DNA from: Prochlorococcus marinus CUG1433
Lineage (GTDB): Bacteria > Cyanobacteriota > Cyanobacteriia > PCC-6307 > Cyanobiaceae
DNA length: 64,000 nucleotides
Direction: 5' to 3'
Assembly: GCA_017644425.1 (NCBI GenBank)
Contig: JAEPLN010000001.1
Location: 124,001 to 188,000, forward strand
Shown: positions 1-64,000 of the stretch, in pieces
Layout of the letters: every line of letters begins with the position of its first letter
How positions within the stretch are numbered: position 1 is the first letter of the stretch
Position numbers and translations under genes: made by a program
Notes under the pieces: model-generated
What the model was told of the DNA's origin: nothing
Seen by the model: the letters and a program-made list of their open reading frames with translations, nothing else
Database searches by the model: none

Positions 1-1
1 A

Positions 2-262
2 AATGATTGGAGATTTAATGAATGTACTATAATCACAAATTTAGAACCTTGTACTATGTGTTCATCTGCTCTTATTCAAGCGCGGATGGGTAAAGTTATT
101 TTTGGGGCTTACGATAAGAAAAGAGGTGGATTGGGTGGCTCAATTGACCTTTCAAAACATGAAAGTGCTCATCACAAAATGGAAATAATTGGAGGTATCC
201 TAGAAGAAGAATGTAGTCAAATTTTACAGATTTGGTTCAAAAAGCTGAGGACTCAAAAATAG
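2..262 (+). CDS. tadA: tRNA-specific adenosine deaminase, C-terminal part
   Basis: The open frame enters from the left edge (frame beginning at base 2) and ends at 262, so only the C-terminal ~86 residues are present. It contains the PCTMC motif (PCxxC, residues 16-20 of the visible part), which supplies two zinc-ligand cysteines of the cytidine/deoxycytidylate deaminase fold, followed by GKVIFGAYDKKRGG, typical of TadA, which converts A34 to inosine in tRNA-Arg(ACG). The HAE active-site motif must lie upstream of the window. It converges on the aminotransferase gene and overlaps its 3' end by 26 bp. Confidence 0.85.
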   Translation, partial: NDWRFNECTIITNLEPCTMCSSALIQARMGKVIFGAYDKKRGGLGGSIDLSKHESAHHKMEIIGGILEEECSQILQIWFKKLRTQK

Positions 263-1421
263 AAAATTTCTTTAACTCTGTATCAAATAGGTTTAATAAT
301 CTATCAACATTCTCCTCACATGAATTAAAACCCATTAGCCCTACACGCCACACCTTACCGGATAATTCTCCAAGTCCATTTCCTATTTCAATTCCAAAGT
401 TTCTTAAGAGATGATTTCTAAAACCATCCCCATCAACTGCTGGAGGTATTTTAACTGTTGTTAAAGTTGGCAATCTATAATCCTCTGATACATGTAATTC
501 CATGCCAAGACTTTCTAAGCCATTCCAAAGTTTCTTTGCATTAGTATTGTGTCTATTCCAAACATTTTCTAAACCCTCATTAGCAATTAATCTTAAACCT
601 TCACGAATAGCAAAATTCATATTTACTGGGGCAGTATGATGGTAAACACGATCAGAACCCCAATACTTATTTAATAGAGATAAATCTAAATACCAGTTAG
701 GTACTTTTGTTTTTCTTGAACTTAGTTTTTCTTCAGCTCTTTTATTCATTGTAAAAGGGCTTAATCCTGGTGGACAACTTAATCCCTTTTGACTACAGCT
801 GTATGCTAAATCAATTTTTCATTCGTCAATCAATAATTCTAATGCGCCAAGTGAAGTAACTGCATCAACTAAAAACAAGCAATTATTTTTTCTACATATA
901 TCCCCAATACCATCAAGAGGTTGTAAGACACCACTTGATGTTTCAGCATGGACGATAGCAAAAATAGCTGGTTTTTTAGTCTCTATTTCATACTTAATCT
1001 CCTCATAAGTAAAAGCCTCACCCCATGATTTTTCAATAACGGAAACTTGAGCTTTATATCTTGTTGCCATATCAACTAATCTATCTCCAAAATATCCTTT
1101 TTTAGCAATAAGAATTTTTTCGCCTTCTTCAATAAAATTAGCTATTGAAGCTTCCATCGCTGCACTGCCAGTGCCACTCATTGGGAGTGTAAGACGATTA
1201 TTGCACTGCCAGGTATACCTTAAAAGTTGCTGTACGTCAGACATCAATGAGATATATGCTTCATCTAAATGACCAATAGGATTCAAAGAAAGAGCGCTTA
1301 ATACTTCTGGATGTGCATTTGAAGGTCCAGGTCCTAATAAAAGTCTAGAAGGAACATAAGTCTTTGAAAAATGAGATAAATTCTCTTCATTTAAAGCCGA
1401 AATAAGTTTTGCTTCTGTCAA
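237..1421 (-). pseudogene. Serine-pyruvate / alanine-glyoxylate aminotransferase interrupted by in-frame TGA
   Basis: Class V PLP-dependent aminotransferase, which in photorespiration would convert glyoxylate to glycine using serine or alanine. Two collinear open stretches in the same frame (819-1421, codons 1-200, and 237-818) together give a normal length of 394 codons. They are separated only by one TGA at 819-821 (codon 201), where the context LLIDE-stop-KIDLAYSCSQKG suggests an ancestral TGG Trp. PLP Asp is in VDAVTS (~D186), but the Schiff-base Lys (SQKG, ~codon 212) lies after the stop, so the 200-aa product would be inactive. Internal ATG at 747-749 could start a 170-aa C-terminal fragment. 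No frameshift is present. It could be a true nonsense mutation, a base-call error or a read-through site; I cannot tell which from one sequence. Confidence 0.85.
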
Positions 1422-1453
1422 AGCATTAGATCCAATTACTTTTAAATTAGACT

Positions 1454-1476
1454 AATATCGCCTCATAAGCGATATT
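1454..1476. other. Inverted repeat upstream of glnA and the aminotransferase gene
   Basis: Perfect 8-bp arms AATATCGC (1454-1461) and GCGATATT (1469-1476) around a 7-nt loop, 33 bp upstream of the minus-strand aminotransferase start. There is no clear T-run after either arm, so it is not a convincing terminator. A second inverted repeat, GACTTGA/TCAAGTC, lies at 1532-1538 and 1556-1562, just upstream of the NtcA-like site. Function unknown. Confidence 0.4.
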
Positions 1477-1571
1477 TATTTAAAGAAATTCATTCAATTT
1501 AAATATTTAGGTAAACAATTATTAAACTTATGACTTGAAATACTAAAAGAAGACATCAAGTCTTAAGAAAA

Positions 1572-1613
1572 GTTACCGTTGATACATAACAAGAATCATC
1601 AAGTTATTAATTT
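1572..1613 (+). promoter_or_regulatory. Candidate NtcA-activated promoter of glnA
   Basis: GTTACCGTTGATAC at 1572-1585 fits the NtcA pattern GTA-N8-TAC with one change (GTT). Exactly 22 nt downstream is TAATTT (1608-1613), matching the TAN3T -10 element, the canonical class II NtcA layout; the start site would be near 1620. The urtA promoter in this window has the same spacing and a very similar 19-mer. Known biology: NtcA activates glnA in cyanobacteria under nitrogen limitation. Confidence 0.7.
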
Positions 1614-1634
1614 CATATAAGGTATTACAAAATT

Positions 1635-3056
1635 ATGTCTAAATCTCCTCAAGATGTTTTAAGTCAAATTAAAGACGAAGGAATTGAACTCATCGATTTA
1701 AAATTTACTGATATTCATGGAAAATGGCAGCATTTAACTCTTACATCAGACATGATAGAGGAGGATTCTTTTACAGAAGGCTTGGCATTTGATGGTTCAT
1801 CAATAAGAGGTTGGAAAGCAATTAATGCCTCGGATATGTCAATGGTGCCCGACGCAAGTACAGCATGGATAGATCCTTTTTATAAACACAAAACTCTAAG
1901 TATGATTTGCTCTATTAAAGAGCCAAGAAGCGGAGAGCCTTATGATAGGTGTCCAAGATCTTTAGCTCAAAAGGCATTAAAATATCTAGACTCCACAGGT
2001 ATTGCAGATACTGCATTCTTTGGACCAGAACCAGAATTCTTTTTATTCGATGATGTTAGATATGACTCTAAAGAAGGAGGTTGTTTTTATAGTGTAGATA
2101 CTATTGAAGCGCCATGGAATACTGGGAGAATTGAAGAAGGGGGAAACTTAGGATACAAAATACAATATAAAGAAGGATATTTTCCAGTAGCTCCAAATGA
2201 TACTGCGCAAGATATCAGATCAGAGATGCTTCTTCTTATGGGTGAATTAGGTATCCCTACCGAAAAACATCACCATGAAGTTGCTGGTGCCGGTCAACAC
2301 GAACTTGGAATGAAATTTGATTCGTTAATAAATGCTGCTGATAACGTTATGACTTATAAATACGTTGTCAGAAATGTTGCAAAAAAATATGGTAAAACAG
2401 CAACATTTATGCCCAAGCCTGTTTTTAACGACAACGGAACAGGAATGCATGTTCATCAAAGTTTATGGAAGAGTGGACAGCCACTTTTCTTTGGTGAAGG
2501 TTCATATGCAAATTTATCTCAAACAGCAAGATGGTACATCGGAGGCATACTTAAACATGCACCTTCATTCCTAGCATTTACTAACCCAACTACAAATAGT
2601 TATAAACGATTGGTTCCAGGATTCGAAGCACCTGTGAATCTAGTTTATTCTGAGGGTAATAGATCAGCCGCGGTAAGAATACCTTTAACAGGTCCAAGCC
2701 CTAAAGCTAAAAGATTAGAATTTAGATCAGGTGACGCACTTGCAAATCCTTACTTAGCATTCTCTGTAATGATGCTTGCTGGTATTGATGGAATTAAAAA
2801 TCAAATTGATCCTGGTGATGGAGTAGATGTAGATTTGTTTGAACTTCCAGCTGATGAACTTGCAAAAATCGATACAGTACCTTCATCTCTAAATGACTCA
2901 CTTAATGCGCTAAAAGCAGATAAGGATTATTTATTAGCTGGAGGAGTATTTACTGAAGATTTTATTGATAACTTTATCGATATAAAATACGAAGAGGTAC
3001 AACAACTAAGACAAAGACCTCATCCCCATGAATTCTTCATGTACTACGATGCATAA
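1635..3056 (+). CDS. glnA: Glutamine synthetase type I
   Basis: Forms glutamine from glutamate, ammonium and ATP in the cytosol, the entry step of GS-GOGAT nitrogen assimilation. The 473-aa length is standard for type I GS. Visible signatures are FDGSSIRGW (~52-60, N-terminal beta-grasp region), the GPEPEFF metal-site segment (~129-135), [10 protein letters not shown] (~214-223), the ATP-binding [16 protein letters not shown] segment (~262-277) and NRSAAVRIP. At the position of the enterobacterial adenylylation Tyr (NLYDLP) this protein has DLFELP with Phe ~402, so adenylylation there is impossible; cyanobacterial GS is instead controlled by small inactivating factors and transcription. It stands alone between an NtcA-type promoter and a strong terminator. 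Confidence 0.98.
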
Positions 3057-3081
3057 TTTAAAGAACTAATTAGTTTAAATT

Positions 3082-3131
3082 AATCAATTTGAGAAATATC
3101 ACAAAAATATTCTCAAATTGATTTTTTTTTT
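3082..3131 (+). terminator. Rho-independent terminator of glnA
   Basis: Perfect 14-bp inverted repeat, AATCAATTTGAGAA (3082-3095) and TTCTCAAATTGATT (3110-3123), with a 14-nt loop, running into a T-tract at 3121-3131. It begins 25 bp after the glnA stop and isolates glnA from the downstream methyltransferase gene. Confidence 0.85.
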
Positions 3132-3159
3132 GTTGGAATATATATATATAAAATCAAAA

Positions 3160-4215
3160 ATGGCTAGAGAATCTATTTCAAAAATTGCATATAAAACTCT
3201 ACAACAAAGTAAAAGCATTGCAGGTTTCGCTCACAAGCAGATCAGTTCAAGATTAATGAATTTTATTCTTCCCGATTCAAATCTTGAAAATTTTGATATA
3301 GATCGGGATCTTCTAATGAAAATCCAAAATTCTATGGATATCTTAAGAGAAGAAGATTGGAATGATGCAGAAAAAAATATGTATCCAAAAAAATTATTGT
3401 TTGACGAACCATGGCTTAGATATCTAACTCAATATCCTAAAATTTGGCTCGATATGCCCAATACATGGGATAGACGCAGAAAACAAAACTTTGATGATCT
3501 TCCAAAATCAATTGATAAAGATAATTATCCTCAATATTACTTGAGAAATTTTCATCATCAAACAGATGGTTATTTGTCTGATTTTTCAGCTAGCATTTAT
3601 GACCTACAAGTAGAGATACTTTTCAATGGAAGTGCCGACTCAATGAGGAGAAGAATAATTAAGCCAATAAAAGAAGGACTTGAAATTTTTAGCGATAGAA
3701 AAAAAAGTTCTATAAAAATACTTGATGTGGCTACAGGATCAGGAAGAACATTAAAACAATTAAGAGCTGCATTTCCTAAAGAAGAAATTACAGGAATTGA
3801 TTTATCTGATTCATACTTAAAAGAAGCAAGTAGATATATTTCAGATTTAGATGGAGATTTAATTCAGTTAATAAAAGGTAATGCTGAGGAATTACCTTTT
3901 GAAAATGATAGTTTTCAATGTATTTCTTGTGTTTACTTATTTCATGAATTACCTAGAACAATTAGGGCTAAAGTATTAAATGAATTTTTTAGAGTTCTTG
4001 AACCTGGGGGAATACTAGTTTTAGCTGATTCAATTCAAATAAGTGATTCACCTGACTTTACATCCGTTATGGAAAGCTTCTATAAATCTTTTCATGAGCC
4101 TTTTTATTGTGATTATATAAAAGAGGATCTAGATCATAAAATAAGTGATGTAGGGTTTAAAGATGTAAAATCAAATTCCTTTTTTATGACTAAAGTATGG
4201 TCTGCTATAAAGTAA
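3160..4215 (+). CDS. SAM-dependent methyltransferase (UbiE/Methyltransf_11 type)
   Basis: 351-aa protein with a long, family-unassigned N-terminal region (~1-180) and a class I methyltransferase domain after it. Motif I is ILDVATGSGRT (~187-197), followed by an acidic end to strand 2 (TGIDLS) and a motif near LPFENDSFQ. The frame is open from 3118, but the ATG at 3160 (MARESISK) is preferred because the upstream residues are encoded by the glnA terminator T-tract. Substrate unknown; in cyanobacteria this family includes quinone, chlorophyll and sterol-like methyltransferases, and nothing here identifies which. Monocistronic or with the next small gene, 12 bp downstream. Confidence 0.8.
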   Translation: MARESISKIAYKTLQQSKSIAGFAHKQISSRLMNFILPDSNLENFDIDRDLLMKIQNSMDILREEDWNDAEKNMYPKKLLFDEPWLRYLTQYPKIWLDMPNTWDRRRKQNFDDLPKSIDKDNYPQYYLRNFHHQTDGYLSDFSASIYDLQVEILFNGSADSMRRRIIKPIKEGLEIFSDRKKSSIKILDVATGSGRTLKQLRAAFPKEEITGIDLSDSYLKEASRYISDLDGDLIQLIKGNAEELPFENDSFQCISCVYLFHELPRTIRAKVLNEFFRVLEPGGILVLADSIQISDSPDFTSVMESFYKSFHEPFYCDYIKEDLDHKISDVGFKDVKSNSFFMTKVWSAIK

Positions 4216-4227
4216 ATAAAAACTCTT

Positions 4228-4491
4228 ATGACCTTTTGGGATAAAGATACTATTCAACTTGTTCAAAGTCTTAATGACAAATTAAGAATTGATCATTCTA
4301 AATGGCATAAAGATAAAGGAAACAAATATAAACGATCTGCAGAACTGATTTCGGCTGGATTATGCCACTTAATTGTTTCTTGTAATGAGAAGGAAACTAT
4401 TGAGTATATAGAAGAAAGTATTAAATGGTTAAAAGATATTAACGTAGATAAACCTTGTCCTAGTAAAAATCACCTTTTTAAAGCCAACTGA
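4228..4491 (+). CDS. Conserved small cyanobacterial protein (DUF6439-like)
   Basis: 87-aa soluble protein, probably all helical, with no signal peptide. It resembles a short cyanobacterial family of unknown function (DUF6439, from memory). It begins 12 bp after the methyltransferase stop, suggesting co-transcription, and its 3' end overlaps the convergent RsbW-like gene by 22 bp. Function not known. Confidence 0.65.
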   Translation: MTFWDKDTIQLVQSLNDKLRIDHSKWHKDKGNKYKRSAELISAGLCHLIVSCNEKETIEYIEESIKWLKDINVDKPCPSKNHLFKAN

Positions 4492-4904
4492 AGCCTATTA
4501 CCTTTACTACTCCATCTAATGTCATCAAAACATTGATTAATGATATATAGGCCACGGCCATTTACACTACTTATTTTTTTTGGTAATTTGTAGTCTCTTT
4601 TTTTTATTTCTAAACCATTACCTTGATCTTGAATTTGCCAAACACACCAATTAGGAGTAATTATTCTTCTTACTCTAATATTTTTATTAGGATCTAATTT
4701 ATTTCCATGTTTAACTGCGTTAACTAAAGCTTCATGTAAACCAAGTTTTATAAGATAGCTTGATTGAGAATTTTTGATAGGTTCTAATAATTGATCGACA
4801 AATTCATTTAACTGTAATGATGATTCGAATTCGTAGTTTGACCAATTAATCTTTGGTCTTTTAAAAAATTTTTTTAAAATATTTTTGCCCCGAATTAAGG
4901 ACAT
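4470..4904 (-). CDS. RsbW-like anti-sigma factor / serine kinase (HATPase_c_2)
   Basis: 144-aa GHKL ATPase of the anti-sigma type. The N box is LHEALVNAVKHGN (~55-67), G1 is QDQGNGL (~92-98) and G2 is NGRGLYII (~115-122). In Bacillus-type partner switching such proteins bind a sigma factor and phosphorylate a STAS-domain antagonist. A lone STAS protein is encoded at 28870-29238 in this window and is a candidate partner. No sigma factor or PP2C phosphatase is adjacent. Separate transcription unit on the minus strand, 48 bp after the GUN4-family gene's stop end. Confidence 0.8.
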   Translation of the reverse strand: MSLIRGKNILKKFFKRPKINWSNYEFESSLQLNEFVDQLLEPIKNSQSSYLIKLGLHEALVNAVKHGNKLDPNKNIRVRRIITPNWCVWQIQDQGNGLEIKKRDYKLPKKISSVNGRGLYIINQCFDDIRWSSKGNRLQLALKR

Positions 4905-4952
4905 AATAATATTTTGGTACTTTCTTAATATTAACTTATTAAATACCTCAAT

Positions 4953-5672
4953 TTAAAGAATATTTTTATGTCTCTCTGAAATAGCAGGATGTCGTAGTAT
5001 AGAGTCCATAAGTCTTACTCCTCTTAGTTGATTTATTAAAGGCATATGTCCATCAGGAGCATCCAATGACCAAAGAAAAGATCCTGGATATCTAGTCCAT
5101 AAACCCTCTTTTTTCCAACCTATTTTCGGCCACAATAATTCATATTTTTTCCCTACTGATTTTAATATCTTTGCCTGAATTGAGAATCCAAATCTACCAG
5201 TAGAATAAATAGTCCATAATCTATCGATTGTTTGTAGATCTTTACCTGACATGTTCTTAACTTCACTATAGAAAACATATCCACGTTTCTCAGCTAATTT
5301 ACCAGCTAATTTCCTTAAGTAGGAACTTGTTAATCTATCTGCCTCCTCAAATTTTTGCTCAACCAACATCAATTGCAAATCCTTATAATTAATTTCAATA
5401 TCTGAATATGTACTGAACCAATTATTGAATTTAGAGTTTTCAAAGAATTCAGGTTTAAATTTTTTTAAAACTTGCAATATCCAACCAGCAGCCCAGTCAT
5501 CGCCTTCATCATCAAAGATATCAAAAAGTGAAGGCCCAAGTTTAAAAATATTTTCTACTTCAGATTCGATTTGAGATAATAAATTTATTCTTTTTCTTTG
5601 ATTAGAATCTACAAATTTTTTGATCAGGTCTAATGTAGCATTACTATAGTTATCTTGTTCTTTGTTAATCAT
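4953..5672 (-). CDS. gun4: GUN4-domain tetrapyrrole-binding protein
   Basis: 239-aa protein. A helical N-terminal region (~1-85) precedes the GUN4 fold (~88-235), recognisable by DLQLMLVEQKFEEADRLT, the IDRLWTIYSTGRFGFS segment and PGSFLWSLDAPDGHMP. GUN4 binds protoporphyrin IX and Mg-protoporphyrin and stimulates magnesium chelatase, the first step committed to chlorophyll. This matches a photosynthetic host. Divergent from mnmH with 33 bp between starts. Confidence 0.9.
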   Translation of the reverse strand: MINKEQDNYSNATLDLIKKFVDSNQRKRINLLSQIESEVENIFKLGPSLFDIFDDEGDDWAAGWILQVLKKFKPEFFENSKFNNWFSTYSDIEINYKDLQLMLVEQKFEEADRLTSSYLRKLAGKLAEKRGYVFYSEVKNMSGKDLQTIDRLWTIYSTGRFGFSIQAKILKSVGKKYELLWPKIGWKKEGLWTRYPGSFLWSLDAPDGHMPLINQLRGVRLMDSILRHPAISERHKNIL

Positions 5673-5705
5673 TTTAAAAAATCAATCAAAAAATAAAAAC
5701 TATCC

Positions 5706-6749
5706 ATGTATTTCAAAAGAGAAGAACTAGAGAAATTTAGAAGTTTTAAAGGACCACTTATAGATGTTAGGAGTCCAGGTGAATATTATAAAGGACACTT
5801 GCCTAATTCTATTAACATTCCACTATTTGATAATGATGAGAGATCAATAATTGGCACGATTTATAAAAAAGAAGGAAGAAAAAAAGCTGTGATAGAAGGA
5901 TTAAAATTTCTTGAAAAAAAAATAGAATTACTTCTTGATAATTTTTTCATGAGTATTGACTCTTATAAAACTATTACTAAAAAAAATAATAATGCTTTAT
6001 ATATCAGAATATATTGCTCAAGAGGAGGTATGAGGTCACAAAGTATTGCTTGGTTACTAGAAAAATTTAAATTAAATGTCGTTACATTAAATGGGGGATA
6101 CAAAATATATAGGAGATGGGTATTAGATAGTTTTTTGAAAAAGTTGAACATTGTAGTTATTGGCGGAAAAACAGGGACAGGGAAGACAAGATTATTATCA
6201 TTACTTGAAAAAAATAATTATCAAACTATTGATCTTGAAGGATTAGCTTGTCATAGAGGAAGTACATTTGGAGCTTTAGGAATGAAAGAGCAACCTTCAA
6301 ATGAACAATTTGAAAATATGATTTCAGAGAAATTAAATTCTTTTAGATGTTCAAATTATATTTTTGTAGAAGCTGAAAGTGCAAATATAGGTAAATGCAA
6401 AATCCCACATGAATTCTTCAATCAGATGAAAAATTCTAGGAGAATTGAAATTTTAAGAAGCGAATCTAACAGGTTAGATGAGTTGATAGATACTTATAGT
6501 GTTTATAAGAAAGATGAACTACAAGAATCTGTATTAAGGATTAAAAAAAGATTAGGACCGCAAAGAACAAAAATAGCTCTTGAATCAATTCAAAGTGAGA
6601 AATGGGAATTAGTTTGCAGATCAGTTCTAGATTATTACGATAAGTGTTATGAATATGAGAAGGTTGGCAAAACAAATGTAAAGATATTAGATTTGACCGA
6701 CAAAAAATATGATGAAAGTATCTTAGAGTTAATTAATAATGTTTTATGA
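5706..6749 (+). CDS. mnmH: tRNA 2-selenouridine synthase (MnmH/SelU)
   Basis: 347-aa protein with an N-terminal rhodanese domain (~10-140; DVRSPGEYYKGHLPNS, active-site Cys ~104 in YCSRGGMRSQS) and a C-terminal P-loop domain (GGKTGTGKT, ~153-161). MnmH replaces sulfur by selenium, or makes geranyl derivatives, at the 2-thiouridine wobble position of some tRNAs. The GLACHRGSTFG segment (~176-188) is typical of the family. No selD is seen in the window, so the active reaction in this organism is not certain. Divergent from the GUN4 gene. Confidence 0.9.
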   Translation: MYFKREELEKFRSFKGPLIDVRSPGEYYKGHLPNSINIPLFDNDERSIIGTIYKKEGRKKAVIEGLKFLEKKIELLLDNFFMSIDSYKTITKKNNNALYIRIYCSRGGMRSQSIAWLLEKFKLNVVTLNGGYKIYRRWVLDSFLKKLNIVVIGGKTGTGKTRLLSLLEKNNYQTIDLEGLACHRGSTFGALGMKEQPSNEQFENMISEKLNSFRCSNYIFVEAESANIGKCKIPHEFFNQMKNSRRIEILRSESNRLDELIDTYSVYKKDELQESVLRIKKRLGPQRTKIALESIQSEKWELVCRSVLDYYDKCYEYEKVGKTNVKILDLTDKKYDESILELINNVL

Positions 6750-6809
6750 AAAAATTACAAACGAATGTGAAAAATATTTCCTAAGATAGGAAATTATTAA
6801 TCGAATATT

Positions 6810-7163
6810 ATGACTGCAAATAAGACAGCAAAAATACAATTTTATGAAGGAACTGATGAACCAATAGTCCCTGAAATAAGACTAACTAGGAGTAAGGACG
6901 GCACCACCGGCCAAGCTTTATTTTTGTTCGAAAAACCTCAGGCATTATCTTCAATTACAGATGGGGAAATCACAGGTATGCGTATGATTGACTCTGAAGG
7001 TCAAATACTAACTAGGGAAGTTAAAGTAAAGTTTGTTGACGGAGAACCAATATTTTTAGAAGCAGTATACATTTGGAAGAACACATCTGACTTTGATAGA
7101 TTTATGAGATTTGCAAATAGTTATGCCAAATCAAATGGATTAGGATATTCTGAAAAGAGGTAA
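6810..7163 (+). CDS. psb28: Photosystem II assembly protein Psb28
   Basis: 117-aa soluble protein matching Psb28 over its whole length: [10 protein letters not shown] near the N-terminus, [17 protein letters not shown] (~27-43), [10 protein letters not shown], and [17 protein letters not shown] near the C-terminus. Psb28 binds the CP47 side of PSII assembly intermediates on the stromal face and aids biogenesis and repair; it is absent from mature PSII. The next gene starts 13 bp downstream. Confidence 0.97.
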
Positions 7164-7176
7164 AAAATTTTGAAAA

Positions 7177-8220
7177 TTGAGTAGTGCATCATATTTCAAG
7201 TTAGTAGTAATTTTAATCACTTCGTTAGTATTATGGACTCTAAGAGATTTTCTCCTCTTAATAATTTGTTCCTTAGTGATATCAAATATTGTATGTAATT
7301 TATGTAATCAAATACAGAAGGGGTTGAAAATTCCCCGAACGCTTTCATTGTTTCTTGTCTTAACTTTTATATCAGTAATAGTATTTACTATTTTTATTCT
7401 TGTATTGCCTCCATTTATAAAAGAATTCAATGAAATATTAGTTGATATTCCAAATGGTTTATCAAAAATAAATATTTTGATCAATACAAATCTGAACAAA
7501 TTAAATAATTTATTTTATGGCGAACAATCAGAAAATGTTATAGACATTTTCAGTCTTATAAATAATGTAGTAACCATTCCAGAGGCCTCTACCATTGCAA
7601 AAGCTATTCAAGAAAGTTTTAAAAATTTAATCAACATAGCGGGGAATCTGGGTTCAGGTCTTTTGAAATTAATTTTCGTATTAGCAGTGAGTTTAATGAT
7701 TTCTATTGAACCAAAACAATATAAAGAAAATATACTTCTATTAATTCCAAAAAATTATCGCAACAAATTTAGAAATATTCTGGAAAAATGCAATACCGCA
7801 TTAGCTAATTGGACCTTTTCTGTGGTCATAAGCTCATTATCAGTAGGTCTATTATCATTAATAGTTCTGTCTATATTAGATGTCAAATATGTTGTCTCAA
7901 ATGCTTTAATAGCAATGGTTCTTAATATTATTCCAAATATAGGTCCAGTTATTAGTGGTATATTTCCAATCTCAATTGCACTACTAGATAATTTTTGGAA
8001 ACCACTGGCGGTTTTTGGAGCATATGTAATCATTCAAAATATTGAAAGCTATATAATAATGCCATCTATAATGAAGAAAAAAGCAAACATACTTCCTGGT
8101 CTAACATTAATTTCACAATTTGGATTCACCTTCATTTTTGGTCCTTTAGGCTTAATTCTATCTCTTCCATTAGCTGTAATAATACAGGTTATAATCAAAG
8201 AATCACTTAAAGATATTTAA
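7177..8220 (+). CDS. AI-2E family transporter / PerM-type permease
   Basis: 347-aa integral membrane protein with about eight hydrophobic segments. It has two N-terminal helices, a polar mid-region (~95-140) and a C-terminal cluster including NIIPNIGPVISGIFP, ending FGPLGLILSLPLAVIIQVI, characteristic of the AI-2E_transport/PerM family. Substrates vary (AI-2, Na+/H+), so no specific function is assigned. The start is TTG at 7177, 13 bp after psb28, suggesting co-transcription. Confidence 0.85.
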   Translation: MSSASYFKLVVILITSLVLWTLRDFLLLIICSLVISNIVCNLCNQIQKGLKIPRTLSLFLVLTFISVIVFTIFILVLPPFIKEFNEILVDIPNGLSKINILINTNLNKLNNLFYGEQSENVIDIFSLINNVVTIPEASTIAKAIQESFKNLINIAGNLGSGLLKLIFVLAVSLMISIEPKQYKENILLLIPKNYRNKFRNILEKCNTALANWTFSVVISSLSVGLLSLIVLSILDVKYVVSNALIAMVLNIIPNIGPVISGIFPISIALLDNFWKPLAVFGAYVIIQNIESYIIMPSIMKKKANILPGLTLISQFGFTFIFGPLGLILSLPLAVIIQVIIKESLKDI

Positions 8221-8223
8221 AAA

Positions 8224-8406
8224 CTACTTAATTATTTTTTTATATAAATATGGATATGAAAGAAGAATAAAGAAGGCCAAGGGATGTTTACCAATAGCAA
8301 AATATAATGAGCTAAAAGTAAAATGATCAAATAATATTCTTATCTCAGTAGAAAGATCTATAAAAACTAAAGAAAATAAAATTATCAAATAGTAATTTAA
8401 TTTCAT
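8224..8406 (-). CDS. Small hypothetical membrane protein
   Basis: 60-aa peptide with two hydrophobic stretches (~5-16 and ~43-52), so probably membrane-bound. It starts 12 bp after the secF stop on the same strand, consistent with being the last gene of the pdhB-secD-secF unit, and converges on the AI-2E permease with a 3-bp gap. No family recognised; the position rather than the sequence argues that it is real. Confidence 0.55.
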   Translation of the reverse strand: MKLNYYLIILFSLVFIDLSTEIRILFDHFTFSSLYFAIGKHPLAFFILLSYPYLYKKIIK

Positions 8407-8418
8407 AAAACTAGAAAG

Positions 8419-9339
8419 TTAGGCTTTGTCTTTCAGCAACAAAGATGGAGCTAATAAAATACTTGAATAGCTTCCAACTATAATTCCTAAAGATAAGGCC
8501 AAAGAAAACCAAAATAGTGAGTAAGATCCAAATAAAATTATGCTTAATAAAGGGAAAAGAGTTGTAATACTAGTAAATGTTGTTCTCCTAAATGATTCGT
8601 TAACTGATAATTGAATAGTTTCGTTATAACCTTCATTCTTTAATTTTAAATTCTCACGAATCCTATCAAATATAACGACAGTATCATTTACAGAATAACC
8701 GGCAATAGTTAACAATGACACAGCAAATAAACTATTTACCTCGACAGATAAAATAACTCCAAGCCAGGAAAAAATGCCGAAAACAATTACTAAATCATGG
8801 AATAAAGCTAACAATGCAAATAATGCATATTTTTTATCAAATCTAATTGTTATATATAAAGATATTGCAAATAAAGAAACTAATAATGATGTAACGCAAT
8901 TAGTAAGTAATCTTTTACCAAGCTTTGGACCTATTAATCTTGAATCCTTACTTTCATAATTTAGAGGACCAACTATATTATCAAGATTATTAATAAGATT
9001 ATTTGATTCTTCGATACTCAAATAAGGGGTTCTTATTGAAATTAATTTATTATTATTTTGGAATTGTAATTTAATATTATTTAATACGTTTTTATTTTTA
9101 GAGATCTCTCTTAACTTTTCTAAAACTGAATCAGGGGAGAAATTAGAACATTCTTCTTCACAAACTCTCTCTATTCTTAATTCATTTCCCCCAACAAAAT
9201 CCATCCCTAAATTTATAGGTTTCTTATAAGAAGTATTAAAAGTAGAATAAAAAATCCCTAAAAGACTCAACAAAATAAGAACAGTTGAGAAACCAATTAT
9301 TTTTCTTTTATTTTTTATAAGTTCAAGTTTGTATTTCAT
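8419..9339 (-). CDS. secF: Protein translocase subunit SecF
   Basis: 306-aa RND-type membrane protein with an N-terminal helix (~15-33), a periplasmic P4 domain opened by GMDFVGGNELRIE and five C-terminal helices. The family motif GYSVNDTVVIFDRIREN (~214-230) is intact. With SecD it uses the proton gradient to help proteins finish crossing the SecYEG channel. secD lies 21 bp upstream. Confidence 0.95.
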   Translation of the reverse strand: MKYKLELIKNKRKIIGFSTVLILLSLLGIFYSTFNTSYKKPINLGMDFVGGNELRIERVCEEECSNFSPDSVLEKLREISKNKNVLNNIKLQFQNNNKLISIRTPYLSIEESNNLINNLDNIVGPLNYESKDSRLIGPKLGKRLLTNCVTSLLVSLFAISLYITIRFDKKYALFALLALFHDLVIVFGIFSWLGVILSVEVNSLFAVSLLTIAGYSVNDTVVIFDRIRENLKLKNEGYNETIQLSVNESFRRTTFTSITTLFPLLSIILFGSYSLFWFSLALSLGIIVGSYSSILLAPSLLLKDKA

Positions 9340-9360
9340 GGGAAGATTAGTAATAAAAAT

Positions 9361-10830
9361 TTAGTTTGAAAAATTATTCCTTGGCAGATAGAGATTTTTT
9401 TGTCTTAAAGATTGATATGTTGTAAAAAATCGCAAAATAGTTTTGGAACAATTTAATGATGTAAACAAGCTTATTAAGACTCCAATACCTAATGTTGCAG
9501 CAAAACCTTTAACAAAATTAGTTCCTAATAAAAACAATACAAAACAACTAAGAAGAGTTGTAATATGGCCATCAACTATGGATGAATTAGCTCTTTGAAA
9601 ACCACTATCAATAGATCTTGTAAGAGTATTACCATCATATAATTCTTCTCTAATTCTCTCAAATATTAAAATATTTGCATCAACAGCCATACCAATGCTA
9701 AGTATAAGCCCAGATATTCCAGGTAAAGTTAAAGTTACCGGAATCAAAGAATATAGGGCTAAGTTAAAGAAACCATAAAGTACTAGAGAAAGAACTGAAA
9801 CAAAACCTAAAATTCTATAATTAAAAATCATAAATATACCAACAAAAATTAATCCACTAATAGCTGCATAAAGACTTTTTAAAATATTATTAGATCCCAA
9901 AAGAGCCCCTATAGTGTTAGTTTCTACTATTTCAATTGGCAATGGCAATGAACCTCCCTTAAGTTGAACTTCTAATTCTCTAGCATTTTCAGCACTAAAA
10001 TTACCACTTATTGTTGCTGATCCCCCTGTAATCCCAGTATTAGCAAATTGACTACCAACACTTGCTTCACTTATTGATTCGCCATCTAGAACGATAGCCA
10101 GTAGTTGATTAGTGCCAGCAATTGACTTTGTAATTTCTGCAAACTTTTCACCTCCTGAATTACTAAAAGTTAATAAAACTTCCCAATTATTATTTGTTTG
10201 TTCTTGTCTCCTACCTGCGTTAATAAGATCTTTACCAGATAAATCAGTTTTAATAAATAAATTTGTAATTTCTTTATCAACATACTTTTTGATTTCAATT
10301 AACTTCTCATATAAATCTTTACTAGTAGATGTGTAATTTAATTCTTGCTCTTTCTCTTTAAGATCATCCTGAATAACTTTTAAGAAATTATCATCATTTT
10401 GACTTTTTTCTGCAGAGGAATATTGTTCAATTAATTCTTTAATATTCAATCTCTGTAGTTGTAGGGTTTTTAAATCTGTAGATGTTCCTTTTTTTTGAGT
10501 TCTAAATTCTAATAAAGCAGTCTTACCTAATACCCTTGAAGCAACTAATGGATTTTGTTCTCCAGGTAATTCTAATATCAATTGATCACCACCTAAGGTT
10601 TGCAAGTTAGACTCAGAAACTCCTAAATTATTAACGCGTTTATCTATAACCGAATTAACTGCTTCAAGTTCATCCCTTGTTACCTTCCCTTCTTCTTTAA
10701 TAATTTGTAGTGTAAGTTGAGAACCTCCTTTTAAGTCCAATCCCAGCTGCAAGGGATAATTTATTAATAGATAAACGGACAAAGTAAATAGAAATAAAAT
10801 AAAGAAAAGCCAACCTTGCCTTCTTTTCAT
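9361..10830 (-). CDS. secD: Protein translocase subunit SecD
   Basis: 489-aa RND-type protein with an N-terminal helix, the GLDLKGGSQLTL motif (~30-41), a large periplasmic region (~40-310) and six helices at the C-terminus. GMAVDANILIFERIREEL (~385-402) is the conserved transmembrane segment with the essential acidic residue. It forms SecDF with the next gene. Its start lies 3 bp after the pdhB stop, so pdhB-secD-secF probably share a transcript. Confidence 0.96.
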   Translation of the reverse strand: MKRRQGWLFFILFLFTLSVYLLINYPLQLGLDLKGGSQLTLQIIKEEGKVTRDELEAVNSVIDKRVNNLGVSESNLQTLGGDQLILELPGEQNPLVASRVLGKTALLEFRTQKKGTSTDLKTLQLQRLNIKELIEQYSSAEKSQNDDNFLKVIQDDLKEKEQELNYTSTSKDLYEKLIEIKKYVDKEITNLFIKTDLSGKDLINAGRRQEQTNNNWEVLLTFSNSGGEKFAEITKSIAGTNQLLAIVLDGESISEASVGSQFANTGITGGSATISGNFSAENARELEVQLKGGSLPLPIEIVETNTIGALLGSNNILKSLYAAISGLIFVGIFMIFNYRILGFVSVLSLVLYGFFNLALYSLIPVTLTLPGISGLILSIGMAVDANILIFERIREELYDGNTLTRSIDSGFQRANSSIVDGHITTLLSCFVLFLLGTNFVKGFAATLGIGVLISLFTSLNCSKTILRFFTTYQSLRQKNLYLPRNNFSN

Positions 10831-10833
10831 TAT

Positions 10834-11817
10834 CTATATACTCCCACTAATTAAATCTTCAACTTTTTCAACTATTTGATGTGGTTGGATTATTGTCAAA
10901 TTCTCAAGATTTCCATTATAAGGAGTTGGAATATCTTGACTAGATAATCTAATTGGTCGAGCATCAAGATCATCGAAGCACTCTTCTGTTATCAAGGCAA
11001 TTAATTCTGCACCAATACCTCCAGTCTTCATACATTCTTCAACAATAATTACTTTATTTGTTTTTCTTATTGATTTTGAGATGGTTTCCATATCAAATGG
11101 TTTTAAACTTATTAAATCGATCAACTCAACATCTATTCCTTTTTTTTCTAATTCTTCAACAGCTTTAAGGCAGTGATGTCTCATTCTTGAATAAGTCAAC
11201 AAAGTAATATCTTTACCTTCTTTCACAACGTCAGCCTGATCTAGAGCGCAAGTGTAATCTCCCTCAGGTAATTCTTCAGACAAATTGTATAGAAGAACAT
11301 GTTCGAAAAATAGAACCGGATTATCATCTCTTATAGCTGCTTTCATTAATCCTTTAGCATTTGTAGGTGTACTGCATGCAACAATCTTTATGCCAGGAAC
11401 TGCATGAAAATACGCTTCAAGTCTTTGACTATGCTCAGCACCAAGTTGGCGACCAACTCCTCCAGGTCCTCGAACTACTGCTGGTATTTTATAATTTCCT
11501 CCACTTGTATATCTAAGCATACCCATATTATTTGATATCTGATTAAAAGCTAAAAGCAAAAAACCCATATTCATTCCTTCTACTATTGGTCTTAAGCCAG
11601 TCATTGCTGCACCAACAGCCATACCCGTAAAACTATTCTCTGCAATTGGAGTATCTAAGACTCTTAACTCTCCATATTTTTCATATAAATCCTTAGTTAC
11701 CTTATAAGATCCTCCATATTGACCAACATCTTCCCCCATAACGCAAACATTTACATCATTTGCCATTTCTTCATCTATTGCCTCTTTCAAAGCATTAAAT
11801 AATAATGTTCCAGCCAC
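10834..11817 (-). CDS. pdhB: Pyruvate dehydrogenase E1 component, beta subunit
   Basis: 327-aa transketolase-fold subunit. [14 protein letters not shown] (~28-41), the [23 protein letters not shown] region and [15 protein letters not shown] (~117-131) identify E1-beta of the plastid/cyanobacterial type. With E1-alpha (not in this window) it decarboxylates pyruvate using thiamine diphosphate and feeds acetyl-CoA to fatty acid synthesis. Head of a likely pdhB-secD-secF operon. Confidence 0.96.
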
Positions 11818-11866
11818 AATTAATTACCTAATTAATCACATATATAATTTTACCACTTTGAATAAT

Positions 11867-11962
11867 TCAACCACCTTCAGCAAAGGTTATAAGTAGTAAT
11901 ATTGACAAAATCATTCCTGGTGAAAGCAAAAGTACTAAAAGTCCTAGATCATGTAAAGACAT
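11867..11962 (-). CDS. Possible 31-aa single-helix membrane peptide
   Basis: ATG at 11962 opens a 31-codon frame (MSLHDLGLLVLLLSPGM..., ending FAEGG) that is almost entirely one transmembrane helix with a short acidic C-terminus, like the small subunits of cyanobacterial photosynthetic complexes. It sits between pdhB and the DUF3082 gene on the same strand. I do not recognise it as a known Psb, Psa, Pet or Ndh subunit; conservation would decide whether it is translated. Confidence 0.4.
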   Translation of the reverse strand: MSLHDLGLLVLLLSPGMILSILLLITFAEGG

Positions 11963-11996
11963 TCAAATAACTTATTTTCTTAATGATATTCGCAAT

Positions 11997-12299
11997 TCAA
12001 CTTTTCTTCAGAAAAAAACTGCGAATAAATACAATAAAAAGTCCTATACCTATAAAAGCAAAAGAAAAAGTTAGCAAAAAAGATAATCCAATTATTAAGG
12101 TATTAATACTTGAAGTAATATTTTGAACAATTTCTGATGAATTGGATGGTTTATGTATTGAAAAATAAATTGCAATTTTGTTACTTACAAAATAAAAAAA
12201 TATAAATAATAAAAAACTGGTTAATGATCCAACAATAAAATTTAATGGTCCTTTTTCAGGAATATTTTTTTCAATATTCTCATTACTATTATCAGCCAC
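11997..12299 (-). CDS. DUF3082 family membrane protein
   Basis: 100-aa protein with a hydrophilic N-terminus (~1-20), one helix at ~23-45 and another at ~70-92, each followed by basic residues. The GPLNFIVGSLTSFLL segment fits the cyanobacterial DUF3082 family, of unknown function. It lies 23 bp downstream of ispE on the same strand. Confidence 0.7.
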   Translation of the reverse strand: MADNSNENIEKNIPEKGPLNFIVGSLTSFLLFIFFYFVSNKIAIYFSIHKPSNSSEIVQNITSSINTLIIGLSFLLTFSFAFIGIGLFIVFIRSFFLKKS

Positions 12300-12322
12300 A
12301 ATAAATTTTTGTTTAAAAAAAT

Positions 12323-13258
12323 TTAAATGAATGTTATTCCCTTTTTAAGGAAAGTGCAAACCCATGAATCGTAACCATTATCTTTAAATAATTTATAATT
12401 TGCATTTAATTCTTTTTTAGCAGTTTCAACATCTTTAAAAAGTGCAAAGCATGTTGGACCTGATCCACTCATTGAAAATGTAAGACTATTCTCTAATTTA
12501 GAAAGTAAATATAATGCCTGCTTTACAGAATCATTGTCATTTTCAACAACTACCTGCAAATCATTTTTTATAGTTAAATGTTGATTATCAAAATTTAAGT
12601 TATTTAAACCATTATCTCTTAAATTTTTTCTTATGTTCTCAATCATTTCTATATTAGTAAGATATTGATCACAAAATCTTTTACTATATTTTTTATAAGT
12701 TTCAGCAGTAGATACTGATATATTTGGATTTTTTAAAAGAATTACTCCATATTCGAAGTTTAAATCTAATTTCTCTAAAATTTCCCCTCTCCCAAAACAT
12801 AATTGAATACCACCATTTATAAAAAAGGGAATATCAGATCCTAAAGTTGATGCTAATGAAGTTAATGTTTGTTGATTTAAGTTCAAATCCCATAACTTAT
12901 TAAGACCAATTAATGTTGCTGCTGCATTACTGGATCCACCGGCTAATCCGGCACCAATTGGAATATTTTTTCTTAAAAATATATTTGCACCAAAATCTAT
13001 ATTTGATTTTTTCTTTAATAGATTTGCGGATTTAACAATCAAGTTATCGCTAGATAAACTTAAATCATTACAATCTGATTCAAGTTTAATTAAACCTTCA
13101 TTATTAATTTGAAATTCTAAATAATCAGAAAGATCAATATTTTGCATAATCATTGCCAACTCATGGAATCCATCCTCCCTTTTACCAATAACTTCAAGGT
13201 GCAAATTAATTTTGGCGGGAGATTTTATAATAATTTTCGTTTTAGCTATATCTTGCAT
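12323..13258 (-). CDS. ispE: 4-diphosphocytidyl-2-C-methyl-D-erythritol kinase
   Basis: 311-aa GHMP kinase. SPAKINLHLEVIGKREDGFHEL at the N-terminus and the ATP-binding GAGLAGGSSNAA motif (~97-108) are diagnostic; MSGSGPTCFALF (~275-286) is GHMP motif 3. It phosphorylates CDP-methylerythritol in the MEP pathway, which supplies isoprenoids for carotenoids, phytol and quinones. rsmA ends 12 bp upstream, an arrangement common in cyanobacteria. Confidence 0.96.
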   Translation of the reverse strand: MQDIAKTKIIIKSPAKINLHLEVIGKREDGFHELAMIMQNIDLSDYLEFQINNEGLIKLESDCNDLSLSSDNLIVKSANLLKKKSNIDFGANIFLRKNIPIGAGLAGGSSNAAATLIGLNKLWDLNLNQQTLTSLASTLGSDIPFFINGGIQLCFGRGEILEKLDLNFEYGVILLKNPNISVSTAETYKKYSKRFCDQYLTNIEMIENIRKNLRDNGLNNLNFDNQHLTIKNDLQVVVENDNDSVKQALYLLSKLENSLTFSMSGSGPTCFALFKDVETAKKELNANYKLFKDNGYDSWVCTFLKKGITFI

Positions 13259-13270
13259 ATATTTAAATTT

Positions 13271-14095
13271 TTATTTTTTAATTTTAATACAATTCTCTGC
13301 AAGCTTAATCCATTGATCAATTGAAATATCTTGTGGTCTTAAATTAAAACAAACTTTTGAAGTTTCAGATAATTCATTTATCTCTTCATTTGAAAGTATT
13401 GAATTAAGAGTATTTCTAAGCATTTTTCTTCTTGAATTAAATGAAATTCTGAGAAGTTTATCTATATATTTTTCTAAACCAATATCTAATCTCAAATCGT
13501 TTTTAATTGGTTCGAAAACTACTAAAGAAGAAAAAACTTTTGGAGGCGGACTAAATGATGAAGGCGGTACATCGCAAATTCTTTTAATTTTTGATAGAAG
13601 TTGCATTCTTATACTAAGAGCACCAGCATTGGGACTACCTTCTTTTGACAAAATCCTATCTACAACATCTTTCTGCATTAAAAAAATTATTTTTTCGTAA
13701 TTATAGTTTCTTACAATGCCCAATCGCCCTATAAAAATATCCAAAATTGGGCCAGTTATATTGTAAGGAATATTTGCAATTACTTTTGTAACCTTTATAT
13801 TAATCGAATCTAAATTTACAGAAAGAATATCTCCCTGCTGAAGTGAAAACTTATCATTATTATTGAATTTATCATTTAGTAAATTTATTAAATCTTTATC
13901 TAATTCAATTGCATGTAATTTTTTAATTTCTGAATCTAATAACTTAGATGTTAAAGCTCCTTTACCTGGACCAATTTCTAAAATAAAGTCATTTTGATTA
14001 AGAACAGCAATTTCCTTAATTTTTTCTAATATTTTTTTATTTACCAACCAATGTTGTCCAAATCTTTTTTTTTGATGATAGTTTTTAGAATTCAT
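13271..14095 (-). CDS. rsmA: 16S rRNA (adenine1518/1519-N6)-dimethyltransferase
   Basis: 274-aa KsgA/Dim1 family protein. N-terminal [15 protein letters not shown] motif [12 protein letters not shown] (~39-49) and catalytic motif [12 protein letters not shown] (~108-117) are intact. It dimethylates two adjacent adenines near the 3' end of 16S rRNA and acts as a late ribosome-assembly checkpoint. First gene of the rsmA-ispE-DUF3082 run; divergent from the next plus-strand gene. Confidence 0.97.
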
Positions 14096-14150
14096 CTAAA
14101 AGATAAATAATATGTTTAAATTAAATATGATCTTATTTAATACTTATATC

Positions 14151-14483
14151 ATGAGTTTATCAAAAAAAAATTTAGATAAACTCAATAAATTTAAAAAAAA
14201 TAAAAATTTAAATAATGAAAGTAAAGATATAAATAATTACACAAATAGACACAACAATGATAATTTAATCCCGAATCCACTTAAGTCAGAAGATCCCAAT
14301 AAAATTTTTTATTCGTTAATTGATAATTCAGAATCTTTAGAAGAGACTTCAAACGTTAATAATTCACTAAGAAAAAGTGAGCTTAATCAAATTAATATGA
14401 ATTCTAGAAAAGCTAATTTTTCTAAGAAATTAACAACCGAAGAGGAACTATATGATGAATTTAATTATCTTCTTGACGAATAA
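14151..14483 (+). CDS. Hypothetical hydrophilic protein
   Basis: About 110 aa from ATG 14151 (MSLSKKNLDKLNKF); an upstream ATG at 14112 is in frame, but the extra residues are hydrophobic and lie in the rsmA promoter region. Very rich in Asn, Lys and Ser with no membrane segment, probably largely disordered, and with an acidic C-terminus (TEEELYDEFNYLLDE) that may be the conserved part. It is followed 19 bp later by rlmH. No family recognised. Confidence 0.55.
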   Translation: MSLSKKNLDKLNKFKKNKNLNNESKDINNYTNRHNNDNLIPNPLKSEDPNKIFYSLIDNSESLEETSNVNNSLRKSELNQINMNSRKANFSKKLTTEEELYDEFNYLLDE

Positions 14484-14502
14484 TTTGTTTTAATATTTAC
14501 TT

Positions 14503-14919
14503 ATGCTTCAGAGTAATAGATTAACAATTTATGCTATCGGCAAAATAAAGAAACTTTGGATTAGAGATGGAATTAATCAATACAAAAAAAGAATGCCTGA
14601 ACTTGTCATTAATGAGTTAAAGACTTTTAATTTAAATAATCTTAGATCCAATAATAATATTATTATCTGCCTAACTGAAGAAGGAAAACAATTTAATTCA
14701 GTTGAACTATCTTCTTTTCTTTTAAGTTTTAAAAATAAAAAAATTAGTTTCTTAATTGGTGATACTGATGGGATTAGCTCAGATATAAAACGAAAATCCG
14801 ATCTTCTACTAAGTCTCTCTCCTTTAACTTTTCCTCATGAATTAGCTAGATTAATTTTACTTGAGCAAATCTATAGGGCTATTTCCATATCTACTAACTC
14901 CCCCTACCATCGTTCTTAA
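14503..14919 (+). CDS. rlmH: 23S rRNA (pseudouridine1915-N3)-methyltransferase RlmH
   Basis: 138-aa SPOUT-class methyltransferase. The SAM-binding knot is visible as [10 protein letters not shown] (~87-96), then [18 protein letters not shown] (~108-125), and the C-terminus NSPYHR is the invariant end of the family. It methylates pseudouridine 1915 in helix 69 of 23S rRNA after subunit joining. Slightly short compared with the usual ~155 residues, but both conserved ends are there. Confidence 0.93.
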
Positions 14920-14989
14920 TAAGATTATATTTAACCTAAAATTAATATATAAAACTTTAACAACCAACCAATCCCTAGGTTTTATTATA

Positions 14990-15005
14990 TAGTACATATA
15001 TACTA
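14990..15005. promoter_or_regulatory. Candidate LexA (SOS) operator upstream of umuD
   Basis: TAGTACATATATACTA is a 16-bp dyad with one mismatched pair and resembles the cyanobacterial LexA box (AGTAC-N-GTWCT type). It ends 12 bp before the TTG start of umuD, overlapping where the promoter or leader must be. umuDC operons are classic SOS targets. lexA itself is not in the window, so this is an inference from motif and context. Confidence 0.6.
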
Positions 15006-15017
15006 TTAATTGAAGCC

Positions 15018-15434
15018 TTGGATTTTTCTGATTCAACCACTAAAAAGTTTAAAGTCCCCTTGTTAACTGATTCAGTATCTGCAGGATTCCCTTCTCCTGC
15101 AGATGACTATACAGAAGAAAGTATTGATTTAAATGAACATTTAATATCTAATCCGTTTAGCACCTTTTTTCTTAGGGTTAAAGGTGACTCAATGATAAAT
15201 GCAGGAATTAAAGATAAAGATTTAATAATAGTAGACAAGAGTTTAACTGCCAGGCCAGGGAATATTATCATTGCGATGATAGACGGGGAGTTTACAATAA
15301 AAAGATTATCTATAAAAAATAATGAATTATATTTAAAAGCAGAGAATCATAATTACCCTGATTTTAGATTTAAAAACCATATTGATGTACAGATATGGGG
15401 GGTTGTTATTTATTCAATACATAGCTATTTATGA
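15018..15434 (+). CDS. umuD: UmuD-type S24 self-cleaving protease, polymerase V subunit
   Basis: 138-aa protein without a LexA DNA-binding domain. The autocleavage site is SAGFPSP (Ala22-Gly23), the catalytic Ser is in VKGDSM (~S58) and the general-base Lys in FTIKRL (~K95). RecA-stimulated cleavage yields UmuD', which joins UmuC as polymerase V for translesion synthesis. Start taken as TTG 15018, since no ATG precedes the conserved region. The next gene overlaps by 4 bp (ATGA), indicating translational coupling, and a LexA-like box lies immediately upstream. Confidence 0.93.
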   Translation: MDFSDSTTKKFKVPLLTDSVSAGFPSPADDYTEESIDLNEHLISNPFSTFFLRVKGDSMINAGIKDKDLIIVDKSLTARPGNIIIAMIDGEFTIKRLSIKNNELYLKAENHNYPDFRFKNHIDVQIWGVVIYSIHSYL

Positions 15435-16717
15435 GGATTTCAAGTATTGAGGCAATAGCTCTAATAGATGCTAATAACTTTTACGCGTCGTGTGAACAAA
15501 CTATTAATCCTCATTTAAGAAATAAACCAGTAGTAATTTTATCTAATAATGACGGATGTATCATTGCGAGAAGTCCTGAAGCACGTGCTTTAAAAATCAA
15601 AATGGGAACTCCATATTTTAAGGTCAAAGAAAGATTAAATAAATTAGATGTAGCAGTTCTAAGCTCAAACTACTCGCTTTACGGCGATATGAGTAGAAGA
15701 CTAATGAATCTAATAAAAAACCAATGTGAACAGATAGAAATTTATTCCATTGATGAAGCATTTATCTCTATTTCTAGACCTAATGATAAAAATCTATATC
15801 CTTGGGCAAGAAGCGTAAGATCATTAATATATCAGAATCTAGGAATTACCATAACTATAGGAATAGGAGAAAATAAAGTAAGAGCAAAAATTGCAAATAA
15901 ATTAGCTAAAAATATTGATTCCTCCGCTGGAATATTTGATTTAGCTGAAACCAAAAATGAGAATAATTATTTGAAAAAAATTGCTGTAGATAAGATCTGG
16001 GGAGTCGGTAAACAAACCTCTAGTTGGTTACAAAGTAAAGGTATTAAAAATGCAAGAGAATTAAGAGATATAGAAGAAAATGAAATCATTAAGAAACTAG
16101 GTATTGTAGGGAAAAGATTGCAATTAGAACTGAAAGGTCATAAGTGTCTACCTATAGAAAAAAATAAAAAATCAAAAAAAGAAATTCAGGTAAGCAGAAG
16201 TTTCAGCACTCCTATCACAAAATTAGAAGACTTAACTCAAGCACTGGCGACTTACGCAATAAAAGCGTCTGAAAAGATGCGAAGTCAAAATTTACAATCA
16301 TCTAATATTAGAGTATTTGCCAGAACCAGTAAATATTCAAGTCAAAATTACCAACGCAGTGCTCATAGACAACTTATAAATGCAACAGACGACACAAACA
16401 ACATTTTAAAAATAGTAGTCGAACTATCTAAAGAAATTTATAATCCCGAATATAAATTTTCAAAAGCTGGTGTTTTAATGCAAGATTTAACAAATAGCGA
16501 ATATTTACAGCAATCGGTTATCAATTACAAATCTCAAAAAGACCTAAAAAAATCAACAAGTCTTATGAAAACGATTGATTTCTTAAATAAAAGATTTAAT
16601 AAAAATGCAATTACATGGGCGATCACAAAAAAGCAACAAAGTTGGTCGATGAATAAGAATTTCTTAAGTCGCTCATCAACAACCGACATCAGGCAGATAC
16701 CAACTATATTAAAGTAA
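15431..16717 (+). CDS. umuC: Y-family DNA polymerase V catalytic subunit UmuC
   Basis: 428-aa polymerase. Catalytic acidic motifs are ALIDANNFYASCEQ (~11-24) and YSIDEAFI (~106-113); NDGCIIARSPEARALKIKMG is the typical fingers segment, IWGVGKQTSSWL is the HhH region (~187-198), and the DUF4113-like C-terminal region ends TTDIRQIPTI. It copies past damaged bases after SOS induction. Overlaps umuD by 4 bp. Useful in a high-light, high-UV surface cell. Confidence 0.96.
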   Translation: MRISSIEAIALIDANNFYASCEQTINPHLRNKPVVILSNNDGCIIARSPEARALKIKMGTPYFKVKERLNKLDVAVLSSNYSLYGDMSRRLMNLIKNQCEQIEIYSIDEAFISISRPNDKNLYPWARSVRSLIYQNLGITITIGIGENKVRAKIANKLAKNIDSSAGIFDLAETKNENNYLKKIAVDKIWGVGKQTSSWLQSKGIKNARELRDIEENEIIKKLGIVGKRLQLELKGHKCLPIEKNKKSKKEIQVSRSFSTPITKLEDLTQALATYAIKASEKMRSQNLQSSNIRVFARTSKYSSQNYQRSAHRQLINATDDTNNILKIVVELSKEIYNPEYKFSKAGVLMQDLTNSEYLQQSVINYKSQKDLKKSTSLMKTIDFLNKRFNKNAITWAITKKQQSWSMNKNFLSRSSTTDIRQIPTILK

Positions 16718-16726
16718 AAAAATAAA

Positions 16727-17194
16727 ATGGAATTTATTATATTTTTAAGCAAAATAGACAAAGAGATTCTTGATTTATTGATAAAAGCAAATTACATGGT
16801 TGAAGAAAATAAAGTTGAGTGTCTATTAAACAGAAAGATAAAAGGACTACACAAATTTGAAGAAAATAAAATCATAATATGTACTGAAAATGCAAAAAGG
16901 AAAACAAATTATAGAGATAAGAATCAACAACCAAATAAAGATAACTTCAAAACAGAAAGAGCAATAAGAAAAGCATTAAGACACGAGGCAACTCATGCGA
17001 TACAAAAATGTAATGACAATAAAACAATAGGGGATATAAAAAAATTAGAAAGCAAATTGCATCAAAGTAAAAGAAAAGCATTAGAGTTCTCTAGTTCAAA
17101 TTTTTCTGGGACTTATGCGAAAGAAGTAGAAGCTTATGTTCTTGAAGATAAACCCAAAAAAGTTAAAAACTTGATTAAAAAATACTGCCTATAA
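16727..17194 (+). CDS. Putative zincin-like metalloprotease with HEATH motif
   Basis: 155-aa soluble, lysine-rich protein. HEATH (~86-90) in ALRHEATHAIQKC fits the HExxH zinc-protease motif, and the upstream KIIICTEN plus the downstream SGTYAKEVEAYVLEDKP arrangement recalls the small Atp23-like metallopeptidases (a possible third ligand is the Glu in EVEAYV). It starts 9 bp after umuC, so it is likely co-transcribed with the damage-induced polymerase. No signal peptide. Identity as an Atp23 relative is a suggestion from motif layout only. Confidence 0.55.
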   Translation: MEFIIFLSKIDKEILDLLIKANYMVEENKVECLLNRKIKGLHKFEENKIIICTENAKRKTNYRDKNQQPNKDNFKTERAIRKALRHEATHAIQKCNDNKTIGDIKKLESKLHQSKRKALEFSSSNFSGTYAKEVEAYVLEDKPKKVKNLIKKYCL

Positions 17195-17210
17195 ATTAAA
17201 ATTTTTTATA

Positions 17211-19244
17211 TTAACTAGCCATGAAATTGCCACAACGTTGTTTATCTAAAAAATTAATATGTTGCCTTTCTAAGTAATATAATTCCTGAAATTTTATCGC
17301 ATCTGAGTTTAAATCCTTAAAAAGTTCATCTATCTCTTTATTTGTATTTGAAGAACCTGAAGAAGGATTATCAATTAAAATAGATATACAATTTTCTAAA
17401 GTTTTTAATCTTTGAGATCCCCAAGATTCGATTAAGTGTCTACATCTTTTAAGAGAATTATATTTCTCAAGAAGTGATAATGTTCCTAGTAAATTATCCT
17501 TAGGATTACTCAGCAATGTTAAAAACAACTCATTTGGATTAATAAAAATATTAATTTTATTTGATAATTCAAGATTATTGAGAGCTAAGTAATCAGGCAG
17601 AAGTGAAATTAAGTTAATAGAAGAAAAATCTTTTTGAAGATTTTGACTATTGGATTGTTTTAAATCATTTAAATAATTTAAACCCAAATTATTTTGTTCA
17701 ATTTTTGAAATAGCTTCCCATAAACTTTGAATATAACTAGTATTAAAACCATTAATATCTCTTTTAAGAAATTCATCACGAATAAATTGCCTGAGATCTG
17801 GACAATGTAAATAATAAAAAATTATTTCCGATTCATTTTTCTCCCTTCGGGATATTTCATTTGGTTGTTCAAATTTTTTTGATCTACCATGCCAACGAAA
17901 TCCCTTTACTTGATTTCTTAAATCTTGTTCAAACTGTATTGCTAACCTAGCTTGTCCCTTACTTAATTGTTCGGACACTTTTTGTAGATAATGGGTTCTG
18001 GTTGATGATTGAGGTAATTTACTCAACAATTTTACCAATGACGAAATAACACTCTGGAAAATTTCAGACTTAGTTAAATCTTTATCTTTAAAGATCTGAT
18101 CAATCTCCCAATCAATCCAATAGGATGAATTATCAATTAAATTAAAGTAATCTTCAGGCGTATGACTATTCAAATATTCGTCAGGATCTTTAAAATCTCT
18201 TAGTTTAAGTATCTTAAGATTAATTTGATCATGAAGGGATAGACTCTCGACTTCTTTAATTACTCTTTTTGTAGCTAAAATTCCTGCATTATCAGAATCA
18301 AAATTCAAAATTATATTTTTATTATCCGTACATCTACAAAGTTGAGAAATTTGATACTTATTTAATGCGGTACCGAGAGAAGCTACTGAATTAGTAATAC
18401 CCTTTGAATGAAGTGAAATCACATCAAAGTAGCCTTCAACAATAATAGCTTTATCTCTTTTCCTAATATTGCTAGAAGCTTTTTCGAATGCAAACAACAT
18501 TTTACCCTTTTCAAATATCTCCGATTCAGGAGAATTAAGATATTTGGGTTCCTGTCCATCAAGAGACCTTCCACCAAAAGCAACTACTCTTCCCTGCATA
18601 TCATGTATTGGAACAATTAATCTATTTCTAAAACGATCATAAATCTTGTCAGAATTATCTTTAGAAATTGCAAGGCCTGAAGCTAAAATAAGTTTGATAG
18701 GAAATTTTTCTACCTTGGATAGATAGTTGAATAAATCATTCCATGAATTTGGGGCAAAACCTAATTCAAAGTTATCAATAATCTTATTACTCAAGTTTCT
18801 CTTTGATGTTAAATATTGCATAGCTTCAATACCAAGAGAATTATTTAATTGAGACTTAAACCAATTTTTAGTGACTCTTAATATTTTATAAAGTTCTTCT
18901 TTTCTAGATAATTGTTTTTTATAAGCCTCTACTTGGGGACCCTCTAGATTTTCAACATTAATATTATTTTTTTTAGCGAGAGAAAGTACAACATCTGAAA
19001 AATTTGCACGAGTAAATTCCATTAAAAATTTAATAGAATTACCACCGGCACCACAAGAAAAACAATAATAGAACTGTTTACTAGGTGATACTGTCATAGA
19101 TGGCTTAGTATCATCATGAAAAGGGCAAATCCCAACAAATTCCTTGCCTTTCTTCTTAAGAACAATATGCTCAGATATAACATCCACAATATCCGCCTTT
19201 TCCTTAACCTCTTGAATAGTTCTTGGGTGTATAGAATGAACCAT
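17211..19244 (-). CDS. dnaG: DNA primase DnaG
   Basis: 677 aa from ATG 19244 (MVHSIHPRTIQEV); the frame extends five codons upstream to 19259, but MVHS fits the family start. A CHC2 zinc finger (CPFHDDTKPSM ... CFSCGAGG, ~40-68) is followed by the RNA-polymerase core with TOPRIM motifs AIIVEGYFDV (~258-267) and NFDSDNAG (~309-316). The C-terminal helicase-binding part is divergent. It makes RNA primers for the lagging strand. Converges on the HEATH gene with a 16-bp gap. Confidence 0.96.
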   Translation of the reverse strand: MVHSIHPRTIQEVKEKADIVDVISEHIVLKKKGKEFVGICPFHDDTKPSMTVSPSKQFYYCFSCGAGGNSIKFLMEFTRANFSDVVLSLAKKNNINVENLEGPQVEAYKKQLSRKEELYKILRVTKNWFKSQLNNSLGIEAMQYLTSKRNLSNKIIDNFELGFAPNSWNDLFNYLSKVEKFPIKLILASGLAISKDNSDKIYDRFRNRLIVPIHDMQGRVVAFGGRSLDGQEPKYLNSPESEIFEKGKMLFAFEKASSNIRKRDKAIIVEGYFDVISLHSKGITNSVASLGTALNKYQISQLCRCTDNKNIILNFDSDNAGILATKRVIKEVESLSLHDQINLKILKLRDFKDPDEYLNSHTPEDYFNLIDNSSYWIDWEIDQIFKDKDLTKSEIFQSVISSLVKLLSKLPQSSTRTHYLQKVSEQLSKGQARLAIQFEQDLRNQVKGFRWHGRSKKFEQPNEISRREKNESEIIFYYLHCPDLRQFIRDEFLKRDINGFNTSYIQSLWEAISKIEQNNLGLNYLNDLKQSNSQNLQKDFSSINLISLLPDYLALNNLELSNKINIFINPNELFLTLLSNPKDNLLGTLSLLEKYNSLKRCRHLIESWGSQRLKTLENCISILIDNPSSGSSNTNKEIDELFKDLNSDAIKFQELYYLERQHINFLDKQRCGNFMAS

Positions 19245-19337
19245 TGAGATTTTTATCAAAATTAGATAATGATTTATTTGTTATAGTTCAAAATCAAATA
19301 AGAATCTACTTAATTTCACAATAAAGCTATTTTTTAA

Positions 19338-20228
19338 ATGATAAATATCGCCGTATTAGAAAAAAAATTTAATTCTTTAAATAAGTTTAATTTGGTATTA
19401 GCTTCATTCTTCTTTAGTTTGATGACATTGTGCGTAAAAAATATTGATAAAAGGATACCTATTTATGAATTAGTTTTTTTCCGATCATTGTTAAGTTTAA
19501 TGATTACATTGTTCATAATTAATCTAAAAAATATAAATCCTTGGGGCAATAATAGACCATTACTTATCTTGAGAGGTGTTTTAGGAACATTAGCCTTAGT
19601 TTGTATTTTTTATGCAATAAGAAATATGCCACTTAGTATATCTACAGTTATTCAGTACACATATCCTATATTTATATCTATATTTGCTGGCATATTTATA
19701 AACGAAAAAATAACTCGCAATATAATTTTTGCATTAATTATTGGATGGATTGGAATATTTGTAATATTAAATCCAAGCCAATTATCAAATATAAGCGTTG
19801 AAATTGAAAAAATTTCGATTTCGATAGCATTTCTTGGAGCAATCTTCACTGCTTTGGCGTACGTTACAGTTAAAAAACTTTCATTCACTGAAAATGTTTA
19901 TGTAATCATTGAATATTTTCCACTTGTTTCTTTTATAACATTATTGCCAATTGTTTTAATCAACTGGGTTACCCCAAATTGGAGTGAATTAGTTTGGATA
20001 ATTGGCATTGGCTTATTTACTCAATTAGGTCAAACTTTCTTGACTATAGGATTAAAAAATTTACCTGCTTCTGAAGCTTCAACAATTAATTATTTACAAG
20101 TTTTATTCGGTTCAATTTGGGGGATTTTGTTTTTTAGTGAAATAATAAACATCAATTTCCTATTTGGAGCTTCTTTAGTTTTATTAGGAACTATCATATC
20201 TACTACCAAAATAATTAAAAAGACTTAG
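19338..20228 (+). CDS. EamA/DMT superfamily transporter
   Basis: 296-aa protein with about ten hydrophobic helices in two EamA halves (~15-142 and ~155-292). The repeat signature PLSISTVIQYTYPIFISIFAGIF appears in the first half and ASTINYLQVLFGSIWGILFFSE in the second. Drug/metabolite transporters of this type export amino acids, nucleosides or other small metabolites; substrate unknown. Divergent from dnaG. Confidence 0.85.
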   Translation: MINIAVLEKKFNSLNKFNLVLASFFFSLMTLCVKNIDKRIPIYELVFFRSLLSLMITLFIINLKNINPWGNNRPLLILRGVLGTLALVCIFYAIRNMPLSISTVIQYTYPIFISIFAGIFINEKITRNIIFALIIGWIGIFVILNPSQLSNISVEIEKISISIAFLGAIFTALAYVTVKKLSFTENVYVIIEYFPLVSFITLLPIVLINWVTPNWSELVWIIGIGLFTQLGQTFLTIGLKNLPASEASTINYLQVLFGSIWGILFFSEIININFLFGASLVLLGTIISTTKIIKKT

Positions 20229-20252
20229 AATAACAACAGAGTAAAAAATAGT

Positions 20253-20609
20253 GTGAAATTTTTCTATTTAGCTTTTTTATTTTGTTTTTCTCCAATTCTT
20301 CATGTTAATGCCGGCACACCAAAGTCAGTAACATGTACAAGATCTGAATATAGAGAAGAATATATTCCTGGCACGAAATCAAACCCAGGTTACGTAAAAA
20401 GTTATGAAGTTGATGTCGTAGTGCCCTGCGGAGGTCATAATCAAGCTGAGAAAATAGATGATAATGATTGTAGTGAAGGTTCACTTATAGGAGGTATTCT
20501 AGGAGCTGGAATAGCACTTTCCTCATCTAGAGGAAAAGATAGATTGTGGGCCGTACCTGCCGGCGGGACAGCAGGGGCACTAATTGGATGCCAGGTGGAT
20601 GGTGGTTAA
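20253..20609 (+). CDS. Secreted protein with glycine-zipper segment
   Basis: 118 aa, starting at GTG 20253. A signal peptide (~1-21, cleavage after HVNA) precedes a polar domain with Cys28, Cys58 and Cys68, then a Gly/Ala-rich segment (GSLIGGILGAGIALSSS and GGTAGALIGCQ, ~76-115) like the glycine-zipper that inserts in or associates with membranes. Function unknown. Its stop abuts the TTG start of ruvA, so the two are probably co-transcribed. Confidence 0.7.
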   Translation: MKFFYLAFLFCFSPILHVNAGTPKSVTCTRSEYREEYIPGTKSNPGYVKSYEVDVVVPCGGHNQAEKIDDNDCSEGSLIGGILGAGIALSSSRGKDRLWAVPAGGTAGALIGCQVDGG

Positions 20610-21287
20610 TTGATAAGTTGGATAAATGGAGAATTAGTTGAGTTTTGGCAAATTAATCAAAAATTTTTTGTATTAATAAATTGTCAAGGATTAGGATACG
20701 AAATCCAAATTTTAGAAACTTTCTTTCTCAAATTAAAAACAAATCAAATAACTAATAAAAACATTATTCTTTGGATAAAACATATCAAGAAAGAAGATTC
20801 CGATTTATTATTTGGTTTCATATCTAAGGATCAGAAGAATATTTTCATTGAAATATTAAATATCAGAGGAATAGGGTCACAAATTGGTATGAGCTTATTA
20901 AATAAATTTTCAATTAAAGAACTAGTAAATGCAATTAATAGTCAAAATAAAAAATTAATTTGTTCTGTGCCCGGCATAGGTCAAAAAATGTCTGAAAGGT
21001 TGATTTTAGAATTAAAAAGTAAATTTAAAAATAAATTACAACTAGATGAAGAAAAAAGTAAAAATGAATTTCAAATCAATGATTCTGAAATAAATAAAAT
21101 GTTGCCTGACCTTGAATTAACATTAAAGTCTTTAAATTACACCAAAAGTGAAATTAAAAGTATTTTGCCAATTATTTTCAAAGAAACAGATATTCTTTCT
21201 AAAAAAGAAAAGAATAAATCATTTGAGAATTTATTAAAGTTAGCTATGAATTATTTAGATAATGAAGGTAGTAATATAGACAGATAA
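20610..21287 (+). CDS. ruvA: Holliday junction DNA helicase subunit RuvA
   Basis: 225-aa protein with the RuvA N-terminal OB fold (MISWINGELVEF ...), a HhH domain with LNIRGIGSQIGMSLL (~87-101) and VPGIGQKMSERLILELK (~122-138), and a C-terminal RuvB-binding helical domain. It binds the four-way junction and recruits the RuvB motor. The start is TTG immediately after the preceding stop codon. Confidence 0.93.
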   Translation: MISWINGELVEFWQINQKFFVLINCQGLGYEIQILETFFLKLKTNQITNKNIILWIKHIKKEDSDLLFGFISKDQKNIFIEILNIRGIGSQIGMSLLNKFSIKELVNAINSQNKKLICSVPGIGQKMSERLILELKSKFKNKLQLDEEKSKNEFQINDSEINKMLPDLELTLKSLNYTKSEIKSILPIIFKETDILSKKEKNKSFENLLKLAMNYLDNEGSNIDR

Positions 21288-21320
21288 CGTAGTAATATGA
21301 TTTAAGGAAAAAAATTTTTT

Positions 21321-21590
21321 ATGTCATTAGATACAGCAGAAAAACAGAAGCTTATTGAAAACCATCAAGTACACGCAACTGATACGGGTTCAGTTGAAGT
21401 TCAGGTTGCAATGCTAACTAAAAGAATTTCTAAATTAAGTGACCACCTCCAAGGAAACATCCATGATTTCGCTTCAAGGCAAGGATTATTAAAAATGATT
21501 GGTAAAAGGAAAAGATTACTATCTTACTTAAAAGACAAAAACGTTCAGAAATATCAAGAACTAGTAAAGAAAATTGGAATCAGAGGATGA
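21321..21590 (+). CDS. rpsO: 30S ribosomal protein S15
   Basis: 89 aa, exact family length. [19 protein letters not shown] (~18-36) and [23 protein letters not shown] (~48-70) are the signature segments that contact 16S rRNA helices 20-22. A poly-A/poly-T-rich stretch precedes the ATG. Followed 9 bp later by the PAM68-like gene. Confidence 0.98.
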
Positions 21591-21599
21591 TCTCAATTA

Positions 21600-22049
21600 A
21601 TGAAAAAAAAGCAATCTAAAAAAAAGACACAAAATAAAAAGAAAAAAATCTATTCTGAGACAAATGCTTTCGCTAATCTAGATAAAACTCCTATTCCTGT
21701 AACCAAACCAAAGCGATCATCAAGTGGAATACCTAAATATGTTGCTGATAGAATGGCAAGAAGAATATTTTTTACAGCTGGAATACCAACAATATTAGGA
21801 ATGTCTGTTTTTGTTGTTAGCTATATTATCGTTACAAGAAATATTGCTGAAATTCCTCCTTCCTCAACCATTGCAATTTCAGCAATTTTTTTCTTGTTAG
21901 GTCTAGCAGGATTGAGTTTTGGAATATTATCAGCTAGTTGGGATAAAGAGCCTGGATCTTTTTTTGGTATTGAAAATATCCCAATGAACATACAACGTGC
22001 AAAAGCTGCCTTTAAACCTGCAACTCAAAATTTTGAGGATAAAAGTTAA
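21600..22049 (+). CDS. PAM68-like photosystem II assembly protein (DUF3464)
   Basis: 149 aa with a very lysine-rich N-terminus (~1-20), the conserved IPKYVADRMARRI segment (~47-59), two transmembrane helices (~61-81 and ~92-113) and the SWDKEPGSFFGIENI motif (~119-133). PAM68 in plants and cyanobacteria helps early PSII assembly and insertion of chlorophyll into CP47. Placed after rpsO; its stop lies only 1 bp from the convergent dnaE stop. Confidence 0.85.
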   Translation: MKKKQSKKKTQNKKKKIYSETNAFANLDKTPIPVTKPKRSSSGIPKYVADRMARRIFFTAGIPTILGMSVFVVSYIIVTRNIAEIPPSSTIAISAIFFLLGLAGLSFGILSASWDKEPGSFFGIENIPMNIQRAKAAFKPATQNFEDKS

Positions 22050-22050
22050 T

Positions 22051-25000
22051 CTAGGAAACTAAAGATTTCAAATTAACTTGGAATGATTTATCTTCTAATA
22101 ATTTGCAAGCTCCTTGAATATCTCCAATACAGAATTGTTCACCAAATTTAACGTAGGTTACACTATTTTTATTTCTAACTGCAGCTAAAACTGGAATCTT
22201 GATTCCGCATCTACCTTTATCTGGTTTAAATTTAATTAAACAGTCTCTCAAAGTATTTTGTACCTTTACATCTGATGCTTGAGAACTTTCAAGATTAATA
22301 ATTAGCAATTTAAGGTTATCGATTTCTCTGCAATCATCAATTATTAATTGAGTCTTATCACTTTTTTTATCAATTGTTCCCCATACCAGTAACCTTGTAT
22401 CAGTCAGAAGAAATTCTGATAATCTGACATAGGTTTTTGGGAAAACTATTGCTTCGCAACTTCCAGAAAGATCTTCTAGCTGTACTATAGCCATCCTATC
22501 TCCTTTTCTAGTTGTAATTTGCTTCAAATCAGGGATCATTCCAACTAAAGAGACTTTGGTTCTATCTTTTGTTTCTTCTAACTGCGAAATGCTTATAGGA
22601 GATATAAGTTTTGCTGGCTTAGTTAAATGCTTTAGAGGATGATCAGATAAATAAAAGCCCAGTAGCTGTTTTTCTAACTTTAACTTCTCAATAAGTGAAT
22701 AATCATCAACCTTTGCTAACTGTGAATCTGAAAAAGCAACATTAGAAAATTCTTCTTTAGAATCAAATAGATTTCCTTGCCCCGATAACCTATCACGATT
22801 TCTTGAAGAGGCCCACTCAATAACATGTTCGAGATCTGACAATAACTGAGCTCTATTATTATCATTTGAAAACTCATCTAGTGCTCCACAATGAATTAAA
22901 GATTCAAGACTTCTTTTGTTAAGAACATTAGTAGGTAAACGATCGCACAAATCGGATAATGATTTAAAACTACCAAAATTATTACGATTTTCAATTATAT
23001 TTCTTATTGCAGAATCTCCTAAATTCTTAATTGCAGATAGCCCGAATAAAATCTGATTATTCTTAATAGTAAAATCAACCCCAGAAAAATTAATGCTTGG
23101 TGAAATAACTTCTATACCCATGGAATAACAATTAGAAATATATCTTTGCATCTTGTCGCTGGAGCCAGAATTTACGCTTAAGAGGGCTGCCATATATGCA
23201 ACAGGAAAATGAGCCTTTAAAAATGCAGTTTGATAAGTTACAGCACCATAAGCAGTTGAGTGACTTTTGTTAAAACAATATTCTGCGAATAAAACCATTT
23301 GATCAAAAAGATCATTTGCTAATTTTTCATTTACACCTTTCTTCATAGAACCGTCCACAAAAATATTCCTATGCTTTACCATCTCAGATACTTTCTTTTT
23401 CCCCATTGCTCTTCGAAGTAAATCGGCATCCCCTAAAGAATAACCGGCTAAATCTTGAGCAATTTTCATGATTTGCTCTTGGTAAACCATAATCCCATAG
23501 GTTTCAGTGAGAATTGACTTAATAAAAGGATGAGGAAAATCAACCTTTTCGTTACCATTTTTTCGATTTATAAATTTAGGGATAAGGCCTGCATCAAGAG
23601 GACCAGGTCTATAAAGAGCCAATATGGACGAAATATCCTCTAGAGAATTAGGTTTGAAATCCTTAACGACCTGTTTCATACCTGAAGATTCAAGTTGAAA
23701 AATACCTTCAAGATCTCCTCTCCCTATAAGATCAAAGGTTTTACAATCATTTTGAGGTAACTCATCAATATTTAATTTCTTTCCAGTAGATTGATTAATA
23801 AGAGAAACTGTTTTTTCAATCATCGTAAGATTTTTAAGACCCAAGAAATCCATTTTCAATAATCCAAGTGATTCGATATCGTCCATAGAGTATTGGGTTA
23901 TTATTTGTCCTTCATTATTTCTTTGAAGAGGTACAAGTTCGTCAAGAGGATCTGATGCTATAACAACTCCAGCAGCATGAACTCCATATGTTTTATTAGT
24001 TCCTTCAATTCTTAAAGCCAAATCAACCCATTTTTTCACCCTATTATCATTAATATATTTTTCTCGAAACTCTTGGCTAGGAGAATTCTTATCAATCATT
24101 TCATTTAATTTATGGGGTTTCCCTCTTACAACCGGTATTAACTTAGCCAATTTATCCGCCTCTCCATACGGTATATCAAGAACCCTTGCAACATCTTTTA
24201 AAACCGCCTTTGAAGTCATCTTATTGAAAGTAATTATTTGCGCAACTTTATCCTCTCCATAACGATTAGTAACATAATCTATGACTTCATTTCTCCTATC
24301 AATACAAAAATCAGTGTCAATATCTGGCATTGACTTTCTCGCTGGATTTAAAAATCTCTCAAACAACAATCCATGCTCAACAGGATCTATATTTGTAATT
24401 TGGAGAGCATAAGCTACTAGTGAGCCTGCTGCAGAACCTCTACCTGGTCCTACAGGGATAGAGTTATCTCTAGCAAATTTGATGTAGTCCCAAACAACCA
24501 AAAAATAATCTGGGAAGCCCATATCTTTAATAATTTTTAATTCGGAAGATAGTCTTTTTTTGTAGTTCTCATCAACCTCTGTAAGATCATTTTTTTTAAG
24601 TCTTTTTAAAAGGCCTTTATTAGATAAATTTGTAAGGAAAGAAAATGAATCTGTATCTTCATTAAGAGGGAATTTTGGCATTCTATAATTACCAAACAAA
24701 TCAAATACTTCAACTTTTTGAGAAATTTCTACTGTATTGTTTACAGCCTCAATAATTGATTCATCATCAATATGATCTTTAAAAAGTTCAAGCATTTCAT
24801 TTTCACTTTTAATATATTCTGTACCTGTATATCTCAATCTTTTTTCATCACTTATTAGCTTTCCTGTTAATACACAAAGCAAAGCGTCATGTGCTTCAAC
24901 ATCCATACTTGTTAAGTAGTGGGCGTCGTTGGTGGCGATAACTTTTATTTGGTGCTTCTTCCCAATTTTTATTAATTCAACATTAACAATTCTATCCTCA

Positions 25001-25548
25001 ATCGAGCCATGATCTTGTATTTCTAGATAAAAGTCATCTGCAAATAATTTTTTATACCAAAGAGCTATATCCTCTGCTACGTCCAATCTACCTTTTAATA
25101 TAGCCTGAGGAATCTCTCCACCAAGACAAGCTGTAGAAACTATGAGACCATCACTATATTTGCTTAAAAGAGATTTATCAATACATGGTCTAGAGAAAAT
25201 GCCTCGACCTCTCATCCCATTTAGGTGACTTATTGTTGTTAACTTTACTAGATTCTTATAACCTGTATAATTTTTTGCTAAAACCACTAAATGATATCTT
25301 TTTTCTTTTTTTGGTTGAGGATCATCAATAGAACCATTAATCACGTACATTTCATTACCAATAATAGGCTTTATACCTTTCTCTTTACACTTCTTGACCA
25401 AATCAAGAACTCCATACATAACTCCATGATCAGTAAGAGCTATCGATTCCATCCCAAGATCAAAAGCCCTATCTACAATTTTGGAAATTTGACTGGCACC
25501 ATCAAGTAAGCTGTAGTCACTATGATTATGAAGTGAAACGAAACCCAT
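22051..25548 (-). CDS. dnaE: DNA polymerase III alpha subunit
   Basis: 1165-aa replicative polymerase. The N-terminal PHP domain begins FVSLHNHSDYSLLDG; the palm carries PDIDTDFCIDRR (~408-419), with the GPGRGSAAGSLVAY segment (~370-383) just before it; tandem HhH and an OB-fold region (~990-1070, VSLVGMIPDL) are followed by a short C-terminal tail. It synthesises both DNA strands as part of the holoenzyme. Complete gene, with no sign of a DnaE intein insertion or split, although split DnaE inteins occur in many other cyanobacteria. Confidence 0.97.
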   Translation of the reverse strand: MGFVSLHNHSDYSLLDGASQISKIVDRAFDLGMESIALTDHGVMYGVLDLVKKCKEKGIKPIIGNEMYVINGSIDDPQPKKEKRYHLVVLAKNYTGYKNLVKLTTISHLNGMRGRGIFSRPCIDKSLLSKYSDGLIVSTACLGGEIPQAILKGRLDVAEDIALWYKKLFADDFYLEIQDHGSIEDRIVNVELIKIGKKHQIKVIATNDAHYLTSMDVEAHDALLCVLTGKLISDEKRLRYTGTEYIKSENEMLELFKDHIDDESIIEAVNNTVEISQKVEVFDLFGNYRMPKFPLNEDTDSFSFLTNLSNKGLLKRLKKNDLTEVDENYKKRLSSELKIIKDMGFPDYFLVVWDYIKFARDNSIPVGPGRGSAAGSLVAYALQITNIDPVEHGLLFERFLNPARKSMPDIDTDFCIDRRNEVIDYVTNRYGEDKVAQIITFNKMTSKAVLKDVARVLDIPYGEADKLAKLIPVVRGKPHKLNEMIDKNSPSQEFREKYINDNRVKKWVDLALRIEGTNKTYGVHAAGVVIASDPLDELVPLQRNNEGQIITQYSMDDIESLGLLKMDFLGLKNLTMIEKTVSLINQSTGKKLNIDELPQNDCKTFDLIGRGDLEGIFQLESSGMKQVVKDFKPNSLEDISSILALYRPGPLDAGLIPKFINRKNGNEKVDFPHPFIKSILTETYGIMVYQEQIMKIAQDLAGYSLGDADLLRRAMGKKKVSEMVKHRNIFVDGSMKKGVNEKLANDLFDQMVLFAEYCFNKSHSTAYGAVTYQTAFLKAHFPVAYMAALLSVNSGSSDKMQRYISNCYSMGIEVISPSINFSGVDFTIKNNQILFGLSAIKNLGDSAIRNIIENRNNFGSFKSLSDLCDRLPTNVLNKRSLESLIHCGALDEFSNDNNRAQLLSDLEHVIEWASSRNRDRLSGQGNLFDSKEEFSNVAFSDSQLAKVDDYSLIEKLKLEKQLLGFYLSDHPLKHLTKPAKLISPISISQLEETKDRTKVSLVGMIPDLKQITTRKGDRMAIVQLEDLSGSCEAIVFPKTYVRLSEFLLTDTRLLVWGTIDKKSDKTQLIIDDCREIDNLKLLIINLESSQASDVKVQNTLRDCLIKFKPDKGRCGIKIPVLAAVRNKNSVTYVKFGEQFCIGDIQGACKLLEDKSFQVNLKSLVS

Positions 25549-25632
25549 AATGAATCAATTTATATATATAAGATAGAGAAAATTTCTAAAAGATCTATAT
25601 TTTGTGATTACAAATTAATTATTAATACAAAT

Positions 25633-27081
25633 TTAAAATAAAGGATTGTTCTTAATTACCTGAGCATCAATTTCAAAGATATTTGCAGCATTCAATATTC
25701 TATCTTCTTCTAATACATTGCCTATTAATTGCATTCCAATAGGTAATCCTTTTGTATCAAAACCACAAGGAATACTTATTGCTGGGAGGCCTGCTAAATT
25801 AGCAGGAACAGTTAATAGATCAGACAAATACATTGAAAGTGGATCATTTACAAAATCTCCCTTCAAAAAAGCAGTGGTTGGGCAAGTTGGAGTTAATAAA
25901 ATATCAACTTTCTTAAAAGCGTTTTCAAAATCTTTTCTTATAAGTGTCCTAACTTTTTGTGCCTTCTTATAATAGGCATCACTGTATCCAGCAGACAAAG
26001 CGTAAGTACCTATCAAAATTCTTCTTTGTACCTCATCTCCAAAACCTTCAGCTCTACTTTTTGAAGTCATATCTATAAGATTTGAACCTTCATTCGATCT
26101 ATAGCCATATTTAACTCCATCATATCTAGCTAAATTTGCGGAGGCTTCAGATGGTGCAATGACATAATATGTCGCAATTCCATCGTTAAATCTAGGACAA
26201 TCAACTTCGATAATTTCTGCTCCTAAAGATTGGAATCTATCAATTCCAGAAAGAACAGATTCCTTAACTTCTGGATTAAGCCCTGGGTGCTCAAAACATT
26301 CTTTAATGATTCCAATTTTTAAACCCTTTATAGATTTATTTAAGTCAGTCAAATAATTTGGTACTGGCTTATCAAGACTTGTTGAGTCAAAGGGGTCTTT
26401 ACCAGATATTGAATAAAGAATTTCAGCCGCATCTGAGACAGTATTTGTAATTGGGCCAATTTGATCAAGAGAGCTAGCAAATGCTACTAGCCCCCATCTG
26501 CTAACTCTGCCATAAGTAGGTTTAAGACCTACGACGCCACAAAAAGAAGCTGGTTGTCTTATTGATCCTCCTGTATCGGAACCTATAGCCGCTGCACAAA
26601 ATCCAGCTGCAACTGAAGCAGCACTACCTCCAGAACTGCCTCCAGGCACTCTATTAATATCCCAAGGATTTGAAGTAACACCAAATACGGAAGTTTCCGT
26701 TGAACTACCCATTGCAAATTCATCTAAATTTGTTTTTCCTAAACAAATTCCTCCTGAAGACCATAATTTACTTGAAGCTGTAGCTTCATATGGTGCAACA
26801 AAGTTTTTGAGCATTTTACTTGCACAAGTGGTTGCCACACCTTTAGTGCAAATATTATCCTTAATCGCTATTGGCATCCCCGCGAGAGCAGGAAGTTTTT
26901 CATTATTTTGAATTAATTTATCAATGTTCTCTGCTTGCGCGATAGCATTATCTTTTGTGGTACAAATATATGAGTTAATTTCAGGATCTTTATGATCGAT
27001 TTTGGTAAAGATATCATTAATTAATTCCTTAACAGAAGCATTATTACTGATAATTTCTTTTCTTAAAGAATTAAAATTCAT
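25633..27081 (-). CDS. gatA: Glutamyl-tRNA(Gln) amidotransferase subunit A
   Basis: 482-aa amidase-signature enzyme. The Ser-cisSer-Lys triad is in PIAIKDNI (Lys ~73), [10 protein letters not shown] (~148-157) and [12 protein letters not shown] (~168-179). As GatCAB it amidates Glu on misacylated tRNA-Gln, which cyanobacteria need because they lack glutaminyl-tRNA synthetase. gatB and gatC are not adjacent, which is usual here. Confidence 0.96.
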
Positions 27082-27103
27082 TTGTTAATTTCTTAAAAAT
27101 TTA

Positions 27104-27319
27104 TCAAATAGTTAATGGTTCTTCTTTTTTGCAACGTACTAAACTGTGTTTAATATTTTCATATCCTTCATCTGAAAGATCTTTAATAAAAGAAGGCATA
27201 TTTTGTTTTAAACTACGTTTAGTAATAAATGGGCCGAACCAGTAGATACTACTAGGTTGATCTGTCTCAATTTTAGCCCACCAAGCTAAACCGAGTTTGT
27301 TTCCAAAGTTTCTAATCAA
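27104..27319 (-). CDS. DUF1816 small protein
   Basis: 71-aa protein beginning MIRNFGNKLGLAWWAKIET and containing YWFGPFITKRSLKQNMPSFIKDL, the pattern of the cyanobacterial DUF1816 family, which is related in length to phycobilisome CpcD-like linker domains although Prochlorococcus lacks phycobilisomes. Function unknown. It lies 22 bp upstream of gatA on the same strand. Confidence 0.75.
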   Translation of the reverse strand: MIRNFGNKLGLAWWAKIETDQPSSIYWFGPFITKRSLKQNMPSFIKDLSDEGYENIKHSLVRCKKEEPLTI

Positions 27320-27465
27320 TTTTTTTGGCCTATTGAGCCATCAATTCTTGTTAAATTCTATACAATTTTGTAGTGAAAGTTCAATAAATTTTTATTAATC
27401 ATATAAATGTATTGAAACAACAACATTTTAGTGTTCTTTAAAAACAGTCCTTATTAACAATAAAA

Positions 27466-28470
27466 TTATTTACCTGTCAAGTGAAATAGGGCTATGGCGG
27501 CCGCCACAGAGGCATTTAAACTTGAAGTCTTACCTTTAAGAGGAATACTTAATATGAAATCGCATTTTTTTTGTGTAAGCAAAGAAATACCATTATTTTC
27601 AGAGCCAACTACAACTACCAAAGGTGCTTTTTCTTGAAAATTTGATATAGATATTTGACCATCTCCTGATAAGCCAACAACAAGAAAACCATTTTTCTTA
27701 AGTTCCTCAAGTGCTCTATTTAAGTTAACAACTCTACTAACATGAAGGTGTTCTAAGGCTCCTGCAGCAACCTTGGCGACTGTTCCAGTCAATCCTGCAG
27801 ACCTTCTTTGAGGAATAATTAAACCCTTGCAATCAAATGCTTCCGCTGATCTTATTATCGCACCAACATTATGAGGATCGGTTATACCGTCTAATGCGAC
27901 TATTAAAGGATTTGGGCAATTGTGTTTCGAAAAATCAATTAATTGTTCTAGGGATATTGTTTTAGAGCATGCTAACTGCAATGCGACTCCTTGATGTGAA
28001 GCACCATAAGTCAATTGCGAAAGTCTGTTCCAAGAAACTTCTTCAATAAGAACTCCTTTTGATTTAAAATCCTTAAGCAAAATATAGAATTTGTCTGAAG
28101 AAAAAATTTCCGAAGTACACCAAATCCTATTAATAGCTCTATCACTACTAAGAGTCTCATAAACCGAATGTTTACCCCATATCCAATCATCAAAATTTCT
28201 CTTATTGGAAATCTCATTATGCATTTCTGAATTTTTAATAGGAAATTCTGTATTAGATTTAAATCTTGGATTTCTTCTCTTTACAGAGGAAAAAGTATTA
28301 TTTTCATCATCTTTTTTAAAATTTTCTTGTTTCTTATTTTTAGCGGAATTTTTCAAAAATTTATCATTTTTTTCTGAACGATTTGTATTTTTTGAGTAAT
28401 AACCAAAATCTGATTTTTTTTTGTACTCTTTATTATTTTTTCCGCGAAATTTATTTGAGGAGTTTTTCAT
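27466..28470 (-). CDS. rlmB: 23S rRNA (guanosine2251-2'-O)-methyltransferase (TrmH/SpoU family)
   Basis: 334 aa. Residues ~1-85 form a Lys/Asn/Ser-rich, probably disordered extension. A substrate-binding domain (~92-165, WIWGKHSVYETL) and the SPOUT knot follow, with motif 1 DPHNVGAIIRSAEAF (~197-211), motif 2 VVVGSENNGIS (~285-295) and motif 3 IPLKGKTSSLNASVAAAIALF. It 2'-O-methylates G2251 of the P-loop of 23S rRNA. The mini-RNase III gene ends 4 bp upstream of its start, and both probably act in 23S maturation. Confidence 0.9.
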   Translation of the reverse strand: MKNSSNKFRGKNNKEYKKKSDFGYYSKNTNRSEKNDKFLKNSAKNKKQENFKKDDENNTFSSVKRRNPRFKSNTEFPIKNSEMHNEISNKRNFDDWIWGKHSVYETLSSDRAINRIWCTSEIFSSDKFYILLKDFKSKGVLIEEVSWNRLSQLTYGASHQGVALQLACSKTISLEQLIDFSKHNCPNPLIVALDGITDPHNVGAIIRSAEAFDCKGLIIPQRRSAGLTGTVAKVAAGALEHLHVSRVVNLNRALEELKKNGFLVVGLSGDGQISISNFQEKAPLVVVVGSENNGISLLTQKKCDFILSIPLKGKTSSLNASVAAAIALFHLTGK

Positions 28471-28474
28471 AGAT

Positions 28475-28873
28475 TCAGTTCATTTTTAATTCTAAATATT
28501 CAAAAAGTGTTGATAATCTTTGAGGATCTTTTAAAAATAGCCAGCCAATAAGAGTTTCAAAACCAGTTGCTCTTGAGTATATGATTGGGTCTGAAGATTT
28601 TGGATATCTCTTTGTTTTATTTCTAGCACGCCTAATTAGATCAATTTCATTTGAATTTAATAAATGTTCAATTTGACTTAATGCTTTTGACTGAGATTTT
28701 GCTTTTACTTCGTTTACTACAGATAAATGGAGGTCTTTAGATTTTAAAGGAAAATGAACATGCCTAAGTCTTTGGTGGAGCTCCCAAACCGAATCTCCAA
28801 GCCAAGCAAGTTGAATAACACCAATTTCATCAGGAGATCCATGTGGAACTAAGTTTTGAATCCAATAATTCAA
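28475..28873 (-). CDS. mrnC: Mini-ribonuclease III
   Basis: 132 aa containing only the RNase III catalytic fold and no dsRNA-binding domain. LAWLGDSVWELHQRLR (~23-38) carries the first acidic site, and IYSRATGFETLIGWLFL (~97-113) the second Asp/Glu cluster. In Bacillus and cyanobacteria Mini-III trims the 23S rRNA precursor ends. It overlaps the upstream STAS gene by 4 bp. Confidence 0.88.
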   Translation of the reverse strand: MNYWIQNLVPHGSPDEIGVIQLAWLGDSVWELHQRLRHVHFPLKSKDLHLSVVNEVKAKSQSKALSQIEHLLNSNEIDLIRRARNKTKRYPKSSDPIIYSRATGFETLIGWLFLKDPQRLSTLFEYLELKMN

Positions 28874-29238
28874 TTTTTTAAGAAATTTAATGCATCTTCA
28901 AGACTAGACTTTAAATTGAGAAAATCACCTAAACGAACAAGTTTAATTGTTTGAGCAACTCTGGAATTGCCAACAACAGAAAAACCTAGCTTTAATTTTT
29001 TGCTTTCTTTAGCAGTCTGAACAAGAGCTCCAAGACCGGAAGAATCGACAAAATCAATTTTTGTGAGATCAATAACATATGAAAGATCATTTTCTAAATT
29101 TTTATTAACGAAAGTCTTAAATTGTTTTTCTGAAAAGGCATCAAGTTGACCCTTAAAAGTAAAAACAATAATATTTGTTTTTACATCTATGTTTCCTCTT
29201 AGAGAAACCGTTAGCTTCTGGAAATCTTCTATGATCAA
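28870..29238 (-). CDS. STAS-domain anti-sigma factor antagonist
   Basis: 122-aa single STAS domain. FTFKGQLDAFSEKQFKTFV (~27-45) and VIDLTKIDFVDSSGLGALV (~55-73) match the SpoIIAA/RsbV family, with the phosphorylatable Ser in DSSGLGAL (~66-67). Such proteins release sigma factors by binding the RsbW-like kinase when unphosphorylated. The RsbW-like ATPase at 4470-4904 is a plausible partner. Overlaps the mini-III gene by 4 bp. Confidence 0.85.
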   Translation of the reverse strand: MIIEDFQKLTVSLRGNIDVKTNIIVFTFKGQLDAFSEKQFKTFVNKNLENDLSYVIDLTKIDFVDSSGLGALVQTAKESKKLKLGFSVVGNSRVAQTIKLVRLGDFLNLKSSLEDALNFLKN

Positions 29239-29295
29239 ATCCCTCCATTAATTAATTTATTAAATGTAATTATCAAATCAAAAGAAAACAATATG

Positions 29296-30438
29296 TCAAC
29301 ATCTTTCTAACATTAGAGAAACAAATTTTTTAAATAAATAATCTGAGTCATGTGGGCCAGGCCCTGCTTCTGGATGATATTGAACACTAAAAATTGGCTT
29401 ATTATAAACTTCCAAACCAGCGACTGTATTATCATTAAGGTTGTAATGGGTTATTTTAACTTTGTCTTTTGAGAGAGAATTAGGATCAATAGCAAAACCA
29501 TGATTTTGACTCGTTATTTCAATTTTATTATTTTCACCGCAAGGATGATTTAAACCACGATGTCCAAAAGGTAATTTATAAGTTGAACCACCTAGTGCCA
29601 ATCCAAATATTTGGTGGCCAAGGCAAATACCAAACATAGGAATTTCACCATATTCAATAAGTGATTTAGCTAAGTTTATGCCTTCAGATACAGAAGAGGG
29701 ATCACCTGGACCATTTGAGAAAAAGATACCATCTGGCTTTTTAGAGAGAACATCTTTCAGAGAAGATTGAGAAGGCAAAACCAAAACTTCACAACCATGC
29801 GAAACAAGTCTATTTAGAATTGAATTCTTAATTCCAAAATCAATTGCTACTATTTTTAATTTTTTAGACGATTCAGTATGTCTTTTTCTTATGTCAAAAT
29901 TTGTTTGTGTATAGTCTTTCCATAAATAATGTTGCTTAGTTGAAACTACTTTTGATAAATTTAACCCCTCCATTTTTGGCGTGTTATTAATTATCTTTAA
30001 ACAACTTTCTAGAGTTTTATCTTCAGAAGTAATAACTCCATTCATTGAACCACTAGATCTTAATATTTTTACAAGAGCTCTCGTATCAATTCCATGTAGG
30101 CCTATGATATTCTTTTCAATTAACCATTGATTAAAATTCTTTTTAGATCTCCAATTGCTGTTGTTAGACGAAAAATTTCTAACAATTATGCCTTTAACAT
30201 TAATATTAGATTCTGAATCTTCAAAATTGATGCCAGTATTTCCAATCTCTGGATAAGTAAATGTTAATATCTGTCCGTAATAACTTGGATCAGTAATAAC
30301 TTCTTGATATCCAGTCATTCCTGTATTAAAGACTATTTCACCAATAGCTGTACCTGAAGCACCAAAATAAAATCCAGGAAATATAATTCCATTACTTAAA
30401 ACTAATTTCGCGTTTTTCTTATATGGGTTAATCATCAA
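29296..30438 (-). CDS. carA: Carbamoyl-phosphate synthase small subunit
   Basis: 380-aa glutamine amidotransferase subunit. The N-terminal CPSase_sm domain (GIVFNTGMTGYQEVITDPSY) is followed by a class I GATase domain with the nucleophile Cys in MFGICLGHQIFGLALGG (~247-263) and the His/Glu pair in QYHPEAGPGPHDS. It channels ammonia from glutamine to CarB for pyrimidine and arginine synthesis. Its start lies 7 bp after trpD's stop on the same strand. Confidence 0.96.
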   Translation of the reverse strand: MMINPYKKNAKLVLSNGIIFPGFYFGASGTAIGEIVFNTGMTGYQEVITDPSYYGQILTFTYPEIGNTGINFEDSESNINVKGIIVRNFSSNNSNWRSKKNFNQWLIEKNIIGLHGIDTRALVKILRSSGSMNGVITSEDKTLESCLKIINNTPKMEGLNLSKVVSTKQHYLWKDYTQTNFDIRKRHTESSKKLKIVAIDFGIKNSILNRLVSHGCEVLVLPSQSSLKDVLSKKPDGIFFSNGPGDPSSVSEGINLAKSLIEYGEIPMFGICLGHQIFGLALGGSTYKLPFGHRGLNHPCGENNKIEITSQNHGFAIDPNSLSKDKVKITHYNLNDNTVAGLEVYNKPIFSVQYHPEAGPGPHDSDYLFKKFVSLMLERC

Positions 30439-30445
30439 GTTGAAA

Positions 30446-31480
30446 TTAAAATTCGGATAAATAATTTTTTAGGAGTAAAAACTTTTTCCAAGGATCTCCT
30501 TGATTAATTGAAAATAAAGCTTTATTAAACCCCTCATTTAAATCATCCTCAATACCTGCCACCCAAAGCACTAAAGCAGTATTCAAGGCAACAACATCAA
30601 TATGAGATTTTTGTCCAGAACCATTTAAAACAGACTTTAATATTTCCTCATTAGAATCAAGCTCAGAAACCACAAGCTTTTCGTTAGAAATATTTTCATG
30701 CTTAAAATCTGAAATATTAACTTCTGAAAACCTTAATTCACCATTCTGAACAAACACTAATTTATTTTTACCTTGAAGCGAGGCCTCATCAAGGCCACCC
30801 GAACCGTGAACGACTATTGCTCTATTCATTCCCATTTTTAAAAGAGCACTTCCCATCGGTTTTAAGAGATCTTCAGAAGCAACACCCAAAACTTGTGCAT
30901 TGGGTCTTAAAGGATTTACCAATGGTCCAAGTTGATTAAATATTGTCCTTATTCCAAGGGTCTTTCTTAATGGAGCAAGTTTTATTAATGATTTATGCCA
31001 AACAGGTGCAAACAAAAAAGTTATTCCAATTTCACTCACGGCTGTGATTACTTTTTCTAATGAACAATTTAAATTCAAACCAAGATTTAATAAAACATCG
31101 GCAGAGCCAACTTTCCCACTAGCACTTTTATTTCCGTGTTTTGCAATTTTTACTCCACAAGATGCAGCTACAAATGCTACTGCAGTTGAAATATTAAATG
31201 TATTAGCTCCATCACCCCCTGTTCCACAAGTATCTACCAAATACAAATTTGGTCTTGCTACTGGCAATTCGCAAACATTTAAGAGTTCCTCAGCCATAGA
31301 ACTTAGTTCAACACCTGTAGAACTCTTTGCTCTCAAAGCACTCAAAAAAGCTCCTGTTTCAACATCTGAGATTTCATCATTAAGCCATCTTTGCATTAAA
31401 GATCTAGAGGCTAATTCATCAAGATGCATTCCCTCCAACAAATTATTTAGGATTTCAGAGTTTGATAGATTAGAAGACAT
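30446..31480 (-). CDS. trpD: Anthranilate phosphoribosyltransferase
   Basis: 344-aa class III phosphoribosyltransferase. The PRPP-binding glycine motif [13 protein letters not shown] (~86-98), [17 protein letters not shown] (~113-129) and the metal-binding SGGLDEASL segment (~226-234) are all present. It catalyses the second step of tryptophan synthesis. carA follows 7 bp downstream. Confidence 0.96.
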
Positions 31481-31513
31481 TTATTTATGGAAGAAAAATT
31501 ATGCAGATAAAAT

Positions 31514-31810
31514 TTAATTTGAGGTATCAAAACCTGAGCCCACTAAATCTTTATTTGTATTAGAAGGCCTGAAACTTTTTTGCCAAATATTTTTTGTTTT
31601 TGAAAAAAGTTCATTTTTAGTGATCTTCCAAAAATTTAAAATTTTTTCAATATCGTTTTTAATTTCAATTTCTCCTGGGAAATTGGTATAACGATTTATT
31701 AATCTAGCTAAATTAATGAAGTCAAGATCTTCTGGTGTATTTTTTGTGATAAGGGAATCTATAATGTTTTTGTCTGTTTCATGTAATGGATGAGTTTGCT
31801 CGTTACCCAT
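31514..31810 (-). CDS. DUF3288 family protein
   Basis: 98 aa from ATG 31810 (MGNEQTHPLHETDKN); six further upstream codons to 31828 are open but MGNEQ fits the family start. The pattern HPLhETDKNIIDSL ... NLARLINRYTNFPGE ... EKILNFWKIT matches the cyanobacterial DUF3288 family of unknown function. It lies 33 bp upstream of trpD on the same strand and is divergent from the ABC exporter. Confidence 0.75.
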   Translation of the reverse strand: MGNEQTHPLHETDKNIIDSLITKNTPEDLDFINLARLINRYTNFPGEIEIKNDIEKILNFWKITKNELFSKTKNIWQKSFRPSNTNKDLVGSGFDTSN

Positions 31811-31890
31811 AAATAAATATTGAATCATTTATAAAATTAGCTCACATATTCAAAAATGAAACATTATCTTAATCATATCGGCAAAATAAA

Positions 31891-33636
31891 ATGAAAAATT
31901 TAAAGATAAAAGTCATATCTAAATACCTAAGACCTTACAAAAAAGAATTTCTATATGGAGCTTTAGCTCTCTTATTAGTAAATATATTGAGTGTTGTAAT
32001 ACCCTTAGAAGTAAAAAATATAATTGACCAATTACAAAATGGGTTTTCTTCGGATTTTGTTATTACTAAATCTTTATGGTTAATATTTTTAGCAACTTGT
32101 ATGGGTTTAATAAGATTATTTTCAAGACAGATTGTCTTCGGCATAGGTAGAAAAGTAGAAGTAAATCTGCGTCAAAAACTTTTTGACCATTTACTTATTC
32201 AAGATCCAGAATGGATTCAAAAAAAAGGTAGTGGAGACATTATTAGTAGAGCTACAAGTGATGTTGAAAACATAAGAAGACTTTTAGGTTTTACAGTTTT
32301 AAGCTTATGCAACATTGTCTTAGCTTATTCATTCACTATTCCTTCAATGTTTTCGATAAATAAAACATTAACAATTTCAGCTTTAATGATATTTCCATTA
32401 ATCCTTGGAATTGTAAGTCTATTTGGCGGGAGGATGGTTAAACAAAGAAAAGCTCAACAAGAATCATTATCAAAACTTAGTGATTTAATACAAGAAGATC
32501 TTTCTGGTATAAGTGCCATTAAAATTTATGCCCAAGAGAATGCTGAGAAAAAAGAATTTAACATTTATAATAATGATTATCGAAATTCTGCGATAAAACT
32601 TGCAAGAACTGCGAGTACTCTATTCCCTTTGCTACAAGGGATTTCCTCAATTTCATTATTGATTTTATTATCATTAGGAACTTTTCAATTAGAGAGTGGA
32701 TTTATTTCGATAGGTGGTTTAGTAGCTTTAATTCTATACGTAGAAAGACTGGTCTTCCCAACAGCTCTATTAGGTTTTACCTTAAATACTTTTCAACTTG
32801 GGCAAGTAAGTTTAGATCGTGTGGAAGAAATCTTTCAGAACAACCCAAATATTGTAGATAGAGCAGAAACTAAATTTTTAAAAAGAAAGGTCAAAGGATT
32901 ATTAGAAGCAAAAAATTTAACAATAAAGTATCCAGGATCAAAATTTAACTCATTAAATAGTCTCAATTTTAAAATTTATCCTGGAGAACTTATTGCTATT
33001 GTTGGCCCAGTAGGTTGTGGGAAAACAACACTAGCAAAGTCTCTTGGAAGGACTATTGAAATTCCAGATAATCAATTATTTCTTGATGAAATTGATGTAA
33101 AAACTTTAAAATTAAGCGATCTTAGAAAAAATATTTCAATCGTTCCTCAAGAAGCATTCTTATTTACTTCTACAATCTCAGAAAACCTAAGTTTTGGAGA
33201 ACCCAAAGCCTCTAAATATTTAGTTAAAGAAAGTGCTACAAAAGCAGGATTAATTGATGATATCAATAGTTTTCCTCAAAGATTTAAAACTATTGTTGGT
33301 GAAAGAGGTATTACATTAAGTGGTGGACAAAGGCAAAGAACTGCACTAGGAAGAGCACTACTTGTTAATTCTCCTATTGTTGTTCTTGATGATGCTTTAG
33401 CGAGTGTAGATAATAAAACAGCAGCAAGAATAATAGATGAAATGAGTGATAGAAGTAATAAAACAATCATAATGATTAGTCACCAACTTTCTGTTGCAGC
33501 TACCTGTGATAGGGTTTTAGTAATGGACCAAGGAGAAATAGTACAAGAAGGGGCTCATAAAGATTTAGTAAAAGTTAATGGGCTATATAAACAACTTTGG
33601 GAAAGAGAACTAGCTACCAGAATTGTTAAGAGCTAA
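31891..33636 (+). CDS. ABC exporter, fused permease and ATPase (MsbA/MDR type)
   Basis: 581-aa half-transporter with six transmembrane helices (~18-305) and a C-terminal nucleotide-binding domain: Walker A GPVGCGKTT (~371-379), Q-loop IVPQEAF, signature LSGGQRQRTALGRA (~473-486) and Walker B IVVLDDA (~492-498, Asp then Ala at the catalytic Glu position). In many exporters the residue after Walker B is Glu, so the DDA sequence suggests a degenerate site, possibly in a homodimer or a heterodimer partner. Exports lipids or drugs; substrate unknown. Confidence 0.88.
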   Translation: MKNLKIKVISKYLRPYKKEFLYGALALLLVNILSVVIPLEVKNIIDQLQNGFSSDFVITKSLWLIFLATCMGLIRLFSRQIVFGIGRKVEVNLRQKLFDHLLIQDPEWIQKKGSGDIISRATSDVENIRRLLGFTVLSLCNIVLAYSFTIPSMFSINKTLTISALMIFPLILGIVSLFGGRMVKQRKAQQESLSKLSDLIQEDLSGISAIKIYAQENAEKKEFNIYNNDYRNSAIKLARTASTLFPLLQGISSISLLILLSLGTFQLESGFISIGGLVALILYVERLVFPTALLGFTLNTFQLGQVSLDRVEEIFQNNPNIVDRAETKFLKRKVKGLLEAKNLTIKYPGSKFNSLNSLNFKIYPGELIAIVGPVGCGKTTLAKSLGRTIEIPDNQLFLDEIDVKTLKLSDLRKNISIVPQEAFLFTSTISENLSFGEPKASKYLVKESATKAGLIDDINSFPQRFKTIVGERGITLSGGQRQRTALGRALLVNSPIVVLDDALASVDNKTAARIIDEMSDRSNKTIIMISHQLSVAATCDRVLVMDQGEIVQEGAHKDLVKVNGLYKQLWERELATRIVKS

Positions 33637-33672
33637 AAGTAATATTTTTTACTTATAATAAATATTTAAATT

Positions 33673-34401
33673 ATGTTTAAATTTCTAAAAAACATTATGA
33701 ATAATGAGGTGGTAAATTCAACTAATGATGCTTATTTTTTACATAGAGTATTAAAAACAGATATCAAAAAAGATCCTAATCTAGAAGAAGATGAAATAAT
33801 TTTTGGATGTGGTTGTTTCTGGGGAGCTGAAAAATGTTTTTGGAAACTTCCTGGAGTTGTCACGACTTCTGTAGGTTATGCTGGAGGTAAAAAAAACAAT
33901 CCAACTTATTATGAAGTATGTTCAGGCTTAACTGGTCATTCGGAAGTTGTAAGAGTTATATGGGATAAAAGGGAATTAGATGTAAGTGATTTATTAAAAA
34001 TGTTTTGGGAATGTCATGACCCTACTCAAAAAAACAGGCAAGGTAATGATATGGGAACCCAATATAGATCAGCAATATACTACAAAAATGAAAATAATAC
34101 CAAAACTATTTTAGCCAGTAAGGAACAATATCAAAAGGAACTAAGCAAAAAAAATCTTGGTTTAATTGAAACGGAAATAAAAATGATTGATTCATATTTT
34201 TATGCGGAACAATATCATCAACAATATCTTGCATCAGCTGGAAGCAGACAGTACTGTTCCGCTTCACCTACAAAAGTTAAGTTAGGAGTTTTTACTGGAA
34301 GCAACTATAAATTAGAAGACCATATATGGGAAAACTTTAATTGGGAAGTTGACAAGTGTGTATTGAGATCTGATAACAATCCTATAAAGAATAACATTTA
34401 A
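33673..34401 (+). CDS. msrA: Peptide methionine-S-sulfoxide reductase MsrA
   Basis: 242 aa, longer than minimal MsrA. The catalytic motif is GCGCFWGAEKCFW (~44-56), followed by GYAGGKKNNPTYYEVCSGLTGHSEVV (~72-97) and the C-terminal segment HQQYLASAGSRQYCSA (~187-202) with a resolving Cys. It repairs oxidised methionine, relevant under high light and oxidative stress. Starts 36 bp after the ABC exporter. Confidence 0.93.
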   Translation: MFKFLKNIMNNEVVNSTNDAYFLHRVLKTDIKKDPNLEEDEIIFGCGCFWGAEKCFWKLPGVVTTSVGYAGGKKNNPTYYEVCSGLTGHSEVVRVIWDKRELDVSDLLKMFWECHDPTQKNRQGNDMGTQYRSAIYYKNENNTKTILASKEQYQKELSKKNLGLIETEIKMIDSYFYAEQYHQQYLASAGSRQYCSASPTKVKLGVFTGSNYKLEDHIWENFNWEVDKCVLRSDNNPIKNNI

Positions 34402-34428
34402 ATCAATCTAATCTTTATAGTAAAGATA

Positions 34429-34502
34429 CGGGGCGTAGCGCAGTTTGGTAGCGCACCACTTTGGGGTAGTGGGGGTCGTGGGTTCAAATCCCGCCGTTCC
34501 GA
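34429..34502 (+). tRNA. tRNA-Pro (anticodon GGG)
   Basis: A 74-nt cloverleaf folds cleanly: acceptor CGGGGCG/CGTTCCG, D arm GCGC/GCGC, anticodon stem CCACT/AGTGG with loop TTGGGGT giving anticodon GGG, and T arm GTGGG/CCCGC with TTCAAAT. Discriminator base A; CCA is not encoded. It reads proline codons CCC and CCU. Lies 27 bp after msrA. Confidence 0.97.
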
Positions 34503-34655
34503 TTACTTATCGTCTTCATTTATAAGCGATTTGTATAGTTTATATGAACTTATGCCTACTGCTATGAATGTAAAAGAAGAAAAAAAAGCTAAAACCAATA
34601 TAGTAAGATTTGACACTTCCACTTCACCTAATTGGAAAGATATAAAAATGTTCAT
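34503..34655 (-). CDS. Small single-helix membrane protein, 50 aa
   Basis: ATG at 34655 opens 50 codons ending at the base next to the tRNA-Pro gene. Residues ~17-40 form one hydrophobic helix, with a polar N-terminus (QLGEVEVSN) and a charged C-terminus (SLINEDDK), a topology shared by small subunits of photosynthetic complexes. No specific family recognised. It overlaps nothing and lies 56 bp from the uppP stop on the same strand. Confidence 0.55.
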   Translation of the reverse strand: MNIFISFQLGEVEVSNLTILVLAFFSSFTFIAVGISSYKLYKSLINEDDK

Positions 34656-34711
34656 TAGAAAGAATTTTTTTTAAAACCTTAACACAATTGCAAAAAAATT
34701 TTTTCATCCAA

Positions 34712-35512
34712 TTATAAATTTAAAAGAATTACGATACCAAAAATTACTCGATAGATTATAAATATTTTCAACCCATTTGAAGAAAAATACTTTAATAGGA
34801 AATCTATTGCCAATAAAGATGACAAAAATGTAGTAGTGAGACCAACAAAAAGAGGAAGAAAGCCTATTGAAAAAAAATCATTAAAAGAAGAAATAAACTC
34901 AACAATCGCAGCAAGAGAAATAGCTGGCATCCCCAAAAGAAAAGAAAATTTCGCAGCATCTCCCCTTTCCCATCCTGATATTAAAGCGCTAGAAATAGTG
35001 ATCCCCGATCGTGAAACACCAGGGAAAATTGCAAATGCTTGAAAGAAACCTATTAAAAAACTATTTGAATAATTATGGTTTTTAATATTAATAGAACCTC
35101 TTTTTGAACTATCTGCCAAATACATAAAAAAAGCCATTAGAAATGAGACTAATGCTATTGATAAATTTGAACGCAGAACGTTTTCAAAAAAAGAAGGGAT
35201 AAATATTTTTATACTCCCACCAAGCAAAACAATTGGTATAGTTCCAATCAAAATAGACCTTAATAATCTTTCATGTAAGAAATATTCAAGAATTTTTTTG
35301 GAAGATTGGCTTCTGAGATTAAAAAAATCATTCCTAAAATACCAAGCTATGGCTAGAACACTTCCAAGTTGAATAGTTGCGGACAAAGATGCTCCAGGAT
35401 CATCAATACCTAAAAAAAGAGATATAACTTTTAAATGAGCCGTACTACTTACAGGGATAAATTCCGTCAACCCTTGAATTAATCCATATAAAACAAATTT
35501 TAAATATTCCAA
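34712..35512 (-). CDS. uppP: Undecaprenyl-diphosphatase
   Basis: 266-aa polytopic membrane enzyme (BacA/UppP). The two signatures are GLTEFIPVSSTAHL (~14-27) and FAIFPGVSRSGITISSAL (~158-175). It recycles undecaprenyl diphosphate to the carrier phosphate for peptidoglycan and other cell-wall glycans. It is a single gene on the minus strand. Confidence 0.94.
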   Translation of the reverse strand: MEYLKFVLYGLIQGLTEFIPVSSTAHLKVISLFLGIDDPGASLSATIQLGSVLAIAWYFRNDFFNLRSQSSKKILEYFLHERLLRSILIGTIPIVLLGGSIKIFIPSFFENVLRSNLSIALVSFLMAFFMYLADSSKRGSINIKNHNYSNSFLIGFFQAFAIFPGVSRSGITISSALISGWERGDAAKFSFLLGMPAISLAAIVEFISSFNDFFSIGFLPLFVGLTTTFLSSLLAIDFLLKYFSSNGLKIFIIYRVIFGIVILLNL

Positions 35513-35579
35513 AAATTATTAAATTACCTAATTTATTAATAGCAATTTACATTTAAAAATTAAAAGGTAGTATGGAAAA

Positions 35580-35852
35580 ATGAAAAAAAAATCTATCTTA
35601 ATATTATTGTTTCTTTTTTCCTTAATCTTTTCTGGTTCTGCGAAAGCTAACTATTGGTTAATAATTGGAACATATAGACAAGGGCCAGGAGGAAGACCAG
35701 AGGTTAGTGGAATAACAAGTCCTTCATTACATTCTATTCCCATTAAAGATTTAGATACCTGTAATAAGGCGGGCGAAAAAATTACTAATGAAATATACAA
35801 ACCTGTTTGGCAATTTGATAGTAGATGGACCTGTGTATTTGGAGGTGATTAA
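35580..35852 (+). CDS. Secreted small hypothetical protein
   Basis: 90 aa with a clear signal peptide (KKK then an ~17-residue hydrophobic core, cleavage after SAKA, ~22). The mature part has YWLIIGTYRQGPGGRPE and two cysteines (~59 and ~86) that could form a disulfide. No family recognised; likely periplasmic. Divergent from uppP. Confidence 0.6.
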   Translation: MKKKSILILLFLFSLIFSGSAKANYWLIIGTYRQGPGGRPEVSGITSPSLHSIPIKDLDTCNKAGEKITNEIYKPVWQFDSRWTCVFGGD

Positions 35853-35860
35853 GAATAAAG

Positions 35861-35995
35861 TTACCTCTTAACATCGTGAGCACAGCCATCACCTTTATAA
35901 TTTTCACTCTCGTAAAAATCATTTTTTGTCCCAAAATAAACAGTTAATAAAACAAAAGGTAAACTTAATATAAATAAAATAGTTGTTAGATCCAT
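35861..35995 (-). CDS. Small membrane protein, 44 aa
   Basis: ATG at 35995 opens a 44-codon frame: one N-terminal hydrophobic helix (~4-21) followed by a charged tail ending GDGCAHDVKR with a single Cys next to His. Composition and topology look like a real short cyanobacterial membrane protein, not random sequence. It is near a second such gene at 36051-36176 on the same strand, 55 bp apart. Function unknown. Confidence 0.55.
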   Translation of the reverse strand: MDLTTILFILSLPFVLLTVYFGTKNDFYESENYKGDGCAHDVKR

Positions 35996-36050
35996 AATGT
36001 TAACTTATTAAAAGGTTATGAAAAATTACAATTTGTTGATTAACTAATGT

Positions 36051-36176
36051 TTAATAATCTGTTGGTCCTTTAATACCAAGATAAAAGAAAGCTCCTAAAC
36101 CAACTAAAAGTAACACTCCGGCGATAGCTGCAGAAGGTACAAAACCTCCTATTGCAAAGGAAGAAAAATAATACAT
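36051..36176 (-). CDS. Small membrane protein, 41 aa
   Basis: ATG at 36176 opens a 41-codon frame with a helix rich in Gly, Ala and Leu (SAAIAGVLLLVGLGAFFYLG, ~15-34) and a short GPTDY end. This resembles low-molecular-weight photosystem subunits, but I cannot assign it. It is on the same strand as, and 55 bp upstream of, the 44-aa gene. Confidence 0.6.
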   Translation of the reverse strand: MYYFSSFAIGGFVPSAAIAGVLLLVGLGAFFYLGIKGPTDY

Positions 36177-36265
36177 CTATAAAACTAAAACTAGTTTGAT
36201 AATATCAATAAAAACTAGGTATTTGTAAAAAATTTTGACTCGAAGACAATTAGAAAATATCTGTT

Positions 36266-36493
36266 CTATGCAACTAAAGTTGAATCTTCGTTATCAGCCG
36301 AAATTCTTATTCTCTCTTCCAACTTAGGACCATATAATTCATTTCCCCAGATTTCAACTCTTGAATCATTTGGTGCCATAAAAGTAAGAATGTCAGTTGG
36401 AAATAAAACTCTCTCTAAGAAAAAATTTGATGGACCAATACATCTCAAGACAACCATCCTACAGCTTTCATTTTTGTAAGAAAACTCAACCAT
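36266..36493 (-). CDS. DUF1830 family protein
   Basis: 75-aa soluble protein. The pattern YKNESCRMVVLRC, FFLERVLFPTDILTFMAP and VEIWG is that of the cyanobacterial DUF1830 family, of unknown function. Single gene between the small membrane-protein genes and the glycerate kinase. Confidence 0.8.
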   Translation of the reverse strand: MVEFSYKNESCRMVVLRCIGPSNFFLERVLFPTDILTFMAPNDSRVEIWGNELYGPKLEERIRISADNEDSTLVA

Positions 36494-36586
36494 CTCTTAA
36501 CAGCAAAAATATCTACAATTAAACACTACTGAGAGCTGAAAAAAATGTATAAAAAATTACTGAAAAAAAAGAAATTTAAAAAATTG

Positions 36587-37531
36587 CTAGAAATTCAATC
36601 CAGCCTCAACTAAATTTCTTTGTTGATCAATTAATAAAAGCGCGTAGGATTTTATAACATCAAAACTTTTATGAGGAATTGAGACATTAAGCATTCTCAA
36701 GAAATTAGATAAATTTTCATCTTTAAGGGCATTACCTTTCTTTAAAAACATTTCTTTTTCCTGATTTGATTTCCATATATTCATATATTCAATCTTCAAG
36801 GGCTTTAAGTGCCAAATATTATCTATTAAAGTCCAAACATCTAAATATTCGTTTAGGTTTTTTTGAATTTTTAATACATAAGATGATTCATGAAGACTCA
36901 AATTTGTTTTATTTATGGGTCGATCAGTTATGTCATTAGAATAGGGTCTTATTCCCAAAAACCATCCCTCAAGAATTAATAAATCAGGATTTTCTAATCT
37001 CCAATGAGATCTATCACCTAAACCATTTCTTAAAGATTTATCAAAAACTGGTACATTTAATTCTCCATTCATCTTCCAATTTAATAATTTTTCATGCATT
37101 AATTTTACAGAGTGACTACCAGGAAACCCTCTTGAAACATTCCAAGGGTTATTCTTAATTGCTAATTTCATTTCATTCGATGGGAGATAAAAATCGTCAA
37201 TTGAAATAACCGCAATTTTAAAGTTTAATTTTAACGATATAGCTTCGAGCCATTTACCTAATGTTGTTTTACCGGTACCAGGTAAAGCTGAGATTCCAAT
37301 AATTTTTCTATCAGAAAAATTATTTTGAAATTTATAAGCCTGAGATAAAAGAGGTAATGCCAAACCCCAAATCCAATCATCATTTACTTTATTGCTCCAA
37401 TATTGATCAATTGAAAGAATATTTCTTTTATTATTCCAAAAATTGAACCAATCATCCAAGGATTCCCAACCAATATCAATAATTAATTTTTCAAATTTAT
37501 CAAGAGGAAAATTAATATCTAAATCTTTCAT
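36587..37531 (-). CDS. glyK: D-glycerate 3-kinase (GLYK type)
   Basis: 314-aa P-loop kinase. Walker A is SALPGTGKTTLGKWL (~82-96), followed by ISIDDFYLP (~115-123) and LLILEGWFLGIRP (~184-196), as in plant/cyanobacterial GLYK. It phosphorylates D-glycerate to 3-phosphoglycerate, the last step of photorespiration. Here it also sits next to a phosphorylase that may release glycerate from glucosylglycerate, so it could return that glycerate to central metabolism. Starts 4 bp after the phosphatase stop. Confidence 0.88.
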   Translation of the reverse strand: MKDLDINFPLDKFEKLIIDIGWESLDDWFNFWNNKRNILSIDQYWSNKVNDDWIWGLALPLLSQAYKFQNNFSDRKIIGISALPGTGKTTLGKWLEAISLKLNFKIAVISIDDFYLPSNEMKLAIKNNPWNVSRGFPGSHSVKLMHEKLLNWKMNGELNVPVFDKSLRNGLGDRSHWRLENPDLLILEGWFLGIRPYSNDITDRPINKTNLSLHESSYVLKIQKNLNEYLDVWTLIDNIWHLKPLKIEYMNIWKSNQEKEMFLKKGNALKDENLSNFLRMLNVSIPHKSFDVIKSYALLLIDQQRNLVEAGLNF

Positions 37532-37535
37532 CTTT

Positions 37536-38333
37536 CTAACTTAGTTCTCGCTTATTTATCAATTTATTAATTTCATTTTTCCAACCATATCCATTTGGTT
37601 CAGAAGCTAAAGTAAATTCCAAATCTTCTAATTGAGCTAGTAAATTTAAGTTAGGTCCATCTTTTCCAGGAATAACAATTTTAATATCTGAGTTTAAAAG
37701 TAGAGGTAAATCATTTGGAGAATCGCCTAAACCTATTATTTCAATATTTTGAACATTTGAATATTCTTTAAGTACATTAATTGCTTTACCTTTATTCGAT
37801 TTTGTCGATAATAAGTGACTCATTCTATTTCCTTTAAAAATATCAACATTGAATTTTTTACAACAGATATTAATTTTCTCTTCTAAGTAACTTGGCGGAT
37901 TTAAAAAAGGCATGCTCCAGTGCCTATCACGCATTAAGTTCAATGAGTTCCCTTCTAAACCTGTAAGCTGAGTGGCTTCTTGATTGGTGAGATTATTAAG
38001 AGGAGTAAGTTTATAATCGATTTCACCAGAAATAAAATTTAAGATTTCCTCAAGAGATTCGTATTTCATTCCAAGAATAATTTCTCCATTTACTCTTTTA
38101 AGAGATTCACCATATATTGCTGCACCATTTTCAACAATATAAGGATCTGTCAAGTTAAGTTCCTTTCTAATAACTTTTACTTCAGAAGCAGTTTTGCTTG
38201 TACAAAGAATTACGGGGATAGATAATTTTTGTAGTTTTTTAATAGTTTCTTTAGCAGGTGATAAATCATATGAGTGATCCATTAAAGTACCATCTACATC
38301 ACTTACTACCCAAATAGAAGAATTTTCTATCAT
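37536..38333 (-). CDS. Glucosyl-3-phosphoglycerate phosphatase (HAD, MPGP family)
   Basis: 265 aa from ATG 38333 (MIENSSIWVVSDVDGTL); the frame is open to 38354, but the upstream ATG would overlap the preceding gene. HAD motif I is VSDVDGTLMD (~10-19), motif II LCTSKT (~49-54), and motif IV GLGDSPND (~206-213). Annotated in many genomes as mannosyl-3-phosphoglycerate phosphatase. With gpgS nearby, the likely substrate is glucosyl-3-phosphoglycerate, giving the compatible solute glucosylglycerate; substrate choice is inferred from context. Confidence 0.85.
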   Translation of the reverse strand: MIENSSIWVVSDVDGTLMDHSYDLSPAKETIKKLQKLSIPVILCTSKTASEVKVIRKELNLTDPYIVENGAAIYGESLKRVNGEIILGMKYESLEEILNFISGEIDYKLTPLNNLTNQEATQLTGLEGNSLNLMRDRHWSMPFLNPPSYLEEKINICCKKFNVDIFKGNRMSHLLSTKSNKGKAINVLKEYSNVQNIEIIGLGDSPNDLPLLLNSDIKIVIPGKDGPNLNLLAQLEDLEFTLASEPNGYGWKNEINKLINKRELS

Positions 38334-38335
38334 TT

Positions 38336-40096
38336 TTATAAAGCACCAAGCCAAATTACTTGAAAAGGATCAAGGCTAATATTTTTGCAATTGTATTTAG
38401 TGGATGTTAAAAAATCATGGGTATTGAAATCATTATCAATTATTTTTGGTAAATCATTATCATTCAATTGATAATTAATTTTATTTTCAGTCATATTGTG
38501 GATTGCAAAAACTGACTCAGGACCATTACCTCTCTTGATTACAACAATATCACTTCTACTTTTAGACAAGCATTTCATTTGTGAACAAGGGTGAAATTGC
38601 TTTAATTTTGATCTGACATCCATAGCATTGCGGAGATATTTTAAGTTTTTATTAGCGTTAGATTCAGGATTACTTAAAACGGCTAAAAGATTTTCTGCTT
38701 TAAACTTTTCTCTATTAAGGTCTCTTCTTTGACCTGTCATAGAAAAACTTTTGATATCATTTTCTGAAGCTAGTAATGCTGGCAAATAAAATGCAGGGAC
38801 CCCTTTCAGAGACATTACTAATAATTGACTCAAAATAAATCTCTCATATTGAAATCTTTTAGCATCTCTACTGGAGTCTTCCATTGCGCTCCACCAACTA
38901 ATATTCAATTCATAAGGTTTATCATCACCATTTGATAAACGTCTATGACTTACTAATCCGCCTCTTTTCTCACAATTAATTAATAAATCTTTAATTCTCT
39001 GCTCATTCATTAAACCCTCAAGAGCTCTTAACCCAACACCATCGTGCGATGCAGTGAAATTAAATAAAGTAGTACCTTCAGGTAATATGGGCCAATCAAA
39101 AATCCATGAGTTTAGAATATCAGCTCTTGAAGTAATAATTGCCTCTAAAAGAAGGGGAGGCAATGGGAAATTGTATGCCATATGGGCTTCATCATCAGAA
39201 ATCAGATAAGACAGATTCTCCTTTTGGGGAACATTAGTTTCAGTTATTAAAACTCCCTCATCAAGAAGATTATTTAAAAAAACTCTTAAGAGTTTTACTA
39301 TAGAATGCGCTTTAGGCAAATGTAAGCATGTTGTACCTGATTCCTTCCAAATAAAACCTACAGCATCAAGTCTTAACCATTTAATTCCATTAGATAAATA
39401 ATTAATAATTAAATTTAAGAACTCAAGAGTCATTTTTGGATTATGCCAATTCAAATCAATTTGATCTGGACCAAAAGTTGTCCAAACTTGTTTAGGGCCA
39501 TCTTCAGTATTTATTTGAGAAAACAAGGAGGAACTTCTTGGTCTAACTACATTAGACCAGTCAAGATTTTGTTTTGGTGAAAAAACATTTGATATGCCCG
39601 GTTCTTGGCATTTAATAAATTGTTGAACCCATGGATGAGATGATGAAACATGGTTTAGGACTAAATCAGCCATCAAATCATGATTTTTAGAAATACTTTT
39701 GAGATCATCCCAATCACCAAATTTTTCTTCTAAGGAATCATAACTTGAGACTGCAAAACCTCCATCACTTGTAGATTTCAAAAAAGGAAGAATATGTACA
39801 ACTTTAGAAAGACTGCCAAAATGTTTACTTAACAATTCATTAAGAGTTGTTAATGTTGCCTCGCCATTTTTATAAATACTATCTGCATAAGTTATCAAAA
39901 CCGAATGAGATTCATTCCAGCTTTCCTTATCTCTTTTTTCTTCATAAGCAGATTTCTCTGAGAAATCATCTAAAATCTGTAATAATTGATTTGAAATAAA
40001 ATTAATTTCTTCTGTAGTATTATTTGAATAAATTGTTTTTAGCAATTTATCAATCTTTAATCTATCTATTTTTTTCTCTGAATCAATTTGCTTCAC
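38336..40096 (-). CDS. GH13_18 sucrose/glucosylglycerate phosphorylase-like enzyme
   Basis: 586-aa alpha-amylase-superfamily enzyme of the sucrose phosphorylase group. The nucleophile Asp is in WLRLDAVGFIWKE (~238-250), the acid/base Glu in VLITETNVPQ (~280-289) and the transition-state Asp in FTASHDGVGLRALEG (~348-362). Members split sucrose, glucosylglycerol or glucosylglycerate with phosphate to glucose-1-phosphate. Its place in a gpgS-GPGP-glycerate kinase cluster favours glucosylglycerate. Divergent from gpgS (49 bp apart); likely first gene of a three-gene operon. Confidence 0.82.
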   Translation of the reverse strand: MKQIDSEKKIDRLKIDKLLKTIYSNNTTEEINFISNQLLQILDDFSEKSAYEEKRDKESWNESHSVLITYADSIYKNGEATLTTLNELLSKHFGSLSKVVHILPFLKSTSDGGFAVSSYDSLEEKFGDWDDLKSISKNHDLMADLVLNHVSSSHPWVQQFIKCQEPGISNVFSPKQNLDWSNVVRPRSSSLFSQINTEDGPKQVWTTFGPDQIDLNWHNPKMTLEFLNLIINYLSNGIKWLRLDAVGFIWKESGTTCLHLPKAHSIVKLLRVFLNNLLDEGVLITETNVPQKENLSYLISDDEAHMAYNFPLPPLLLEAIITSRADILNSWIFDWPILPEGTTLFNFTASHDGVGLRALEGLMNEQRIKDLLINCEKRGGLVSHRRLSNGDDKPYELNISWWSAMEDSSRDAKRFQYERFILSQLLVMSLKGVPAFYLPALLASENDIKSFSMTGQRRDLNREKFKAENLLAVLSNPESNANKNLKYLRNAMDVRSKLKQFHPCSQMKCLSKSRSDIVVIKRGNGPESVFAIHNMTENKINYQLNDNDLPKIIDNDFNTHDFLTSTKYNCKNISLDPFQVIWLGAL

Positions 40097-40145
40097 TTTG
40101 AAAAATCAACGAAGTATTAATACTATTCTGCACATCAATTAGAAA

Positions 40146-41372
40146 ATGGACTTTCAACAAGGGTTAATCACAACAATACATGAATATGGAGTTACGAGAA
40201 ATTTACTTAAAGAATTAAACAAAAGTCTTAAAAAAAGATCAACTAGCATTTTAATACCTTGCTTATATGAGGAGTTTGAGCGTCCAGCATTAAAAGACAT
40301 AAGAGAAGTTTTAAAAGACCTTACAGGCTTAAATGAATTAGTTATTGCTCTTTCTGCAAAAACTGTTGAGCAAGTTAATGCAGCAAAATCATTTTTTGAC
40401 TCAATGCCATTTCCAGTTCATGTTCAATGGACTAATTCTCCATCTGTAATAGAATTATTAAAAAGCCAAGAAAAAAATGGGTTAGAACTTTTAGGAACTC
40501 CAGGTAAAGGATGGGCTGTCTGGCAAGGTATAGGAGTTGCGACAAGAAAATCAGAAGTTGTTGCTCTTTTTGATGCTGACATAAGAACTTTTAGTTCTTT
40601 GTATCCTTCAAGAATGATACTTCCACTTCTGGATGAATCATATGGAATATCATATGTAAAAGCTTTTTACAGCAGGTTATCCTTAGAGACCAATCAATTA
40701 CAAGGTAGAGCAACAAGATTATTTGTGGGTCCCTTATTGGCAAGTCTTGAGCAATTAGTAGGAAAGGGGCCCTTTCTACAATATCTTCAATCATTTAGAT
40801 ATCCATTAGCAGGTGAATTTGCCTTTACTAAAGATCTTGCTATGAATTTACGAATTCCTTGTGACTGGGGTTTAGAGATAGGTTTATTATCAGAGGTATA
40901 TAGAAACGTAAGAACCTCCAAAATAGCCCAAGTTGACCTAGGTTTGTTTGATCATAAACATAAGAATATTGGCGATTCTTCTAAAGAAGGATTACAAAAA
41001 ATGTGTAAAGAAATACTTTCAAGTGTTTTAAGAGGTCTGATGGAGCATCAAGCAGAGACTTTAACGAGTACTCAGCTAGCAACATTAGAAGTTCTTTACA
41101 AAAGAGTTGGAGAAGATCGGGTAAAACAATTTGGACTAGATTCAGCAGTTAATCAACTTCCATACGATAGGCATGAAGAAGAGCTATCAGTACAAAAATT
41201 TGCGAAACTATTACGACCTGCTACAGAAGATTACTTAGCTTGTCCCACGACACAGCAGTTACCAAGTTGGTCAAGAGTTCTATCTTGTGAGAACAAACTG
41301 CAAGAAGATTTGGCAATTGCTGGGTCACAAGACATAAAAACAACTAAAAAAGAATTAATTAAAAACTTTTAA
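40146..41372 (+). CDS. gpgS: Glucosyl-3-phosphoglycerate synthase
   Basis: 408-aa retaining glycosyltransferase (GT81). [15 protein letters not shown] (~33-47) begins the nucleotide-binding fold, GKGWAVWQG (~121-129) is typical of the family, and [13 protein letters not shown] (~139-151) carries the metal-binding DAD. It transfers glucose from an NDP-glucose to 3-phosphoglycerate. With the phosphatase at 37536-38333 it makes glucosylglycerate, a compatible solute of marine picocyanobacteria that spares nitrogen. Its stop overlaps the convergent ureC end by 4 bp. Confidence 0.92.
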
Positions 41373-43078
41373 AGTAAAAAGTACCTTTGAGCCATTGGGA
41401 CTTCATCAAGAGGTTCACAAGTAAGAAGTTCCCCATCAGAAAAAACTTCATAAGTTTGAGGATCAACTGAAATATTTGGTAGTTTACTATTAAGTTTTAA
41501 GTATGATTTATTGATATTTCTGGTATTTTCTACAGCAATACATTTCTTTTGTAAGCCTAATTTATTTGGAATATTTTGATCAATTGAATTTTTACTTAAA
41601 AAGGTAAAAGAACTCTTAATTAGAGATTGTCCGAAACTTGCAAACATTTGTCTACCATGAACAGGTCCTGGAGTAGGAATTGAAGCATTTGCATCACCCA
41701 TTTGGGACCAAACTATAGATCCTCCTTTAATAACTAATTCAGGCTTTACCGCAAAAAAGGAAGGTTTCCACAATGCCAAATCAGCAATTTTACCCTTTTC
41801 TATAGACCCAACATGTTTATTAATACCATGAGCTATTGCAGGATTAATTGTGACTTTAGAAATATATCTCTTTACTCTGTAATTATCGTTTCTATCAGAA
41901 TCCTGCGATAGAGGTCCCCTTTGAACTTTCATTTTATGGGCGGTTTGAAAAGTTCTTGTAATTACTTCACCAACTCTTCCCATGGCTTGAGAATCACTAG
42001 CAATAATTGAAAAAGCACCTATATCATGCAAGATATCCTCAGCTGCAATAGTCTCTCTTCTGATCCTTGATTCAGCAAATGCAATATCTTCCGGAATTTT
42101 TGAATCTAAATGATGACAAACCATTAACATATCAAGATGTTCTTCTAATGTATTCCTGGTATAAGGTCTTGTTGGATTAGTACTACTTGGAAGAACATTT
42201 TTTTCTCCACAAATTTTAATAATGTCTGGCGCATGACCTCCACCTGCTCCTTCGGTATGAAAGGTATGAATAGTTCTTCCTGCAATGGCTTTGATGGTGT
42301 CTTCAACAAAGCCTGCCTCATTCAAAGTATCAGTATGAATACATACTTGTACGTCAAACTTATCTGCAACATTAAGACAAGAATTTATTGTAGAGGGAGT
42401 CGTTCCCCAATCCTCATGAAGCTTCAATCCACATGCACCAGCTTCAACCTGATCAATAAGATTGGTCTCGTTTGTTGAGTTTCCTTTTCCAAAAAAACCT
42501 AAATTCATGGGAAATGCTTCTGCAGATTGAAGCATTCTTGAAATATGAAAAGAACCCGGAGTACAAGTAGTTGCATTTGTGCCAGTTGCAGGTCCAGTTC
42601 CTCCTCCCAACATGGTTGTGATTCCTGAGGCTAGTGCTGTCTCAATTTGTTGGGGACAGATAAAGTGAATATGGGTATCTATTGAACCCGCAGTAAGTAT
42701 ATGCCCCTCTCCAGCTATTACTTCTGTCGATGCACCAATAATAATATCAACATTGTCCTGGATATCAGGATTACCAGCCTTACCAATTTCAAAAATCATT
42801 CCATCCTTTATACCCACATCAGCCTTAATTATTCCCCACCAATCTACGATCAAAGCATTAGTTATTACCGTATCTACAGCTCCATCTGCTCTTCTTACTT
42901 GAGACTGTCCCATCCCATCTCGAATAACTTTACCTCCACCGAATTTAACTTCATCTCCGTACGTAGTTAAATCCTTTTCTACTTCTATAAAAAGTTGGGT
43001 ATCAGCAAGCCTTACTCTATCTCCGGTAGTGGGTCCGTAAGTTTGCGCATAAGTATTTCTGTCAATTTTATAGGACAT
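41369..43078 (-). CDS. ureC: Urease alpha subunit
   Basis: 569-aa catalytic subunit. Nickel ligands are visible as HIHFICPQQ (HxH, ~137-139), the carbamylated Lys in [11 protein letters not shown] (~220) and His residues in [13 protein letters not shown] and [15 protein letters not shown] (~272-286); the mobile flap is [13 protein letters not shown] (~317-329) and the Asp ligand is in [12 protein letters not shown]. It hydrolyses urea to ammonia and carbamate. In operon ureD-ureA-ureB-ureC with a 4-bp gap to ureB. Confidence 0.98.
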
Positions 43079-43082
43079 AGTT

Positions 43083-43403
43083 TTAAGTATCTAAAGAACC
43101 GTTAACCAACGAATTAAAACCATATGCCATTCTTAAACCCTTATATGGAACTAATTTAACATCAGTTGTATCTCCAGGTTCAAATCTAATTGCTGTTCCT
43201 GCAGGAATGTCAAGACGCATACCATATGTTAATTCTCGATCAAAAATTAAAGCTTTATTAGCTTCAAAAAAATGATAGTGAGATCCAATTTGCACAGGTC
43301 TATCTCCAGAATTAGAAACTCTTACTGTTTTAACTTCCTTTCCAAGATTTAATTCGATTTCACCTTGTTCAGGAATTATTTCTCCGGGAATTAAATTACT
43401 CAT
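43083..43403 (-). CDS. ureB: Urease beta subunit
   Basis: 106 aa, standard length. [15 protein letters not shown] at the start and [16 protein letters not shown] (~42-57) plus [18 protein letters not shown] are the family signatures. Structural subunit of the UreABC trimer. 2 bp from ureA and 4 bp from ureC. Confidence 0.98.
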
Positions 43404-43405
43404 AA

Positions 43406-43708
43406 CTAGTTAATCGGATTGTGAATAGTAACTAACTTTGTCCCATCAGGGAAAACTGCTTCAATTTGGACTTCATCAACCATTTCAGGAATGCCCTCCA
43501 TAACTTGTGATTTTGAAAGCCAGGTAGTTCCCTCTGACATTAATTGACTTACACTTTTTCCATCTCGAGCTCCTTCAAGAACTTGAAAACTCAAAAAAGC
43601 TATTGTTTCAGGATAATTAAGCTTAAGACCTCGACTAAGCCTTCTTTCAGCTAAGAGCGCAGCAGAAAAAATCAATAATTTATCCTTTTCTTGAGGTGAA
43701 AGATGCAT
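43406..43708 (-). CDS. ureA: Urease gamma subunit
   Basis: 100 aa, standard length, beginning [37 protein letters not shown] and [21 protein letters not shown] are diagnostic. Structural subunit that, with UreB, completes the urease trimer. 50 bp downstream of ureD. Confidence 0.98.
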
Positions 43709-43758
43709 AATAAAAAATTAATCTATAAATTTTTAAAAAAGGTTCTTTCTGAACATAA

Positions 43759-44661
43759 TTAATAATTCATAGAATCTTGTAAAGGCCATACACCTTGATA
43801 TTTTGGCTCACAAAAACCACAAAGAGACCTAATTTGTTTCCAAATACAAAAAAAACATTCCCTAGCATCTTGAGAAGAACTCCCTAGGAATCTTACAGAG
43901 ATTCCATTTTCAAGGATTCCAATAGATAAATTATTATCTGTTTCATTGAAAATCATTTTTATATTTCCCACAAGATTATTTATTTTTGACTTGGAAAAAT
44001 CTTTTTCGCAAATCCAAATTAAGGATCCAAAAACAGGCATGTAATCCATACCTGATTTGGCCACATAACTTGACTTAGATAATTCAATCTGATCAACATA
44101 TTCCCAATCATCGTATAACTCATTATTTCTCATAATTTCTAATTTAGACCTAAAAACTCCCCTCTCAATAGATTCTCCGGATGAAGATCTTCCAAGTCTT
44201 ATTAAATCGGTAAATAAAAAACTTGAAGTTTCTGAGATAGATACTTTAAACTTTTGATCATATAAACCATTTGCAAAGATAATTGTTTCTTGGGGGAGAT
44301 ATTCCAAATGAGAATTGTCAAGAATCTTTATTAAATTTTTTTGCTTTGAAAAAGTTCCTTTTGGATTAATTTTAGATATCCCAACAGATCCATATACTTT
44401 CTGAGCTGAAGAAGTAGTCAACAATACCTTAGAGTTTTTTTCAAGATTTACCTCAAATTCAAGTAAATCACCTCCAACCAATCCCCCTGCAGTATGAAGA
44501 ACAGGTAAAATGCACCTGCCCTCCTGATCATGAGTAGCCTTTAATAACTTGTAAGGAGAAGTTGATTTAGATTTAAAGATTGTTTTATCAACATTTCCTA
44601 AACTTGTTTTATTATTGAAAAAATTTAAGAAACAATTGCCTTCCCAAGAAGTTTTAATCAT
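43759..44661 (-). CDS. ureD: Urease accessory protein UreD
   Basis: 300-aa UreD/UreH family protein: [23 protein letters not shown] (~53-75), [13 protein letters not shown] (~80-92) and a tyrosine/leucine-rich middle. It binds apo-urease and forms the UreDFG complex that inserts nickel. Heads the minus-strand ureDABC group; divergent from ureE with only 42 bp between starts, so one short region must drive both groups. Confidence 0.92.
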
Positions 44662-44703
44662 AAATTGTTTTCTTTAATCACTAAGTTAAAGTAACCAAAA
44701 ATT

Positions 44704-45159
44704 TTGATTATGAGAATGAATAAACAAATAGTTGTAACTGATTGGATTAAAGAAAAACCTCGATTAGGGTCATTTTTAAAACTTACCCTAAGTTCAGATG
44801 AAAGAAGACTCTTACGAGGTAAAAGATTGACTGATTGTGATCAAGAAATAATCTTACAATTACCAAGAGAGGGCATATTAAATGATGGAGATATTCTTTC
44901 AACTAATGAGTCCAATTTTTATATAGAGATAATTGCCCAAACAGAAAATTTACTTGAAATAAGTTCAAATTCTAAAATTGAACTTATTAAGACTGCTTAT
45001 CATCTAGGAAATAGGCATGTAGAAGTAGAAATTACAGAAGACATTCTTCTAACAAAAAGTGATTACGTAATTGAAAATATGATTAAAAATTTTAATGTTG
45101 ATATCGTGTATACCCAGAAAAAATTTTTTCCGGAAAGAGGTGCCCATAGTCATGAGTAA
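44704..45159 (+). CDS. ureE: Urease accessory protein UreE, nickel chaperone
   Basis: 151 aa. RRLLRGKRLTDCDQEIILQLPREG (~30-53) is the N-terminal fold and AYHLGNRHVEVEI (~96-108) holds the conserved His that binds Ni. The C-terminus ends RGAHSHE, with just two His, so it lacks the long His-rich tail of some homologues. Delivers nickel to urease. The annotated ATG at 44704 could be replaced by ATG 44710. It overlaps ureF by 8 bp. Confidence 0.92.
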   Translation: MIMRMNKQIVVTDWIKEKPRLGSFLKLTLSSDERRLLRGKRLTDCDQEIILQLPREGILNDGDILSTNESNFYIEIIAQTENLLEISSNSKIELIKTAYHLGNRHVEVEITEDILLTKSDYVIENMIKNFNVDIVYTQKKFFPERGAHSHE

Positions 45160-45838
45160 AAGTCACTTATTAAAATATTTATTAATAAGCCCTAACTTAC
45201 CAGTTGGAGGATTTTGTTATTCGGAGGGATTGGAGAGTTACCTAAATACCAAAGATTTAAAAGACTCAAATTCGATAAAAGAATTAATTATTAGTGAACT
45301 AGAAATTGGCCAGATTAGACTAGATGCAAGACTATTATTAGATTTTTTTGATATTTTTAAAGAGTTAAACGAAGGGAAAAATTTTAAAAGTAATTTGCAA
45401 AAGCTATTGAGTTTGGATAAATGGATCCTCTCATCAAAAGACTGTATCGAAATGAGAGAACAACAAACTCAAATGGCAAAATCTCTCTTCGATCTAAACA
45501 AAGAATTTGGATTTGAATATCTATATAAAAAAAATAAAAAAAACTCCTGGCCATTTGCGTGGAGTTGGGCTTGTTATTGTTTTGAAATTACGAAGTTAGA
45601 AATGGTTGAGAATTTTTTCTACGCATGGAGTTCAAACCAACTTAGTGCAGCATTAAGAATTATTCCTATTGGTTCGACAAAAGCACAATTAATTCAGAGA
45701 GATTTATTAGAAATAATTTCAAAAGTTTCTAAAGAAATTATGGACAAAGAAATTGATGACATCTATTTTGGCAATGTAGGTTTAGCAATGGCACAACAAA
45801 ATCACAATGACCTTTATACAAAACTTTTTAGAAATTAA
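45152..45838 (+). CDS. ureF: Urease accessory protein UreF
   Basis: 228 aa from ATG 45152 (MSKSHLLKYLLISPNLPVGG); upstream in-frame codons to 45095 lie inside ureE and are not family-like. SPNLPVGGFCYSEGLES (~13-29) and the C-terminal FGNVGLAMAQQNHNDLYTKLFRN are signatures. It couples UreD to the UreG GTPase during nickel insertion. 3 bp upstream of ureG. Confidence 0.9.
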   Translation: MSKSHLLKYLLISPNLPVGGFCYSEGLESYLNTKDLKDSNSIKELIISELEIGQIRLDARLLLDFFDIFKELNEGKNFKSNLQKLLSLDKWILSSKDCIEMREQQTQMAKSLFDLNKEFGFEYLYKKNKKNSWPFAWSWACYCFEITKLEMVENFFYAWSSNQLSAALRIIPIGSTKAQLIQRDLLEIISKVSKEIMDKEIDDIYFGNVGLAMAQQNHNDLYTKLFRN

Positions 45839-45841
45839 TTT

Positions 45842-46453
45842 ATGAGCAGTAAATTGAGAGTAGGAGTTGCTGGGCCTGTAGGTTCTGGAAAAACTGCATT
45901 AGTAGAGACTCTATGCACAAGAATGAAAAAAAATTATGAGATAGCAGTTGTCACCAACGATATTTACACCAAAGAAGATGCTAAATTTCTTATAAATAAA
46001 AAAGTATTAGAAGAAGGAAGGATTATTGGAGTAGAAACAGGAGGTTGTCCTCATACAGCCATAAGAGAGGATTGTTCTCTAAATAAAAATGCAGTTTTTG
46101 AATTAGAAAATAAATACAATCCTTTAGATTTTATTTTTGTAGAAAGTGGAGGTGATAATTTAGCATCTAGTTTTAGTCCCGAACTTGTAGATTTATCAAT
46201 ATATGTTATTGATGTATCGGCAGGAGACAAAATTCCTAGAAAAGGAGGACCAGGGATAACAAGATCAGATTTATTGTTAATAAACAAAATTGACTTGGCA
46301 GATATGGTTGGTGCAGATTTAAATATTATGAAAAGTGATACGGAATTTATGAGAAAAGGGAAACCCTGGTTTTTTACAAACCTCAGTAGCGGCAGTGGTG
46401 CTGATGAAATAATTCGATTTTTAGAATCACATATACCCCGCAATCGAAAATAG
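45842..46453 (+). CDS. ureG: Urease accessory GTPase UreG
   Basis: 203-aa SIMIBI GTPase. P-loop [15 protein letters not shown] (~8-22), [12 protein letters not shown] (~37-48), the metal-binding [15 protein letters not shown] (~61-75) with CPH, and NKID (~149-152) are intact. It powers nickel transfer into urease. Last gene of the ureEFG group. Confidence 0.97.
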
Positions 46454-46491
46454 AAAAATAATTATTTGTTATATATTGGATTCAACAAAAA

Positions 46492-46533
46492 GTTACGACT
46501 GATACAAAACATATTGCCACTCGTTAATAACTT
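46492..46533 (+). promoter_or_regulatory. Candidate NtcA-activated promoter of urtA
   Basis: GTTACGACTGATAC at 46492-46505 is GTT-N8-TAC, and TAACTT (46528-46533) follows after exactly 22 nt, matching the NtcA class II layout and mirroring the glnA promoter, which shares GTTAC-N4-TGATACA-N-AAC. The predicted start site is near 46540, leaving a ~40-nt leader. urt genes are known NtcA targets in cyanobacteria. Confidence 0.7.
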
Positions 46534-46581
46534 TTATTTTATCCCCCTAATGAGGGTCAATTACCTAATTTATCCTAATTC

Positions 46582-47859
46582 ATGAGAATTTCAAGGCGTA
46601 TTTTGGCAGGATTAGCTACTGCCTCACTTGCGGTTACAGCAACTTCATGTGGTGGAGGTGGAACCTCCGGAAGTTTCGACGACACAGTAACGGTTGGTAT
46701 TTTACATTCGTTATCTGGAACAATGGCGATTTCTGAATCAACCCTAGTTGATACAGAAAAAATGGCTATTGAAGAGATAAATGCTGCTGGTGGTGTAAAA
46801 GTTGGCGGCAAAAGCTACAAGATAGAATACATAGTTGAAGATGGCGCATCAGATTGGCCAACTTTTGCTGAAAAATCCAAGAAACTTATAGACCAAGACG
46901 GAGTTCCTGTCGTATTTGGTGGTTGGACATCTGCGAGTAGAAAAGCAATGCTTCCAGTTTACGAATCAAAGGATGCTTTCCTTTACTACCCCATTCAATA
47001 TGAAGCCCAAGAATGTTCTAACAACATTTTCTATACAGGAGCAACCCCAAACCAACAGTCAGAACCTGCTACAGATTTCATGTATAAGCGTTCTCCCGCA
47101 GCTGGTGGAGATTTCTTCCTTGTAGGTTCAGATTATGTTTTCCCAAGAACTTCCAACACAATTACAAAAGCTCAGGTAAAACAATTAGGAGGTAAAGTTG
47201 TTGGCGAAGATTACCTTCCATTAGGAAATACTGAAGTTGCTCCAATTATCTCAAAAATCAAAAAGGCACTGCCTGAAGGTGGAATAATCATCAACACACT
47301 TAATGGTGATCAGAACGTTGCATTCTTTAAACAAATTCAAGACGCAGGTATCACTCCTTCAAGCGGTTACTACGTAATGAACTATTCAATTGCGGAAGAA
47401 GAGATTAGTACAATTGGTCCTGAGTTCCTAGAAGGTCATTACGGTGCTTGGAACTACATGATGTCAATCGATACTCCTGCATCTAAGAAATTCGCTCAAA
47501 ATTTCAAGAAAAGATGGGGAGCTGATCGTGTGGTAGCTGATCCTCAAGAATCAGCCTATAACATGGTTTATTTATGGAAACAGGCAGTTGAAGATGCTGG
47601 AACTTTTGACGACAACGCAGTAAGGGAAGCCTTAGTTGGACAAAAGTTTGATGCTCCACAAGGCCCTGTTGAAGTTATGCCTAATCACCACTTATCTCAA
47701 ACAGTAAGAATTGGACAGATTAATGCAGAGGGTGGATTTACAATCCTTGAAGAGACAGGAGTTGTTCTTCCCCAAGCATGGAACCAAAAGCATCCAAGTT
47801 CAAAAGGATTTGCATGTGATTGGACAGATCCTTCAAAAGGAGAAAAGTATAAGCTTTAA
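46582..47859 (+). CDS. urtA: Urea ABC transporter substrate-binding protein
   Basis: 425-aa periplasmic-binding protein of the Urt/Liv family. The N-terminal signal ends at TATSC (Cys23), a likely lipoprotein anchor. GILHSLSGTMAISE (~37-50), FGGWTSASRKAMLPVYE (~113-129) and NPP-type residues of the urea site identify UrtA. Binds urea with high affinity outside the inner membrane. First gene of urtABCDE and separated from urtB by a hairpin. Codon use is noticeably richer in C/G third positions than its neighbours, as expected for a highly expressed gene. Confidence 0.96.
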   Translation: MRISRRILAGLATASLAVTATSCGGGGTSGSFDDTVTVGILHSLSGTMAISESTLVDTEKMAIEEINAAGGVKVGGKSYKIEYIVEDGASDWPTFAEKSKKLIDQDGVPVVFGGWTSASRKAMLPVYESKDAFLYYPIQYEAQECSNNIFYTGATPNQQSEPATDFMYKRSPAAGGDFFLVGSDYVFPRTSNTITKAQVKQLGGKVVGEDYLPLGNTEVAPIISKIKKALPEGGIIINTLNGDQNVAFFKQIQDAGITPSSGYYVMNYSIAEEEISTIGPEFLEGHYGAWNYMMSIDTPASKKFAQNFKKRWGADRVVADPQESAYNMVYLWKQAVEDAGTFDDNAVREALVGQKFDAPQGPVEVMPNHHLSQTVRIGQINAEGGFTILEETGVVLPQAWNQKHPSSKGFACDWTDPSKGEKYKL

Positions 47860-47883
47860 TCTAATTAAAACCTATACTCTTAA

Positions 47884-47915
47884 ATAAAAGGAGGTTAACA
47901 CCTCCTTTTATTTTA
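47884..47915 (+). terminator. Hairpin between urtA and urtB (attenuator or partial terminator)
   Basis: Perfect 12-bp inverted repeat, ATAAAAGGAGGT (47884-47895) and ACCTCCTTTTAT (47900-47911), with a TAAC loop and TTTT partly inside the 3' arm and after it. The GGAGG/CCTCC core gives a stable stem. It lies 24 bp after urtA, so it could lower urtB-E expression relative to urtA or protect the urtA mRNA 3' end. Confidence 0.75.
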
Positions 47916-47941
47916 TATAATCAAATATTTTATTTTCTAAA

Positions 47942-49096
47942 TTGGAGTTACTTCTAGACAGTCTTTTTAATGGTGTTGCAATCGGATCTGTACTTCTTGT
48001 TGCTGCCTTGGGTCTGGCAATTGTTTTTGGTCTGATGGGTGTAATAAATCTTGCCCATGGAGAACTTATGATGCTTGGGGCTTACACAACATACGTAACA
48101 CAATTAATTTTCAAATTGCCTTTATTAAAACCTTTCTACAATTCGTACATAATAGTTTCAATTTTCCTTGCTTTTATTGTTAGTGGAGTAGTAGGCATAC
48201 TCCTGGAAAAAACTATAATAAGAAAGCTTTATGGAAGTCCGCTAGAAACACTTCTTGCAACTTGGGGTGTAAGCTTAATTCTTCAACAATTTGTAAGAAG
48301 TGTACCTTTAGCTTATGGGACTGGTCTGGTTATAAGTCTTTTAATAGGTTTATTCCTACCGACAACATTCTCATCAAAAATAAAAGAATCAATAAATTTC
48401 AAATATTTTAAATTTAGTTCTTGGATATTTGCTGCTTTAACTGGGGTCCTGACAGGAAGCTTAATCTCGTCATCTGTCAGCAAACTTAGTAGAGCAAGCG
48501 CTCGAAATGTTGATGTAACAGCACCCGCATGGATGAGAGGTCAAGTAGAAATTTTTGGCACTGCCTTTCCTAAAACAAGATTAATGATAATTGTCATTAC
48601 TTTAATATCTGTAATCGCAATAACATTATTTCTTAATCAAAGTGCCTGGGGGATGCGTATAAGAGCCGTTACCCAGAACCGACAAATGAGTGATTGTCTT
48701 GGTATCTCTACTGAAAAAGTGGATATAATTACTTTTGGAATTGGATCTGGCTTAGCAGGAGTTGCCGGGGTAGCAGTATCTCTTTTAGGTTCTGTAGGAC
48801 CAAATGTTGGAGGAAACTATATAGTTGGTTGTTTTATGGTTGTAGTGCTGGGAGGAGTGGGTAATTTATTAGGAACAGTATTTGCTTCATTTGGAATAGG
48901 AATAATGACTGATTTAATTGGAGCTGGAAGGCTCTTATCAATATGGCCAGATATGCCTTTACCTTTATCAAACACAATCAACTTTTTTGCGACAACAAGC
49001 ATGGCAAGAGTAATGATATTTGCACTAATCGTTATATTTTTACAATTTAAACCTACAGGTTTATTTCCTCAAAAAGGAAGGATGGTTGAAAACTAA
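47942..49096 (+). CDS. urtB: Urea ABC transporter permease UrtB
   Basis: 384-aa LivH-type permease with about nine helices. GVINLAHGELMMLGAYTTYV (~32-51) and GSVGPNVGGNYIVGCFMVVVLGGVGN (~283-308) are typical. The start is TTG 47942 (MELLLDSLFNGVAIGS). Forms the membrane channel with UrtC; 4-bp-type overlap, the stop codon sharing base 49096 with the urtC start. Confidence 0.93.
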   Translation: MELLLDSLFNGVAIGSVLLVAALGLAIVFGLMGVINLAHGELMMLGAYTTYVTQLIFKLPLLKPFYNSYIIVSIFLAFIVSGVVGILLEKTIIRKLYGSPLETLLATWGVSLILQQFVRSVPLAYGTGLVISLLIGLFLPTTFSSKIKESINFKYFKFSSWIFAALTGVLTGSLISSSVSKLSRASARNVDVTAPAWMRGQVEIFGTAFPKTRLMIIVITLISVIAITLFLNQSAWGMRIRAVTQNRQMSDCLGISTEKVDIITFGIGSGLAGVAGVAVSLLGSVGPNVGGNYIVGCFMVVVLGGVGNLLGTVFASFGIGIMTDLIGAGRLLSIWPDMPLPLSNTINFFATTSMARVMIFALIVIFLQFKPTGLFPQKGRMVEN

Positions 49097-50226
49097 TGTC
49101 CTTAAATAAAATTAAATTAGATAAAAAAATAGTATTGTCATTTTGGATAATATTAATAGCCTTAATTATTGCAGCACCAACTCTACTTCCTGTTTTTAGA
49201 CTAAATCTTCTAGGTAGATACTTATCCTTATCCATAGTTGCACTTGGTGTTGATCTTATCTGGGGATATACAGGTTTACTAAGTCTTGGACAAGGGATAT
49301 TTTTTGCACTAGGTGGATATTGTGCAGCAATGTATTTGCAAATAACCAGCTCTTCTGAATTTCCAAATAATATTCCTGAATTTTTTGCCTTATATGGTGT
49401 TGAAAAATTACCTTTTTTCTGGGAACCTTTTAGATCGCCTGTTTTTACCTTCTTCGCAATCTGGATAATTCCAGCATTAGTTGCTGGTTTAATTGGATTT
49501 CTTGTTTTCAGGAATAGAATTAAAGGTGTATATTTTTCTATACTTACCCAAGCTTCTCTTCTTGTATTCTTTAATTTCTTTAATGGTCAACAAAAACTTA
49601 TAAATGGAACAAATGGATTAAAAACAGATGTAACACAACTATTTGGTCAGATGGTAGGTTCTGAATACATGCAAAGATTGTTCTTTTGGATAACTGCCAT
49701 CCTAGTAATAGCAGCGTGGTTTTTTGCAAAGTGGGTAGTTAAAGGTAGATTTGGCAATATTCTTATAGGAATTCGAGATGATGAACCAAGAGTTAGGTTT
49801 ACAGGATATAATCCAGTGATATTCAAGACTATAATATTTTCGATTGCTGGAGGTCTCGCTGGAATTTCGGGAGCTCTATATACTGTTCAATCAGGAATAG
49901 TATCACCTCAATTTATGACAGTTCCCTTTTCCATAGAAATGGTTATATGGGTTGCAGTTGGAGGGAGAGGAACTTTATTAGGAGCGATACTTGGAGCAGT
50001 TTTCATCAACTATGCAAAAAGTCTTGTAAGTGAAGCTTTACCCGCTAGCTGGATGTTTATTCAAGGAGGGTTGTTTATTTTAGTTGTAACAGCACTGCCA
50101 GAAGGAGTTTTAGGATGGATTCAAGGAGATGGTCCTAGGAATCTTCTTCAAAGATTTGGTTTAAAAAGGAAGATTGAAACCTATCCAAGCTTAGAAATTA
50201 ACAATAAGAGGGGGAATAATGAATAA
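49096..50226 (+). CDS. urtC: Urea ABC transporter permease UrtC
   Basis: 376-aa LivM-type permease. SIVALGVDLIWGYTGLLSLGQGIFFALGGY (~42-71) is the family signature, and GVYFSILTQASLLVF follows. Overlaps urtB by one base and urtD by 8 bp, so translation of urtBCD is probably coupled. Confidence 0.93.
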   Translation: MSLNKIKLDKKIVLSFWIILIALIIAAPTLLPVFRLNLLGRYLSLSIVALGVDLIWGYTGLLSLGQGIFFALGGYCAAMYLQITSSSEFPNNIPEFFALYGVEKLPFFWEPFRSPVFTFFAIWIIPALVAGLIGFLVFRNRIKGVYFSILTQASLLVFFNFFNGQQKLINGTNGLKTDVTQLFGQMVGSEYMQRLFFWITAILVIAAWFFAKWVVKGRFGNILIGIRDDEPRVRFTGYNPVIFKTIIFSIAGGLAGISGALYTVQSGIVSPQFMTVPFSIEMVIWVAVGGRGTLLGAILGAVFINYAKSLVSEALPASWMFIQGGLFILVVTALPEGVLGWIQGDGPRNLLQRFGLKRKIETYPSLEINNKRGNNE

Positions 50227-50968
50227 TATAGATCTTCTAAATTTAATTGATATTACTGTTAGTTTCGAGGGTTTTTTAGCTCTAAACAAACTTAATTTAA
50301 ATTTAAAGAAAGGAGAATTAAGAGCTGTAATAGGACCCAACGGCGCAGGTAAAACAACATTTCTTGATGTAATAACTGGAAAGGTTAAGCCAACAAAAGG
50401 TGAAGTGATTTTTAAAGGTAAATCTCTAGTAGGTAAAAGGGAGCACAAAATAGCCAGACTAGGAGTTGGAAGAAAGTTTCAAAGTCCAAGAATCTTTGAA
50501 AATCTAACAGTTAAAGAAAATCTTGAAATATCGGTGACAACTCCTAAAAGTCCTTTAAACCTCATAAATAAAAGTATTAAGGATGAGCAGCTTAATGAGA
50601 TTGAACGTCTTATGAAGATTGTTAATTTAGCTCAAAAAGTTGATTCTAAAGCTGGATCTTTATCTCATGGCCAAAAACAATGGCTTGAGATAGCAATGTT
50701 AGTAGGACAGAAGCCAGATTTAATGTTGGTAGATGAACCTGTTGCTGGTTTAACTGATGAAGAAACTGATCTAACAGCTGATTTATTAAAATCTTTATCG
50801 GGAGAAAATACCGTAGTAGTAATTGATCACGATATGGAATTCATAAGAAGACTTGATAGTAATGTTTCAGTATTAAATCAGGGCACTGTATTATGTGAGG
50901 GAACGATGGAAACCATACAAAAAGACAAAAAAGTTATTGATGTTTATTTAGGAAGACCTGAGGACTAG
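50219..50968 (+). CDS. urtD: Urea ABC transporter ATPase UrtD
   Basis: 249-aa LivG-type ATPase: Walker A GPNGAGKTT (~40-48), signature LSHGQKQWLEIAM (~148-160; Gly-Gln kept, SHGQ variant normal for UrtD) and Walker B LMLVDEP (~168-174). Hydrolyses ATP for urea import. 2 bp before urtE. Confidence 0.95.
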   Translation: MNNIDLLNLIDITVSFEGFLALNKLNLNLKKGELRAVIGPNGAGKTTFLDVITGKVKPTKGEVIFKGKSLVGKREHKIARLGVGRKFQSPRIFENLTVKENLEISVTTPKSPLNLINKSIKDEQLNEIERLMKIVNLAQKVDSKAGSLSHGQKQWLEIAMLVGQKPDLMLVDEPVAGLTDEETDLTADLLKSLSGENTVVVIDHDMEFIRRLDSNVSVLNQGTVLCEGTMETIQKDKKVIDVYLGRPED

Positions 50969-50970
50969 TT

Positions 50971-51681
50971 ATGGAAAATTTACTCGAAATAAAATCGTTA
51001 AATACTTATTATGGCGAGAGTCATATTCTTAGGGATGTAGATTTAAATGTTAAATCAGGAGAAATGGTTTGTTTGATTGGAAGAAATGGAGTTGGCAAAA
51101 CAACTTTATTGAAATCACTTATTGGATTGTTAAAACAAAGAAAAGGTGATATTTATTTGATTGGCGAAAATATCAATAGAAAAGCTCCTCATCAGAGGGC
51201 GAGAAAAGGAATGGCTTACGTTCCTCAAGGGAGAGAAATCATTCCATATCTATCAGTTGAAGAGAATCTCATGCTAGGAATGGAGTCTCTGCCAGGAGGA
51301 TTATCTAAGAACAAGAAAATAGATCCATTTATTTATGATCTCTTCCCAATCCTAAAAGATTTTCTACAAAGGAGAGGAGGAGATCTTAGTGGAGGACAAC
51401 AACAGCAACTAGCTATTGCAAGAGCATTACTGGGAAAACCTCAACTGCTATTACTTGACGAGCCAACGGAAGGTATTCAGCCAAATATAGTTTTAGATAT
51501 CGAAAATGCAATCAATCAGATAATTAGAGATACAGGAATAGGTGTTTTATTAGTAGAACAACACTTACATTTTGTCAGGCAAGCCAACAGATATTATGCG
51601 ATGCAACGAGGAGGTATTGTTGCCAGCGGAAATACTAGTGACTTGAGTCAAGCAGTTATTGATAAGTTCTTAAGCGTTTAA
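50971..51681 (+). CDS. urtE: Urea ABC transporter ATPase UrtE
   Basis: 236-aa LivF-type ATPase: LNTYYGESHILRDV near the start, Walker A GRNGVGKTT (~38-46), AYVPQGREIIP (~82-92), signature LSGGQQQQLAIARAL (~136-150) and Walker B LLLLDEP (~157-163). Pairs with UrtD. Last gene of the urea island. Confidence 0.96.
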   Translation: MENLLEIKSLNTYYGESHILRDVDLNVKSGEMVCLIGRNGVGKTTLLKSLIGLLKQRKGDIYLIGENINRKAPHQRARKGMAYVPQGREIIPYLSVEENLMLGMESLPGGLSKNKKIDPFIYDLFPILKDFLQRRGGDLSGGQQQQLAIARALLGKPQLLLLDEPTEGIQPNIVLDIENAINQIIRDTGIGVLLVEQHLHFVRQANRYYAMQRGGIVASGNTSDLSQAVIDKFLSV

Positions 51682-51710
51682 GTAAATATTTTATATTAAA
51701 AATATTTTAA

Positions 51711-51890
51711 TCATTTTTCGCATCTTATAAGGTCTATACTGTTTGGATGCTCATTTATAAACTTATTAAATTCCATTGCTAGTGTTCTAGCCTCGTAAGC
51801 GTCAAAAGCATAAAAACAATTTTCTATTCTTATATTTTGAAAATCACGGTAATGGACTGTATATGGCTTCAACATGTTAATTTTGTTCAT
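51711..51890 (-). CDS. Small conserved-looking protein, 59 aa
   Basis: ATG at 51890 opens a 59-codon frame containing KPYTVHYRDFQNIRIENC and FDAYEARTLAMEFNKFI, with a mixed, non-repetitive composition typical of a real soluble protein. The segment FDAYEARTLAMEFN looks like a short marine picocyanobacterial family, but I cannot name it. It converges on urtE, 29 bp apart. Confidence 0.6.
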   Translation of the reverse strand: MNKINMLKPYTVHYRDFQNIRIENCFYAFDAYEARTLAMEFNKFINEHPNSIDLIRCEK

Positions 51891-51984
51891 TTTAATTTGC
51901 TAAAAAGCAATTAACTCATATCTCAACCATGCATATGATCATAAATTTTAAGCACATCTTTTGTGGTTATCAAAATATATTGAC

Positions 51985-52053
51985 TTAACTTATGTATTTA
52001 AAGATACTTAACTTATGTATTTAAAGATACTTAACTTATGTATTTAAAGATAC
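51985..52053. repeat. Three perfect tandem copies of a 23-bp repeat
   Basis: The unit TTAACTTATGTATTTAAAGA plus TAC (23 bp) occurs three times head-to-tail at 51985-52007, 52008-52030 and 52031-52053 without a mismatch, then degenerates after TTAA. Each unit holds a small dyad, GTAT-TTAAAG-ATAC. It lies in a gene-poor accessory stretch. Spacers are absent, so it is not a CRISPR array. Confidence 0.95.
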
Positions 52054-52073
52054 TTAAGTAACCTAAAAATTAT

Positions 52074-52178
52074 TTATTTTTTTTTTGAATCTTGTTTTTT
52101 ACCCTCTATTAAAAAAACAAATTTTGATAAGATAGAGCCAAAAACTGGAACCCAAAACCTTTCATAAAAAAATTTCAT
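52074..52178 (-). CDS. Possible 34-aa peptide
   Basis: ATG at 52178 gives MKFFYERFWVPVFGSILSKF and a lysine-rich end; residues ~8-24 are hydrophobic and could be a membrane helix. Its start lies 7 bp after the stop of the startless frame at 52185-52427 on the same strand. Short and unassigned, so coding status is uncertain; the poly-A tail of the frame (ten A) could also mark a degraded gene. Confidence 0.35.
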   Translation of the reverse strand: MKFFYERFWVPVFGSILSKFVFLIEGKKQDSKKK

Positions 52179-52184
52179 AAAAAA

Positions 52185-52427
52185 TTAAGCAGCTAATGAT
52201 TCGTTATCTTCAATTTCAGTTTTATTTATAAACTTCAAATCTATAGAATTAAATAAATGTTGCATAAGTAAAAAATCAAGTTCCCCTTTCAACAAACTAA
52301 CATCTGATGAAAGTAGATCATCAACAAAATCATCAAAAGTATCTGAAAGAGGAATCACGACTAAAGTTTTATTTTTGCCATTATCCTCGCATAAAAAATA
52401 AAAGTCAACAAATTTGAATATTAATTT
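52185..52427 (-). pseudogene. Open frame with no usable start codon, probable gene remnant
   Basis: About 80 codons are open in this frame, encoding protein-like sequence (VVIPLSDTFDDFVDDLLSSD, then KGELDFLLMQHLFNSIDLKF, ending NESLAA). No ATG precedes it after the stop at 52428-52430, and only an internal GTG (in KTLVVIP) is available. This suggests loss of the 5' end of a short lineage-specific gene, or an unusual start. Family unknown. Confidence 0.45.
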
Positions 52428-52763
52428 TTAAATTATTGAAAATTAATTTATTGAGACTAAAAATTTAAATGATAAATATTAACAAGCAAAATAATATATT
52501 TAATATCAAGCTAAGGGTCTTTGAATTAAATTTCATTTATATCGCTTTTCTTAATTTTATATCTATCGTTATTAGGATTATCAAAATGACAACACAAGTA
52601 TTTGACTAAAAAGAAATTTAAAGAAATCATTATCAAACCATTTAATTCATTTATAGCAAGACTTTTAATGTGCCAATTGGAAAAGAATCACTTAAAAAGT
52701 TTTTAGGAAATAAATTTATGAAAGAAATCAAATTTGATATTATAAAGAGTTAATTTTTAAAAA
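52428..52763. other. Gene-free stretch with short ORF fragments
   Basis: Very AT-rich. The plus strand holds only fragments, such as a 7-codon ATG frame at about 52584 and a 33-codon startless frame ending at 52753 that encodes IGKESLKKFLGNKFMKEI. These could be the debris of a small gene. I see no RNA gene, terminator or clear promoter. Confidence 0.4.
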
Positions 52764-53078
52764 TTATTTTTTAATTAGCTCAAAGTAACCATTTTTATTT
52801 AATAAGTACTTATCAAACCAAAGGCTTAATAGATTATCTAATCCTATTCCATTCATTTTATTTATTTGAGAAGTCTTATAGTCTGAAAGTGCAAGCAATA
52901 AATACGGAAAAATCATATCAGAAACCCCTTTTGGAAGTTTTTCTAAAGGAACTCCATGTGCTCTATCCCATAAAATTTGCATATCCTGAGAGAATAAAGA
53001 ACTCCAATAAGAAAAATTACAATATAGTTTTTCTGGAGGAAGTAGATTTACAGATAAAACTGGAAGAGAAGAATTCAT
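52764..53078 (-). CDS. Hypothetical protein, 104 aa
   Basis: Soluble protein with no signal peptide and a central aromatic and proline-containing segment (LYCNFSYWSSLFSQDMQILWDRAHGVPLEKLPKG, split here as ~18-51) and a C-terminal helical region. Composition is protein-like and it is the longest frame in the area. No family recognised; probably lineage-specific. Upstream is a 19-bp dyad at 53175-53193. Confidence 0.55.
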   Translation of the reverse strand: MNSSLPVLSVNLLPPEKLYCNFSYWSSLFSQDMQILWDRAHGVPLEKLPKGVSDMIFPYLLLALSDYKTSQINKMNGIGLDNLLSLWFDKYLLNKNGYFELIKK

Positions 53079-53174
53079 AGGAAAAGATATTTTATTAATA
53101 AATTGAATTTAGGTTTTGGGAAATGGCGATAAATAATTTCTAATACACAAATCTCCCATAAATACAAATCCAAT

Positions 53175-53193
53175 GTAACGCACAGTGCATTAC
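53175..53193. promoter_or_regulatory. 19-bp near-perfect palindrome, possible operator
   Basis: GTAACGCACAGTGCATTAC reads as the same sequence on the other strand except for one pair and the centre. It is unusually GC-rich for this region and lies ~97 bp upstream of the 104-aa gene and 14 bp beyond the 3' end of the ribbon-helix-helix-like gene. No T-run follows, so operator is likelier than terminator. Confidence 0.45.
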
Positions 53194-53206
53194 TTAACAA
53201 CACTTT

Positions 53207-53605
53207 TTATCTGTTGTATTTATCCATCATTTCCTGAAATTTAAGGAATGATAAAAACTGTTTATAAGTTTTCAAGTCAAAAGCCTCCTGATTTGCTTCA
53301 GTTAAATGGGTTGATTTACCAGTATTAAAATAATTTCCTAATTTAGTATCAATTGATAGTTTTGGATTATCTATAAAGTCAGCAGAATTATCAGATAAGG
53401 TTTCTTTATCAGAAGAATTCATTTGATATGATTGAGTTACTTTGCCATTTTTTTTATTAAATATCCCTCGTATAGAAAGTGCTTCCTCCACTAAAATACT
53501 TACTATTTTTGAATTACTTAAATTGTTCTCAATGCTCAAATTATCAATTATTTTCATAACATCTTCCCTAGGAATAAAACCAACTCTTTTTTTCTTGGTA
53601 GGCAT
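53207..53605 (-). CDS. Ribbon-helix-helix-like protein, 132 aa
   Basis: Residues ~1-50 (MPTKKKRVGFIPREDVMKII, then IENNLSNSKIVSILVEEALS) have the basic strand plus two-helix pattern of RHH/CopG-type DNA-binding proteins; the rest is Ser/Asp/Asn-rich with a helical C-terminus (QAFDLKTYKQFLSFLKFQEMMD, shown in part). This suggests a small regulator, but no family is recognised. An imperfect inverted repeat (53625-53649) lies just upstream of its start, overlapping the divergent promoter. Confidence 0.6.
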   Translation of the reverse strand: MPTKKKRVGFIPREDVMKIIDNLSIENNLSNSKIVSILVEEALSIRGIFNKKNGKVTQSYQMNSSDKETLSDNSADFIDNPKLSIDTKLGNYFNTGKSTHLTEANQEAFDLKTYKQFLSFLKFQEMMDKYNR

Positions 53606-53624
53606 TTAAAAATTAATTAAAGTT

Positions 53625-53658
53625 CAGCACTTGACTGTCATAAGTGTTGCACTATATT
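53625..53658 (+). promoter_or_regulatory. Sigma-70-like promoter with overlapping inverted repeat
   Basis: TTGACT (53631-53636) and TATATT (53653-53658) with a 16-bp spacer make a good -35/-10 pair for the 51-aa gene at 53676. The imperfect repeat CAGCACTT (53625-53632) / AAGTGTTG (53642-53649) overlaps the -35 element and spacer, where a repressor such as the divergent RHH-like protein could bind. Confidence 0.5.
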
Positions 53659-53675
53659 CACTATAAGTCAATTAA

Positions 53676-53831
53676 ATGCTTATGATTTTACCAACTACCT
53701 TACTTTTAGTAGCCCTTGGATATCTTTTCTACACCTCAAAAAAAGAACTTTCCCTGGATCATCATGACCCTATAGAAAACCAAAAAGAGAATGATGATTT
53801 GTATAAAGATTTAGAGGATCTATTTATTTAA
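53676..53831 (+). CDS. Small membrane-anchored protein, 51 aa
   Basis: ATG 53676 opens 51 codons: an N-terminal hydrophobic anchor (MILPTTLLLVALGYLFYTS, ~3-21) and an acidic cytosolic-type tail (HHDPIENQKENDDLYKDLED). It follows a good sigma-70 promoter by 18 bp. An alternative ATG is at 53682. No family recognised. Confidence 0.6.
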   Translation: MLMILPTTLLLVALGYLFYTSKKELSLDHHDPIENQKENDDLYKDLEDLFI

Positions 53832-53924
53832 AATATATACATTTATAATAAAGAACTTTGTTTGTTGACTAAAGATATACAAAATTTAAAACATAATTAG
53901 AATGATAATAAATATTTATAATCA

Positions 53925-54221
53925 ATGACTGTCCATCAAGATTACGAAATAAAAATCAATCTTAATGAATTGATTGAGAAGAGAATTCCATGTTGTGATT
54001 TACTTCATCCAGATCATTGTCTAACAGAAAAACAAGTCTCTGAAATTGCACACGATATTCGTATGGATTTAAATTTGCATGATCTTTACAAGCAAGTTGA
54101 TCAACACATTTTGAATTATGTAAATGCAGCTGGTATTGATAACAAAGATCACTGGGTTGAACCTAATCTTCCAGATTTGGATAGAGATTTAAAAGAAGAA
54201 GTTGGTATAGAATTTGATTAA
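53925..54221 (+). CDS. Conserved hypothetical protein, 98 aa
   Basis: Acidic soluble protein with a Cys-Cys and His-rich segment, RIPCCDLLHPDHCLTEKQV (~21-39), followed by helical sequence and an acidic C-terminus. Three Cys and several His could bind metal, but this is a guess. It looks like a real marine picocyanobacterial family of unknown function. A 20-bp AT-rich near-palindrome (53904-53923) lies directly before the start codon. Confidence 0.65.
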   Translation: MTVHQDYEIKINLNELIEKRIPCCDLLHPDHCLTEKQVSEIAHDIRMDLNLHDLYKQVDQHILNYVNAAGIDNKDHWVEPNLPDLDRDLKEEVGIEFD

Positions 54222-54243
54222 TCTTTTTTTTTTACAAATGAAA

Positions 54244-54393
54244 TTAATATATGTATTTTTTTTCTAAATCATCTATTAATTTATAAATACTTTTAGCTGA
54301 TCTCTTTCTTTTTTTTAAAATTTTAAAAACTATAAACCCAATTAATACTGCAAAAATAGGTGTGAAAATAATAATTTCATAATTCATAACCAT
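54244..54393 (-). CDS. Small membrane protein, 49 aa
   Basis: ATG at 54393 (or in-frame ATG 54387) opens a frame with one N-terminal helix (IIIFTPIFAVLIGFIVF, ~7-23), then the strongly basic KILKKRKRSAKS and a helical end (LIDDLEKKYIY). Single-span, positive-inside topology. No family recognised; converges on the 98-aa gene. Confidence 0.5.
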   Translation of the reverse strand: MVMNYEIIIFTPIFAVLIGFIVFKILKKRKRSAKSIYKLIDDLEKKYIY

Positions 54394-54559
54394 CAAACAG
54401 AAGCATATTATTTAAATTATTAAAAAGTCTGAATCAATAAAATAGGTACTTTATACAAAAATACTTCACTATAAACAATTAAGAATTTTTATAAAAATGT
54501 GAAAGATTTAAAAATTTTTTTTAAATTATGTAGAAATAAACTTTAATTAAATAGAGATA

Positions 54560-54742
54560 ATGATTAATTATTTTGCCTTAACAGCAACTGAGATCGGAAT
54601 CGGTAAAATAGAGTTAACCGTTATTGGAGCAGTAATTTTAATTTTTCCAATTTTGTTTGTTTATGCATCTAAAAACCTTGATGCTAAAGGAGTTTTTGAA
54701 TGGATGATGGAGAAACCTAATGATTGGATAGGAAAAAAATAA
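54560..54742 (+). CDS. Small membrane protein, 60 aa
   Basis: 60 aa with one hydrophobic helix (LTVIGAVILIFPILFVYASK, ~19-38), then a polar tail GVFEWMMEKPNDWIGKK. Protein-like and preceded by an AT-rich region with a plausible promoter. Unknown function; typical of the small membrane proteins found in Prochlorococcus. Confidence 0.6.
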   Translation: MINYFALTATEIGIGKIELTVIGAVILIFPILFVYASKNLDAKGVFEWMMEKPNDWIGKK

Positions 54743-54764
54743 GACTTTAAAAATTTACATTCCT

Positions 54765-55106
54765 CTAATTAAATTTTAAATTTTCTAAACTACTAATAGC
54801 AAAATCATAAATCTGGCATTTATTTTCTAAATCATTAACTATTGAATTTTTTAGTAGTGAATAGTCTACGAACTTATTGAGTTTATTATTTTTAAATTCC
54901 TTATTAGTCTCTCCGATAGCAAATGCCAAAGCTCCTTCATAAGAAATACCGAATTTGGAAGTGTTGCAGTAAGTTCTAGTGAACTTATTAGAAATCTTCT
55001 TAGTATACTTTTCAAGATTTTTAGAGGAAGTATCTAATGAATAAACTGGACTGCTAAAAAGAAGAAGCAAAGTTAAAATGAATATCGCAAAAACTCTTTT
55101 GATCAT
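54765..55106 (-). CDS. Secreted hypothetical protein, 113 aa
   Basis: A signal peptide (~1-23, hydrophobic core FAIFILTLLLLFSS, cleavage after VYS) precedes a ~90-residue polar domain with two Cys (~47 and ~97) and SKFGISYEGALAFAIGETNKEF. Likely periplasmic. Resembles conserved marine picocyanobacterial secreted proteins, but no function is known. Confidence 0.65.
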   Translation of the reverse strand: MIKRVFAIFILTLLLLFSSPVYSLDTSSKNLEKYTKKISNKFTRTYCNTSKFGISYEGALAFAIGETNKEFKNNKLNKFVDYSLLKNSIVNDLENKCQIYDFAISSLENLKFN

Positions 55107-55473
55107 AATATTTCATGAATTGCAAGTTTAATATAGTTTAGAATTTAATTTTGAAGACAATTTTTATTAAAAATATAAAAAATTAAAAATTTTTTAACCA
55201 TATCAGATTTTTCAGATTTTGGAAGATAAAAAATCCCTAAACGAATATTTTAAAGCTTGAATTTTTTTTGGTAGTTTTTTTAAAAAACGCCTTAATACTT
55301 TTGGCATTATGAAAGATCCGCATCAATAATTAATAGATAACAAAAAGTACTTTGTTATTCAACAACTAATTATCCAATTACAAATAAATTAATTATTAAA
55401 TAAATGGATTAGGCTATGGAAATGTGTTTGAAACTGATTTATTGTTTAATTAAGTATTAAATACAAAATTAAT
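55107..55473. other. Long intergenic region
   Basis: 367 bp of AT-rich sequence with many A- and T-runs. A 31-codon minus-strand frame, 55212-55307 (MPKVLRRFLKKLPKKIQALK and a short tail), would make a strongly basic peptide; coding status is unproven. No tRNA-like fold or clear terminator was seen. It probably contains the divergent promoters for the flanking genes. Confidence 0.5.
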
Positions 55474-55668
55474 ATGGCATTACCAGAACTTGTTTATGCC
55501 CCCATAGATGGCGGAACAATACATAGATATGAAATTAGTGGTGGCAAGAGAAAATTCTTAAGATTTATAGGTTGTTATTTGGGCCAGTGCAACTTTCACA
55601 AAAATATTGATGATGCTATTGATTACATAAAAAATTTGAAAGAATCACAAAAGATACAAAAAACATGA
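55474..55668 (+). CDS. Hypothetical protein, 64 aa
   Basis: Soluble 64-aa protein, MALPELVYAPIDGGTIHRYE at the start, with IGCYLGQCNFHKNIDDAID (Cys ~34 and ~39). Well-formed, mixed composition, with a basic C-terminus. No family recognised; probably a real short picocyanobacterial gene. Confidence 0.55.
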   Translation: MALPELVYAPIDGGTIHRYEISGGKRKFLRFIGCYLGQCNFHKNIDDAIDYIKNLKESQKIQKT

Positions 55669-55825
55669 AATAAAGATACATAAATACGACAGTGACTCAA
55701 TATTTTTCAAGAACTATATAATTATTGCTACAAATAATAGAGAATTTTCTTTTTATAAGAAATTGATTATTTACTTGGGTTATAGTTCCGAAAGATAAAC
55801 AGTCAATTAAAAAAGAAATTAATTT

Positions 55826-57148
55826 ATGGAAAACAGACAAATTAATTTTTTTAAATCAAAAGACTTTAATACCGTTCTTAAGCCATTTAAAGAAGGAACG
55901 GTGGTAAAAATTGACTCGTTAGATATTAGAGAAAATCAGAATGAATTAAAAATAGGTTTATTTGGTTGGTATGCAATTTGTCCTTCAAAAGAACTAAAAA
56001 AAAATAAGCTACATTATTTTTCACTCTATGATGAACCTCTCGTTCTTTATAGAGATGAGAATGAAAATGTTAGATGCATTAAAAATATTTGTCCACACAG
56101 GGGAGCATCCTTTTTTGGGGGGAACTTATCAGATGGAGTATTAACCTGTCCATATCATGGTGCCAAATTCACATCTAGTGGAAGTTGTCAAAATCTCGAT
56201 AGGATAACATGCAGTCATATAGTTGATAACAATTACGATAACTACGCCAAAAGAATTCACTTATCTCAATACAAAGCATTAGAAAAGAATGAATATGTTT
56301 TTGTACATTTTTCTAAAAAACCAGATACTGATTTAAAAAATATAAGTGAAGATTCACCCATAAGTAACTACGAATTATCAGATAATGGTTTTTTACATGA
56401 TGATTATGTGTCTGAGGAGGTATTAGTTGACTTTAAATGTGATTGGTCAAGAATAATTGAAAATCACTTAGATATCCTTCATCTTTTTTGGGTTCATGGC
56501 GATACAATCCCAGATAAAGATGTTAATAAAAACGTACTAGTTAGTTTTAACCAGAAAATTAATGTTTCTCCCAATCACATTGAAAGTATCTATTACTATA
56601 AGAATGATCCTAGAAAAGAATTTATTCGGATAAAATACATCCCACCAGGAAGGATATTAATTTATAAAGGGGATCCTTCTCTAGCTAGATATTTACAAGT
56701 CTTAGATCATATTCCACTAGGGAATAACAAAGCCAGAGTAATAGTAAGGCACTACAGGAAATTTTTGAGAAATAAATTACTTAATAATCTCTTGTTATTT
56801 AAAGAGACTCAACGGAAGATTTTTTATAAGATATTTGATGAGGATTATATGATATTAAAAACGCAAACGTATAATCACAATATGGGATTTATAAGTAAAG
56901 ATGAAATTAAATTATTGGGAGAAGACAGAATAATAAATTATTTTTGGAAATGGTACAAGAAATCTGAAGATAGAGATAAACCATGGAAAAATATTAATAA
57001 TGCCCAAAATCTTGATGTATACGACAAAGTTATATTGAAATACCCTCCAGAGATAAAAAAATTAGAAATCAAAAATAATATAGATATTATTAGAAAAACA
57101 TTTTTAAGATTCGCTGCGCCATTTATAATTTTTATATTAATAATATAA
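55826..57148 (+). CDS. Rieske non-heme iron oxygenase (pheophorbide a oxygenase-like)
   Basis: 440-aa protein. The Rieske [2Fe-2S] site is CPHRG (Cys89, His91) and CPYHG (Cys108, His111). The mononuclear iron site lies in ENHLDILHLFWVHGD (~212-226), with the usual D-x2-H arrangement. A C-terminal hydrophobic segment (~428-440) would anchor it in a membrane, as in PaO, TIC55 and chlorophyllide a oxygenase. Substrate unknown; chlorophyll breakdown or tetrapyrrole modification is one option. A 36-aa membrane peptide gene and an ABC ATPase gene follow at 3 bp and by overlap, so they likely form an operon. Very rich in Asn, Lys and Ile, at the AT-rich end of the window. Confidence 0.85.
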   Translation: MENRQINFFKSKDFNTVLKPFKEGTVVKIDSLDIRENQNELKIGLFGWYAICPSKELKKNKLHYFSLYDEPLVLYRDENENVRCIKNICPHRGASFFGGNLSDGVLTCPYHGAKFTSSGSCQNLDRITCSHIVDNNYDNYAKRIHLSQYKALEKNEYVFVHFSKKPDTDLKNISEDSPISNYELSDNGFLHDDYVSEEVLVDFKCDWSRIIENHLDILHLFWVHGDTIPDKDVNKNVLVSFNQKINVSPNHIESIYYYKNDPRKEFIRIKYIPPGRILIYKGDPSLARYLQVLDHIPLGNNKARVIVRHYRKFLRNKLLNNLLLFKETQRKIFYKIFDEDYMILKTQTYNHNMGFISKDEIKLLGEDRIINYFWKWYKKSEDRDKPWKNINNAQNLDVYDKVILKYPPEIKKLEIKNNIDIIRKTFLRFAAPFIIFILII

Positions 57149-57151
57149 ATT

Positions 57152-57262
57152 ATGAAGCAAGTAAATAGACCTTCATGGTTGAATTGGCTTTATCTTTTTA
57201 TATTTATTTTAAGCTCAATTCAATTGATTATATTTTGGGGAAGTAAGTTTAGTGGTCAATAA
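57152..57262 (+). CDS. Small membrane peptide, 36 aa
   Basis: ATG 57152, 3 bp after the Rieske stop, opens 36 codons: polar start MKQVNRPSWLNW, one helix (LYLFIFILSSIQLIIFWG, ~13-30) and a short polar end. Its last codons overlap the GTG start of the ABC ATPase by 11 bp, an arrangement of translational coupling that supports coding. Function unknown. Confidence 0.6.
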   Translation: MKQVNRPSWLNWLYLFIFILSSIQLIIFWGSKFSGQ

Positions 57263-58040
57263 GTTTTGGTTTGAGGCGAGAAATATAAATTGTTTTAAGG
57301 ATGGTTTTAGAGTAATTAAAGATTTAAATTTAAAGATAGCCTACTCAGAGAACGTAATATTAATTGGACCAAACGGTTCAGGGAAATCATCTTTAATAGA
57401 AGTAATTAATAGAAACATATACCCAGTTATAACGAATGAATCAAAACTTAAAATATTTAACAAGGAACTAATAAATTTATGGGAACTAAGAAAAAGAATA
57501 AGTACCGTTAATAATGATATTAAAAATAGAATAAATCCAAATCTTAAAATTATTGATGTAATTTTAAGTGGACTATATGGAAGATATTGTTATATACAAA
57601 ATAAATCTGAAAAAGATATAAGTAAGGTGGAAAAAATCATGAAAAATATGAATATATCAAATTTATCAAATAAAAAATTTTCCTATTTGTCAGATGGAGA
57701 AAAACAAATATCTATTATTGCAAGAGCATTAATAAAAACTCCAGACATATTAATCCTTGATGAGCCAATTGCAAATTTAGATTATAAATCAAAGTATTTT
57801 GTAATTGACAAGATTGATGAACTATCAAAATTAGATACAAAAATATTATGTGTAACTCACAATATTTCAATGATTACGAAGATTTATGATAGGGTCATAA
57901 TGCTAAAAGGTGGTGAAATAATTGCTGATGGGAATCAAAATAAAGTTATTAATAGTGAAAATCTAAATAAGCTATATGGGATTGATATAGAAATAATTAA
58001 AAATAATGGACTTTGGACTATAAACAGATTATCTAAATAA
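57252..58040 (+). CDS. ABC transporter ATP-binding protein
   Basis: 262-aa single nucleotide-binding domain. Walker A is GPNGSGKSS (~40-48), the signature is LSDGEKQISIIARAL (~146-160; SDGE variant), Walker B is ILILDEP (~166-172) and the switch His is in VTHN (~199-202). The start is GTG 57252. No permease is encoded beside it, so it is an orphan; the small coupled membrane peptide and the Rieske oxygenase are its only operon companions. The ModF/YlmA-like type is possible. Composition is extremely rich in Ile, Asn and Lys. Confidence 0.8.
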   Translation: MVNKFWFEARNINCFKDGFRVIKDLNLKIAYSENVILIGPNGSGKSSLIEVINRNIYPVITNESKLKIFNKELINLWELRKRISTVNNDIKNRINPNLKIIDVILSGLYGRYCYIQNKSEKDISKVEKIMKNMNISNLSNKKFSYLSDGEKQISIIARALIKTPDILILDEPIANLDYKSKYFVIDKIDELSKLDTKILCVTHNISMITKIYDRVIMLKGGEIIADGNQNKVINSENLNKLYGIDIEIIKNNGLWTINRLSK

Positions 58041-58221
58041 TAATAATAAAAATGACTATCCCGATAGCGAGATATAATAAATTTTTTCTTTTTAAAAATG
58101 ATGAAGATTTATTTTTAAATGAAGAAGATCCACACCGAGAGCACACTATTTTACCTCCTAAAGATCGATCTGAGACGAATGCAGAACTTCCACAATTAAA
58201 ACAGACTCTATTTAGGTTCAT
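58033..58221 (-). CDS. Zinc-ribbon membrane protein, 62 aa
   Basis: Two CxxC knuckles, Cys7/Cys10 and Cys27/Cys30 (VCFNCGSS and VCSRCGSSS), make a small zinc ribbon; a basic linker leads into one C-terminal transmembrane helix (~47-62). A metal- or nucleic-acid-binding domain tethered to the membrane is likely. Its 3' end overlaps the ABC ATPase by 8 bp, convergent. No specific family. Confidence 0.7.
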   Translation of the reverse strand: MNLNRVCFNCGSSAFVSDRSLGGKIVCSRCGSSSFKNKSSSFLKRKNLLYLAIGIVIFIIII

Positions 58222-58297
58222 CTAAAAAATGATTTTTAATAATTCTATTTAGATTATATTCTTTAAAAACTATGTAAAGAAAGAATTCAAAATATCT

Positions 58298-58367
58298 TAT
58301 GATAATGAGAATCTATTGCAATAAGTTTTTTTTTAGTGCATAATTGATAATAATTCTCATTATCATA
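58298..58367 (+). promoter_or_regulatory. Promoter bracketed by two Fur-box-like sites (CRP-family gene)
   Basis: Two sites resemble the 19-bp Fur box GATAATGATAATCATTATC: 58301-58319 (14/19) and 58346-58364 (16/19). They are also arms of a perfect 15-bp inverted repeat, 58298-58312 and 58353-58367. Between them is a sigma-70-like promoter, TTGCAA (58316-58321), a 17-bp spacer and CATAAT (58339-58344), so one site covers the -35 and the other the start site. The gene begins at 58377. This strongly suggests iron-dependent repression. Confidence 0.75.
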
Positions 58368-58376
58368 TTTTAACTA

Positions 58377-58964
58377 ATGAATTTCCATAGTTATGGAGAA
58401 TCTCCTACAAAGTCTGTAAGAATAATAACTGGGCAATCCGTTTTAATAGATCCTTCATCGAGACCTAAGGGGACATGCTTAGAAGTTGAAAGTGGAATAG
58501 CTAGAGTTTATTGTCCATGTGAAGAAACTGAAGGAATGACTCTTGCTTTTTTGCAATCAGGTGATCAATTAAGGACAGACCTCTTGTGTAGCGAAGGTGT
58601 CTGTGTTGAAGCTTTAACAGATTTGTCTTTTCATAGCAATGTAAATATTGATGAGAATATTGGTTTCGATGCAGTAAATGAATGGACGTTGCAACTCCTT
58701 AGGATTAGACACTTAGGAAATGCAGAACAGCGATTACAAGCCTTGTTTTCAATACTAGTAAATCGTCTAGGTAGAAGATGTGGTCAATGGTGTGAGTTAC
58801 CTTTTAGATTAACTCATGAAAGAATTGGCGAATTAATAGGTTCTACACGAGTAACATCTACAAGATTAATTTCGAAATTAAGATCATCTGAGTTATTAGT
58901 AGCTCCAATTGGCACCCAGACAGTAAGTGTTGCTCCTTCCTTTATTGAAACATCACCACTTTAG
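58377..58964 (+). CDS. Cysteine-rich CRP/FNR-family transcription regulator
   Basis: 195 aa: an N-terminal cupin-like effector domain (~15-90), a dimerisation helix (~100-132) and a C-terminal Crp-type winged helix with recognition helix in HERIGELIGSTRVTSTRLISKL (~147-168, quoted in part as IGSTRVTSTRLISKL). It is not NtcA; the cNMP phosphate cassette is missing. Seven Cys occur, mostly in pairs: C34, C46/C48, C71/C76 and C135/C139. This could mean Fe-S or thiol sensing, but no Fe-S family pattern is proven. The promoter has twin Fur-box-like sites, so it is probably iron-responsive and may relay iron status to other genes. A small gene starts 3 bp downstream. Confidence 0.8.
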   Translation: MNFHSYGESPTKSVRIITGQSVLIDPSSRPKGTCLEVESGIARVYCPCEETEGMTLAFLQSGDQLRTDLLCSEGVCVEALTDLSFHSNVNIDENIGFDAVNEWTLQLLRIRHLGNAEQRLQALFSILVNRLGRRCGQWCELPFRLTHERIGELIGSTRVTSTRLISKLRSSELLVAPIGTQTVSVAPSFIETSPL

Positions 58965-58967
58965 AAA

Positions 58968-59258
58968 ATGAATCAATCACAAACACTTACTAACAGCTTG
59001 TTAATGGAAATTGATGTATTATCAAATAGACTCAGAAACATAAAACAATCTTTTATAACTACTCACAATAAATCTTTGAAAGAGAGGTTAATTTCTGAAA
59101 ACGAAAATATTTTTAAAAGAGTAAATGAAATTTATAAAATTGCTGAGCTCTTAGATAAAAAAAACATGGAAAAAACAAACTTTTCAAATTTACTTTTTGA
59201 AATATCAAAAAGGACATTGAATGAAAATAAATTTGAAAGTAATTTATTTTTTCTTTAA
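58968..59258 (+). CDS. Hypothetical helical protein, 96 aa
   Basis: Starts 3 bp after the CRP-family gene, so probably co-transcribed from the Fur-type promoter. It is predicted almost entirely helical, with heptad-like patterns (LLMEIDVLSNRLRNIKQSF, ~11-29, and further on), and contains no Cys. Its last 15 bp overlap the convergent ferritin gene. Function unknown. Confidence 0.6.
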   Translation: MNQSQTLTNSLLMEIDVLSNRLRNIKQSFITTHNKSLKERLISENENIFKRVNEIYKIAELLDKKNMEKTNFSNLLFEISKRTLNENKFESNLFFL

Positions 59259-59798
59259 ATCACTATCTATTAATAAGATTGCCGAAGGTTGATTTGAAGC
59301 AAACTTTACCTTGCCCAGTATGTTGGCAAATTCATCTTCTGATTGTGTTTGAGCTTCTATAATTGGATCTAAGAATACGTTAGTTCTTGTATCTGAAATT
59401 CTTTCTGATATGGAATAAAGTTGTTGTAGAGATGAAGTTAAATCAGCCTCCATATTAAAAGAATAAGAAATGAGCTCCTCTATAGAACCCCATGTTTGAA
59501 CGGGTGCAGGAATTTCATCTAATTTTACGCTTTGTCCTCTTGCGATTAAGTAATCTGCAAATTTCTGAGCATGTTCCATTTCACCTTGTGATTCACTAAG
59601 AAAATGAGAGGCAAATCCATTTAAATCACGTTCTTGAAACCATAGATAAATAGAAAAATATTGAACATTGGCATATCTTTCCATTGTTAGATGTTCAAAA
59701 ATGTTATCCAACAAACTTTTGTCTATCGGTTGAGCAACAGCTCTTCCAGATGGACCGAAATTAACTAATTTTTTTGTTTTTAAGTTATTTTCATTCAT
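59244..59798 (-). CDS. ftn: Ferritin
   Basis: 184-aa four-helix ferritin. Ferroxidase ligands are visible: Glu40 in LTMERYANVQYF, and Glu73/His76 in QGEMEHAQKF (E-x2-H); a further Glu in the third helix (~EELISYSFNMEADL) and Gln/Glu in SQSEDEF complete the site. It stores iron as a mineral in a 24-mer. An N-terminal extension (~1-24) is longer than in minimal bacterial ferritins. A Fur-like box lies ~85 bp upstream of its start. Confidence 0.93.
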   Translation of the reverse strand: MNENNLKTKKLVNFGPSGRAVAQPIDKSLLDNIFEHLTMERYANVQYFSIYLWFQERDLNGFASHFLSESQGEMEHAQKFADYLIARGQSVKLDEIPAPVQTWGSIEELISYSFNMEADLTSSLQQLYSISERISDTRTNVFLDPIIEAQTQSEDEFANILGKVKFASNQPSAILLIDSDLKKK

Positions 59799-59882
59799 TT
59801 TCAGATAAGTATCTAAGAAAATAATACAACATTTTGTATAAATTAGTAATTAATAAATCCTTTAAATTAAATTAAATAATAT

Positions 59883-59901
59883 GATAATGAAAATCACTCG
59901 C
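59883..59901. promoter_or_regulatory. Fur-box-like site between ferritin and the Cys-rich peptide
   Basis: GATAATGAAAATCACTCGC matches the 19-bp Fur consensus at 15/19 positions, with an intact left half and a weak right half. It is ~85 bp upstream of ferritin (minus) and 10 bp upstream of the 40-aa Cys-rich ORF (plus); a TACTAT (59904-59909) -10-like sequence lies beside it. It could serve either gene. Confidence 0.5.
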
Positions 59902-59911
59902 AATACTATAA

Positions 59912-60034
59912 ATGAATTTAGAGTATAGTTTTTCTGAACTGCTTTTAACTAATAAAATATATAAAAATAAAAAAAAGAAATGTAAAAAGAAAAAATGCTC
60001 TAATTGGAAGGGAGGGAAGTGTAATTGCCTATAA
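59912..60034 (+). CDS. Cys/Lys-rich small peptide, 40 aa (possible metal binding)
   Basis: ATG 59912 opens 40 codons. Residues 1-18 are ordinary (MNLEYSFSELLLTNKIYK), then comes a run of Lys and four Cys at 24, 29, 37 and 39 (CKKKKCSNWKGGKCNC). The spacing C-x4-C-x7-C-x-C with Gly/Lys/Trp is reminiscent of a tiny metal-binding or metallothionein-like peptide, although no known metallothionein is recognised. It sits between ferritin and the iron ABC ATPase, just after a Fur-like box. Coding is unproven: it is short, but chance Cys clustering in AT-rich DNA is unlikely. Confidence 0.5.
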   Translation: MNLEYSFSELLLTNKIYKNKKKKCKKKKCSNWKGGKCNCL

Positions 60035-60041
60035 ATAAATT

Positions 60042-61118
60042 CTATATATATACCTTATGCGCTCCAGGATATAAAAAATAATAACTATTTTTATTTATAG
60101 AAAGTAAACATTTATCACCATTATTTAGGAGATTATTAATATCAGTTCTAACCCGCAATATGTTTCCATTAATAGTTACTTTATATATAAGAAATTCTCC
60201 AAGAAATTCTTTAGATATTACATTCGCATTTCCAGATTTTGATCTTTTAATTGAAATAAATTTAGGCGAAATTGACATACTTTTAATATTTGAATTTTGT
60301 AAAACCCCTGAACTATTTATTTCACCTAAACAAGACATATATGAATTACCATTTTTTTGAAGATTAATAATATTATTACCCAAAATAAAACTACTAACAA
60401 ATAGTGTCTTGGGATTGTTTAGAAGGTTAATTGGTGTATCAATCTGATGTATTTTTCCTTCATTCATGACGGCAACTTTATCGCAAATTGACATTGCCTC
60501 TTCCGGATCATGAGTAACCATCAATCCACTTGCATTACAACCATTTAGGATATTTGGGAGTTCACTTCTTAATTTTAGTTTGACATGCATATCAAGACTA
60601 CAAAATGGTTCATCTAATAAAATAAAATTAGTACCAGGAGCAAGAGCTCTCGCAATTGCTAGTCTTTGTTTTTGGCCTCCAGATAATTCATGTGGGTATC
60701 TTCCAATAAAGCTATCAAGACCTACAACATTTAATAAATAGTCAACTCTAGATCTATCTTTTTTGTTTTTTAAGCCAAAAATTACATTTTCCAAAACGGT
60801 TAAATGAGGGAAAAGTGCATAGTCTTGAAAAACCATACCAATATTTCTTTTCTCAGGACTAAGAATTTTTTTTCCACTTGAAATTTCCTTATCATTTAGA
60901 GAAATCCTCCCTTTAGAGGGATATTCGAACCCCGCGATTAATCTTAAAAGAGTAGTTTTTCCGCAACCAGAAGGGCCAAGCAACCCTAACAATTCGCCAT
61001 TTTCAATTGTCAGGTTAATTGCGTTTAATATCCAATTTGAACATTCTCGCTTATCATATTTATGATGCAAATCATCAATTATTAACGCCTCATTTTTCAC
61101 TAAGATCTTCTTATTCAA
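60042..61118 (-). CDS. futC: Iron(III) ABC transporter ATP-binding protein (FutC/FbpC type)
   Basis: 358 aa. Nucleotide-binding domain with Walker A GPSGCGKTT (~48-56), Q-loop VFQDYALFPHLTV, signature LSGGQKQRLAIARAL (~144-158), Walker B FILLDEP (~164-170) and switch VTHD (~198-201); a C-terminal regulatory region (~235-358) with TOBE-like folds. This architecture fits the Fbp/Afu/Fut ferric iron importers. No permease or binding protein is adjacent, as in Prochlorococcus, where these genes are scattered. Location between ferritin and nth supports an iron role. Confidence 0.85.
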   Translation of the reverse strand: MNKKILVKNEALIIDDLHHKYDKRECSNWILNAINLTIENGELLGLLGPSGCGKTTLLRLIAGFEYPSKGRISLNDKEISSGKKILSPEKRNIGMVFQDYALFPHLTVLENVIFGLKNKKDRSRVDYLLNVVGLDSFIGRYPHELSGGQKQRLAIARALAPGTNFILLDEPFCSLDMHVKLKLRSELPNILNGCNASGLMVTHDPEEAMSICDKVAVMNEGKIHQIDTPINLLNNPKTLFVSSFILGNNIINLQKNGNSYMSCLGEINSSGVLQNSNIKSMSISPKFISIKRSKSGNANVISKEFLGEFLIYKVTINGNILRVRTDINNLLNNGDKCLLSINKNSYYFLYPGAHKVYI

Positions 61119-61195
61119 ATATATTAAGTTAGCAGAAAATATTCACCTAAAATATTCCTTGTATAATTTTATACACCGTTTAATTTTCAAATTTA

Positions 61196-61849
61196 ATGAG
61201 AAAGTCCGAAAGAGCAGAAATAATACGCAAGGAACTCAAAAAGCTATATCCATCGCCTCCAATACCCCTTAATCATACAAATGCATATACACTTCTAGTC
61301 GCCGTAGTTTTAAGTGCTCAATCAACAGATAAGAAGGTTAATGAATTAACAAAAAGCTTATTTAAGGTTGCAGATAATCCAGAAAAGATGATCACGCTAG
61401 GTATTAATGGCATTTACAAACACATAAAGTTTTTAGGTCTATCTAATCAAAAATCAAAGAACATTTATAACTTATCTAAATTACTGATTGAGAAACATAA
61501 TTGTAGGGTCCCAGATTCTTTTGAGAAGCTTGAATCTCTTCCAGGGGTAGGTCATAAAACAGCATCAGTTGTAATGTCTCAAGTGTTTAAAATACCGTCA
61601 TTCCCAGTAGATACTCACATACACAGGTTGGCACAAAGATGGGGGCTTTCAAATGGAGATAGCGTAGTTCAAACAGAAAAAGACCTTAAAAAAATATTTC
61701 CTATTAATGATTGGAATACCTTACATTTGCAAATAATCTTTTATGGCAGAGAATATTGCACAGCAAGAGGCTGTGATGGAACAAAATGTTCTTTATGTCG
61801 AACTCTTTATCCCAAAAGAAAAAAGAAATTTATATGTAAAAAGGCTTAA
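61196..61849 (+). CDS. nth: Endonuclease III, DNA glycosylase/AP lyase
   Basis: 217 aa. The HhH-GPD domain includes LPGVGHKTASVVM (~117-129, catalytic Lys) and FPVDTHIHRLAQRWG (~136-150, catalytic Asp). The C-terminal cysteines, CTARGCDGTKCSLC (~187-200), give spacing C-x4-C-x4-C-x2-C instead of the classical C-x6-C-x2-C-x5-C of the [4Fe-4S] loop, with no Cys in the last position. Removes oxidised pyrimidines. Divergent from futC. Confidence 0.92.
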   Translation: MRKSERAEIIRKELKKLYPSPPIPLNHTNAYTLLVAVVLSAQSTDKKVNELTKSLFKVADNPEKMITLGINGIYKHIKFLGLSNQKSKNIYNLSKLLIEKHNCRVPDSFEKLESLPGVGHKTASVVMSQVFKIPSFPVDTHIHRLAQRWGLSNGDSVVQTEKDLKKIFPINDWNTLHLQIIFYGREYCTARGCDGTKCSLCRTLYPKRKKKFICKKA

Positions 61850-61884
61850 GAAATTTATATAATATTTAAATTAATTTTTTAATC

Positions 61885-62544
61885 ATGAAAATAGCAATTA
61901 CTGGTGCATCTGGGAAAACAGGTTATAGAATTTCCGAAGAAGCAGTTAAGAAAGGATATAAAGTAAGACAAATCATTAGAAAGAATTCAAAAGTCTCAGC
62001 AGGACTAGAGAGTTTGGAAACAATTAGGGTTTCATTAGACAAAAAAGGTGAACTTGATAAAGCTTTAAAAGATATTGATGCTTTGATAATTGCGACTGGA
62101 GCGAGAGCATCAATAGATTTAACTGGTCCTGCAAAGGTTGATGCATTAGGTGTATACAGGCAATTAGAGAGTTGCAAAAGAGTTGGTATTAAAAGAGTTA
62201 TTTTAGTTAGTTCCCTTTGTACTGGTAAATTATTTCACCCATTAAACCTATTTGGTTTAATTCTTATTTGGAAGAAATTAGGTGAAAACTTTCTACGAAA
62301 TTCAAATTTTGAATGGACTATTATTAGACCTGGTGGATTAAAGGAAAATGAAGATATTAAATCAGAAAATATAAATTATTCAAAGGAGGATACTCAAATT
62401 AATGGATCAATCCCAAGAAGATTAGTTGCGCAATGTTGTATAGATTCCTTAAAAAACAAAGAATCCATAAATAAGTTAATAGAAGTTACAAGTTCTAATG
62501 ATAATAAAAAGATATCTTTTAAAAAAGCTATGCAAATGATTTAA
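61885..62544 (+). CDS. Ycf39/NmrA-like atypical short-chain dehydrogenase
   Basis: 219 aa with an N-terminal NAD(P)-binding glycine motif ITGASGKTGYRI (~4-15) and the atypical-SDR arrangement VDALGVYRQLESCKRVGIKRVILVSS (~88-113, quoted in part). The family includes Ycf39, which binds high-light-inducible proteins during photosystem II assembly, and plant Tic62-like proteins. The catalytic Tyr of classical SDRs is not evident, so a binding or scaffolding role is possible. Confidence 0.8.
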   Translation: MKIAITGASGKTGYRISEEAVKKGYKVRQIIRKNSKVSAGLESLETIRVSLDKKGELDKALKDIDALIIATGARASIDLTGPAKVDALGVYRQLESCKRVGIKRVILVSSLCTGKLFHPLNLFGLILIWKKLGENFLRNSNFEWTIIRPGGLKENEDIKSENINYSKEDTQINGSIPRRLVAQCCIDSLKNKESINKLIEVTSSNDNKKISFKKAMQMI

Positions 62545-62570
62545 AAGATGTAAATATATAAATTAAAACT

Positions 62571-62759
62571 ATGAAAATAAATCCCAAAATTGACGCATTA
62601 CAATTAATGCTTACTGATTTAAGAACTAGAAATGAGCCAATAAGGCATAAAGCTGCATTCAAAGGCTGTCAACCAGAATTTCAAAGTCTTGTATCAAGAT
62701 TAATAAAGCAGTTAGAGGACGAATTAGTTGCTGAAAAACTTCTTAATCGAGATAGTTAA
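62571..62759 (+). CDS. Conserved hypothetical protein, 62 aa
   Basis: 62-aa charged protein with IDALQLMLTDLRTRNEPIRH and FKGCQPEFQSLVSRLIKQL. It is probably helical, soluble and lacks known domains. Starts 26 bp after the SDR gene. Looks like a real cyanobacterial family; function unknown. Confidence 0.65.
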   Translation: MKINPKIDALQLMLTDLRTRNEPIRHKAAFKGCQPEFQSLVSRLIKQLEDELVAEKLLNRDS

Positions 62760-62767
62760 AAAATTGA

Positions 62768-63379
62768 TTACTTAAATGAACTTAAGTTATCTAATTTTGC
62801 TTGTTCAGAAAGTTCATCATATCCTCCAAAAAATTTATTATCCAAAAATATTTGAGGGAAAGTATTATGGCTACTTTGTGCCATTATTTTTTGAAAGCTT
62901 TCATCATTTTCTATTAAAGAAACTTCATGAGGAATAGATAAAGAATTAAGCAACCTAATTGCTCTTTTAGACCAAGGACAACCCTTTAAAATATATGCTT
63001 TTACCCGTGATTCATTTTTTAATAAATCATTACTTGAGATATTAATAATTTTTTGTTCAAAAGAAAGTAATAATATATCAGTACCTTTTTTTACAATACA
63101 TCCCTCCTCAAGATGCCCACCAAAGACATTACATCCCTCATCTGCAAAACTCAAATGTAAATGAACATCTCCATTATTAAAATGTCCATTTAAAGAAACG
63201 ATCTCTAGATTTCCCTCAAATTTATTTATCTCCTGATTTCCTGGGCATTGAATACAAACTTTTCTAAGATTACCAACCACTCCAGAAACATACCCGTATA
63301 AATTATTTGATAAAGAATATTCTTTAATTGAATTTATCAAATCAGATTCTGGAAATAGCTTTAGGCTATGAGGCTGCAT
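62768..63379 (-). CDS. PPC (DUF296)-glutaredoxin fusion protein
   Basis: 203 aa in two parts. Residues ~1-115 match the PPC/DUF296 domain: LSNNLYGYVSGVVGNLRKVC, FEGNLEIVSLNGHF and the GDVHLHLSFADEGCNVFGGHL segment with the HxHxxF-type metal motif (quoted in part). Residues ~123-203 are a glutaredoxin domain with active site GCPWSKRAIRLL (CxxS, Cys ~134) and THNTFPQIFLDNKFFGGYDEL-like cis-Pro segment. A monothiol-like CPWS motif suggests glutathione-dependent deglutathionylation or Fe-S handling. The PPC domain in other proteins binds metal or DNA; its role here is unknown. The fusion is unusual. Confidence 0.85.
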   Translation of the reverse strand: MQPHSLKLFPESDLINSIKEYSLSNNLYGYVSGVVGNLRKVCIQCPGNQEINKFEGNLEIVSLNGHFNNGDVHLHLSFADEGCNVFGGHLEEGCIVKKGTDILLLSFEQKIINISSNDLLKNESRVKAYILKGCPWSKRAIRLLNSLSIPHEVSLIENDESFQKIMAQSSHNTFPQIFLDNKFFGGYDELSEQAKLDNLSSFK

Positions 63380-63564
63380 TAGATATTAAGGAATAATTTT
63401 GTAATATAAAACATCATCATTCATAAAGCGAAGTTGAGTTTATAATCTTTAGGATTCAGATTTGAATTAAATTTTAGAATCTAGCATTAATAACCATTTA
63501 AAATTTTTACTAAAAATTTAAGCTTGTTGAGAGTGTAATATATTTTTTATATACAAAAACTAAT

Positions 63565-64000
63565 TTGTTATTAAGAAAAAATCTTAAAAATTTGGCATTG
63601 AATATTCCCAACTTATTATCGATATCTCGCCTTTTCCTTGTATTTCCATTAATACTTTTTTTAGAAATTAACAGACCTTTTTATGTCTTTATATTGATTA
63701 TTATTGGAGGATTGACTGATTATTTTGACGGGTTAATTGCAAGGAAATTTAATCTTAAAACCAGATTAGGAGCTATCCTTGATCCCTTAAGCGATAAAGT
63801 ATTCTATTTAATTCCTTTAACCTTCCTTTGTAAAAATAATTACATACCTTTCTGGTCTTTGTCATTAATTTTATTTAGAGAATTAATTATCTCTAGCCTA
63901 AGGAACTCTACAAAAGACGGTTTACCAGCATCTATGTTAGGTAAATATAAAACATTTTTCTTTTTTATTTCAGTAATTACCTTCTTTACACCATTAAAAA
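63565..64000 (+). CDS. pgsA: CDP-diacylglycerol-glycerol-3-phosphate 3-phosphatidyltransferase, 5' part
   Basis: The frame is open to the right edge, so the gene is partial. The CDP-alcohol phosphotransferase motif DG-x2-AR-x8-G-x3-D-x3-D is complete: DGLIAR, G, then ILDPLSD (~63-84). The N-terminus LNIPNLLSISRLFLVFPLI is family-typical. The start is uncertain: TTG 63565, 63592 or 63598, with no ATG available. It makes phosphatidylglycerol phosphate, precursor of the phosphatidylglycerol needed by thylakoid membranes and PSII. Confidence 0.9.
   Translation, partial: MLLRKNLKNLALNIPNLLSISRLFLVFPLILFLEINRPFYVFILIIIGGLTDYFDGLIARKFNLKTRLGAILDPLSDKVFYLIPLTFLCKNNYIPFWSLSLILFRELIISSLRNSTKDGLPASMLGKYKTFFFFISVITFFTPLK

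Follow-up and report, generated by a model that had tools for sequence, protein, structure and literature searches.

Iron limits the growth of phytoplankton in large areas of the ocean. Promoters repressed by regulators of the Fur family generally carry Fur boxes over the −35 region and the transcription start. In Synechococcus elongatus, the iron-stress gene idiA is regulated by IdiB, a protein of the CRP type. CRP-family proteins bind even palindromes, such as GTA-N8-TAC and TGTGA-N6-TCACA; the former is bound by NtcA, for which a class II layout with N22-TAN3T is also known, and FNR is marked by an N-terminal cysteine cluster with characteristic spacing. Judging from the literature that we searched, little is known of the way in which Prochlorococcus, with its small set of regulators, governs its response to iron. 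Thompson's 2011 array study reportedly dealt with iron starvation in strain MED4, and a 2026 preprint is said to describe regulatory modules of the same strain. Our search of open-access papers found none describing the CRP gene reported here or its operator. The Fur of MED4 is PMM0637 according to PMC4079066. According to PMC9337993, Zur of marine Synechococcus belongs to the Fur family as well and has boxes that are similarly AT-rich, two of them predicted at bmtA; the Zur consensus palindrome given there for picocyanobacteria is AATGATNATCATT.

Here we describe a Fur-type operator in front of a gene for a cysteine-rich CRP-type regulator of Prochlorococcus marinus CUG1433 (genome, 1.70 Mb). 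It lies in a 64,000-nucleotide stretch of DNA, positions 124,001 to 188,000 of contig JAEPLN010000001.1, the whole of which was analysed and is called the window (G+C, 30%). By our account, a CRP-type iron regulator would be nothing new, with IdiB as a precedent that works in a like manner, and Fur boxes over promoters would count as ordinary; what seems to be new is the breadth of the operator's conservation, together with the uncharacterised cysteine-rich subfamily under its control. Such a conserved operator on such a gene is a testable candidate for a second layer of the iron response, and directs attention to the CRP promoter, the neighbouring ferritin gene and possible target sites. Coordinates are given in Table 1.

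Table 1. Features of the operator, the CRP-type gene and its downstream neighbours, in window positions
Feature	Position	Strand	Remark
Left repeat arm, 15 bp, forming the core of site 1, TATGATAATGAGAAT	58298..58312	+	Exact reverse complement of 58353-58367
Site 1, Fur-like (14/19), sharing bases with the −35-like TTGCAA	58301..58319	+	
Promoter-like TTGCAA (58316-58321)-N17-CATAAT (58339-58344)	58316..58344	+	Positions counted on the letters
Site 2, Fur-like box, 16/19	58346..58364	+	
Right arm of the 15-bp inverted repeat	58353..58367	+	Exact reverse complement of 58298-58312
Gene for a CRP/FNR-family regulator of 195 aa, from the Cys-rich picocyanobacterial subfamily	58377..58964	+	
96-aa ORF, 4 bases past the last base of the CRP stop codon	58968..59258	+	No family match
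Ferritin, convergent with the CRP gene	59244..59798	-	
Fur-type box before the ferritin gene, reading TGATTTTCATTATCA on the - strand	59882..59896	-	
ABC transporter ATPase	60042..61118	-	PhnT2 tops the NCBIfam models but misses its cut-off; ferric and putrescine models score lower

The original prediction described a perfect 15-bp inverted repeat, two Fur-like sites with scores of 14/19 and 16/19, and a TTGCAA-N17-CATAAT promoter surrounded by the repeat; arms, scores, hexamers and spacer were all reproduced on the letters (Table 1). The arms are separated by 40 bp, their complementarity stops at the outer ends, and they form the only perfect inverted repeat in the window of at least 15 bp with arms at most 80 bp apart. 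When matches to the Fur consensus GATAATGATAATCATTATC were counted out of 19, reading the plus strand, the window reached 14 at six places, 15 at two and 16 at one, the last being site 2. The first four bases of TTGCAA fall within site 1, and site 2 begins 2 bp past CATAAT, its 7-1-7 core (TGATAATAATTCTCA, 58345-58359) lying directly behind the −10 element. Fur-type boxes are placed at the −35 region and just past the predicted −10 element. At Fur-repressed promoters, the same type of box has the same placement over the core promoter, from which repression by occlusion would be expected; the operator described here is unlike these in that, within the high-light clade, its outer halves are exact inverted copies of each other, and in that site 1 extends with its inner half into TTGCAA. 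Perfect 15-bp repeats with a spacer of at most 60 bp appeared in 4 of 60 windows simulated from a first-order Markov model, so the repeat alone is roughly a 1-in-15 event per window, and conservation is stronger evidence than the repeat itself. The inverted repeat with its twin boxes is a real feature of this DNA and is very probably functional.

The CRP gene was present in 178 collected loci; 176 include 130 bp of upstream sequence, and these yield 148 distinct upstreams. Of these, 108 are called high-light, a working label for a CRP protein at least 85% identical to that of the window and not a typed clade, and 40 are called other; we take MIT 9201, MIT 9314 and MIT 9107 to be high-light strains. 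A 13-bp version of the repeat, TGATAATGAGAAT-N38-42-ATTCTCATTATCA, is kept in 104 of the 108 high-light upstreams, with TGATAATGAGAAT present in 105 and the exact core TGATAATAATTCTCA in 100, and the best arm-to-arm register is identical in all 108 and in 26 of the 40 others. Site 1, GAGAA(T/C)C-N2-TTGCAA, was found in 107/108 high-light and 39/40 other upstreams. Its form differs outside the high-light group, where (T/G)CTATTGAGAATCG-N-TTGCAA occurs in 29/40, and under a loose pattern TTGCAA stands in the site-1 register in all 148. Site 2 is correctly spaced from site 1 in 107/108 high-light and 32/40 other upstreams, and these latter have TTC(T/G)CA at site 2 in 32/40, 28 of them with TTG(A/C)GA as the left half. 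It was unrecognisable in the remaining eight, seven from genera g34 and g86, which are nearest the high-light clade by CRP identity, and the eighth at locus L071; the twin arrangement is therefore not essential everywhere. Site 1 is present in nearly every locus examined; of the two, site 2 is more dispensable. In one high-light genome (L048), much of site 1 is gone whereas site 2 remains. Across the 148 upstreams, the sequence between the sites is variable while the sites are conserved.

Co-evolution of the two arms between clades was considered and found unsupported, as the arm-to-arm match in 32 non-high-light genomes did not rise above permutation (1512 of 5000 reached it). On visual inspection, aligned non-high-light loci also show a recurrent TC(G/T)CAACAA-like stretch about 15-20 bp upstream of site 1; it resembles the right half of site 2 and is possibly a third half-site.

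Fit to the 7-1-7 box was measured on the 12 fixed letters of TGANANTCATTNTCA against first-order shuffles. At least 11 letters matched in 107/108 high-light CRP upstreams (shuffles 1.2%) and 5/40 others (shuffles 0.25%), and at least 10 in 108/108 (9.0%) and 18/40 (2.6%), so that many non-high-light CRP promoters fit the box loosely. The same type of box stands at the ferritin gene: upstreams matching at least 11 of the 12 letters made up 51/51 of the high-light rows (here again a working label, for a ferritin at least 78% identical) and 21 of the 35 other distinct rows, compared with 0.2% and 0.4% of shuffles.

In 40 fetched loci, the genes flanking the CRP gene were surveyed to a distance of at most about 3 kb in either direction. 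Ferritin is its convergent neighbour in 34; beyond ferritin and on the same strand, the ABC ATPase follows in 26, whereas it lies on the other strand in 3 (L076, L085 and L090) and was not in range in 11. An iron role for this ATPase is putative, because every NCBIfam model scored below its cut-off. The 96-aa ORF, perhaps co-transcribed with the CRP gene, has a similar counterpart in 4 of the 40 loci, three of the four high-light. Upstream of the operator, at 55826-58040, the window has a Rieske oxygenase and a further ABC ATPase; a Rieske homologue (55%) also precedes the CRP gene in L072 and L075.

Ferritin and the CRP gene also tend to occur in the same genomes. Among 29 hand-picked genomes, 14 of the 17 with the CRP gene have a ferritin of the window's type (E below 1e-45), as have none of the 12 without it; these counts are uncorrected for relatedness, and adjacency can cause joint loss. 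The counts leave aside five g36 genomes without a full CRP gene (G103, G230, G312, G321 and G385), of which G103 and G230 have C-terminal CRP fragments, those of G103 at contig ends. Seven incomplete high-light genomes (52-84% complete) lack both CRP gene and ferritin, so missing contigs explain the CRP absence there as well as loss does. PMC9723758 describes field Synechococcus ferritins of which some rise in low iron and others in high iron, and Fur control of one ferritin is therefore not odd. Another genus (G159) has an island with porin-, piuC- and ferredoxin-like genes in which a futA-like gene and ferritin flank a box of the operator's type (all names except ferritin by reading).

The gene behind the promoter had been called a CRP-family regulator, and the protein bears this out, with PF13545 and PF00325 both over cut-off. 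Pfam matched its DNA-binding domain only, with no match to an effector domain, and the AlphaFold model (pLDDT 84.5) has the CRP fold; a Crp-type helix-turn-helix and this fold together place the protein in the CRP/FNR family. The top structural matches are mostly NtcA structures (TM about 0.7, identity about 20%). The protein has seven cysteines, at positions 34, 46, 48, 71, 76, 135 and 139. An alignment of 92 rows, many of them nearly alike, has C46, C48, C71, C76 and C139 in every row, C135 in 91 and C34 in 90; in 21 diverse rows, C46, C48, C71, C76, C135 and C139 are all invariant. The motifs that hold them (CPCEETEGM, LCS-G-C and C-G-W-C) are absent from 12 aligned cyanobacterial homologues outside the family. 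The five cysteines invariant throughout suggest that the protein may sense a metal, an Fe-S cluster or thiol redox. An N-terminal cysteine cluster of the FNR type was not found in the protein, whose cysteines (34-139) lie outside any N-terminal extension.

Among described proteins, IdiB is a functional analogue, being likewise of the CRP/FNR type and linked to iron genes. In a tree of 40 rows, a split supported at 100/99 separates the cysteine subfamily (own branch, 94/89) and a second picocyanobacterial CRP type from IdiB-like, CysR-like, isi-linked and NtcA-like proteins; the tree is midpoint-rooted and has some long branches. The IdiB-like reference, L323, which was named from its place beside an idiA homologue, groups with CysR-like proteins and not with the cysteine subfamily, and it has neither the CPC nor the C-x4-C motif. 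Orthology to IdiB is not supported by this tree, with the rooting, the long branches and the naming by position kept in mind. Identity with PtrA (NCBIfam NF053664, 41.7 bits against a cut-off of 300) or NtcA (TIGR03697, 30 bits against 244.95) was rejected, both matches covering the DNA-binding region only. These proteins have the fold and the DNA-binding helix in common with the window's regulator, whose identity to NtcA structures is about 20%, and the genome has a separate NtcA-like protein (named by reading). The recognition helix itself is NtcA-like, GSTRVTSTRLI as against GSTRVTITRLL.

Other CRP-type genes were met near iron and sulfate genes. The second picocyanobacterial type, 30-35% identical to the first, lies about 2-3 kb from it or in iron-type gene islands (L067, L070, L073, L087, L090, L324 and L327). 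Homologues from cyanobacteria outside the family (29-34% identity) stand near isiA/isiB-, feoB- and ferritin-like genes in L119, L121, L122 and L124, where genes were named by reading and with one flavodoxin HMM; that in L120 adjoins a hydrolase resembling the one in L119. Still other homologues lie within sulfate-transport operons, as CysR does.

We consider it probable that the two sites are an operator for a metal-responsive regulator of the Fur family, most likely Fur itself, by which the CRP gene would be repressed when iron is replete and expressed as iron falls. In iron-replete cells, metal-loaded Fur would occupy site 1, over the −35 region, and also site 2, over the transcription start, and this double occupancy would block RNA polymerase. 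A drop in iron would allow synthesis of the CRP-type regulator, which is thus probably switched on under iron shortage and may then act on iron genes. We infer Fur as the binder, repression by binding, the position of the transcription start and the action of the CRP protein on iron genes. A PF01475 search found two Fur-family genes in the genome; one lies inside a cluster read as znuA/znuC/znuB (zinc), which has a box of its own, and the other is the candidate Fur.

Fur-family boxes for different metals look alike, and the operator could instead belong to Zur, with zinc rather than iron controlling the CRP gene in the high-light clade, a reading that we regard as unlikely. Its strength lies in the high-light promoters (n=108), which match the consensus given in PMC9337993 at 13-14 of 16 letters (shuffles: mean 10.6, maximum 13), so Zur stays a candidate in that clade. 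Moreover, exact TGANAATNATTNTCA occurs at two places in the genome, the core of site 2 and the znuA/znuC intergenic box. Boxes persist in CRP-lacking genomes, and the exact TGATAATCATTCTCA ones that are readable there, as in other genera, lie mostly at znu genes and therefore point to Zur there. Outside the high-light clade, however, the CRP operator is a poor Zur box, since the best scores of the 40 other promoters on that consensus are 10-12 of 16 (shuffles: mean 8.9, maximum 12), whereas 13 Zur-type sites, twelve at znu genes and L287 at a CobW-like gene (names by reading), score 12-16, and the divergent znu promoter of this genome, AATGATAATCATTTTCATT, scores 16/16. Only in the high-light clade does the CRP operator resemble a Zur box. 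The marine Synechococcus Zur boxes of PMC9337993 further differ in the centre of the palindrome, AATGATNATCATT, and in having zinc targets, and the neighbour of the CRP gene is ferritin, not a zinc gene. Fur is favoured as the binder because ferritin adjoins the CRP gene and has a box in common with it, and because the Zur fit is poor outside the high-light clade. Of the iron-repression architecture originally predicted for this gene, the Fur-type twin operator stands; it is conserved, and the gene's convergent neighbour, ferritin, has a like box. Specificity for Fur is less secure in the high-light clade, given its match to the Zur consensus.

A further reading takes the repeats as sites at which the CRP protein regulates its own gene, with site 1 at a class II activator position. 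Site 1 is centred at 58310, near −41 if transcription is assumed to start near 58351, and TTGCAA beside it, in every one of the 148 upstreams, is kept more than a plain −35 hexamer seems to need. Yet the sites are odd 7-1-7 repeats of the Fur type, in contrast to the even palindromes of the CRP family, and the GTA-N8-TAC that the NtcA-like helix predicts occurs in 0 of 148 upstreams of the CRP gene; we hold autoregulation to be improbable. We judge it very improbable that the repeat arose by chance as an AT-rich palindrome, or forms a hairpin in the transcript, with no part in DNA binding. The simulated windows show that such repeats do arise by chance, and TGANAATNATTNTCA with one mismatch matches the genome 36 times, compared with 25 for a reversed control. 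But chance would not account for conservation over 148 distinct upstreams in which the sequence between the sites varies, and a hairpin would be at odds with site 1 lying upstream of the expected start, which would leave only one arm in the transcript.

The genes isiB and futA could be supposed to be controlled by Fur directly. At isiB, the best Fur-box scores in 18 loci (L165-L182) were 10-13/19, at scattered places, and at futA 10-12/19 in 15 upstreams (L293-L306 and L308, with L307 left out); none was both clear and conserved, and direct Fur boxes at these genes were rejected on these scores. Conserved palindromes are present. All 18 aligned high-light isiB upstreams contain GTA-N8-TAC, against 1.7% of shuffles, and N22-TAN3T comes next in 15 of them; at futA, GTAACCATAGATAC stands near the start codon in 15/15 upstreams, with an ATACA-N6-TGTAT palindrome farther upstream in 13. 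From its NtcA-like recognition helix, the CRP protein could bind GTA-N8-TAC, and so could NtcA; because NtcA is known to bind this motif, the palindromes are leads only. CRP-type palindromes without a clear Fur box fit a Fur-to-CRP relay as originally predicted, with NtcA as a possible alternative binder. A bolder extension, possible but doubtful, is that the CRP protein, ligated through its cysteines, is a second iron sensor: Fur would gate its synthesis, its own Fe-S cluster or thiols would report on the cell's state, and the protein would drive isiB, futA and low-iron genes through CRP-type palindromes. Were this so, the high-light clade would have few direct Fur targets, ferritin and the CRP gene among them.

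The one-mismatch pattern, at 36 matches against 25 in the control, is too weak to define a Fur regulon. Of 19 matches that were read, a crude ORF caller placed 13 within ORFs; the other 6 fall in gaps, the znu box among them. A one-mismatch Fur/Zur-like box was also seen upstream of a HupE/UreJ-like gene (named by reading), both in this genome (L149:1979-1993) and in another genus (L265:1501-1515).
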